Of a DNA stretch of 38,480 nt, positions 1 to 38,480 are shown one piece after another. Both the position numbers and the translations under genes were made by a program. The notes under the pieces were generated by a model. That model was given only the letters and a program-made list of their open reading frames with translations, was not told the origin of the DNA and did not search any database. Numbering within the stretch: position 1 is the first letter of the stretch; every line of letters begins with the position of its first letter. Origin of the DNA: a virus; the IMG/VR virus record IMGVR_UViG_3300046321_000285, positions 1-38,480 of that record; one strand, written 5' to 3'.

Positions 1-131
1 CGGATAATGACGCCGAATTTTTCGGAAAATGGACTCGGTATAAAGCCAGGTTGAATCTCTCCCACGGTTTATAATTTTACCAAAGATTACAAAATAAGTA
101 CCCGTGGGTGAGTGGATGCCTGAAATCTTAT
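1..131. repeat. Terminal redundancy, left copy
   Basis: This stretch is repeated at 38350-38480 with a single difference (C at 127, A at 38476). It is what an assembler leaves when a circular molecule is cut open, and would also fit a short direct terminal repeat. It contains a small hairpin (CCGAA-TTT-TTCGG, 13-25) and a wider pairing of CCCACGG near 60 with CCGTGGG near 105. Confidence 0.9.
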
Positions 132-217
132 AAAAAACACTTCAACATGAAGCGATAGAACATATTCTATCGTCTCAAATTTTATTTCTTCGCTAAGGCG
201 AAATAAACTAACATTTT
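1..217. other. Gene-free hairpin-rich gap, possible origin region (left part)
   Basis: No convincing gene. Together with 38118-38349 it forms a gap of about 450 bases on the circle, directly after the replication-protein gene. It holds a perfect inverted repeat CGATAGAA-CATA-TTCTATCG at 153-172 and a second hairpin TTCGC-TAAG-GCGAA at 189-202 just before the first gene. No iterons or DnaA-box cluster were found, so an origin function is inferred from position only. Confidence 0.4.
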
Positions 218-457
218 ATGAAAAAATCTACTCTTGTAATTATACTACTCTGCTCATTATGACTGATTGATCTTATTTTCGATGTACCATCCGACACATT
301 TATTTATTTTTTTGTATCATTTGTGTTTTTCTGATTGTATTTTGCAATCCTGGATGCTCTCGATAGATATGAGCCAATCCAAGTAACGCAAATAGCTTTA
401 CTTGATCGAGACGACATTGCAAAAATTGTCGATGAAAATATGAAAAGTAAAATTTAA
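218..457 (+). CDS. Small two-helix membrane protein
   Basis: 79 residues, ending at TAA. Two hydrophobic segments are visible: residues about 5-20, starting STLVIILLCSLG, and about 28-47, around FIYFFVSFVFFGLYFAI. A charged cytosolic-looking tail of about 30 residues follows. Two glycines are encoded by TGA, and standard-code reading would break the gene at codon 15. It is the first gene after the hairpin-rich gap, with an A/T-rich leader and no Shine-Dalgarno sequence. It resembles no family I can name; a small inner-membrane protein of the early region is the most that can be said. Confidence 0.75.
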
Positions 458-469
458 CCATTTCTAAAT

Positions 470-856
470 ATGCACCCAAAATTCCGTTGCTACATCCACT
501 CTACTGGTGAGATGCTTCCAGTCAATGCTATCGTCCAGATGAACGATGAAGACTGACCGCGAGTGTTCCCGAAGTGATACGATCGTAATTTCCTCGTTTC
601 AGAGTGAGAAGTAGAGCTCATGCAGTATATAGGGCTCAAGGACAAGAATGGAAATGAGATCTATGAATCAGACATAGTAAAAGTTTCCGACAAAAGCATA
701 TGTATTGTTGATTTTCATTCTTGACAATTTGTTTTCACAATCATACATCCTAACCCAAGAACCTGATGAATCAGATGGTGTAATGAATCAGTATACTTTA
801 ATTTACAAAGTGAAATCATAGCAAATATCTACAAAAATCCAGATCTAATGAAGTAA
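470..856 (+). CDS. YopX-like phage protein
   Basis: 128 residues. The centre carries the signature of the YopX family of phage hypothetical proteins: MQYIGLKDKNGNEIYESDIV, near residues 51-70. An SH3-like beta-rich tail follows, containing several TGA-encoded glycines, among them two consecutive TGA codons before IRWCN. YopX proteins are widespread in phages and usually of unknown function, sitting among early genes. The start is the only in-frame ATG near the upstream stop, 12 bases after the previous gene. Family assignment is firm; function is open. Confidence 0.85.
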
Positions 857-897
857 CCAAAAAAACAAAAACAAATATTTATCCCTATCTAAAAACT

Positions 898-1761
898 ATG
901 CAACTCTCTCGACAACATCTCGTGCTCGTATGACTCGTGATCGTATCACTCCTCGGGCTCACATGGTACGCGAATAGTACGCCAACACAAAAACTATCTC
1001 CAGATGAGATAGCCTCACAAAAAGAAGAAGAAGCAAGAAAGGCACGATATGATGCGGATTATGACAAATATCATAACTGCCTCATCCAGTACAAAGGATG
1101 ATCAAAAACATTCTGAGAAGATCAAAGAAAGGCGTACGAGTGTTTTACATCATGAACGGGCAACCTCACCCCAGTAAGTGAGGTTCCCCCCAAATGAATA
1201 ATAACAAAAGTCAGTGCAGCAGAGCTCACTACTGTCCCACGTGCGGTCGCAAGCGAGTCGAAGCAGGTGAAGAGTGAGAAGCAATCACCATCAGTCTCTC
1301 CAAAGAGTACGCCTGCTCAGATTGTGGAACCAAGTTCTCATATCGAGAATTTGACGAAAAACGGGTATAGAGAGGAACCAACGATGGCACTGATCATAGC
1401 GTGTAGCAACGCTCGTGATCCTCTCCATTGCAAGCTCTATGGACTCTCCATCATGTACAACGAGGCAGGAAATCAACAGAAATCCAAAGCCTGCATAACT
1501 CGCAAGAACTGTATGTGACTCAACAGCGGAAAGATGGTATTCAAGTCCTATCAGGATGGTATGGATGATTGGGTACGTCGCTACAACAAGTACTGGTACA
1601 AGGCAACGTCAATGAGTCAATTCTACGCACCGAAAGGAAAGAAATCATACTATGGATACTGTACGAGCGAAGTATCAAGCAATAGTGAGGTATGATGTCC
1701 CGAGTGACTCAAGATCACAAGTGCGAAGTTTGCACAACTCAGTTTAATTTTTAAAAAATAA
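898..1761 (+). CDS. Membrane-anchored or secreted cysteine-containing protein
   Basis: 287 residues. An N-terminal hydrophobic segment (about residues 8-25, VLVGLVIVSLLGLTWYAN) looks like a signal anchor. It is followed by a Lys/Glu-rich linker, then a Ser/Pro-rich stretch around residues 110-145. The C-terminal domain of about 110 residues contains four to five cysteines and an aromatic motif (W-V-R-R-Y-N-K-Y-W-Y-K). Cysteines plus a signal anchor suggest that the C-terminal part lies outside the cytoplasm. I do not recognise the family. A role in exclusion or surface modification is possible but unsupported. Confidence 0.7.
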
Positions 1762-1764
1762 TAT

Positions 1765-2199
1765 ATGTACAAAACTATAATCGATGAAGACGGGAAAAAA
1801 TACAACCTCGTCCCAGTGGATGAGGCAACACCAGTACCACCAAAAAAGAAGTGGGAGCCGAAAGTTGGTGAGTGGTCAATCACTGGTTGTTGAGGCGTAA
1901 TAAATTCTCGTTCTTACGAAGTTTCAAGATTAGCAAGATTATTCGGTACAGAATACCCAACAAAAGAACTCGCTGAGAAAGCTAGAGAAGCAATGAGAAT
2001 ACACAATCTCCTACTCTCCAGAAAAATGGAGGAATGTCCAAATAATGGTGACCATACGATATATAAACGGAATAATGAATGGGAGTATGTCAAAATCAAC
2101 ATATCGTGGTACCCAGATACTGTCCTTTTTACTGAAAAAGTCGCAGACAAGATCTGCGGAGAACTCAACGATCCAGAACTCAATTTTTTAAACATTTAA
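1765..2199 (+). CDS. Conserved phage-type hypothetical protein
   Basis: 144 residues, starting four bases after the previous stop. The middle reads WEPKVGEWSITGCGG, then a stretch with FGTEYPTKELAEKAREAMR, then an alternating beta-like tail (EWEYVKINISWYP). Phages often carry small proteins with the pattern W-x-P-x-x-G-E-W, then T-x-E-x-A-E-K-A, followed by a short helix and strands; their function is unknown. One TGA codon is used for the Gly of GCGG. It is co-directional with its neighbours in what looks like one early operon. Confidence 0.75.
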
Positions 2200-2203
2200 T
2201 TTT

Positions 2204-2479
2204 ATGAAAAACCAAAAACTCTCAAAATTCCAAAAGCAACATCTCAAGTATCTCAAAACTCTCTCGAAAAAAGAGTTGATAAAAAAGTCTATGGTCGATC
2301 TGGAGCTATCAGCGAATATGATGATCGCAAATGACAATCTCCGTGCAGAACTCCATGCCACAAAGAAGATCCTCGATACTACAGAGCAAGCGATAGTATC
2401 TGCCGAACACGCTCTCCACTACAAGGAGGGCGAGATTAATCACAAGGACAGACTTCTCAATTCACTAATCAACTCATAA
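2204..2479 (+). CDS. Small helical, probably coiled-coil protein
   Basis: 91 residues, Lys/Leu/Glu-rich, with no glycine-TGA codons except none needed by its composition. The whole chain is predicted helical by eye, with heptad-like spacing of Leu, Ile and Ala from about residue 30 to the end. It begins four bases after the previous TAA. No family was recognised. A small cytoplasmic helical protein, perhaps an oligomeric accessory factor, is consistent with the sequence. Confidence 0.65.
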   Translation: MKNQKLSKFQKQHLKYLKTLSKKELIKKSMVDLELSANMMIANDNLRAELHATKKILDTTEQAIVSAEHALHYKEGEINHKDRLLNSLINS

Positions 2480-2480
2480 T

Positions 2481-2846
2481 ATGCGATATAAACCAACACC
2501 CAAACTCTACCAAGTGCTCGATCTCCTCGGACACCCAAAGGAATGAAAAATAAAACAAACATTCAACGGATGATTCGTGTTCTACATGACACCAAAGAAG
2601 TTCGTAGCATTCTGATACTCGCTCAAGGAGTGAGTCGATGCTTGACTCATAGAGATCGTCGATGATCACCCGCTCTGGAGGCTCGCAGAGAAGAACGATC
2701 TGATCCCAGTAGAATGGATCAAGAGCCTACTGACTCAAGAGCAATTCGCAGATTGGTGTGAAAAATCACGAGGATCTACATGTTCAGCATACGGAATATA
2801 CGCCTATGATGTTAAAAAATATCTACAACTCGCATGACTTCAATAA
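2481..2846 (+). CDS. Hypothetical early protein
   Basis: 121 residues, ATG one base after the previous stop. It uses several TGA glycines (for example in GHPKEGK and FNGGF). The composition is that of a small soluble globular protein with aromatic clusters (FNGGFVFYMTPKKF; WRLAEKNDLIPVEWIKSLL). Its 3' end overlaps the zinc-ribbon gene by 13 bases, so the two are likely translationally linked. No family was recognised. Confidence 0.65.
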
Positions 2847-2965
2847 TCTACTCCGAGACTCCTACTGGATGCCTCTATACTTGCCCATGCTGATGTTCTG
2901 ATCATCACTACATGATCCACTGTACAGGATGTGGCGAACTCAATAAAAATAACCCTCCGAAATAA
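2834..2965 (+). CDS. Zinc-ribbon micro-protein
   Basis: 43 residues, overlapping the genes on both sides: 13 bases with the previous gene, and a TAATG overlap with the resolvase. The sequence shows C-x4-C-x-C-x-C followed by H-H and C-x2-C-G (CLYTCPCGCSDHH then CTGCGE), a plausible zinc-binding knuckle pair. Tiny zinc-ribbon proteins of this kind are common in phage early operons, as nucleic-acid binding or host-takeover factors. That role is inference. Confidence 0.65.
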
Positions 2966-3363
2966 TGGAAAAATCAGAAATCATGCGATTCACGATCTCG
3001 GGTATTATCCCGAGCAAAAAAAACAACAAGCAAATCAGGAAAAGCGGAAATAAAAGATGGATCGCATCATCTGATGAATACCAGAATTGGGAGAAAACAC
3101 ACGCACAGGAACTCAAAAATATGTATCCAGAGCACAAAGATCTCGTGTGACCACTCTCAATCGAATACGTGTTCCATCCTGACACCAAGCGTCGATTCGA
3201 TATGTCTAACAAGATTGAGAGCATCAATGATATGCTCGTGTCCTCAGGAATCATCCAGGATGACAACATATTCATCATGTCAGATCTCCACATGCGACTC
3301 GGATCAATGAGCACATCTGGTGAGATACAGGTCGAGGTTACTATTTTTTTCTTTACCTCCTAA
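2965..3363 (+). CDS. rusA: RusA-like Holliday junction resolvase
   Basis: 132 residues, the usual length for RusA. N-terminal FTISGIIPSKKNNKQI is the family opening (F-x-I-x-G-x-P-x-S-K-x-N). The acidic active-site region is at RRFDMSNKIESINDML (Asp79, Asp89), and GIIQDDN provides the Asp99-Asp100 pair. RusA resolves four-way DNA junctions as a Mg-dependent dimer; in phages it clears recombination and replication intermediates before packaging. The ATG overlaps the stop of the zinc-ribbon gene (TAATG). It probably works with the Sak4-like ATPase and ExoX-like nuclease encoded at 34.7-36.6 kb. Confidence 0.85.
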
Positions 3364-3373
3364 CAACTAAACC

Positions 3374-3667
3374 ATGATACATACTGAACTTATAGAGCGT
3401 GCAATTGCACTCATGAAGAAAAATAAGTCTCACTATCAAGAGCTTGCATGATATGATGATTGGTGGGATTATCCAACTAAATTCACATATCCTAAATTCT
3501 TCGCATTTTTACTCTCTCCTGAATTCGTTGAGACATATGCATCATTAGATTTAAAAAATCCTGATGACTCATATAGGAAATGGATTGCACAGAAGTTTTG
3601 ACAGACAATCTATGAGTACCAATCCTGAAACGAACAACCTTTAATTTCTTTACTATCCAAAATCTAA
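3374..3667 (+). CDS. Hypothetical protein
   Basis: 97 residues, Trp/Tyr-rich (GYDDWWDYPTKFTYPKFFAF), ending at TAA. TGA encodes glycines at GYDDWW, KFGQT and SGNEQ. It is a small soluble protein with no recognised domain. The start lies ten bases after the resolvase stop, in an A-rich leader without a Shine-Dalgarno sequence. Confidence 0.6.
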
Positions 3668-3682
3668 TGGAAAAACTCTAAT

Positions 3683-4099
3683 ATGAACAAAGAAAAATCA
3701 ATAGAACGAATACAGGAGCTCTACACTCAAGATCGTATAGCTCTCAGATGCGAGCGAGAGGAGCTCGGGTGCAAGCAATTTTCCCAAAAATACGATCTCA
3801 AGTACGATACCATCCGCAAGTACTGTCCATGACTCGCTGACCGATCGAACACAATCAGGAAGCACATCATGAGAGGTGCAACATATCCAGAACTCCGCAA
3901 GATGTGATACTCTGATAGATTCATCGTACAGAAGATGGATCTCTACAGCAAGCCACCGAGCGAGAGTGACAAGATCGAGCCAGTAGAGCCACCACGTCCA
4001 GTGCATCGTGAGTATGTGCCCTATTGGATGGATGATAGTGTAGTGGATCCAGATCGACCTATAAGGTGTGAGAAAACAAAAAATATTGTAAAATGATAG
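3683..4099 (+). CDS. HTH-like DNA-binding protein
   Basis: 138 residues. Residues about 25-50 (CKQFSQKYDLKYDTIRKY) read as a helix-turn-helix, and a second basic helix follows (NTIRKHIMRGATYPELRKMG). The tail is acidic and proline-rich. It could be a transcription regulator of the early operon or a recombination/packaging factor. The gene ends with TGA TAG: the TGA is read as glycine and the TAG terminates, a useful local check of the code. Confidence 0.55.
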
Positions 4100-4139
4100 A
4101 AAATTGATATTATTATAATAATTTCATAATTTTACAAAA

Positions 4140-4283
4140 ATGATAAAAAAAATAGAACAAAAAAAGAAAGAACTTGAAGAAATAAAAAAGAAAATAAAAG
4201 AACTTCAAAAGCAAAGAAAACAAGTCTATAACTACATTACTCTGTACGAATGGAGAGAAAAACAGAAAGAAAATGAAATTTAA
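4140..4283 (+). CDS. Short coiled-coil peptide
   Basis: 47 residues, almost all Lys, Glu and Ile in a helical pattern (KKKELEEIKKKIKELQKQ). The 3' end overlaps the next gene by 11 bases (ATGAAATTTAA), which suggests coupled translation. No family was recognised. Confidence 0.55.
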   Translation: MIKKIEQKKKELEEIKKKIKELQKQRKQVYNYITLYEWREKQKENEI

Positions 4284-4776
4284 ATTTGACTTTCAAAAAA
4301 TAAAGAATATACTTGTCTCATCACAACAAGTGATGCAATCTATATTCTTCGTCGGAAGCACGTCACGCCCAAATCATATGAAATACTTTTATTCAAGATC
4401 TATATCAAGTACAACTCTCACTCGAGAAGATGGAAAAATAGTGATCAACTGGGGTGCATTCCATGCAGAATCGAAAGGAGAAATTGAATCATTTAAAAAA
4501 TTTATCCCAGATTCCATTGAAATGAGTTATGAAGAAGCGAAAGTTTTCTGTGAAAATGCTGGTCTTATGAAAAAATTCCTTGAATCAGAAAATCATGAAG
4601 AACTCAAGGTATACCTTGAAGTTGAGTGAGCAAAAAGAAAAGCATTTACAGAGAAACTCAAAAAAGAAGAAAGTTTAAAAAAATCACTCATGGATCAAAA
4701 GATCAAAAATGGAGAATGGAAAATGCTCGGATTGCGTTTGGTAGATTCAAAGACATGAGAAAAAATTGTACTATAA
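4273..4776 (+). CDS. Hypothetical protein, last gene before the gene-free stretch
   Basis: 167 residues when TGA is read as Gly; the single in-frame TGA (in EVEGAKR) would otherwise truncate it at 118. It looks like a soluble alpha/beta protein (SSTTLTREDGKIVINWGAFHAES) with a highly charged helical C-terminus. Its last codons overlap a TATAAT box (4772-4777) that may start the downstream structured RNA. No family was recognised. Confidence 0.65.
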
Positions 4777-4777
4777 T
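4772..4777 (+). promoter_or_regulatory. -10 box (TATAAT) before the structured RNA
   Basis: A consensus TATAAT placed right at the end of the preceding gene. The predicted start, about seven bases downstream, falls just before the first hairpin of the gene-free stretch. No good -35 hexamer is visible. Confidence 0.45.
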
Positions 4778-5550
4778 CATTTTATACTCTCCTCCTCATC
4801 CCGACTCGCTCGGTGTGAGACTGGAGAGGATGTAAGATACCCTCTCTGATTGTATCAGACCTCTCTCGTAGAGAGGAGGGGGAATAAACTGGGCTAGCAA
4901 ATCAGAAGCTCCGCCAAGAGCATAGTGCAATACTATTTCCCCTTCTCTTTATGAGAATTTAATCTTTATATTTTTTATTATGTGACTTTTGACTTGATTA
5001 TTCGAGGTTGCAACCTCTCCAATTTCTATAGTTGCTGATGTGTTCACTTTAGGCAACGTTTGAGAAAATAAATCATTTACTCGACAAAAAATGGAAGATA
5101 TAGAAAGAGAATTCAAGCGATAGAATCCCTCATAGTGAGAGTGAAGTGGTAGCTCAACCGGTCCCACTTCACTCTCCTTGTGAGAATTCCAATTGACTCA
5201 ACTCAATAATTAAATATACTCCTCAAAAAGGATGAGTATAAACATCCGACTCGATAAGAGCATAGCACGTGGAAGTGAGTGTCACCATATGCCGTATATC
5301 CTGTAAACAGGGCGATCATACTCCGACAATCCGACGTGAAGAGATCAGAACTACTGATATGATAGCGAGGACTCGTGCTAGACAATCGAAGATCTGACGT
5401 TGTCAGTCTAGCGATAAGAGGATGACTCTGAGTGGTAACGACTAGTGCATCACTCTATCTAGCATAGTGAGGTAACACGTGTCTCTGGTAGATCTTACCG
5501 TGCGACCTCCTCCTCACCTCTGCTCGAGACTCTGAACAGTCTATATATAC
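4778..5550 (+). ncRNA. Candidate large structured non-coding RNA
   Basis: About 770 bases with no acceptable + strand gene, starting after a TATAAT box. Stems seen by eye: CTCTCC/GGAGAG (4787-4828, with nested CTCA/TGAG and CCG/CGG); CTGAT/ATCAG (4846-4858); CCTCTCT/AGAGAGG (4860-4876); palindrome GAGGTTGCAACCTC (near 5005); a 13-bp stem at 5137-5176; TATACTC/GAGTATA (5215-5240). A long-range helix TAGCACG (5263-5269) with CGTGCTA (5374-5380) encloses GTGA/TCAC, CCTG/CAGG and ATCAG/CTGAT hairpins. CTAGAC/GTCTAG (5378-5411) encloses CTGAC-GTT-GTCAG. The 10-mer AAGAGCATAG occurs at 4916 and 5256. Large ornate RNAs (GOLLD, ROOL) are known from phages; identity to either cannot be judged here. 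It could be two RNAs, split near 4950-5100. Confidence 0.55.
5123..5189. repeat. Long inverted repeat (13-bp perfect stem)
   Basis: GAGAGTGAAGTGG (5137-5149) pairs perfectly with CCACTTCACTCTC (5164-5176) around a 14-base loop. Outer CTCA/TGAG and GAAT/ATTC pairs extend the arm. There is no U-run, so it is not a simple terminator. The loop (TAGCTCAACCGGTC) resembles a tRNA D-loop, but no tRNA can be completed around it. Confidence 0.75.
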
Positions 5551-5552
5551 TG

Positions 5553-5558
5553 TATAAT
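5553..5558 (+). promoter_or_regulatory. -10 box (TATAAT) of the 5583 gene
   Basis: Perfect TATAAT 24 bases before the ATG of the small HTH gene, directly after an ACAGT/ACTGT hairpin that ends the structured stretch. CTGAAC upstream is a weak -35 candidate. Confidence 0.45.
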
Positions 5559-5582
5559 ATAACTAATAAATAAATATTAAAT

Positions 5583-6026
5583 ATGACAAGAGGAAAAAGA
5601 ACATCTGCAGAAGTTAAGGCAAAAATAATTGAAGAGAAGATAAACACTGATTGAAGTGCTCGCGATATTGAACAATCAACTTGAATACCTCATGAGACAA
5701 TTGCTAAGGTTCTTCGTGACGATTTTGCACAAATTTGCACGAAGAACGATAAAGTGAGTGATCTCATATCACGCAACAACAATCTCCAGAGTGCAGCCGA
5801 TGCACTTATCGCCGAGATGATAGCGAATAAGCACGAGTCAGTCACAGTCGCACAGCTCACAACTCTCAGACAGTCAACATTCACTCAGAATCAACTGCTG
5901 ACGTGACAAGCTACTGACAGAGTAGACGTGACAGGCTATGACATCATCAAGGATATATCAACAGGCAAAATTAAGCGTGATGACGCGTATGCAATTCTCG
6001 ATCAGACCAACGAAGAAGACTCATAG
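5583..6026 (+). CDS. HTH protein, possible small terminase subunit
   Basis: 147 residues. Residues about 8-45 form a helix-turn-helix (KIIEEKINTDGSARDIEQ then GIPHETIAKVLRDDF). A helical oligomerisation-type region follows (residues 55-100), then a short C-terminal tail ending in acidic residues. Small terminase subunits recognise the packaging site with such an HTH and are encoded ahead of structural genes. Here the large subunit is 11 kb away, so a transcription regulator remains possible. The stop codon lies inside an intrinsic terminator, which makes this a single-gene transcript. Confidence 0.6.
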
Positions 6027-6037
6027 AGTCTTTTTTT
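6017..6037 (+). terminator. Intrinsic terminator
   Basis: AGACTC-ATA-GAGTCT followed by seven T. The stem includes the TAG stop of the preceding gene. Confidence 0.85.
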
Positions 6038-6044
6038 ATTAAAA

Positions 6045-6062
6045 ACAAGGGGAAATTTATAT
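6045..6062 (+). repeat. Promoter-upstream repeat, copy 1
   Basis: ACAAGGGGAAATTTATAT, preceded by an A-run, is identical to 21386-21403. Both copies lie 19-24 bases ahead of a TATAAT box that opens a virion-gene operon. Candidate activator or RNA-polymerase recognition element. This copy lacks the complementary right arm seen in copy 2. Confidence 0.7.
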
Positions 6063-6081
6063 CACTTTTGCAAAAAATAGA

Positions 6082-6087
6082 TATAAT
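6082..6087 (+). promoter_or_regulatory. -10 box of a leaderless late promoter
   Basis: TATAAT, six bases (CGTCTC), then ATG at 6094. A start seven bases after the box would coincide with the A of the ATG. The string GATATAATCGTCTCAT recurs at 33584-33599 ahead of the att region. Confidence 0.7.
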
Positions 6088-6093
6088 CGTCTC

Positions 6094-7044
6094 ATGAATA
6101 ACTATCAAGACGCACTCAATATCGCCTATGGGATCATCAGTACAGCTCAGGATAGCTCAACATATCCTGAGCTTATGATGCGTGCATTCATAAATAAGGC
6201 ACAGAATGATATATGCTACGGGAATATCGTCAATCTCTCGACAGGGATGCGACTATCGAAGCAAGCCTTAACATTCCTTGAGAAGTCAACGATCATCCGA
6301 TGAGCTCCATCATCTACACTCTGAGCCACTGCCAGTATAGGTAATGATCTCACGATCACGAATCAATGGAATCCAGCAGGCAATCCCGTTGCGAACCCGA
6401 GCTATAGTTGATATATCTGGATCAATGGCAATCTCGTGAGCTATACCTACAATGATGGTGACACAATCTCGTGAATACCGACGAGTGGTGACTATACACT
6501 CAACTATGAGTGGCAATCGTGAACTAAAGCGTATCCTTTGTATGCTCTCCCTACTGACTTCTGACAGCTATCACGAATATTCGCAAACTATACAGGTACG
6601 ACACGACGTGTTCCGCTCTCACCAATCGACTCTCGTGATCTCACGGATGATCCGATCAACTACACGAATCAATATCGATCACTCGACGTGTGACAGTGAC
6701 AGTATGGCGGGTACTACTCTATGATCCGATGATCTTTTATCCTCCCAATCATGGGTGGCCAAGGTATCACACCGATCACAATAGAGTACCAAAAAAAACC
6801 AGAACAGCTCACAGCCCATACAGATGCTCTCACGATACCTGACGAGTACTCTCTATCTACTATCCCATATCTCGCGGTATCTGAAATGATGGCGAACAGA
6901 TGAGAGATGGATGAAGCAATGAAGCTCAACAATCTAGCGTACAACAACGTCCAGTCAATGTATGAGTACTATGGGTCGATCAGGCAGGAGCTCCTGTACA
7001 ACCAGCGAGTAGGGTCAGGATATGACGGATATCTATCAATCTAA
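6094..7044 (+). CDS. Virion neck/adaptor-like protein
   Basis: 316 residues. The N-terminal ~65 residues are helical (DALNIAYGIISTAQ; LMMRAFINKAQNDICYGN). A glycine-rich beta region follows, with many TGA-encoded glycines, then YPLYALPTDFGQLSRIF, which resembles the core of head-tail adaptor/tail-tube A proteins of podoviruses. A C-terminal helical part (EMMANRGEMDEAMKLNN) completes it. Its position, first in the late operon and just before a nozzle-like protein, supports a connector role. There is no Shine-Dalgarno sequence; the message is probably leaderless. Assignment to a specific adaptor family is tentative. Confidence 0.55.
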
Positions 7045-7053
7045 CTGCGAACA

Positions 7054-8697
7054 ATGGCAATAAAAGAAGTCAAAAAATTCATACCAATGAAAGAATCAAA
7101 GGATGCTCGTCCTGTCTTTTTTGGTGGATTGATCGACAACGCCGATCCGAATGATATACCATACGCTAATACTCCATACTGACGTAACTTCCGCGTGTGA
7201 TCCAACGGAATCACTATACGCCCATGATACACACAGGTATCGTCGACGACCGGTACGGGGCTCAAGAACTATGGAATAGCCACGTATGATAGTACTCCGA
7301 CGATAGTCGTATGATATAAGGCAAGCTCCACAAGCTACCTATCAACGATGGATCCGACGACGTATGCAATCGCTAATATCACCACATGAGCAAATATCAC
7401 GAGTGAGAATAGAATGAATTTCCTCTCTGGTGGTGGCTCGATCTACTGTATGAATGGGGTAGATCTCTATGGTAAGCTCACAGGTACTACCTACTCGATC
7501 CCTGCATCATGAGTATCGAGCTTCCGTCCGTCGTTCGGTGTGTATTTTTCTAATTGTGGATGGGTAAGTGGGAATCCATGAGATCCGAACAAGGTATATA
7601 AGAGCCTTGCCAACAATCTCGACGACTACAACTCTACAGGATCTGACAAGTTCACATTCCCCTATGCCATCACAGGGCTCGGATGTAACCAACAGTCATT
7701 ATATGTATTCTCGAAGTACACTATCGACGTGATCAACACAGCGACAAGCACGAACTGGATCAATAAGCCACTTGAGACTACAGAATGATGCGGAAATCAC
7801 AATCTCATAGTATCCGTCGGAAAGGCTATATACTACGTCACTCCGACGAACAGAATAAAGAGTATATCGCCTAACTCGCTGTGAATGTACGACGTATCTG
7901 ATCTCTCTCACAAGCCGTACAAGTGAATCGACAAGACAATGGCAAGCCTCGCAATGGATCAATCGTGAGCATTCTGATATGCAATACCAAGCAAGTGAAT
8001 TATATGCTGGCATATGAAAACGAAGAGCGCAACGTATAATGATATAGTCATCATCTACAACTATGAGTTCGGTGACTGGATGGTAGACACGAACAAGTCG
8101 TATAGTATGGGCACGATCTATAACGGCATACCGTATGCCATATCTGCCGTCAATACGTCGATATTCCAAGATGAGATAGGCACTACAGATGATGATGCAC
8201 CTATACAGTTCCGATATGACACCAAGGAGGTCGATCTCTGAGATCCAACCGCGATGAAGGTTCTCTGGCAATCTCGCTTGTTCCTCGCGATCAGTCCCAA
8301 TGGTGAACTCACACAGACAATCAAGGGTGATGGTGGTACAATAGATACACGCATAATATCTGACGACGACATACCGAATCAATCGAGCGGTATAGGAACA
8401 CAAGCGGTCGGGACGTACTGAATAGGTCAAGAGTGAACACAGGACACACTCTATGATATATTCATCCTCCGTGACAAGTGACAACTATGGTCACGATGTA
8501 GACGTTATCAGTGGTCGTATACCACTGGGAAATCATGAACACAGATTGTACTGCAAAATCTCGCAATACAAATGGAAATCAAGCCATTCATTGCGAGTGG
8601 GACAACATATAGTCCATTGGACTCTAATTTTAATACACTGCTCGCGGAGGATGGGGTGGAGATGGTAGCTGAGCACTGAATAACCCTAATAACGTAA
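7054..8697 (+). CDS. Nozzle/tail-tube-like virion protein
   Basis: 547 residues. The opening F-F-G-G-L-I-D-N-A, then Y-G-R-N-F-R-V-G-S-N-G-I-T-I-R-P-G-Y, has the pattern of podovirus tail nozzle (tube B) proteins: a Gly-Gly-Leu turn, then N-F-R and I-x-x-R-P-G. The rest is repeated beta-blade-like segments (GNHNLIVSVGKAIYYVTP; GKLTGTTYSIPASGVS). At least fifteen TGA glycines are used. It lies between the adaptor-like gene and the receptor-binding genes, as expected for a tail-tip tube. Confidence in a structural role is high, in the nozzle label moderate. Confidence 0.6.
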
Positions 8698-8698
8698 T

Positions 8699-9295
8699 AT
8701 GCCTAATTCTCAACAGACAATAGATCAACGCCCTGTAGTGGCACCAACGATCAATGACAAAATTCTCATCGCACAAGATAGCGACTCAAGCAAGATCAAG
8801 ACATCTCTCATATCAGCACTCTATGCAATGTTCAAGACTTCATTCGATCAGTTGTACGCTCAGATATGAGGAAGCCTGTGATCAATATTCAGTGCATCAA
8901 GCATAGAGCTGTGATCCTCTGATACAACTCTATCCCGCGTGTCCGCTGGAGTCGTGGCAATCGAGGGAAAGACAATCCCTTTTTCTATTCTTCCATCTAC
9001 CGCTACAGATGGTGCAACAGTAACTTTTGACCTCGCGACGAATAACAAGCACAAAGTCACAATAGCAGGTAACCGTACTATGGCACTCTCAAACACTACC
9101 AATATTCCTGCATTTATAATCAATATAAAGCAAGATGGTACGGGTTCTCGTACTGTCACTTGGTTCTCGGGTATAACTTGGGCAGGTGGTACAGCTCCAA
9201 CACTCACCACAACCGCAAATAAAACGGATTCATTCTGATTTCAACAGATTTCGGCAGGTGTTTATCTCGGTTTCGTAATCGCTCAGAATATATAA
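8699..9295 (+). CDS. Tail-fibre-like protein
   Basis: 198 residues, starting one base after the upstream stop. The C-terminal ~100 residues (AGNRTMALSNTTNIPAFI; KQDGTGSRTVTWFSGITWAG) match the beta-rich domain often found near the ends of phage tail fibres and in prophage structural proteins. The N-terminal part is helical and may attach it to the tail. It is followed within one base by the LamG protein, so the group is probably co-translated. Likely role: a receptor-binding or tail-tip subunit. Confidence 0.65.
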
Positions 9296-9296
9296 T

Positions 9297-9980
9297 ATGG
9301 CACTTACTGATAATCTCATATCCTACTACAAACTAGAGGCAAACTCGAACGACTCTGTATGAAGCAATAATTGAACAGATACGTCAATATCATACGTTTC
9401 AGGTAAAATATGAAATTGTGCTAGTTTCAACTGAAGTACAAGCACAATGATAATGAACGCTACTGATATTTTTTGAACACAACCAATATCAATATCATTG
9501 TGGGCATACTTAAATACACTTCCATCATGATATTGTATATTAGCAAGTTATGTGGATTCTACTGTTGATTCTAATATTTTAGATAAAAATATAACTGTAA
9601 CATCGTCATGAGATGCTAGATTCTTTGTTTACGATTGAGCATCTAAATATGCCATAAGTACAGCATCAATATCAACATGAGTATGGAATCACATAGTATG
9701 AACTTATGACTGAATAACACTAAGAGTATATGTTAATTGAGTACTATGATGAACAACAGTAAGTGCTTTTTGAACATATAACTTTGCAAATCCAAAGATA
9801 TGAATTTCTTGAAATGTTACGTGAACAGTAGATAGAGTAAACTGAAAAATAGATGAATTATGAATATACTCTCGTGCACTCTCTTGAAGTGAAGTCTCAC
9901 AACTATACAACGGGTGAGCATGACTCACGTATCCTTTCTCTAGCACCAATAACGCATCATTTTTATTCAATATTCTATAA
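9297..9980 (+). CDS. LamG/concanavalin-like tail protein
   Basis: 227 residues forming essentially one LamG-type lectin domain: ISYVSGKIGNCASFNGS, ISLWAYLN, WNHIVGTYDGITLRVYVNG, KIDELGIYSRALSGSEVSQL, then YNGGAG near the end. Such domains bind glycans and are common in receptor-binding proteins. By my count 23 of 25 glycines are TGA and two are GGN, the strongest TGA use in the genome. Bases 9370-9860 are also more A/T-rich and use TTA/AAT/AGT codons unlike neighbours, which suggests separate acquisition. Confidence 0.8.
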
Positions 9981-9984
9981 GATC

Positions 9985-10938
9985 ATGGCATTCGCTGACG
10001 GCAAGTACGCCTACCTCATATCCAAACTCACACCAAGTGGGACAATGACAGTAGATCGCAATCTCGGTATATCGTCTGGACGACTCTACCTCGTCAACGA
10101 TAACCAAGAGGAATGGATCAACTTCACAAGCAATACACTTACTGGATCATACTATGTACTCGGTGGACTCACTCGTGACGTACACCCTATCACCGTGCCT
10201 ATGGCAAGTCAATCAACGTGAAAAACGTGGCTTGCAAATCAGAAGTGTACAGTAGTGCAGACACACGATCAGATGATCGATGCAAGCACTCCGTATGCTT
10301 TGGAGTTCACAACGACGACAGCACGTGATATAGCTCTATGAGGTAATGGCGTGGCGAATAAACCATATAATAATATCTATGTAACATCAACTGGACTATT
10401 CTATGGATATAATACACTGACTCAACAGTGGATCGCATATGGAACATCAACACCGCTACCAACAGCAATCACTGGAGAGGTGCGATCATTCGCATGATCA
10501 TCAGCACCAACCTGATGGTTCGTGTGTAATGGATCGGCGGTATCAAGAACTACATATAGTGATCTATTCTCTGCGATCTGAACTCTCTATGGTATAGGTG
10601 ATGGATCCACAACATTCAACATACCAGATACACGTGGAAGAGTGATAGGATGATATGACGCATGACAAACGGAGTTCAGCGTAATAGGTAAAACATGAGG
10701 GGTAAAGGCCCATACACTGACAGAGGCAGAAATGCCATCACATACACATAATATCATCAATGTTAGTGGCGGAAGTGGCGGAAGTGCCAGATGACCATTG
10801 TGAGAAACTCAATTCAACGCATGATATGCGTTGTGAATAGATTGAGGAAGTCCGCAAGCAATAGCTAACACATGAGGTTGACTTGCACACAACAATATAC
10901 AACCATATATCACAATGAACTACATCATCAAGTACTAA
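9985..10938 (+). CDS. Tail collar domain protein (receptor-binding)
   Basis: 317 residues. The N-terminal ~140 residues are beta-rich (YLISKLTPSGTMTVDRN). The C-terminal half is a Tail Collar domain: EVRSFAGSSAPTGWFVCNG, then YSDLFSAIGTLYGIGDGSTT, FNIPDTRGRVIGGYD, EMPSHTHN, ending IQPYITMNYIIKY. The GW of PTGW is TGA TGG, direct evidence for TGA as Gly and TGG as Trp. Proteins of this family sit at the distal tail and often carry host-binding loops. The gene is co-oriented with the LamG gene four bases upstream. Confidence 0.85.
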
Positions 10939-11255
10939 CTCACCAACCTCCTCACTACCCACGTGAGAAACCTATCACGCTCTCTCGTCCACTGATTACT
11001 CACGACAACTCAATCTCTACTGAACTCATAGACGTATATATCCTTTGGTTGTACTCATGCAAGTTTCGGATCATATCTATACAGCATCAATCTATGCTCT
11101 CATGATATGATCCTCGGGATGACGGAATATACCTCATCATTCGACAATCACAACAGATACGCGGATTGCCAAAGCTCGTCAATAATATCCTTGCTCGAAT
11201 AGATAATACGCTTGATCATAGAGAGAAAAAAAGTATAATAAATATATCAAAATAA
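10872..11255 (+). CDS. Possible small protein after the collar gene (frame uncertain)
   Basis: A frame open in code 25 from ATG 10872 to TAA 11253-11255 (127 residues) overlaps the collar gene by 67 bases. It gives the sensible C-terminus YDPRDDGIYLIIRQSQQIRG followed by a helical tail. A second frame over 10939-11170 is also open and reads plausibly (SSTDYSRQLNLYGTHRRIYP). One of the two, or a frameshifted join, is likely the real gene, possibly a fibre chaperone by position. No initiation codon lies between the collar stop and the middle of the first frame. Confidence 0.35.
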
Positions 11256-11285
11256 GAGATAAAAACAACATAATCTTTCTGAAAA

Positions 11286-14222
11286 ATGCCTACACTCACT
11301 CCATGAAATGCCTTGCAAGTGGCACAGCGACAAACACAAACAATGTCAACACCCACTGTATCATCCACGTGATCATCAGGAACTACCACCAATGCACAAA
11401 CTGGTCAGGTATTTCAGAATGCTACAACAGGTCCGTATACGCTCCAGAATGCACAGAGCACTGCATCATACAGTGCACCACAGGCAAGTGCTATTCCTAC
11501 CGCTACAACGTCAACCCCAACGGTGATAGCTCAGCCTGTACTCTGAACACGTCAATCCACGACACAGCCACGTCCAACAGCCACAACATGAGTCGCACCG
11601 ACAACGACAAAGCCACCAAAAGATAACTGGCTCGATACTGGATTCTACTGACAGAATGGGACATGAACGAGTACAGCACAGAGAAAAACTCTGGGTCTGC
11701 CAAAACAGACAACAGGAGTGCAGAACACCACTCCACCAATCCAAGATGCCTACACTCAAGCAATAGCGGAAAAGAAGAGTCAGGCGGATGGATTCATGGC
11801 GAGCGTCGACCCACAGTGAGTGATGGATCAAACAATGAGAAATGATCTCAGGAATGCGTTTATATCATGAGATGAGGCAAAAATACAAGCCTATGTCAGT
11901 CAGAATAATCTCGATGCTACCAATACTGCAAACTTTCTCAATGCCTATCGTACTACTCGTGATGTCAATCTCCAACAGGAGAAGCAACAGTACGACAGCG
12001 ACATACAAACGCAAAGAACAGTACAGGAGTACAATACTCAAATAGAGAGTCAAAAGCAGAATATCCGCAAGCAACAGCTCGCCAATGATATGATGATGAG
12101 TACGAGCGGGAGAGGACAGTCACAGAATCTCACAGATACTATCGTGGGTGAACTCACAATGCAACAGACGATACTCGAGAATCTGCAAAGATCAAAGGAC
12201 TGGGCACTCTCTGGAATAGCGAGTGACTATGCGTACAACTCAAAAATCATGGCGAATAATTACAACGATGCTATGAGCAAGTATACTATCGACATACAGA
12301 ATCAGATGAAGACTCTCGAAGATACAGGACTCGCTAAGACTGCCGAATGACTGATGGCTATGAGATCCAAGATCGAGCAAACAAATCTCAATAAACTCGC
12401 ACTATCGCAAACATACGCACAACAACTCCAATTTATCACGGATCAGATGAAACTCAAGAGTGAAAAGAGCAAGTTCGATGCAGATCAAACAGCGTGATAT
12501 AATGATGGGTACTTACACAATGCGAACGGTGAGGTGATATATGGTCCAAATAATAAGCCATACGCATATAATCCAACGAAGAAGCTCCAGACAACCATAT
12601 CTGATGGGAAAGGTGGTATACTCGGCATATATGCAGATGGTACTCATGCACCTATCTATGAGGGAGTACAATCTACTCCAGAACAACTCAAAGCATACGC
12701 CACTGCTATAATCAATGCAGGTGACAATGGTGCACAACTCCTATCCGCTCTCCCTGATCATATCCAAACACAAGTCGTGGACTATATAGGAAAGCAATGA
12801 CAGGTATTCGGGCAACAAGCACCATCACAAATGAAACCAGAGTGGAAGACATGGAAAGATACAGAAGGAAATGAGCAATCATGATGGCTCTATCCATGAC
12901 AAAACCCTATAAGCACAACAGCAGGTGGAAGTACAAACGTATCAATGGCAGAATTTATCAAGTGAAAAGAGGGATTTAGAGACAAAGCCTATGATGATTA
13001 TGATGGGCATACACTCGCTCCAGGAGAAACGCCAAGAGGTACAGCAACTATAGGATACGGAGCAACAAGTATCAACGGAAAACCTATAGTAGGATGACAA
13101 ACGATCACTCAAGAGCAAGCAAACGAGCTCTTCAATGAGCAGATCAAGTGATACCAGAAATGGGCAAACCTCGTCGATCCAAATAAGCTCAGTGAGTCAC
13201 AAAAGACGGCTCTCACAAGCCTAGAATACAACGCATGAGGGGGTGTATGGCAGTATCCAGCAGGACAGAAGATCATACAACAGATCAATAGTTGAGACTT
13301 CGCATGAGCGGCACAAACTCTCGTAAACTCATGAATGGCAACGACAAACGCAAAGACAGGGGAGAAAGTACAGGGGCTCATCAATCGTAGAGCGGAAGAG
13401 GCAAGACTATTGCAGGCTAAAGAAACTACATGAGACACGTGATACTCAAAAGATGACTACATCAATCGAATCACTGCCATGCTTCCAGCAGGAATGAAGG
13501 ATAATAAATCTGAAATGGATAGAGTCACAAAAATGGCTAAAAGTTATATGGCTCAATGAATGACTCCACAAGAGGCAGTTCTTAAATTTAGCGGATATGA
13601 AATCCAAGATAAAGATCTGGCAGATATAGGAATGGCATATGTGGACATATGAGATAACCTTCTTACTCTCAAGCCTAAAAACTATGAGTCCACAGTATCT
13701 AAGTACATCAATAAGTGAGACTTTGACGGACTAAATACATACATAAACGGACTTGCAGATGATAAAGTAAAAGATAGATATGATTCTGTGCTTTCCGCTA
13801 CTTACAAGGTAGGAAATGATAGAACAGATACACTTGTCTCTCTTATTAACGCTAATAAAGATAAAATCGGTGCTTTTGACGGAAATGTAAATGACTTTCT
13901 TAATAAATTCAAATCAGATCCACAATACCAAAAATTAAAAACTATTCTCACAATGACTCAAGCGGATACAAGAAAGTTTTTCGCATGATCGGCAGTTACA
14001 GAATCAGAAATGGATGCACTCAAAGACTTTATTGGTGGAAAAACAACAATGACACCAGAAAATCTTGTTACTATTCTCGAAACGATAAAAGAGGATAGAA
14101 GTAATACATTTAAGACTCAAAGACGATGATTACTACCCCCAAATGGAACAAATAGTAATGCAAAACTATCAGCACTCTCTCGGATCCTCGATAAAATAGC
14201 CAAAAACGCACCTAAACAATAA
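11286..14222 (+). CDS. Large virion protein with internal GH24 lysozyme domain
   Basis: 978 residues. The N-terminal 170 residues are Thr/Pro/Gln-rich and low in complexity. Residues about 190-400 are helical with long Gln/Lys coiled coil (NLQQEKQQYDSDIQTQ). Residues about 553-712 form a T4-type/phage lysozyme (GH24): FIKGKEGFRDKAYDD with catalytic Glu562, GTATIGYGAT, ITQEQANELF, LTSLEYNAGGG, and INRRAEEARLL. A helical tail of about 260 residues follows. Such proteins are ejected or tail-tip factors that cut peptidoglycan on entry. The gene ends two bases before the next large virion gene, and many glycines, including several in the lysozyme core, are TGA. Confidence 0.8.
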
Positions 14223-14224
14223 TT

Positions 14225-17200
14225 ATGAACGCACTATCAGCAATGACATCTTGATTGAACGCATATAATACCCTATCTGGAACTCAGATGGGGAATGACA
14301 TATTGACTAAAGGTAAACAGGCAATAGCTCCAGTAACACAGCCAATACAAAAGGCGTTCACTCCAGCTATTGAGACCGCTAAAAGTGTGGCACAGCCACT
14401 TGTCCAAAGCATTGATTTTGAGAAAAGAACACAAGCGTACTATAAGCCTTTTAAATCGGAAATAGAAAAGATCTGAATAACATATGATGATCTTGCAGAG
14501 CTTCCAGAAGAAGAGAAACAACAAGTAGTATCACAGTTAAGGCAAATCGGTGTGGAAATACCAGGATACGTACAAAAGCAAGAACAGACAACAGTAAGTC
14601 AAAAACCAGCTCCAATACAATGAGAGGATCTCTGAATAATGTGAACTATAAAACAAGGTGCTATCGGTGCTTTTAGGGCTTGAGAACAAATACCAGAGAT
14701 TGCGGGTGCATGAATGGACTACCTAACTCAAAACGTGACATGACCAGTAATAGCATGATGACTTGATCTCGTGTGAGCAGACGAGATCGCAAATAAATGG
14801 AGAGCATGAGCAAAAAGAGCGTGAGAATGATTTAGAAAAATTGGATCAGATATCACAATGGCAGGAATGACAGATGGTGGGACAAATCCACTAACCCAAA
14901 AAGAAATAGACGCCCGCAAATTCGGATGACAAATGGCACTCACAGCTCCTATATGAGGTGGGTATATTGCAGGTGCAAAATGAGTTGGATGACTTGCTCT
15001 TCGCTCAGGAGTAGTTGGTGCTGGGTTCGGTGCAATACAGCCTATTATTGATAAATGATGAGAGGCTACAGTTTGAGACATAGCTACTTGATGAGCTATT
15101 GGATGAGTAACGGGTGCAGTAGCCTGACCACTTATATCAAAGGTAGTGGCACCAGCAATCGGTGGAATTGCAAGTAAGACAGGTAAATACGGACAGGCTC
15201 TAATAAAATGAGGTGCTGAATGACTTAAAAAGAGTGTGGCAAGAGATATACAAGCAATAAAAGCTCCATGAGTAGAAACAGTAACTCGAAACATACCAAA
15301 GGCAGTTGTTCGTAGAGATTTATGATTTACTCCTACAGAAAGGGCTAAAATTGAGAAGATAACAGGGAAAGATGAGTGAACATACCTATTGTCCAAATGA
15401 CTCGCATGAAAGGGTAAAGAGGAGCTCGCAGAGGTATTTATGAAACAATCGGACGATATGTACAATGGCATTACTAAAAATTTATCAAAAGTAGATGCAA
15501 AAGTACAGTCTCCTATTGCAAAAGAGGCACTTTTAGATATAGTGGAGCAACTAGAAAGTTCTCCAAAAATAGCTCGTGCATACGCAAAAGATATAGAATG
15601 AGTGAAAGCAATGCTTGCTCGTGATGAGTTCTCGCTATCTGAACTTAATAATATCCGTAGAGCATACGACAAGGTAAATCAATGAATGTTTACTGTGCAA
15701 TGAAAGGCACGATCTGGACTAGAGAATGCTATAGATGTAAAAGTACGACAAGACTTATCAAATCAATTACAGAATGAAGCTAGGAAGTACGGAGTAGACG
15801 TGAAGGCAATGAATACTGAACTTAGAGCATGACTTGAAATGAAAGATGCACTCCTCCGTGGATTATCCCAAGAAGAAAAAAACAACTTCATAGGATTGCA
15901 GGATCTCTGAGTATCTGCTATATTATCAGGATGAAATCCAATAACAGCAATAGCAACAATATGAGCTAAAAAGTATGGTGAAAAAATAGCACCATGACTT
16001 GCCCAAAGAACCTTTAATCTTAATAAATCACCAAATGTTACACGTAATGTGAGTCGGGGTAATACTATTTCTACTGGTAATAAATCCTCTCGTCTTGGTC
16101 TTGCTTCTCAGTCTCGGGATAATGTGGTACCTGTTTCAATAAAGCCAATAATCAAGCCTACTCAATCAAATATCCCTTGAGCTAGAAAAACAACAATAGA
16201 AACTCCTCTGAATCCAAAAGGAAATGAGTCGAAAATCCTTGCTAAAAAGCAGGGAGTTATGGTAGAGAAAAAGGAGCCAATAAAACTCTTACCAAGTGGG
16301 GATAGATCTAGAAAACAACAGCTTGCACGTATATCTGATGATATAGCTAGTGCAACAAAAGCAGCACAATATGGAGGTACTGGAAACTCTCGTGTAGAAT
16401 CTGCAATCAACAGCAAACTCGAAAAATGAGAGATAACAAAATCAGAAGCACTCGCAATACTCGAAGATGTAAAGACTAATCCAAAGTATTCATACATAGA
16501 CAAAAGAAAGCTCGATGAATATATTACTACTGTAAAAGGCGATAAAGTCGAGACTTTTGACGACCTCCTGAACTCAAAACCCACTGAGATAGTAACTAAA
16601 AAGATGACCCCTCGTCAAATGTACGACAAACTAAACGAAATGGCAAATGACGGAAGATTTTGAGAGAAATCTTGGAACACTCTTGCCGAAGAGTTCAAAG
16701 CAAAAACAGGAAAAGATCCTATGGATATAGGATATGATGACTTTTCTACAGATGGAGGAATCAAGTTAATAAAACCATCCCCAAAACCACTCAAAAAGAC
16801 CTCAACAAACGATCAAAAATGAGTTGTAGTACCAGAGACAAGTAAAAACTCTCCTATCCTCAAGAAAACAGGTGTTTTAGCGAAAACAGAGAAAAGTGAT
16901 GGAAAAACAAGTGGAAAGACTCTATTAAATAGCGAACTATCTAAAAAAATGGATTCATACAAAGAAATTATAGCAAATAAGAGTCTACAAGAAGAAGATA
17001 GAGTATTTGCAATGAGAGATATGTATGAGCTTATGATAAAAGAGTGAAAGAAAAGATGAATAGATATATCTATAGCAAAAGATAAATTAAAAATGGTAAA
17101 TAACGTTATAAAAGAAAAATATATAGACTCACGAAAGCTCTGAAAACTAATAGATAAAACAAAGAAGGAAGAAGCAAAAGCAAATGCTACTATAGCTGAG

Positions 17201-17248
17201 ATAGATAAAAAACTTAAATCCCCACCAAAAAAACTCCTTAAAAACTAA
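14225..17248 (+). CDS. Large glycine-rich virion (ejection/tape-like) protein
   Basis: 1007 residues in code 25; the standard code cannot read it for more than about 70 codons at a stretch. It has Gly/Ala-rich hydrophobic stretches around residues 235-330 (GGGYIAGAKGVGGLALRSG; GGAIGGVTGAVAGP) that could insert in a membrane, flanked by long charged helices (KIARAYAKDIEGVKAMLARD) and a Lys-rich C-terminus. The size, the tandem position after the lysozyme protein and the absence of other candidates suggest an internal virion or ejection protein, or a tape measure if the tail is long. An intrinsic terminator follows, ending the late operon that begins at 6094. Confidence 0.65.
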
Positions 17249-17292
17249 CCATGCTACTCACCTGACGTACAATCCCGACTACTACACTCAAT

Positions 17293-17316
17293 AACCGCAA
17301 ATAGCGGTTTTTTTAT
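17293..17316 (+). terminator. Intrinsic terminator of the tail operon
   Basis: AACCGC-AAATA-GCGGTT and a run of seven T, 45 bases after the stop of the 1007-residue gene. Confidence 0.88.
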
Positions 17317-17340
17317 ACCTTGCAAAAATCAATAAAAACG

Positions 17341-17346
17341 TATAAT
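17341..17346 (+). promoter_or_regulatory. -10 box of the terminase-operon promoter (leaderless)
   Basis: TATAAT followed by six bases (AACCGC) and the ATG at 17353. TTGCAA at 17320-17325 is the best -35, at a short 15-base spacing. A longer reading frame begins at 17320 but would start upstream of this promoter, so 17353 is preferred. Confidence 0.7.
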
Positions 17347-17352
17347 AACCGC

Positions 17353-19020
17353 ATGTCATACGCTACTCCTGAATATGAGGACAATCTACTCGATGAAATA
17401 CTATCACGTATAGCACGTGATCAAGAGATCAAAGAGCTCATAAAAAGTGATAAAGAAAAGGCAAAGAATAAAATACAGAGAGAAATGATAAAATGCTATC
17501 AAGACCCTGTGTATTTTATCGAGAGCTACCTCTACACTGAAAAAAATGAGGCTTTTTTCAGTGAACGAATAGGAAAAATGGTACCGTATCTCCTATTTGA
17601 CTACCAAGTGCAAGCAGTGGATGATACCATAGCTTGTATAGAGAAAAAAGAACGTATATTCCTAGAAAAAAGCCGTCAGATGGGTATATCGTGGCTCTAT
17701 TGTGCAATTGCATTGTGGGGGTGGTTATTTCGCGACTGGAAAATACTATTTTTATCACAAAAAGAGGACTTCGTGGACAAAATATGAGATATGCAATCAC
17801 TCTTTCAAAAGATACGATTCATGGTGAAATATCTGCCAAAATGGATGATGCCAAAATGATTCTCCATAGAAAAGCACATGCCACGCCTCCGCATAATAAA
17901 GCCTGGTGGACAGTGAACGTGAAGCATAGTAGGTGACTCAAGTAATAGCAATGCTGGTACAGGTGGTACATATAAAATCGTATTCCTCGATGAGTTCTCA
18001 AAGATGCAAAATGCAAGTTCTATCAATACGTCAGTTCAAGCAGCGTGTATCGGATCAATCATATATAATTGAACGCCATTCTGAAAGTTCAATGAACACT
18101 ACAAGATGAGAAAACTCGCTATACGATGAGATATGAAGCTCATACGACTACACTGGAGACTCAATCCAATGTATACCGAAGAATGGTATCGCACGAAAAC
18201 TCGTGGTATGCTTCCCGAAGCTATCGCACAAGAGTACGAAATAGACTATGAGGGATCTGTAACAGGTCGTGTATATCCTAACTTCTGAAATATGCCAAAA
18301 TGAGATTGTAAGTTTTATAAGTTCGCCTATGATCCATATCTCCCTACATATATCTCTATAGATAACTCACACGGTGGGAATGACAACCATGCAATAGTCG
18401 TCGCTCAAACTACACTCGATGGAAAGATCCGTATCGTCGACTCTCACCAATTCCCACCTCGAACGACTATATCAGAATGTGCATCATTTATGGCTCTACA
18501 ACCTATATGAGATCTCGATCAGGAGTCGTATGAGTTCCTATCTCGTCTCAAAACTTATAAGAAAGCAATATATATCGCTGATCCATACGATACAAAGGCG
18601 ACGTGGGATGATACAAGTATACTCAAGGTATATCGAAACTATGGTATCAATCTCATGGTTCCTGATAGAAAAAAATCAAAAGAGGAGCAAATAACCGTTG
18701 TACGTATGGCGATGCCACGTGTAGAGGTTAGTATAGACACGGAAAGCACGGATAATGTAAATTGGGAGTTCACAACGTCAATACAATCCGCACGCTATCC
18801 AGAGAAACGAGAATGATCACAGAGTACTAGTGAAAATACAAAGCCTATCCACGATGAAACATCACACTATAGAACCTCGTTCGAGTATCTCATAAACTAT
18901 ATCATAGAAATAGAAGAAGCACTCGGTATCGTATGAGGTATGAGACAACCGCAAAGAGAGAAAGTACTCGTCGAGCGAGCCAATCATATAACAGGGGAAA
19001 TCGAGCTTGTGCTCGAATAA
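17353..19020 (+). CDS. terL: Terminase large subunit
   Basis: 555 residues. The ATPase motor has the deviant Walker A typical of terminases, EKSRQMGISW (Lys106 to Ser113), and Walker B VFLDEF (Asp213-Glu214). The nuclease begins with YISIDNSHGG (Asp337) and continues through IYIADPYDTKATWDD. The enzyme cuts concatemeric DNA and pumps it into the prohead through the portal encoded next. It starts the packaging/capsid operon with a probably leaderless message. TGA codons occur throughout, including just before the strand around DMQSLF, where standard-code reading stops. Confidence 0.9.
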
Positions 19021-19083
19021 GTGGGGATAATATATACGGAAAAACGAATATTTGCATATACTATACGAAATAACCATAAATCT

Positions 19084-21066
19084 ATGCCAACAGCTAAAAA
19101 AACATATTCTCGTACAGATAAAACAGAGACAATGAATATAAACCTTGAACCCAAAGGTACATATACTCCAACTGAAAAAGAGAGAGACACGCTCAAGTAT
19201 GTACTCGATAGATGGAATAATATGAAGGGTGCACGAACACGTGTAGATGCTGACTGGCGTATATACCAAAAAGTGATCGAGTGAAAGTACTATCCATACT
19301 CGGATGGTCGTGTACGCTCGAATGTGCCTATTTTTCGTGCCTTGCAAGAGCTATTTGTTGCGGAGGCAAGTAGTCGCATCATCCAAAAGGAGATACAGCC
19401 TATCGGTACGAGTGACATAGATAAGTCGGAGGTAATCAAAGAAGTCTGGGACTATGAGTGGAATGCAGAAAATAGAGATGAGAAAATGACAGATGCAGAG
19501 TATCAATGTAGTGGTTATGGTACATGTGCCTATCTCACAGGATTCTGTGAAACAACTCGTATCATCAATGATCCATCAGTATGAGATGATCGTATGATCA
19601 CCTATACAAAAAAGCTCATGAGAGAGTGACGTATCATCCTCCAACCAGTAGATATACGCTATGTATGGTTCGATGATCGAGTTAATACATTCGATGAGTG
19701 CAATGACCAAGTATATATCGAGTATGTTACACCTGAGCAGTTCAAGAGTGAGATGGACAATCCATCACTCGAAAACATGGATCAAGTAGGGACAGTCAGT
19801 AAATCAGATCAAGTATTTCATACATGGGAAGAGCTCGGGAAGCAAAATAATAATCTCGTCGAGAAACTCCACTACTGGAATAAGCAAGCAGATCGATATG
19901 TGATCATCTATAATCGCAGTGTGGTCGGTCGTGATACACCCATCCCGTACGCTCATAAGCTCCTCCCTATTGTACCTCGTCAGTTCGGGTATAATATGTA
20001 CTCTATCTATGGCAAGTGACTTGCAGAGGCGTGTCTCCAGTTTTTGGATAAGTACAACAAACTCTCAGAGATGATATTTGATGCGGTACAACGATCAAAT
20101 AATTCGGTATTTGCTATAGGTAATTGACTCACTTTTGATGGTTGAAAAATATCGTTTAACAATCAAGTACTCAAGTTCAACGGTACACTCAATGACGGAA
20201 ACTTCAGAGAGATACGAGGAATGCCACCTAATAGCTATGCTATACAACTCCTCGAACAGCTCATACGAGAAATCGCAATATTCATCGGGATAGATATATC
20301 ACAGATAGTGTGACAGCCAAATGGAACAGCATTTGAGACAGCACAGAGAATTGAATCTATGCTCAAGCGTATAAATGTAGTACTCAAGAATCGTGACTAT
20401 GCCCTACAAAAAGTATTCAAACTCCACCTATCCAATATTATGCAGTTCTTTCCAACGTCTGGCGTGGAAGAGATAACAGAGACTGGGTGATCTGCCTATA
20501 GAAAAATACTCATGGACGGGAAAAAGTATATCCCTGAAACAGGAAAGATAAAAGAGGAACAAGGAAAATATGAGATGGAGATGAATCCTGAATATATCCG
20601 TGGGCAGATGGACATAAAAATCACAACCAACTACAATACGCCAACTCTCAAGTCACTAAAACAGGAGAATATGAAAAAGTTCCTGCAAGATTTTGCAATG
20701 TATTCTCAAATTGCTATACAAAATCCAGATCTAGTCAAGGTTATAAAGCCTGACGAATTCATAAAACAACTTGCGTTCACCTATGATATAGATGTCACGT
20801 CAATCGGTGGGTTCTCATGATCCATCAGTAAGGAATGGGAAGAGCTCAAAAGACAAATAGCAGGTGCGAGCGGGATAGACGTATGATCGGAGAAAGAAAT
20901 GACTGGGCAACTCCAGAATATGGAGCAAAAACAACCGCAACCGAACGCATCAAGTACTGGAATGCCACTCATGAATAATATGAGTCCAGATATGCAATGA
21001 ATGGTCCAAACTCCAACTATACCAAGTATAGACGATATGAATCCAGCTCAAAAAATACTCATGTAA
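19084..21066 (+). CDS. Portal protein
   Basis: 660 residues, 63 bases after terL. Typical portal features include an N-terminal helical start (KYVLDRWNNMKGARTRVDAD), a beta/alpha wing region with YGTCAYLTGFCE and VDIRYVWFDD, and a long central helix with the characteristic MPPNSYAIQLLEQLIREI, then SQIVGQPNGTAFETAQRIES. A helical crown at the C-terminus is followed by a Gln/Pro/Met-rich tail. The portal dodecamer forms the DNA channel at one capsid vertex. ATG 19084 is chosen over 19021 and 19132 because the residues after it look coding; ATG 19132 is a possible alternative. Confidence 0.82.
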
Positions 21067-21078
21067 CAATAAACCACC

Positions 21079-21381
21079 ATGGAAATATCAGCATCAAGAC
21101 AAGAAGTCATACAAATCATCGTCGCAGAGGACGCAATCATAAAGCTCATCTCATGAATACAGTCCGAATGGCGAACACAGCGTGGACACGACGTAGACCC
21201 AAATGATCAACTCCTCCACTGATGCAAGGCTATAGACTCGATCATAGAGAAAATACAATCTCTCAAGAATGATCTCGACTCGTATGATAACACTGTGAAA
21301 GAAATAGAGAAATATGAGAGAGAAATAGAGGAGAGTGTATCTGATCCATACGCAATATATGAGACAATTGCCACACGATAA
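21079..21381 (+). CDS. Small helical protein after portal
   Basis: 100 residues, helical and charged (IISGIQSEWRTQRGHDVDPN; EKIQSLKNDLDSYDN), with a coiled-coil second half (VKEIEKYEREIEESV). It ends exactly where the promoter-proximal hairpin begins. No family was recognised; by position it could be a head-assembly accessory. Confidence 0.6.
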
Positions 21382-21385
21382 AAAA

Positions 21386-21416
21386 ACAAGGGGAAATTTA
21401 TATGATTTTCCCTTGT
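21386..21416 (+). repeat. Promoter-upstream repeat, copy 2, forming a hairpin
   Basis: ACAAGGGGAAATTTATAT (21386-21403) is identical to 6045-6062. Here ACAAGGGGAAA can also pair with TTTTCCCTTGT (21406-21416), 11 bp with one G-U, so it may double as terminator of the portal operon. It lies 24 bases ahead of a TATAAT box. Confidence 0.7.
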
Positions 21417-21427
21417 TCTGTATATAC

Positions 21428-21433
21428 TATAAT
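21428..21433 (+). promoter_or_regulatory. -10 box of the scaffold-capsid promoter
   Basis: TATAAT followed by six bases (TGCTAC) and ATG at 21440, the same spacing as at 6082 and 17341. The first codon after the predicted start opens a nine-codon frame rather than the scaffold gene. Confidence 0.65.
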
Positions 21434-21439
21434 TGCTAC

Positions 21440-21466
21440 ATGCAAAATATCTCACTAACCCCATAA
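21440..21466 (+). CDS. Leaderless leader peptide MQNISLTP
   Basis: A nine-codon frame (ATG to TAA) begins exactly six bases after the -10 box, as the leaderless genes do, and ends three bases before the scaffold ATG at 21470. It could load ribosomes on a leaderless message and pass them on by reinitiation, or be fortuitous. No conservation can be tested here. Confidence 0.35.
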   Translation: MQNISLTP

Positions 21467-21469
21467 AAT

Positions 21470-22321
21470 ATGGAAAACTTAGAAAACGAGGTAACTGAAG
21501 TTGCCGACGTAGGAAACGTCCCACCAACTGATGAGTCAAATGAGACTCATGAAGAACAGGAACTCACTGATGATGAGCTCACCGAAGAAGTCGCAAGACT
21601 CAAGGAAGAGGCAAAGGCAGTCGATGATCCGAAAGAGAAACGGCACCTAGAACAACAAGCTGGGAGACTACAACAACTCTCCAAAGCTCGTGAAAAGGCA
21701 AGCCAAGTAGAACAATCCTTGAGAGATAAGGAAAGTAGGCTGGCAGAGCTCGAATCTCGTGAAATAGACTATGTCTATCGAGAGACACAGGGTGAAAACG
21801 GACTACAGTACTTCGAAAATCTCATGGAAGAAAACCGTGATCTCGCCGAAAAGGTGGCTCATGAGAAGTATGGTATGAGTGCAAAAAAGCTCATACAAGC
21901 TACCTATAAAAATCTTGCTGATGGCGGTGATGACAAATCGAAAGAGAAAGTCACAGAAAGTGAAAGTGAAGCCAAGGCAGAGCATAAGCTCGCTATAAAA
22001 TACGCTACAAAAACATTTTCTGATCTATCCACAGAGGAAAAAGAGGTAGCAAACAAATACTTTGATCGAATCGCCTGAAAAGGGTATCTCACTATAGAGG
22101 AAGCAGAGGAGTTCGCCGACATGGCAAAACACTATGTGACTCGATGACGTGAGAAAACTACTCCAGTTGAAAAGGAAAAGATACTTGCAAGAAGTGCCTC
22201 AACTACTGGTTGAAATAGTAGAGATACTACAACACAATCAGTACAAGAAATCGAGCAAATGTATATCAATTCTGGTGTAGATCCATATATGGCAAAACTC
22301 ATGGCAGGCGTAAAACTTTAA
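21470..22321 (+). CDS. Scaffolding protein
   Basis: 283 residues, highly acidic at the N-terminus (THEEQELTDDELTEEVARL), then a long charged coiled coil (residues about 50-110: EKRHLEQQAGRLQQLSKARE), a less ordered middle and a helical C-terminus. Acidic, coiled-coil proteins located between portal and major capsid protein are the usual scaffolds guiding prohead assembly. TGA codons occur only in the C-terminal third. The assignment rests on composition and gene order rather than on a motif. Confidence 0.7.
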
Positions 22322-22338
22322 CATTCTTATAAAATCTT

Positions 22339-22965
22339 ATGACAAATTTTCGAAAACCAAGGACAGAACAAGCTGATCCGTATGCAGTGAGCCAAGAGCA
22401 ATATCCTGTAGCAAACAAAGTAGAAACTCCAGTACAACAGATGCAACAATCCGTGTGACCATCGGATATACTCCAAGCACTCAACAATGGACAACTCACC
22501 CCTGAGGCAGTCCAAATGATCAAGTCGATCGTATCCCAAGAAATCCAGAAAGACTCTCCTGCTGAAAAGATAAAGGATAGTAAACGCAAGTATGGATTCG
22601 AAATGGATGGTGTGACAATCAGAAAGAGCGAGCCACGCAAGTATAAATTCCGAATACTCATGGATGATCTGGTGGAAAAGGCAGTGATCCAGTGTGATAC
22701 TGTAGGTCGTCCAGTATCTGATCGAAACTTCAATACTGGAAAATGGATACATGAACATTCTGTAAGGATCAAATTCTATGATGGAACAGAAAAAGTAATG
22801 GATCTCATTGAATACCTACAACGCTCATACTATTGTGGTGATGATCGTGATGGCGAATATGCGCAATACGACGATATACACGTCCGTCCTGATGGAACAC
22901 GTGACTATACGTTTCGTACCTCAAAATTTGGTATACTCACAATCAATCAACTTTATATTGGATAA
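22339..22965 (+). CDS. Hypothetical head-region protein
   Basis: 208 residues. A Gln/Pro-rich N-terminus (residues 1-60) is followed by a beta-rich domain (KYGFEMDGVTIRKSEPRKYK; WIHEHSVRIKFYDGTEKVMD). It lies between scaffold and capsid genes and uses a TGA glycine (SVGPSD). It may be a virion or assembly protein; no family was recognised. Confidence 0.6.
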
Positions 22966-22977
22966 CCTTTTTAAAAT

Positions 22978-23364
22978 ATGTACTTCGGTCAAAAAGAAAT
23001 AAAGAATATCGAGAGTGATCACGTAGTCTTCATGGATGATACTACTCTCTCTATCAGTGAAACGGATCGTGAACTCTTCACAGACGAGCCTATGGACGGT
23101 GGAAAACTCCAAAGGTTCTGGCAACTCAGTGTTGCAAAAAAACTCTATGATGTACTCATCGAGAACAATGTGCGTATCAATGATATCCATGCTATGCTAC
23201 AATGTGTCGAGGAGATACTCGGTGATAAACTCAATGAGCAAATGGTCAATACAGTCTGAAAACAAAAACTCGACGTATTCGCTCAGGTGTTCGGTGCAAG
23301 TGAAGAAGTGGTGATGCCACTCTCTCATAGAGCAATACGAACACAAGACCTTTTTAAATCTTAA
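22978..23364 (+). CDS. Hypothetical head-region protein
   Basis: 128 residues, with a beta-hairpin start (NIESDHVVFMDDTTLSISET) and a helical remainder (RFWQLSVAKKLYDVLIENNV). TGA encodes one glycine at VGKQKL; the remaining 34 residues after it are needed to reach a proper TAA. Located before the decoration-like and capsid genes. No family was recognised. Confidence 0.6.
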
Positions 23365-23377
23365 ATTTGAAACTATT

Positions 23378-23863
23378 ATGCAAGCAATAACTCCACTCAA
23401 CACACCGAACAACACAAAAAACTTTGTGCCTGTAGGTGAAGGATGGGTAATGAAACAAATCCGAATCAAGCCGTCTGTCGCTATCGCTGATGGTACTGCT
23501 ATCGGTGTAGAGGTCGTATCTAGTGCTACTACTGGCTATGCAATCGCTATGCCTGCAACCAACGCAAACGGACAGAACTTTATAGGGATCCTCGCTGAGG
23601 CAGTCACAGCTAGTGACGCTGACTATGCAAGCACTACAAAAACTCGTAGCGTATTCATCCCTGTAAATAAGGCAATCGCAACCGCAAAGGCTACTACCTC
23701 TGCAACTGCTACAAGTGCTGTCGTCGGTCGTGTCGTACAATTCTCTGGATCTGGTGCAACTGTCGCTCCTACTACAAATGGTGCTGGTTGTGTGATCACT
23801 GATTTTGTCGATGCAAACACAGTACTCGTATCATTCGATGTCGCTAATGCTGTCACAGCGTAA
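23378..23863 (+). CDS. Decoration/head-stabilising-like protein
   Basis: 161 residues, Ala/Thr/Val-rich and beta-strand-like (NFIGILAEAVTASDADYAST; SVFIPVNKAIATAKA). The pattern resembles capsid decoration proteins, which are usually encoded immediately ahead of the major capsid gene as here. All 12 glycines by my count are GGN and none is TGA, in line with a highly expressed protein. The role is inferred from composition and position. Confidence 0.6.
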   Translation: MQAITPLNTPNNTKNFVPVGEGWVMKQIRIKPSVAIADGTAIGVEVVSSATTGYAIAMPATNANGQNFIGILAEAVTASDADYASTTKTRSVFIPVNKAIATAKATTSATATSAVVGRVVQFSGSGATVAPTTNGAGCVITDFVDANTVLVSFDVANAVTA

Positions 23864-23889
23864 CTTTTATATACTAACTCATACACACT

Positions 23890-24930
23890 ATGGCTAACGC
23901 TCAAACAATCAACACGTCTGATCTCGGACAACTCGTTGACTCGGTCAATCGCTCATTTATGGCGTCAAAAATAAACCCTCTCGTCAATGTGATGCTCAAC
24001 TCCTGAATGGTAAGAAAAGAGACTATCGGAACTGGAAGTGGGCTCTCTCGTATCTTCTCACAAATGCCTGCACGTACTCCATACTTTGGATCTGGTGCTG
24101 AGGGGCTCCCTGCTGCACAAGCAACAGTTCAATATGGATACGAAAAGGCACTCTATGCAACAAAGCATGATCTCGCTGTATCTATCACATATGAAATGCG
24201 AAAGGGTGGTAAAGATACAGAAATCATCTCTGAGCTCACTAATCTCGGATCTGCTGGATATGCTGAAATCGATCTCCACCTCACACAACGTGCGTTTACT
24301 TTCGCTTGGGCTACATCGTTCTCTGATGCTCGTGGTGTAACATACGATAATACGTGTGGTGATGGTCTCTCTGTAATCTCTACAGTACATCCACTCACTG
24401 GATCACCAAGTACATTCTCAAACCAAGTACCAAGTAACCCTGCGTTCTCAAAGGGAAGTCTCACTATCGCCCGTCAAATCGGTAACGAAAATACCTATGA
24501 CAACCTCTGAAACAAGATGGCGGTACAGTATGATACTATCGTCACAACTGATGATGAAACATCTGTAATCCAAGTGAAAGAGCTCCTCAACGCAACTGCA
24601 AACGTCGACTCTGCCAATGCAAATACATTCAATGCCTATGGCAACAGTATGTACAAGCATATCATCAATCAACGTATTGCAGCAAAGGTAATCGGTCAGT
24701 CAATCGGTGTAGATACTACCAAGAATAAATATTGGTTTCTCGTCGCATCGTCTATGAAGCCTATCATCTATGGTGAGGTAGATGCTCCAAGTGTAACATC
24801 TCCACGTGAGGGAAACAATGGTGAAGAGGCAAGTACTGGAAGCTGGAATTTTTACGGACGTGGTCTCTGGGGTGCTTGTATTCCTTCTCCTGTAGGAATA
24901 ATCGGATCTAAGGGTGATGGCACAGTTTAA
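23890..24930 (+). CDS. Major capsid protein
   Basis: 346 residues. Features: helical N-arm (SDLGQLVDSVNRSFMASK), a middle alpha/beta domain (ATKHDLAVSITYEMRKGG; EIDLHLTQRAFTFAWATS), and the C-terminal pattern NKYWFLVASSMKPIIYGEVD expected of HK97-fold capsid proteins. Position, after scaffold and decoration genes, agrees. Only 2 of 34 glycines are TGA (at NSGMVR and NLGNKM), whereas neighbouring tail genes use TGA for most; this fits selection against the recoded codon in an abundant protein. Standard-code reading would split the gene in three. Confidence 0.82.
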
Positions 24931-24949
24931 TTCTTAACCTATACAATCT

Positions 24950-25351
24950 ATGTCATATACCAATATGGTAGGGATAACATTCGTACAACGTAATGTCGTA
25001 TCCTCTGCACTCACAACAAGTGATGCAAATGTGTTTCAGGTGGTAGGTGGTGGTATGCTCGTAGAGTGCGTCGTAGTACGAACGGATGCAACTGGTCTCG
25101 CTAGTGGAACAAACTTCCAACTCAAGGCTGATGGTGTCGTATTCTTCTCTACTGCTGTATCTGGACTCGGGGCAAACTCTGTCAAAGATATAAAGAACGC
25201 GTCAGTTACGGGATCTCAAGTGACTATCCCTCCTGGAACTAAGTACATCACTGTATCTAATACAAGTGCTGCTGGTACTGGTGCGGGTGTTGCTACAATC
25301 ACTCTCGGGTGTCGTCGTCTCGACGGAAACTCTAGTATTGAACCAATCTAG
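24950..25351 (+). CDS. Small beta-rich virion protein
   Basis: 133 residues, strongly beta-like (VVGGGMLVECVVVRTDATGL; GTKYITVSNTSAAGTGAG), with no TGA codon among about 16 glycines. Placement directly after the major capsid gene and GGN-only glycine codons suggest an abundant head component, for example a cement protein. It ends with TAG. Confidence 0.6.
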   Translation: MSYTNMVGITFVQRNVVSSALTTSDANVFQVVGGGMLVECVVVRTDATGLASGTNFQLKADGVVFFSTAVSGLGANSVKDIKNASVTGSQVTIPPGTKYITVSNTSAAGTGAGVATITLGCRRLDGNSSIEPI

Positions 25352-25366
25352 TCGTCTCCAACGTAG

Positions 25367-25384
25367 CCATCCAGAAATGGATGG
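25367..25384 (+). terminator. Hairpin after the capsid operon
   Basis: CCATCCA-GAAA-TGGATGG, a perfect 7-bp stem, followed by only TTATAT; probably a weak terminator. Confidence 0.5.
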
Positions 25385-25401
25385 TTATATGGAAATTATT
25401 A

Positions 25402-25407
25402 TATAAT
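25402..25407 (+). promoter_or_regulatory. -10 box before the tail-fibre operon
   Basis: TATAAT ten bases before the ATG of the 25418 gene, leaving at most a few bases of untranslated leader. No clear -35 hexamer. Confidence 0.45.
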
Positions 25408-25417
25408 CAAAAAAACT

Positions 25418-25753
25418 ATGTCACTCATGCAATGACTCTCCAATGCTGGCACAAATCAAATAGTAGATATGCGACTCGATCCAAGTGGGGCAATAATACT
25501 ATCAAACTCCGAACCAACTCAAACACAGGATACCAATGGCGAGGGTGCCGTCAGATACATCACCGACACAACCCCAGTCACATGACTCTCCGCTCGTCAG
25601 GTAGTATGCCTCACGGACACAAAGTTCACTACTTTCACTCGTACTAACTCCACAGGGAGCATCATCAATATTGACCTTCCAGCAGGAACCCTCCTCATAG
25701 GTCCAGTCACAGCCATCACGCTCACGAGTGGTGCAGTTGCAGCATATAACTAA
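25418..25753 (+). CDS. Small virion-like protein
   Basis: 111 residues, beta-strand-like with a Thr-rich C-terminus (TLLIGPVTAITLTSGAVAAY). It is similar in style to the 24950 protein and may be a paralogous head or tail decoration subunit. TGA codons encode three glycines. The gene lies nine bases before the long fibre gene. Confidence 0.55.
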
Positions 25754-25761
25754 TCTCTCTC

Positions 25762-27852
25762 ATGCGAAGTCTAACACACACTATCTCACAAAAAAAGTAC
25801 AACCAACCGATTGGTGAACTCAACCCCCTCTCCCTCTTTCGCAATGGTGAGCAAGGGGTATGGTATGACCCGAGTGACATCAAGCTCGGGTGGAGGAGAA
25901 ACCTATTAACGAATAGCAATACTCCATCGTGGATGACATTTAATGGAACTATTACAGTCACAAATAATTACGCAAATGCTCCAGATGGAACATTTACTGC
26001 ACAGAGAATACAATTCCCACTTAGTACCAGTGCGAATCAGGCGTGACTATCTTACTCTGTGAATAATTGAACCTATACTTCTAGTGTATGGATGAGAGTC
26101 GCTAGTTGAACAGCACAGATAAAGTTTTGATTTTTTGATTGAAACGTCAAGAATGACTTTGTAACACTGACTACAACATGGCAAAGATTCTCCAGTACTC
26201 AATCACTCGTACCATATTGAGCTAGAGTATGTTGGATATTTCCAGAGTGAGATAGTAATGCTCAGGATATCCAAGTATGGTGAGCTCAACTCGAAACATG
26301 AGTATTATCATCATACCAAAAAATAACCGACTGAATACAAGACTACTATACCTATCATCCACTCCCTACATTGTACCAAGACTCTGCTGGAACAACACCT
26401 GTCACAGCAGTAGAACAACCAGTAGGGTTAATGCTCGATAAGAGCAAGAATCTAGCACTGGGCATAGAGAAATTCTCCGATGCCTCCGCCACATTCGTTG
26501 GGGGGTCCTCGAGGGTTTCGCCTGGTGTGTATCGTATTTACTCGTCAGACGGGACTTACTCTTTAGCGAATATAGCGTTTGGTCTGACTATTGGTACTAC
26601 CTACAGACTTGTCTTTACGATAGATAGTGTGACTGTTGCTGGTAGTGGTCTGTCCAGTGAACCAGGCAGTATTATTCTCGGCTCTACAGCGGGCATTAAA
26701 ACCCACATCTTCACCGCTACCAGTACCACATTCGGAATCAAGCGTGCCAGCACCGCCTGCGATATACAAATTAGCGGTATCTCCGTCCGAGAGCTCGCAT
26801 GAAACCACGCCTTTCAACCCACCTCCGCATCTCGTCCAACTCTCTCGGCGAGGGTGAATCTACTAACGAAGACAGAACTTTTTAATGATTCAATATGGAC
26901 TAGAGTATGAGGAGTTACTACTCCATCTGCCAATACAATCAATTTTCCGAATGTAATGGAAGCTATATATCAAGCGTATAATATTAGCCCTCCAGTCTGA
27001 AAAAAAATCACATGAAGTGTGACATTGTCAGGCTCTGGAACTATCGTAATATTTGTTGCGAGAATCAATGGTGTTGGCTACGAAGAGACAACATCAACTA
27101 TAACCCTAACATCAACTCCAACTCGGTATAGTGTAACACACACTGTAGTCAATGCTGGCCAAATATCATTCGCTCTGTGAATAAGTCGTGGTGGCTCATG
27201 AACTGCAACTACAATTACAGCTACAGGTGCTCAACTAGAAGTTGGGACACTCGCTACAAAATACCAAAAAGTAGTAACCTCATCAGACTACGACACCGTC
27301 TGATTCCCCATCTACCTCAAGTGTGACTGAGTCGATGATGGAATGGTGACGAACTCGATTGATTTCACAGGGACAAATAAGATGACAGTCTCATCATGAC
27401 TCCGTAAGTTGAGTGATGTCGCATGAGCATCCATATTTGTGGAAATATCAAGTGCTACTTGAGTGAACCAATGAACATTCTGAATAGCCGCTCCATTGAA
27501 TAACTCTGGAAGTAATCTCGCATTCGGTTCATCCTGAAGTACATTCACAGAGTGGGCAACAGTTGTGACTAAGTATAGTGCACCGTCATCAATGGTTGTA
27601 TCATGAATTGGTGATATACCATCACGAATCTCTCAAGTGCGAGTTAATTGAGCACTAGAAGCATCCTCCACTGGAAATCAATGAACAGGTAACTATGGAA
27701 ACTATCCACTCTACCTATTCCGCCGTGGTGGTTCATCTCTACCATTCAACGGGTATATGTACGGGCTCATCATCCGTGGGGCAACAACTCCTACAGCTAC
27801 TATCCAGAAAATAGAAAAATACATGAATAAAAAAGTCGGTAAAATCTACTAA
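25762..27852 (+). CDS. Large tail fibre with repeated carbohydrate-binding modules
   Basis: 696 residues. The N-terminus has the pattern LFRNGEQGVWYDPSD seen at the attachment end of some phage fibres. Two related jelly-roll modules follow. The first begins NLLTNSNTPSWMTFNG and ends GAQLETGVLSSYQK; the second begins NLLTKTELFNDSIWTRVGG and ends GAQLEVGTLATKYQK. A third beta module lies between them. Residues about 515-690 look like a concanavalin/LamG-type end domain (TNSIDFTGTNKMTVSSG; LYLFRRGGSSLPFNGYMYG). The protein probably mediates adsorption to host surface sugars. Dozens of glycines are TGA. Confidence 0.75.
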
Positions 27853-27863
27853 ACCCAACTCCT

Positions 27864-28280
27864 ATGCAATACCGTATATCCATCCTCGTACCTGACCAAT
27901 ATGTAGAGCAAGCCCGAGAGGCAGGTGTCTCCCTAGGGTTCTCTGGTATGAGTGATTACTCTGTCAGACTCTCCTGAAGTGGTGATGAACCTCCTACCTA
28001 CCACGGACTCTCTACTCTCGCGAGCGAGTCGTTCGCCTCTATCATCAAGCCATGTGCGACTCTCGGGCATGATTGTACTACGATAGTAGATGGACATGAT
28101 GTATGCACTCTCATCGAAGTCCCTGACCCGAGCGAGGAGACACTAGAGGCAATCATCCCATTCGCTCCTCTCATCGGAGTGATGAAGGCTCGTATTGATA
28201 TGCCTGATGCGGACGCTCTCGCTCAGTTCAATCTCCTCTGTGAAGAGAATGGAGTGAGGATAATGAATAATGAAGTATAG
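27864..28280 (+). CDS. Hypothetical protein in fibre operon
   Basis: 138 residues, with an alpha/beta, ferredoxin-like look (MQYRISILVPDQYVEQAREA; IIPFAPLIGVMKARIDMPDA). It ends with TAG. Placement between the fibre and a coiled-coil protein suggests a fibre accessory or assembly factor, without direct support. Confidence 0.6.
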
Positions 28281-28314
28281 TACTCTGGTTTGATTTTTTA
28301 AAAAAACGTATATT

Positions 28315-28518
28315 ATGTCTCAAGAAAACGAAGTACCACTCATTAAAAAAGATATTTCTATGCTCAATGACAAAATGGAGCGAATAGAGCAAAAACAGGA
28401 CGAAGAAGCTCGAAAAAACGAAAAGCATAGACAAGAGGACTATGAGTTTCGTGCACAACTATTGGAGAAACTGGACTCCAGAATGCAAAGGTATGTTCTA
28501 TCCTCTCGGATAAGATAG
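28315..28518 (+). CDS. Short coiled-coil protein
   Basis: 67 residues, nearly all charged helix with heptad repeats (LIKKDISMLNDKMERIEQKQ). It has no glycines. It is followed by a strong terminator, so it ends the fibre operon. It may be a trimerising or tail-assembly peptide. Confidence 0.55.
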   Translation: MSQENEVPLIKKDISMLNDKMERIEQKQDEEARKNEKHRQEDYEFRAQLLEKLDSRMQRYVLSSRIR

Positions 28519-28539
28519 TAGACGCGTTCAGGTAAACGT

Positions 28540-28585
28540 CACCATCACTATCGTTGCTCACACGACGATAGTATGGTGGTTTTTA
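28540..28585 (+). terminator. Intrinsic terminator
   Basis: A long hairpin pairs ACCATC and CTATCGT with ACGATAG and ATGGT, with one or two bulges, followed by five T. Confidence 0.8.
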
Positions 28586-28615
28586 CTGCCATTTAATTCT
28601 TTTCTTTTCTCTCCT

Positions 28616-29278
28616 ATGGCAGAAATCGTATACGATTCAGTTACCTGTCCAAATCCAGAGGTTGTAATGGTCGAAGCACTCAATGCTATGGCTCTTGCTA
28701 CAAAGCAAGCCATCTGTAAGTCACTCGTTGACTCAGTTATCTATACAGACTCTGAAGTCGCTGCAATCAATACTCGTCTTGATGCAATAGACTCTCAAGA
28801 TACTCTTTCTAAGATCGCAGCACTCAAGTCTCTCGTAGACTCTCTCGACCTCGATGTTGATGGTAGTGTCGTCAATGACCTCCTCTCTATCAAGGCTCTT
28901 GCTGAATCTGCTCAAGCATCTGCAACTAACGCTCTCGCAAAGGCTACTAGTGCATCTGCTGACGCAACTAAGGCATCTCAGGATGTACTCGCTGTATCTC
29001 AGGCACTTGCTGGTTTTCAGACTTCTGTTAACAATAGTATTGCTGGTCTTACTTCCCGCGTTTCTACTCTTGAGTCAAGTTTATCTACACTCGCTGACAC
29101 TGTCGCAAATCTGCCAACTGGTGGATTAACTGAGGCTCAAGCTGTAGCACTTGCTCAAGCTGAAATTTGCAAGAACAATGTGAAGATGGCAAATGGTCTC
29201 TCGTCTGCTGTCGCTTCGTTCATCGCTACTATGGAGGGTCCTTGCCCTATTGCTGGTGATGATGGTCTCGTTCTCTAG
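28616..29278 (+). CDS. Coiled-coil fibre/spike protein without TGA codons
   Basis: 220 residues. The N-terminal third is helical, then two long heptad regions follow (LDAIDSQDTLSKIAALKSLV; SVNNSIAGLTSRVSTLESS). The Ala/Ser-rich repeat ASATNALAKATSASADATKA is typical of trimeric phage fibres. There is a short cysteine-containing C-terminus. None of about ten glycines is TGA. It is the only gene between a strong terminator and the lysis region, so it has its own transcript; with its GGN-only glycines this suggests high expression. Confidence 0.65.
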   Translation: MAEIVYDSVTCPNPEVVMVEALNAMALATKQAICKSLVDSVIYTDSEVAAINTRLDAIDSQDTLSKIAALKSLVDSLDLDVDGSVVNDLLSIKALAESAQASATNALAKATSASADATKASQDVLAVSQALAGFQTSVNNSIAGLTSRVSTLESSLSTLADTVANLPTGGLTEAQAVALAQAEICKNNVKMANGLSSAVASFIATMEGPCPIAGDDGLVL

Positions 29279-29280
29279 TC

Positions 29281-29312
29281 TCTATGATAGGTGGGTCTAT
29301 GCCTATTATAGA
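29281..29312 (+). terminator. Hairpin after the coiled-coil gene
   Basis: TCTAT-ATAGG pairs with CCTAT-ATAGA (one mismatch) around ten bases. No U-run, so terminator activity is uncertain. Confidence 0.45.
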
Positions 29313-29344
29313 CTCATCATCATATATACTATAACCCGATATAT

Positions 29345-29614
29345 ATGGCTTTCATTCTTAAAACAATAGTGATACGGTCTGACAATAAAATGTCTAATGA
29401 GCTCAATCAAAAACTCATAACAGACTGGCTAACCGCTTTCGATAAAAGCTCTCCTACTGATGAATTTTATGCTTTTGTTCTTGACCTAAAAAATAGAGAA
29501 CAGAATATAGTATTCTCACCGAAAGCAATAAAAAAATATGGTATCTCAAACAATGATAAGCAGATAAAACTCTGATCAATCGATGCTGTACCTTTTTACT
29601 TCTCATGAAAATAA
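29345..29614 (+). CDS. Hypothetical protein before the holin
   Basis: 89 residues; ATG 29390 (MSNELNQ) is an alternative start. TGA is read at LGSIDA and SGK. It overlaps the holin-like gene by ten bases, so it belongs to the lysis operon. It is soluble and alpha/beta-like; no family was recognised. Confidence 0.5.
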
Positions 29615-29916
29615 CAAATATGTTCTCATCTCAGGAAATACACGATTTTATCAATGCTAATGCCACAGGTGCAACAATAGCAGGTGTCGGGGGGTTCGTG
29701 CACTATATCTACAAGGTCTCTAAATGAGAACAATTCTCATTCACGAAGCTTGTGATCAATATCATCTTGGCAGGGTGGATAGGTTATCTATGTCAACAAC
29801 TCGAACTATCAAGTTTTTATATTTCTATAGCTTGATTCTGTACATATCCACTCCTCAACCTCATAGAAACTAAAGGTGTCAAGATAATATCTGAAATATT
29901 CTTGAATAAACAATAA
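29605..29916 (+). CDS. Holin-like membrane protein
   Basis: 103 residues with three hydrophobic segments: about 20-37 (GATIAGVGGFVHYIYKV), 48-65 (LVINIILAGWIGYLCQQL) and 70-87 (FYISIAGFCTYPLLNLIE), and a basic C-terminus. This is the size and layout of small phage holins. It lies 1.8 kb ahead of the lysin in the same direction. It would make the membrane lesion that releases or activates the lysin. Family not named. Confidence 0.65.
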
Positions 29917-29935
29917 TAAAGTATATCATACCTCT

Positions 29936-30136
29936 ATGAAAAGCAAATCACTCGACATCCTCGTATGAATATTCATAATCCTCTGTGTTATGATCATTGG
30001 GTATCTCTATACAATCAATACAGAACTAAAAAAACTCACTGTAAACTGAAATATATGTATCGATAGAACTATAAATAATAAAATCAACTCTATCTATGAT
30101 ACACTCGATACGTCTGCCTCATGTACTCCTAAATAA
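29936..30136 (+). CDS. Small single-span membrane protein
   Basis: 66 residues. One transmembrane helix (about 7-25, ILVGIFIILCVMIIGYLY) is followed by a 40-residue charged segment with two cysteines. It may be an antiholin or spanin-like partner of the holin. Function is inferred from place and layout only. Confidence 0.55.
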
Positions 30137-30141
30137 ACTCT

Positions 30142-30279
30142 ATGCCTAAACTCATCAAAATAGATCTACCAAAGAAGACAATCATGGTAGAATGAAAAGA
30201 ACAGCCAGAAAAGCTAAAAAGTACAAAGAGAAAACGTGGATATCTCGTCCTCGGTAAAAAAGATACTGATATATGCTAG
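30142..30279 (+). CDS. Basic micro-protein
   Basis: 45 residues, lysine-rich (KIDLPKKTIMVEGKEQPEKL), ending with TAG three bases before the next ATG. One TGA glycine. No recognised family. Confidence 0.45.
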
Positions 30280-30281
30280 CT

Positions 30282-30488
30282 ATGACCTACTCTACTATGA
30301 TCAAAGAAATCGTCGTGTGACTCTTCAATGATGGATCAAAAGAGATCTATGATCCTCTCGTACATGGGGTGGAGAAGCCATGATTGGCAGTCTACCAACT
30401 CACGACGATCACACGTGATACGTGGGAGTGGATACTCTCACATCCAGATCCGAGAGAGGCAGTGAATCGGTATTTCCCGAATTTGTAA
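30282..30488 (+). CDS. Hypothetical small protein
   Basis: 68 residues, soluble, with two TGA glycines (VVGLFNDG; EKPGLAV) and a Trp-rich centre (TWEWILSHPDP). It is the last gene before the palindrome cluster. Confidence 0.5.
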
Positions 30489-30610
30489 CAATGATAACAA
30501 GTTTATAACAATTGAAGTTCACTTTTAAGCATCAGTAAGCCAAAACACTATAACAATTTGTTAAAATATTGTGTTAATTTTTAACACAATTCAGTTAAAA
30601 ATTAACTGAA
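30489..30610. promoter_or_regulatory. Operator-like palindrome cluster
   Basis: Three inverted repeats lie almost end to end: TAACAA-T-TTGTTA (30551-30563), ATTGTGTTAA-TTT-TTAACACAAT (30568-30590) and TCAGTTAA-AAA-TTAACTGA (30591-30609). Further TAACAA half-sites occur near 30493 and 30504. The shared TTAAC/GTTAA core suggests one regulator binding several sites. A TATAAT box follows at 30620. Confidence 0.6.
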
Positions 30611-30619
30611 AATAAAAAA

Positions 30620-30625
30620 TATAAT
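30620..30625 (+). promoter_or_regulatory. -10 box downstream of the operator cluster
   Basis: TATAAT 17 bases before the ATG of the 30643 gene, placed so that the palindromes would cover the -35 region. Confidence 0.5.
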
Positions 30626-30642
30626 CTCTAAAAAATAATATT

Positions 30643-30771
30643 ATGCTCAATATCCACGGATCAAGGAGACTCTCTCGGAGACATCGCCCAGATCCAAAAT
30701 CATGGGAGCACAACCCGAGAGAAATGAGATACTATGAATCGCTAGATATGATCTATCCGAATATCCTCTAA
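30643..30771 (+). CDS. Arginine-rich micro-protein
   Basis: 42 residues (MLNIHGSRRLSRRHRPDPKS then WEHNPREMRYYE), first gene under the operator cluster. It is basic and may bind nucleic acid. It has no TGA codons, so the call depends only on context and start. Confidence 0.4.
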   Translation: MLNIHGSRRLSRRHRPDPKSWEHNPREMRYYESLDMIYPNIL

Positions 30772-30781
30772 CCATACTCAT

Positions 30782-30970
30782 ATGCTCCTCAGAGAAACGC
30801 TCGATCTCGATCGCACGACACAAGAGATCATACATAGACTCCAACGTATGCAGAACACGTGAGAAATCACGCCTGAGCAATACGAGGATCAATACGAACA
30901 CGTCATGGACTCTCACCGCATGAGGTGGGAGGCGATCATGAGTCATAATATCATAAATTACCATGACTAA
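30782..30970 (+). CDS. Small helical protein
   Basis: 62 residues, helical and charged (TTQEIIHRLQRMQNTGEITP), overlapping the next gene by eight bases. No family was recognised. Confidence 0.5.
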
Positions 30971-31334
30971 AAAATACGAATATCTCACATCCGAGGAAAT
31001 CGAATATTTCCATGTCACTGGAGTATTTAATGGTTTTGGTGGGTGAGGGCAGAACATCGTGATACGATACCTCATCGGGCTCATCTTGAGGAACTTCGAT
31101 ACTGCCATCGCCGATAAGCATGACTATGGGTACTACCTCGGGTGAAATGAGGTAAGGCGGAGAGAATGTGATGAAAAATTCTATTCGGCTATGGTGTTTG
31201 ATATATACCAACTATTCCTCAAGTGAAAGATCTGAAAACGTGGCGTGATCTGGAAGAACATAATAGCCTATATGGCGTATCTCTCTATCAGAATCTTCGG
31301 AGCTCACTACTATAACTACACGCAACATGAATAA
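30963..31334 (+). CDS. Hypothetical protein
   Basis: 123 residues. It opens with a soluble helix (SEEIEYFHVTGVFNGFGGGG), followed by amphipathic helices (NIVIRYLIGLILRNF; AMVFDIYQLFLKGKIG). It overlaps the neighbouring genes by eight bases on each side. Six or more TGA glycines. No family was recognised. Confidence 0.55.
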
Positions 31335-31734
31335 AATAATCAATCAATACTACAACGCCTGCAATAAGATCGCTCGTTCAATAGACAAAAAATTTGATAC
31401 TCTCAATGCTTATTGGGTATGAGATCGAATAGGGGAAATATATTCTATCAATGACGATATGTACCTCAATATGAGTGATATGGCTACTATTGTGAGGCTC
31501 AATATATCGACAGATCTTGTCTATCAATGGGACTATCATAGAACGGAACATAGTGACTACTATATCAATCTCGAAAACTTCGTGCAACTCTACGACTGAG
31601 AGGGATTCTCTGAGCGATACATAGCGGAAGTCGATAAAAATCGTGCATACTGGAACTCTCCAGAGTGAAAGGCGGAAGAAAAAAGACAGTTCGAGGAGAT
31701 GACACGTAATTTTATAGAAAAAATATGAAAATAA
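31327..31734 (+). CDS. Hypothetical protein overlapping the lysin start
   Basis: 135 residues, alpha/beta with a helical charged C-terminus. It contains SINDDMYLNMSDMATIVRLN, a strand followed by a helix. Its last ten bases contain the lysin ATG (ATATGAAAATAA), implying coupled translation. It might regulate or chaperone the lysin; that is inference. Confidence 0.55.
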
Positions 31735-32669
31735 TCAACCAAGGAAAAAAATGAAATTGCAAATGAGCCTCATGGCTCCACGCAATGGCTATCATGGGTA
31801 TAATAGATCCTGAGAAGACTCAGGAGTTGTATGATGCAATGCCGAGGAATTTTCTCACCAATGAGAAATGCGTGAAATACATCCAGGAGCTTGGATATAA
31901 CGTGATGGAGAAACAGATCTCAAGACTCCAGATCCGTCCTCTCCTCAATCGTGGTATCCCTATCATATTCGGGCTCAATGGTATCAATCATGACTCTATT
32001 CTAAATCCTCCATATATCTCAAAGTTCGACGATCGCATCTGATCGCATAGCATCGTGGCGGTATCGATTGATGGAAAGCTCATAAAGTGCCTCAACTCAT
32101 GGTGATCTGATATGTGTGATCATGGATACTTCTATCTCGATGTGTCAGTACTCAGAGATCAATCACGCATCATGGACCCGTGTATCATATCCGTAAATAC
32201 TTCCAATATGTCTACCAACTTCTCTCGATACATCGACTGACTCATTGCCTGACCAGCTATCGACGTGGACAAGGCATATGGAGCACAATGCGTGGACTCC
32301 TGCCGAGAGATCGCCAAGCATCTCGGGTATCCTATCACATCCTATGGTGATGCGTGGGAGATCTACCTAAAATGATCTAAATGATACTATATAGAGCAGG
32401 TATGATCATATATACCACTCCCGTGAGATCTCGTATTTATGAAACCATCTCCAGCGAATGGCAGAGCATGACACATCGCCATAGCAGACGAGGGATGTAC
32501 AATGTCACGATACAACGTGGTACATCAGAACTATGGAGTGCAAGGAAAATCTGGAAGTGGTGTAGGAGATCGCCACCTAAAACGTCAGAACATCCCCGCT
32601 CAACAATGGGGCGGGATACTCGCGAGAGATCATCCTTTCGCTCGTTGAGATACAGATACACTGAGGTAG
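31725..32669 (+). CDS. Lysin with papain-like and CHAP peptidase domains
   Basis: 314 residues. Residues 1-165 look like a papain/C39-type cysteine peptidase: NQGKKGNCKGASW near the N-terminus (Cys12), SHSIVAVSIDGK (His108) and NSWG (Asn124). Residues about 180-305 are a CHAP amidase/endopeptidase: KAYGAQCVDSCREIAKHLG (Cys189), GDLVF, GHIAIADEG (His250) and VVHQNYG. CHAP domains cut peptidoglycan peptides; the N-terminal domain may cut a surface protein or cross-bridge. The NSWG codons end TGG TGA, showing Trp and TGA-Gly side by side. No signal peptide, so a holin is needed. Confidence 0.8.
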
Positions 32670-33465
32670 TAGACACGTCACTGTGCCCGATTTGTTGCTG
32701 GACTGTGTAGATATCCACTCAGTCGATCACACAATTTTAGGCGTAGGAGTGTCGCATGAGGTGTGGGTATACATGGAGTCATGATGAGATAGATATCCGC
32801 TTGAATATCGTGCTGATAGCACCGACTCATAGTTTTTCTCACTTTTTTCGATCATTTGAAAATAGGTACTCGCTCTCCCCTGCTGTTTTTTTCATATACT
32901 CCTGCAACTCGATAGAGAAATGTTCTGGAAGATATATATTTCTCTTTTTTCCTCATTTTCCATCCTGGACAGTGATCCTCTCGAGGCTCACGTCTGATCG
33001 GAGTATCTTCGTGACCTCCTCTCTGCGGAGACCTGTATAGGCGAGAGTATCAAATATCATCTTGTTACGTACTCATATCGCCCCAGTCCCCCACCGCCTC
33101 ACTATGGCGTGATATATCTGCCTATAGCAGTCTCGATCCATGGAGAATGGGAGTGCCTTTTGCACCTTTGGGCATTTGAGGCACTCTCGAGCGTGATTGA
33201 CGTCGATATACCCACGGTATATGAGGAAATCAGAAAAAATCCTCATTGCCATCAGATATTTTTTTCTGGTGGAATTTTTCACATCCATCATCCATATTTT
33301 TTCAAAACATTTCTGGACCGCGTTTTTATCTCAGAACTCGCTCCAACGAATTCATCAATTTCGAAATGTGCTTAGTAGGTATTTTCGATAGTATACAATC
33401 GTCGAATCACGACGGGATTGCATACGGAGCCAGAGCTCAAAATCAGACATAATATTGTTTTCCAT
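32437..33465 (-). pseudogene. int: Tyrosine integrase interrupted by an in-frame TAA
   Basis: From ATG 33465 the protein shows an SAM-like core-binding domain (residues 5-100) and a catalytic domain with Arg147 (YTGLRREEV), a Lys-rich beta-hairpin (DGKGGKKR) and His235-x-x-Arg238 (PHLMRHSYA). Codon 243 (32737-32739) is TAA, a genuine stop in this code. The same frame then continues perfectly with DGVDIYTVQQQIGHSD and nucleophile Tyr270 (TTSVYLY, codon 32656-32658) to a TAA at 32437. The spacing from HSYA to GVDI is exactly that of intact integrases, so this is one substitution and not a domain end. A sequencing error is the main alternative. The 3' part overlaps the lysin gene antisense. Confidence 0.85.
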
Positions 33466-33476
33466 TTTATAAAATG
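33463..33476. promoter_or_regulatory. Palindrome over the integrase start
   Basis: CATTTTATAAAATG is a perfect 14-base palindrome. It contains the integrase ATG on the minus strand and an ATG on the plus strand, and may be an operator or a translational switch. Confidence 0.5.
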
Positions 33477-33590
33477 ATAGTATATAAAACAGAAAACTCA
33501 AGAAAAGGTAAAACACTTATAACCAAAATATCTAATTATGCAAATGGAAAAACGTTTAAAGATTTGCTTTCTAAAAAAAGTATGATATAA
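33474..33590 (+). CDS. Possible 38-residue basic protein divergent from int
   Basis: Reads MIVYKTENSRKGKTLITKIS then NYANGKTFKDLLSKKSMI before TAA. It is basic, with a helix-like end. Small basic proteins divergent from or next to int are often excisionase or Cro-like, but no motif confirms this. Its stop overlaps the TATAAT box at 33586. It could be noise. Confidence 0.3.
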   Translation: MIVYKTENSRKGKTLITKISNYANGKTFKDLLSKKSMI

Positions 33591-33591
33591 T
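33586..33591 (+). promoter_or_regulatory. Promoter ahead of the att/tRNA-like region
   Basis: TATAAT with TTGCTT 16 bases upstream (33564-33569), the best -35/-10 pair in the window. The 16-base string GATATAATCGTCTCAT is shared with the leaderless promoter at 6082. The predicted transcript starts near 33598 and runs through the tRNA-like sequence. Confidence 0.6.
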
Positions 33592-33602
33592 CGTCTCATA
33601 CA

Positions 33603-33717
33603 GTTAAGTAACCAAGCAATCCCTAGTGTAGAGGTCTCCAAAGCCTTTGACCATGGTTCGAATCCATGTGGGACTGCCATACCATTTATTAAAAAATAAA
33701 AAGGTCGGTTACTTAAC
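33603..33717. repeat. Inverted repeats flanking the att core
   Basis: GTTAAGTAACC (33603-33613) and its complement GGTTACTTAAC (33707-33717) flank the tRNA-like core about 17 and 27 bases away. They may be integrase or excisionase arm sites, or the closing stem of an RNA made from the 33586 promoter. Confidence 0.65.
33631..33679 (+). other. Probable attP core: 3' half of a tRNA-Trp(CCA)
   Basis: GAGGT-CTCCAAA-GCCTT forms an anticodon arm with anticodon CCA. CATGG-TTCGAAT-CCATG is a perfect T arm, followed by TGGGACT, discriminator G and an encoded CCA. The 5' part of a normal tRNA (acceptor strand AGTCCCA and a D arm with GG) is missing. A phage site carrying the 3' half of a host tRNA beside an integrase gene is the classic attP arrangement: integration would restore the host gene. 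Alternatively GCAATCCC (33615-33622) can pair with GGGACTGC, giving a D-armless tRNA-like RNA. Confidence 0.7.
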
Positions 33718-33731
33718 AGTATCCGACCTTT
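33700..33731 (-). terminator. Intrinsic terminator, mainly minus-strand
   Basis: AAAGGTCGG (33700-33708) pairs with CCGACCTTT (33723-33731). On the minus strand it is followed by a long T-run, so it would stop leftward transcripts before att and int; on the plus strand only three T follow. Confidence 0.65.
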
Positions 33732-33797
33732 AACATTCACACAGAGTTCATAGATATCAGTGATCGCTTACCTCGCCCGAAGACTAAAACCCAGGGA

Positions 33798-33817
33798 TAT
33801 AATAGGACAAGTCCTAT
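33798..33817 (+). promoter_or_regulatory. -10 box overlapped by an operator palindrome
   Basis: TATAAT (33798-33803) overlaps the perfect palindrome ATAGGAC-AA-GTCCTAT (33802-33817). A second inverted repeat, ATAGT/ACTAT, lies at 33816-33834. This is the layout of a promoter blocked by a dimeric repressor. Confidence 0.55.
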
Positions 33818-34007
33818 AGTAAAGTACGAACTATACTATGTTACGAATAAAAACTCTGTAAATGTCTCAGAAAACTCAAAAAAAGCGAAAACAAAAAATC
33901 CCCTGCTTCAACAGGAGAAATCAAAAGGACTCAAACAAAATTACATACCCACTATATGTGGAACCTCGAAAAAATCAAATCTATAGCACTTCACAAGTGC
34001 TTTTTTT
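33808..34007 (+). ncRNA. Candidate small RNA or leader of about 200 bases
   Basis: It starts at the operator-covered promoter and ends at a strong intrinsic terminator. It contains a CCTG-CTTCAA-CAGG hairpin near 33901 and a very basic frame from 33862 (MSQKTQKKRKQK) that would run through the terminator and is therefore doubtful. It lies between att and the early genes, where lysogeny control would be expected. Confidence 0.4.
33985..34007 (+). terminator. Intrinsic terminator
   Basis: AGCACTT-CAC-AAGTGCT followed by a T-run of seven bases. Confidence 0.88.
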
Positions 34008-34018
34008 ATTGCAAAATT

Positions 34019-34102
34019 ATGCTCAATATCATCGTCGCGATCTCAAGGATCGTCACTTATATATCCTTTTTTGGATATTTTTTTATCCTCATTTTTCGCT
34101 AA
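34019..34102 (+). CDS. Transmembrane micro-peptide
   Basis: 27 residues, nearly all hydrophobic (VAISRIVTYISFFGYFFILI), starting just after the terminator and ending two bases before the next ATG. Such single-helix peptides are hard to confirm; the call rests on its fit between neighbours. Confidence 0.35.
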   Translation: MLNIIVAISRIVTYISFFGYFFILIFR

Positions 34103-34104
34103 TT

Positions 34105-34260
34105 ATGCGATATACACAATTCGGATGACTCACGCTCCAGACCATACCATGGAGATCTCAGTCGTATCACCTGATACTCAAAATCGCCTACGCTCTGGAC
34201 CAACATTCTCGCCCTCATCATCCAGTAGATGATGATCACTATATGAACTCAATTCTATAA
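34105..34260 (+). CDS. Small hypothetical protein
   Basis: 51 residues, with one TGA glycine in FGGLTLQ. Histidine-rich C-terminus (DQHSRPHHPVDDDHY). It is 14 bases upstream of the next membrane protein. No family was recognised. Confidence 0.45.
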
Positions 34261-34273
34261 AACAAAAACAAAT

Positions 34274-34525
34274 ATGCAACGAATCAAAAAACCAGCAACC
34301 GCGATTAACTTCGCATTCGGAACACTCACTATCATCGGTCTCTTGATCATATCACTTGCTTTCGCTATCACTCACGCATCACCAGTCAAGGTGACACAGC
34401 AAGAGCGAGAGGAGATATGCTCATCTGTACTCTGGGGGCACTCCTCAGAGAATCAGGATCTAGTGGATCAAGTATACGGGTGCAAGAATTACTGGAGAAA
34501 ATTAGTCCTAACCCGCAAAATCTAA
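34274..34525 (+). CDS. Single-span membrane protein
   Basis: 83 residues. One hydrophobic segment (about 13-33, FAFGTLTIIGLLIISLAFAI) follows a basic N-terminus. The outer or C-terminal part has two cysteines. No TGA codons. Its stop overlaps the next ATG (TAATG). Confidence 0.6.
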   Translation: MQRIKKPATAINFAFGTLTIIGLLIISLAFAITHASPVKVTQQEREEICSSVLWGHSSENQDLVDQVYGCKNYWRKLVLTRKI

Positions 34526-34695
34526 TGGACATCCTCGAACACTACGATCTCTGACGAGTCCACGCACTCGAATGACTCGAGAATTACATCAATAATACCA
34601 TGCCTCAGGCACAGGCAAAAAAGATGATTGGTATCATCAAGAATTTTAAATCTTATCAAAAAATCCCATATGAAACTCCGAAAAGCCGAACGTAA
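34525..34695 (+). CDS. Small helical protein
   Basis: 56 residues (LEHYDLGRVHALEGLENYIN), overlapping both neighbours: one base upstream and 26 bases with the Sak4-like gene. It may be a partner of the recombination ATPase; no family was recognised. Confidence 0.5.
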
Positions 34696-35893
34696 ACAGG
34701 CTAAATTACGCATATGATTCTCTGGTCCATCTGGATCAGGAAAAACATACTCTGCACTCCTGATGGCATACTGAATGGTATGAGATTGGTCAAAAATCGT
34801 TCTCATAGACTCAGAAAATTGATCATGAGAGCTATACTCAAATCTCTGAGAATACAACGTGCTCCCGCTCGATGCACCATACTCTCCCGAGAGATATATC
34901 GAGGCAATCAAATCATGTGAAGATGCAGGTATGGAGGTCATCGTCATCGACTCAACCTCCCATGAGTGGGAGGGAAAATGATGATGCCTAGAAATCAACG
35001 AAAAAATTGCATCCGCAAAATTCAAATGAAATACATGGTGAGCATGGTCAGAAACAACACCACGCCATCAAAAATTCATTGAAGCAATAGTCACATCAAG
35101 ATGCCATGTCATCACTACCGCGAGATCAAAAACAGATACCATTCAATGAGAGGATAAAAAGATCAAGAAAGTCGGTACCAAGGAGATCCAGCGTGAGGGA
35201 TTCGAATACGAACTCACTGCCAACTTCAATATCGACCGAGATCATCACCTCGCTATCGCGAGCAAGGATCGTACTGGACTCTTCATCGACCGAGATCCAT
35301 TTCTCATCACTGCCGATATCGGCAAGGAGATCATGGTATGGAATCAGTCAGGTGTCGATGGCGATGTTATAGAGGCAGAGAAAAAAGCTCGTGAGGAAAA
35401 AGAAAAACAAGAACTTGAAGCAAAAGAAGCAAAGGATAGAGATGATCTCTATAATGCAATGCTTGCAAAAATGCAATCAGTAAAACTCATCGAGGATCTC
35501 GCATCCATCTGGACCAACGATGTCATGAAGAATAAAGTCTCTCTATGAGATGCATATATCAAGGATCTCACCGAGCGAAAGGATGCTATCAAGGCAGAGC
35601 TCATGAAGACTCCAGAAATAAAAACACCTCCTGCACCTGCACCAAAAACCGAGGTAGTAGATGATCCACAGCCAACTGATACCGTCACTCCTCCATCAGA
35701 TCCCATCATCGATCGACGTGCACTCTCCCCTGCTGACTATGAAGACGTACTCTACATGATCAAGTGATCCAAGGATGCTAAGCAGATGGAAGAAACTCGC
35801 AATCATATCGAGCAAGTGTATGCACGATGTCGCATGAGCGAGAGCCAATACAAATCACTCAAGATCATAGCCGACTCACTTTCCACTTTCTAA
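34670..35893 (+). CDS. Sak4-like RecA-fold recombination ATPase
   Basis: 407 residues. P-loop GPSGSGKT at 19-26, preceded by RIGFS with the Gly written TGA. Walker B region EVIVIDSTSHEWEGKG, then NTWGAWSETTPRHQKFIEAI and HVITTARSKTD match the phage AAA/RecA-core ATPases grouped as Sak4 annealing proteins. Residues 240-290 are a charged coiled coil, residues 310-345 a Pro/Thr linker, and the last 60 residues a helical domain (NHIEQVYARCRMSESQYKSL). Sak4 works with a phage SSB in single-strand annealing; the adjacent exonuclease would supply resected DNA. Confidence 0.8.
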
Positions 35894-35902
35894 CCTATTT
35901 TT

Positions 35903-36643
35903 ATGCAAAATATATTTTTTATAGATACCGAGACAACGAGCAAGGATACCAATGAGGCTCGTGTAGTAGAGATAGCAATCATATCTCATAATGAGACGAT
36001 CGAGGAAAAGATAAAACCACCTACACCGATCACTATCGGTGCCATGGCGACACATCATATCACCGAGAAGATGCTAGAGGACAAGCGTCCATTCTGTGAC
36101 TCATATGCTCACTATAAGCTAAGGGAATATATAGATAGATGAGATATCCTCGTCGCTCACAATGCTCCATACGACGTCGCAGTAATCGAGAATGAGTGAG
36201 TAGTCGTCGAGAAGTATATCGACACGCTACGGGTCGCTAGACACGTCCTAGACGACGAGTGAATCGAGTCATACTGACTCCAATATCTCCGATATTTCTA
36301 TCATCTCGATGCTCTCCATGAGTGAGAGCTCACGGATGGATTCGCTCACTCGGCTATGTATGATACTATCGTGCTCAAGTGGCTTTTTAAATTTATTTTT
36401 GAAAAGATGAAAAGTACGTATCTGTATGATACAGACAACATCATCATAAATTGTATGGTAGAGCTCACTAATACCCCCGTATTGATCAAGACTTTCACTT
36501 TCGGGAAGCACGCATGAAAGACAATAAAGGAGGTATCAAAAACATCTCCTGACTATCTCGAATGGCTCCTGTCATCAGAACTCAAGAAACCAGAAAATGA
36601 GCAAAATGAGGATATGATATATACCATCAGACATTGGCTCTAA
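35903..36643 (+). CDS. ExoX/DnaQ-like 3'-5' exonuclease
   Basis: 246 residues. DEDDh motifs: FIDTETT (Asp8, Glu10), VAHNAPYDV, and AHSAMYDT (His and Asp). The C-terminal module with TFGKHAGKTIKEV and PDYLEWLL is the small domain often fused to ExoX-type exonucleases. It would trim DNA ends for the Sak4-like annealing protein or proofread replication. It starts nine bases after that gene and ends at a strong terminator. Confidence 0.85.
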
Positions 36644-36661
36644 AATAAACGCTTTAACCTC

Positions 36662-36686
36662 GCCCCGTTTGGTCACGGGGCTTTTA
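36662..36686 (+). terminator. Intrinsic terminator of the recombination operon
   Basis: GCCCCGT-TTGGTC-ACGGGGC followed by TTTT. Confidence 0.85.
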
Positions 36687-36706
36687 TATACAAAAAATAC
36701 ATACAT

Positions 36707-36853
36707 ATGCTCGATACTATATACCCTCAGACATTCGACTACTCCGATCGTGAGTGTGTCACGCGTGCTATCAGAAATGATTGCCGCAGCTCGAAAACAG
36801 AGCACCTCTACCAAGAGATCATGAGTGATCTCGAACATCTAAAAATAATCTAA
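36707..36853 (+). CDS. Small hypothetical protein
   Basis: 48 residues (MLDTIYPQTFDYSDRECVTR), acidic and helical, without TGA codons. First gene after the terminator; TATA-like sequence precedes it (TTTTATATAC). Confidence 0.45.
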   Translation: MLDTIYPQTFDYSDRECVTRAIRNDCRSSKTEHLYQEIMSDLEHLKII

Positions 36854-36859
36854 CATCTC

Positions 36860-37105
36860 ATGCGAAGAATACAGAAAATATTGCAAAATATCATCGTGAA
36901 AAATGCGATCATACGCCACATAGAATTTGAGTATTGCATGACCAATTCTCAAGTCAAAGAAAGCATCAGGAACTATACGAAAGATTCTAACTATAGACAA
37001 GAAAAATGATTTACCAGAGTATGTGAAGCATATAAAAAAGTCATGCAAGATGATCGTTCTATCATCGATATTTCTATTTTTCTCCTGGAGGAGGTAACCG
37101 AATAA
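36860..37105 (+). CDS. Small basic helical protein
   Basis: 81 residues, basic N-terminal half (MRRIQKILQNIIVKNAIIRH), one TGA glycine (EKGFTR). It precedes the replication gene by four bases. Its last codons encode the one strong GGAGGAGGT tract near a start, 14 bases before the next ATG and so too far to act as a normal Shine-Dalgarno sequence. Confidence 0.55.
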
Positions 37106-37109
37106 TCAT

Positions 37110-38117
37110 ATGGCAAGACCACAAAAAAACAATGCCGAATACTTCTCACATGACTCTACTATGAGGAATGATATGAAGATCAAGGCACTCCGAAAAAGGT
37201 ATGGAATCGAGTGATATGGTCTCTACTGTATGCTCCTCGAGATCATATCTGCTTGTGACTATTTTGAGTATATCATCGATCCTGATGACTATATAGCGTG
37301 GGAACTCTTCGCAGGAGATATAGACATGGATACGGATCATCTCAGGGAGATGCTGGAGTATATGACAAAAATCTGACTCATAGCCTATGAATGATCAAAA
37401 ATATACTCTGAATGACTCAAAAAAAGACTCCAATGAGTCGTTGAAAAAAGAGACAAAATAAGAGAAGTTAGGAGTACACAAAATACACAAAAAAGTACTC
37501 AACCTGAGGTTTGTGCTGATAAAAGTGATAACAAACCCCCAAATATTGGAGTTTGTGACACACAAACTATAGTTTGTGCTACACAAATGCCACAAAGTAA
37601 AGTAAAGGAAACTAAAGTAAAAGAAATAAAAGAAAACACAGAAACACAGGTACCAGCGTGTGATTTTTCTTTTTTTTGGGAAAAATACCCGAAACAAGCC
37701 AAGAAAACCGATGCACAGGATGAATTTTCCCGCCTTACGGACAAGGAAATTTCTGAACTGCAAGAGGTTTTCAACAGGAAAACATTTCCAAATTGGCTCG
37801 AGTTTTGGAGCACCATCGAGGTCAGATACGTCCCGTCTTTTTGTGACTTCTTAAGCAAAAAACGCTGGACAGAACGAGTCCCAGAATACAAAAAACCACC
37901 CGTCAAATCACCAGAAAAGCTACCAGAGACGCTCAAGAACGAGGAACTCGCCAAGCGAAAACGTGACGAATCGGCATGGGAAAAATTCATGTGACTTGAG
38001 CCAGACACTCAGGCGGATATTGAACGCAGAGCCACGATATCGATCTCTGACTTCGTCAAGGATAAAAAACCCCTCGTCAGGGCAAATATCATCGCGATCA
38101 TGCACAAGGAATACTAG
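37110..38117 (+). CDS. DUF4373-type phage replication protein
   Basis: 335 residues. The N-terminal ~90 residues are the Lin1244/Lin1753 (DUF4373) winged-helix-like domain: NAEYFSHDSTMRNDMKIKAL, then YGIEGYGLYCMLLEII. A Lys/Thr-rich linker follows, then a second domain (CDFSFFWEKYPKQAKKTDAQ; FPNWLEFWSTIEVRYVPSFC) with the F-W-x-x-Y-P-K pattern of phage primosome or helicase-loader proteins. It probably initiates phage replication, with the origin in the hairpin-rich gap next to it. It ends with TAG. Confidence 0.78.
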
Positions 38118-38122
38118 TCCTA

Positions 38123-38198
38123 GAGCCTCTCACCACGACCATGTCGTGTATTCGCTAAAGCTACAATCCTCGTGATTGTGGTGAGGGGCTCACTTTTT
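38123..38198 (+). terminator. Branched intrinsic terminator
   Basis: GAGCCTCTCACCAC (38123-38136) pairs with GTGGTGAGGGGCTC (38178-38191), 14 bp with one G-U, followed by ACTTTTT. Two smaller hairpins (GAC/GTC; CAATC/GATTG) can form inside, giving a three-way junction unusual for a plain terminator. Confidence 0.75.
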
Positions 38199-38480
38199 AT
38201 CATGATGGCTTTCGCCATAGAATTAAAGGACACAGAGAGTCACTCCGTCTTCTCTCGACGATAAATTGAGCGTCTGCAGGATCGATAATGGTACCACACT
38301 TTCTGCCTTGAGACTTCGCACGCTCTCTCGTATCACATCTTTATTTGTGCGGATAATGACGCCGAATTTTTCGGAAAATGGACTCGGTATAAAGCCAGGT
38401 TGAATCTCTCCCACGGTTTATAATTTTACCAAAGATTACAAAATAAGTACCCGTGGGTGAGTGGATGCCTGAAATATTAT
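38199..38480. other. Gene-free gap, possible origin region (right part)
   Basis: It contains the ATGGC-TTTC-GCCAT hairpin (38205-38218) and then about 130 bases of unique sequence before the terminal repeat. A 63-codon minus-strand frame (38223-38414) exists but begins with GTG and resembles nothing. See 1-217 for the other part. Confidence 0.4.
38350..38480. repeat. Terminal redundancy, right copy
   Basis: Copy of 1-131 with one mismatch (A at 38476 against C at 127), implying a circular or terminally redundant molecule of about 38,349 bases. Confidence 0.9.

Follow-up and report, generated by a model that had tools for sequence, protein, structure and literature searches.

What is the role of the longest gene-free stretch in a phage genome that reads TGA as glycine? 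The window analysed is the whole of an IMG/VR virus record, a linear metagenomic contig of 38,480 bases, which was read with code 25. Tiling of the record by coding score placed 46 of its 47 genes on the + strand and left 4777-5582 as the largest gap (806 nt, as compared to 557, 525 and 439 nt for the next three), flanked by an ORF of 167 amino acids upstream (4273-4776) and one of 147 amino acids downstream (5583-6026). The gap is non-coding: none of the six frames on both strands gave a coding signal with code 25, and its reading as code-25 coding DNA was rejected on this ground. The gene-free stretch reported in a preliminary description of this DNA is thus real, and the TATAAT boxes said to bound it are present at 4772-4777 and 5553-5558.

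Upstream of the gap are RusA- and YopX-like genes, downstream of it are structural genes, and replication genes lie at the contig end; this order of the neighbouring genes identifies the gap as the junction of replication/recombination and structural genes. Comparison of the gap DNA to phage records returned one 25-nt match, judged to be chance, and no close relative of the record was found in IMG/VR. The preliminary description proposed a new, large and ornate RNA. The explanation that we favour, at about even confidence, is that the late (packaging/structural) operon, which starts with a probable small terminase subunit gene (terS), has its leader and control region in the gap.

Elements of the gap and its flanking genes

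The features on which the argument draws are as follows.

4273-4776, + strand: upstream ORF of 167 amino acids, from the ORF list
4750-4777, + strand: promoter-like site P1 (AAGACA-16-TATAAT), which overlaps the stop codon of the upstream ORF (10/12 in a consensus scan, which is not evidence of function)
4779-4838, + strand: 5' hairpin H1, which folds with a weak z
4864-4956, + strand: hairpin H2, a continuous 23-bp helix (4864-4886/4934-4956) with a 47-nt loop
4957-4985, + strand: A+U-rich, U-rich tract directly 3' of H2
5004-5017, no strand assigned: perfect 14-bp palindrome GAGGTTGCAACCTC, operator-like in sequence
5129-5184, + strand: hairpin C, with 21-nt arms that include a perfect 13-bp stem (5137-5149/5164-5176)
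5193-5220, + strand: promoter-like site P2, TTGACT-16-TATACT (10/12 in the consensus scan)
5215-5240, no strand assigned: operator-like inverted repeat TATACTCCTC/GATGAGTATA, overlapping the -10 box of P2
5241-5535, no strand assigned: non-coding part without excess structure, holding a 7-bp long-range helix
5536-5558, no strand assigned: operator-like dyad ACAGT (5536-5540)/ACTGT (5549-5553), abutting a promoter-like TATAAT (5553-5558)
5583-6026, + strand: probable terS, 147 amino acids, with which the structural/packaging run opens

For the upstream ORF, family searches gave no match above cut-off and no recognised regulator domain, with one sub-threshold NCBIfam match; it occupies the place of the late regulator in comparable Firmicutes phages and, judged from this position only, may be such a gene. 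The product of 5583-6026 is 56% identical to that of a gene in contig L003 which lies just upstream of terL, with one short ORF between, and it is this homologue beside terL that identifies it as a probable terS. AlphaFold models the protein as helices throughout, with a helix-turn-helix near the N terminus, but at low confidence (mean pLDDT 57), which was too poor for use in a fold search. Downstream of terS are genes for an SU10-type adaptor, for virion proteins and for tail proteins, and, at a distance of 11-15 kb, those for terL and portal. The probable terS and terL (17320-19020) are 11 kb apart, with tail and virion genes between them. This order is kept in the related record G014, and the gene in the terS position of a second relative, G015, is likewise distant from its terL; the terL beside the L003 homologue belongs to a different lineage.

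Folding of the whole stretch is better than that of shuffled sequences (z -4.9), against a genome background in which 360-nt windows average z -1.0 and a few coding windows reach -5. Segment tests against shuffles located the excess at 4855-4960 (z -5.4 on the + strand and -1.5 on the - strand) and at 5100-5200 (-5.5 and -4.0, respectively). The H1 segment is weak on both strands (-2.7 on + and -2.8 on -), the segment 5200-5560 folds no better than shuffled sequence (z -0.8), and even the strongest helix within 5200-5582 falls short of the shuffle mean (-14.9 versus -16.0 kcal/mol). Significant excess structure is confined to two helices, H2 and the 13-bp stem of hairpin C. The ornate architecture that the preliminary description saw throughout is thus mostly folding at the level of random sequence. 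Its perfect 13-bp stem exists, and its long-range helix 5263-5269/5374-5380 pairs exactly, but is only 7 bp long and at chance level, as evident from perfect runs of at least 7 pairs in 231 of 240 shuffles of the part that holds it. A competing hairpin (5376-5383/5406-5413) also overlaps this helix. H2, the strongest element of the gap, was missing from that earlier list.

The H2 helix includes four G-U pairs and is fully paired only on the + strand. Its stacking energy is -40.4 kcal/mol, as compared to -17.9 ± 2.1 kcal/mol in 240 shuffles, none of which came near. Both the G-U pairs and the weak folding of the other strand point to selection on RNA of the + strand. Among the most stable 110-nt windows of the genome H2 ranks second. 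The most stable hairpin (38121-38190, + strand; -44.9 kcal/mol in 110 nt) lies near the contig end, after the replication initiator, with a short T-rich run behind it, and is probably a terminator. The U-rich tract after H2 is a possible weak terminator, although a terminator scan made no call at H2 or at 4957-4985. Directly inward of H2 lies a small hairpin, AUAG-UGCAAUA-CUAU, which recalls a T arm by resemblance only. The outer arm of hairpin C resembles H2 (16 nt at 88%; Smith-Waterman score 22 versus 14.1 ± 2.1, equalled by 1 of 200 shuffles), and on this modest evidence the two may be duplicates of each other.

Promoter-like sites are barely in excess in the record (12 found versus 7.6 expected from shuffles) and are consensus matches only; one further site, TCGAGA-16-TATACT at 5524-5551, neighbours the dyad at 5536-5558. 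Dyads overlap or abut two of the three promoter-like sites at 4750-4777, 5193-5220 and 5553-5558.

A proposed leader of the late operon and its closest alternatives

The placement of the gap is that expected of a late leader, as the non-coding stretch stands directly before the first late genes. Promoter-like sites at both of its ends and in its middle, main genes that all lie on one strand and the strand-asymmetric H2 also speak for this reading. We infer that the gap is transcribed and regulatory, and each step and hairpin function that follows is proposed on that footing. Transcription would start from P1, and probably also from P2 and near 5558. A transcript started at P1 would carry H1, the long H2 helix, the U-rich tract and then hairpin C. 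H2 and C may be cis elements of the late transcript, with a part in its stability/processing or in pausing/antitermination, and the dyads and the unstructured 5241-5535 would act as DNA, as operators and perhaps as a terminase recognition site. Against this reading stand the promoters and terminators, which are only consensus matches, the upstream ORF without a recognised regulator domain, the lack of alignable sequence among three leaders at this position, and the closest terS, that of L003, which has no such leader.

Comparable Firmicutes phages have 260-890 nt of non-coding DNA between their late-regulator and terminase genes, and the Rfam RNAs rli62 and mcrA occur in some of these stretches. 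The leaders of the Listeria and Enterococcus phages PSA, LP-P111, phiFL2A/3A and IME197 resemble the gap in running for 260-890 nt from a regulator gene to the first late genes and in bearing at least one strong hairpin; however, they carry rli62/mcrA, true tRNAs or the tRNA-like domain R1 described below, and the gap carries none of these. Two sequence likenesses to such leaders were rejected: 20 nt shared by hairpin C and the vB_LmoS_188 leader (1 of 200 shuffles in one of 11 comparisons, too weak after correction), and CGATAAGANCAT, common to the gap and the phiFL leaders, with an estimated chance expectation of about 0.4.

In phage lambda, the pR'/6S region forms a long leader between early/recombination and late genes, and a short structured RNA is made from the late promoter. 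The gap is similarly placed and its leader is likewise structured, but the record has no recognised Q-like gene and no mapped terminator, and its first late gene is no lysis gene but a terS-like one. In lambda, a late promoter yields the 6S RNA by default. A separate small RNA gene, spanning about 4784-4985 and composed of P1, H1, H2 and a U-rich end, has a minor but real probability here; its RNA would act in trans or on RNA polymerase, and the rest of the gap would be unrelated control DNA. The promoter-like site directly upstream and the strong + strand H2 with the U-rich tract right after it are consistent with such a gene, but the terminator scan passed over H2 and the same RNA occurs in no relative. 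A structured RNA of the terminase region is also known from staphylococcal phages, whose cabRNA lies inside the terS/terL coding sequence (PMC10686824); the element of the record differs in being non-coding and upstream of terS.

It is rather unlikely that the gap works mainly as DNA, that is, as a pac/cos site for the initiation of packaging together with operators, its hairpins being protein-bound inverted repeats. The adjoining probable terS, the part 5200-5582, which is neither coding nor structured, the about equal strength of hairpin C on both strands and the dyads at 5004-5017, 5215-5240 and 5536-5553 would all suit a DNA site. H2 does not, as its four G-U pairs and its significance on the + strand only are features which DNA inverted repeats do not need.

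Leaders of related phages and the large-RNA proposal

Portal searches yielded two syntenic records, G014 (portal 61% and terL 63% identical) and G015 (42% for both), the values being identities within the alignments. In-frame TGA is used by both, and all three genomes have their genes in one order: terS position, adaptor, virion protein ... terL, portal. The following leaders precede the terS position.

G014, 27146-27684: non-coding leader of 539 nt, the largest gap of G014
G015, 280-636: non-coding leader of 357 nt

Each contains one long helix (G014, 19 bp; G015, 15 bp), which is stronger than in all 240 shuffles. The position of a helix-bearing leader is conserved in these two relatives. 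The G014 protein in the terS position is a distant relative of that of the record (23%, E 8e-6), and that of G015 is assigned by position only. Alignment of the three leaders gave similarity no better than shuffles; as the sequences cannot be aligned, a shared origin of the leaders rests on position and on one long helix in each. The preliminary description allowed for a conserved protein at the homologous position; this was looked for in the relatives, and none is encoded there. In L003, the position is occupied by ordinary small genes.

Further searches added no leader. IMG/VR queries returned nothing for the virion protein and L003 only for terS, the TerL query one distant contig (L002), and a virion-protein motif pattern recovered G014 and G015 only. 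The portal alignment query gave four more contigs (23-25% identical), and a terS leader could be read in none of them. A query with the Sak4-like gene matched mostly Bacteroidetes phages and genomes, and the leader matched in none of them. This AAA_24 (Sak4-like) gene (34628-35893, + strand) encodes a core 46-54% identical to proteins of Bacteroidetes genomes, which use the standard code, whereas the record uses code 25.

The large ornate RNA of about 770 nt, a new class of the GOLLD/ROOL/OLE kind, is very improbable, although the length of the stretch, its overall z of -4.9 and its non-coding status speak for it. Rfam 15 gave no match in the whole record at gathering cut-offs, and only sub-threshold chance matches, to other families, in 4700-5640 at E <= 10. 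GOLLD, ROOL, HEARO and OLE, the models named in the preliminary description, are not among them, and these and every other Rfam family were rejected for the gap in the absence of a credible match. GOLLD and ROOL are often found near phage tRNA islands, and GOLLD, ROOL and OLE form homo-oligomeric RNA-only particles. Many GOLLD members exceed 800 nt (PMC12286853), and the gap resembles GOLLD and ROOL in being a phage-borne long non-coding stretch of comparable length. It differs in having no Rfam match and no tRNA island, ARAGORN having found no tRNA in the record, and in a structure that amounts to two local hairpins. Extensive long-range structure over most of the length was not observed (5200-5560, z -0.8), and the 3' 350 nt, nearly half of the stretch, is without excess structure; furthermore, the leaders of the relatives are only about 360-540 nt long and unalignable. 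A nanocage-type reading of the gap is unlikely. What stands of the earlier proposal is structure at the RNA level, in the form of two real helices and a leader that recurs in two distant relatives; the large ornate RNA itself is unsupported.

The only tRNA-like RNA noticed in the record lies 28 kb from the gap, at 33590-33735 (+ strand) in the intergenic region 33517-33955, with its own TATAAT. Its T arm is canonical (CATGG-TTCGAAT-CCATG), another arm has the 7-nt loop CUCCAAA, and a D arm is not evident; an 11-bp helix GUUAAGUAACC/GGUUACUUAAC encloses the RNA (fold z -3.85). ARAGORN missed it, and its score with the Rfam tRNA model (27.5 bits) is just under the cut-off of 29.

A tRNA-like RNA family at the late junction of other phages

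A 27-base piece of the G015 leader is identical at 26 positions to non-coding DNA of Listeria phage LP-P111, where it sits ahead of genes for an HNH endonuclease, terS and terL, and the leader also matches LP-HM00113468 and Enterococcus phage EFP01. The piece common to the G015 leader and LP-P111 is a T arm. A 32-nt query with this arm matched 118 phage records, of which 113 are from Listeria, Enterococcus, Brochothrix, Paenibacillus and Weissella phages; the structure of the element is described from some twenty records that were examined individually. In this element, R1, the acceptor helix has 7 bp and lies directly against a T arm of 6 bp with the loop TNCAAAT, the acceptor is followed by a D-arm-like hairpin of tRNA-Leu-like sequence, and an insert of 0-150 nt takes the place of the anticodon arm. 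The loci of the family are as follows.

L050:460-617, and L058-L076: R1 family loci

An alignment of 13 sequences shows pairing in every cell; six of the seven pairs of the acceptor have both of their bases changed, and covariation scores 0.469, as compared to 0.168 in shuffles. A model built without G015 detects the held-out G015 leader at 35.2 bits (E 1.2e-6) and recovers members from further held-out phages. Siphophages often have the element between the terminase genes and a late-regulator gene (ArpU, DUF722, or annotated as sigma70 or transcriptional activator), and in Herelleviridae it lies among tRNA genes. Brochothrix phage ADU4 has two tandem copies (L075:644-765 and L075:844-1027), just upstream of tRNA-Met and tRNA-Lys. 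Rfam matched rli62, mcrA, tmRNA and true tRNAs at these loci and nothing at the element itself. A published description of the element was not found in the open-access literature, an absence which is not proof of novelty.

That the leader of the record is a degenerate member of this family is most improbable and was rejected: the membership of the G015 leader at the same position and the T-arm-like hairpin inward of H2 favour it, but an unfiltered search of 4700-5600 scored no higher than 4.6 bits, with 3.4 bits at H2, and the G014 leader also fails, at 6.7 bits on the other strand.

A broader reading extends the late-operon leader, and as a joint claim it is distinctly unlikely. The code-25 clade of the record would keep, ahead of terS, a fast-evolving structured leader RNA that a single long helix closes; the G015 leader would be a tRNA-like RNA without an anticodon arm, from such a form of which the leader of the record derives; and both would belong to a widespread class of RNAs at the late-regulator/terminase junction, which RNase P may cut so as to shape the packaging mRNA.

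The results show that a structured non-coding leader before the probable terS is kept in phages with TGA as a glycine codon, as it is at the corresponding place in many Firmicutes phages, and the record, G014 and G015 offer three concrete leaders open to testing. R1, a covarying tRNA-like RNA without a tRNA or Rfam match at its own location, may matter more than the leader from which it was reached. Its frequent position directly ahead of packaging genes makes a shared role, in the processing or regulation of late transcripts, testable.
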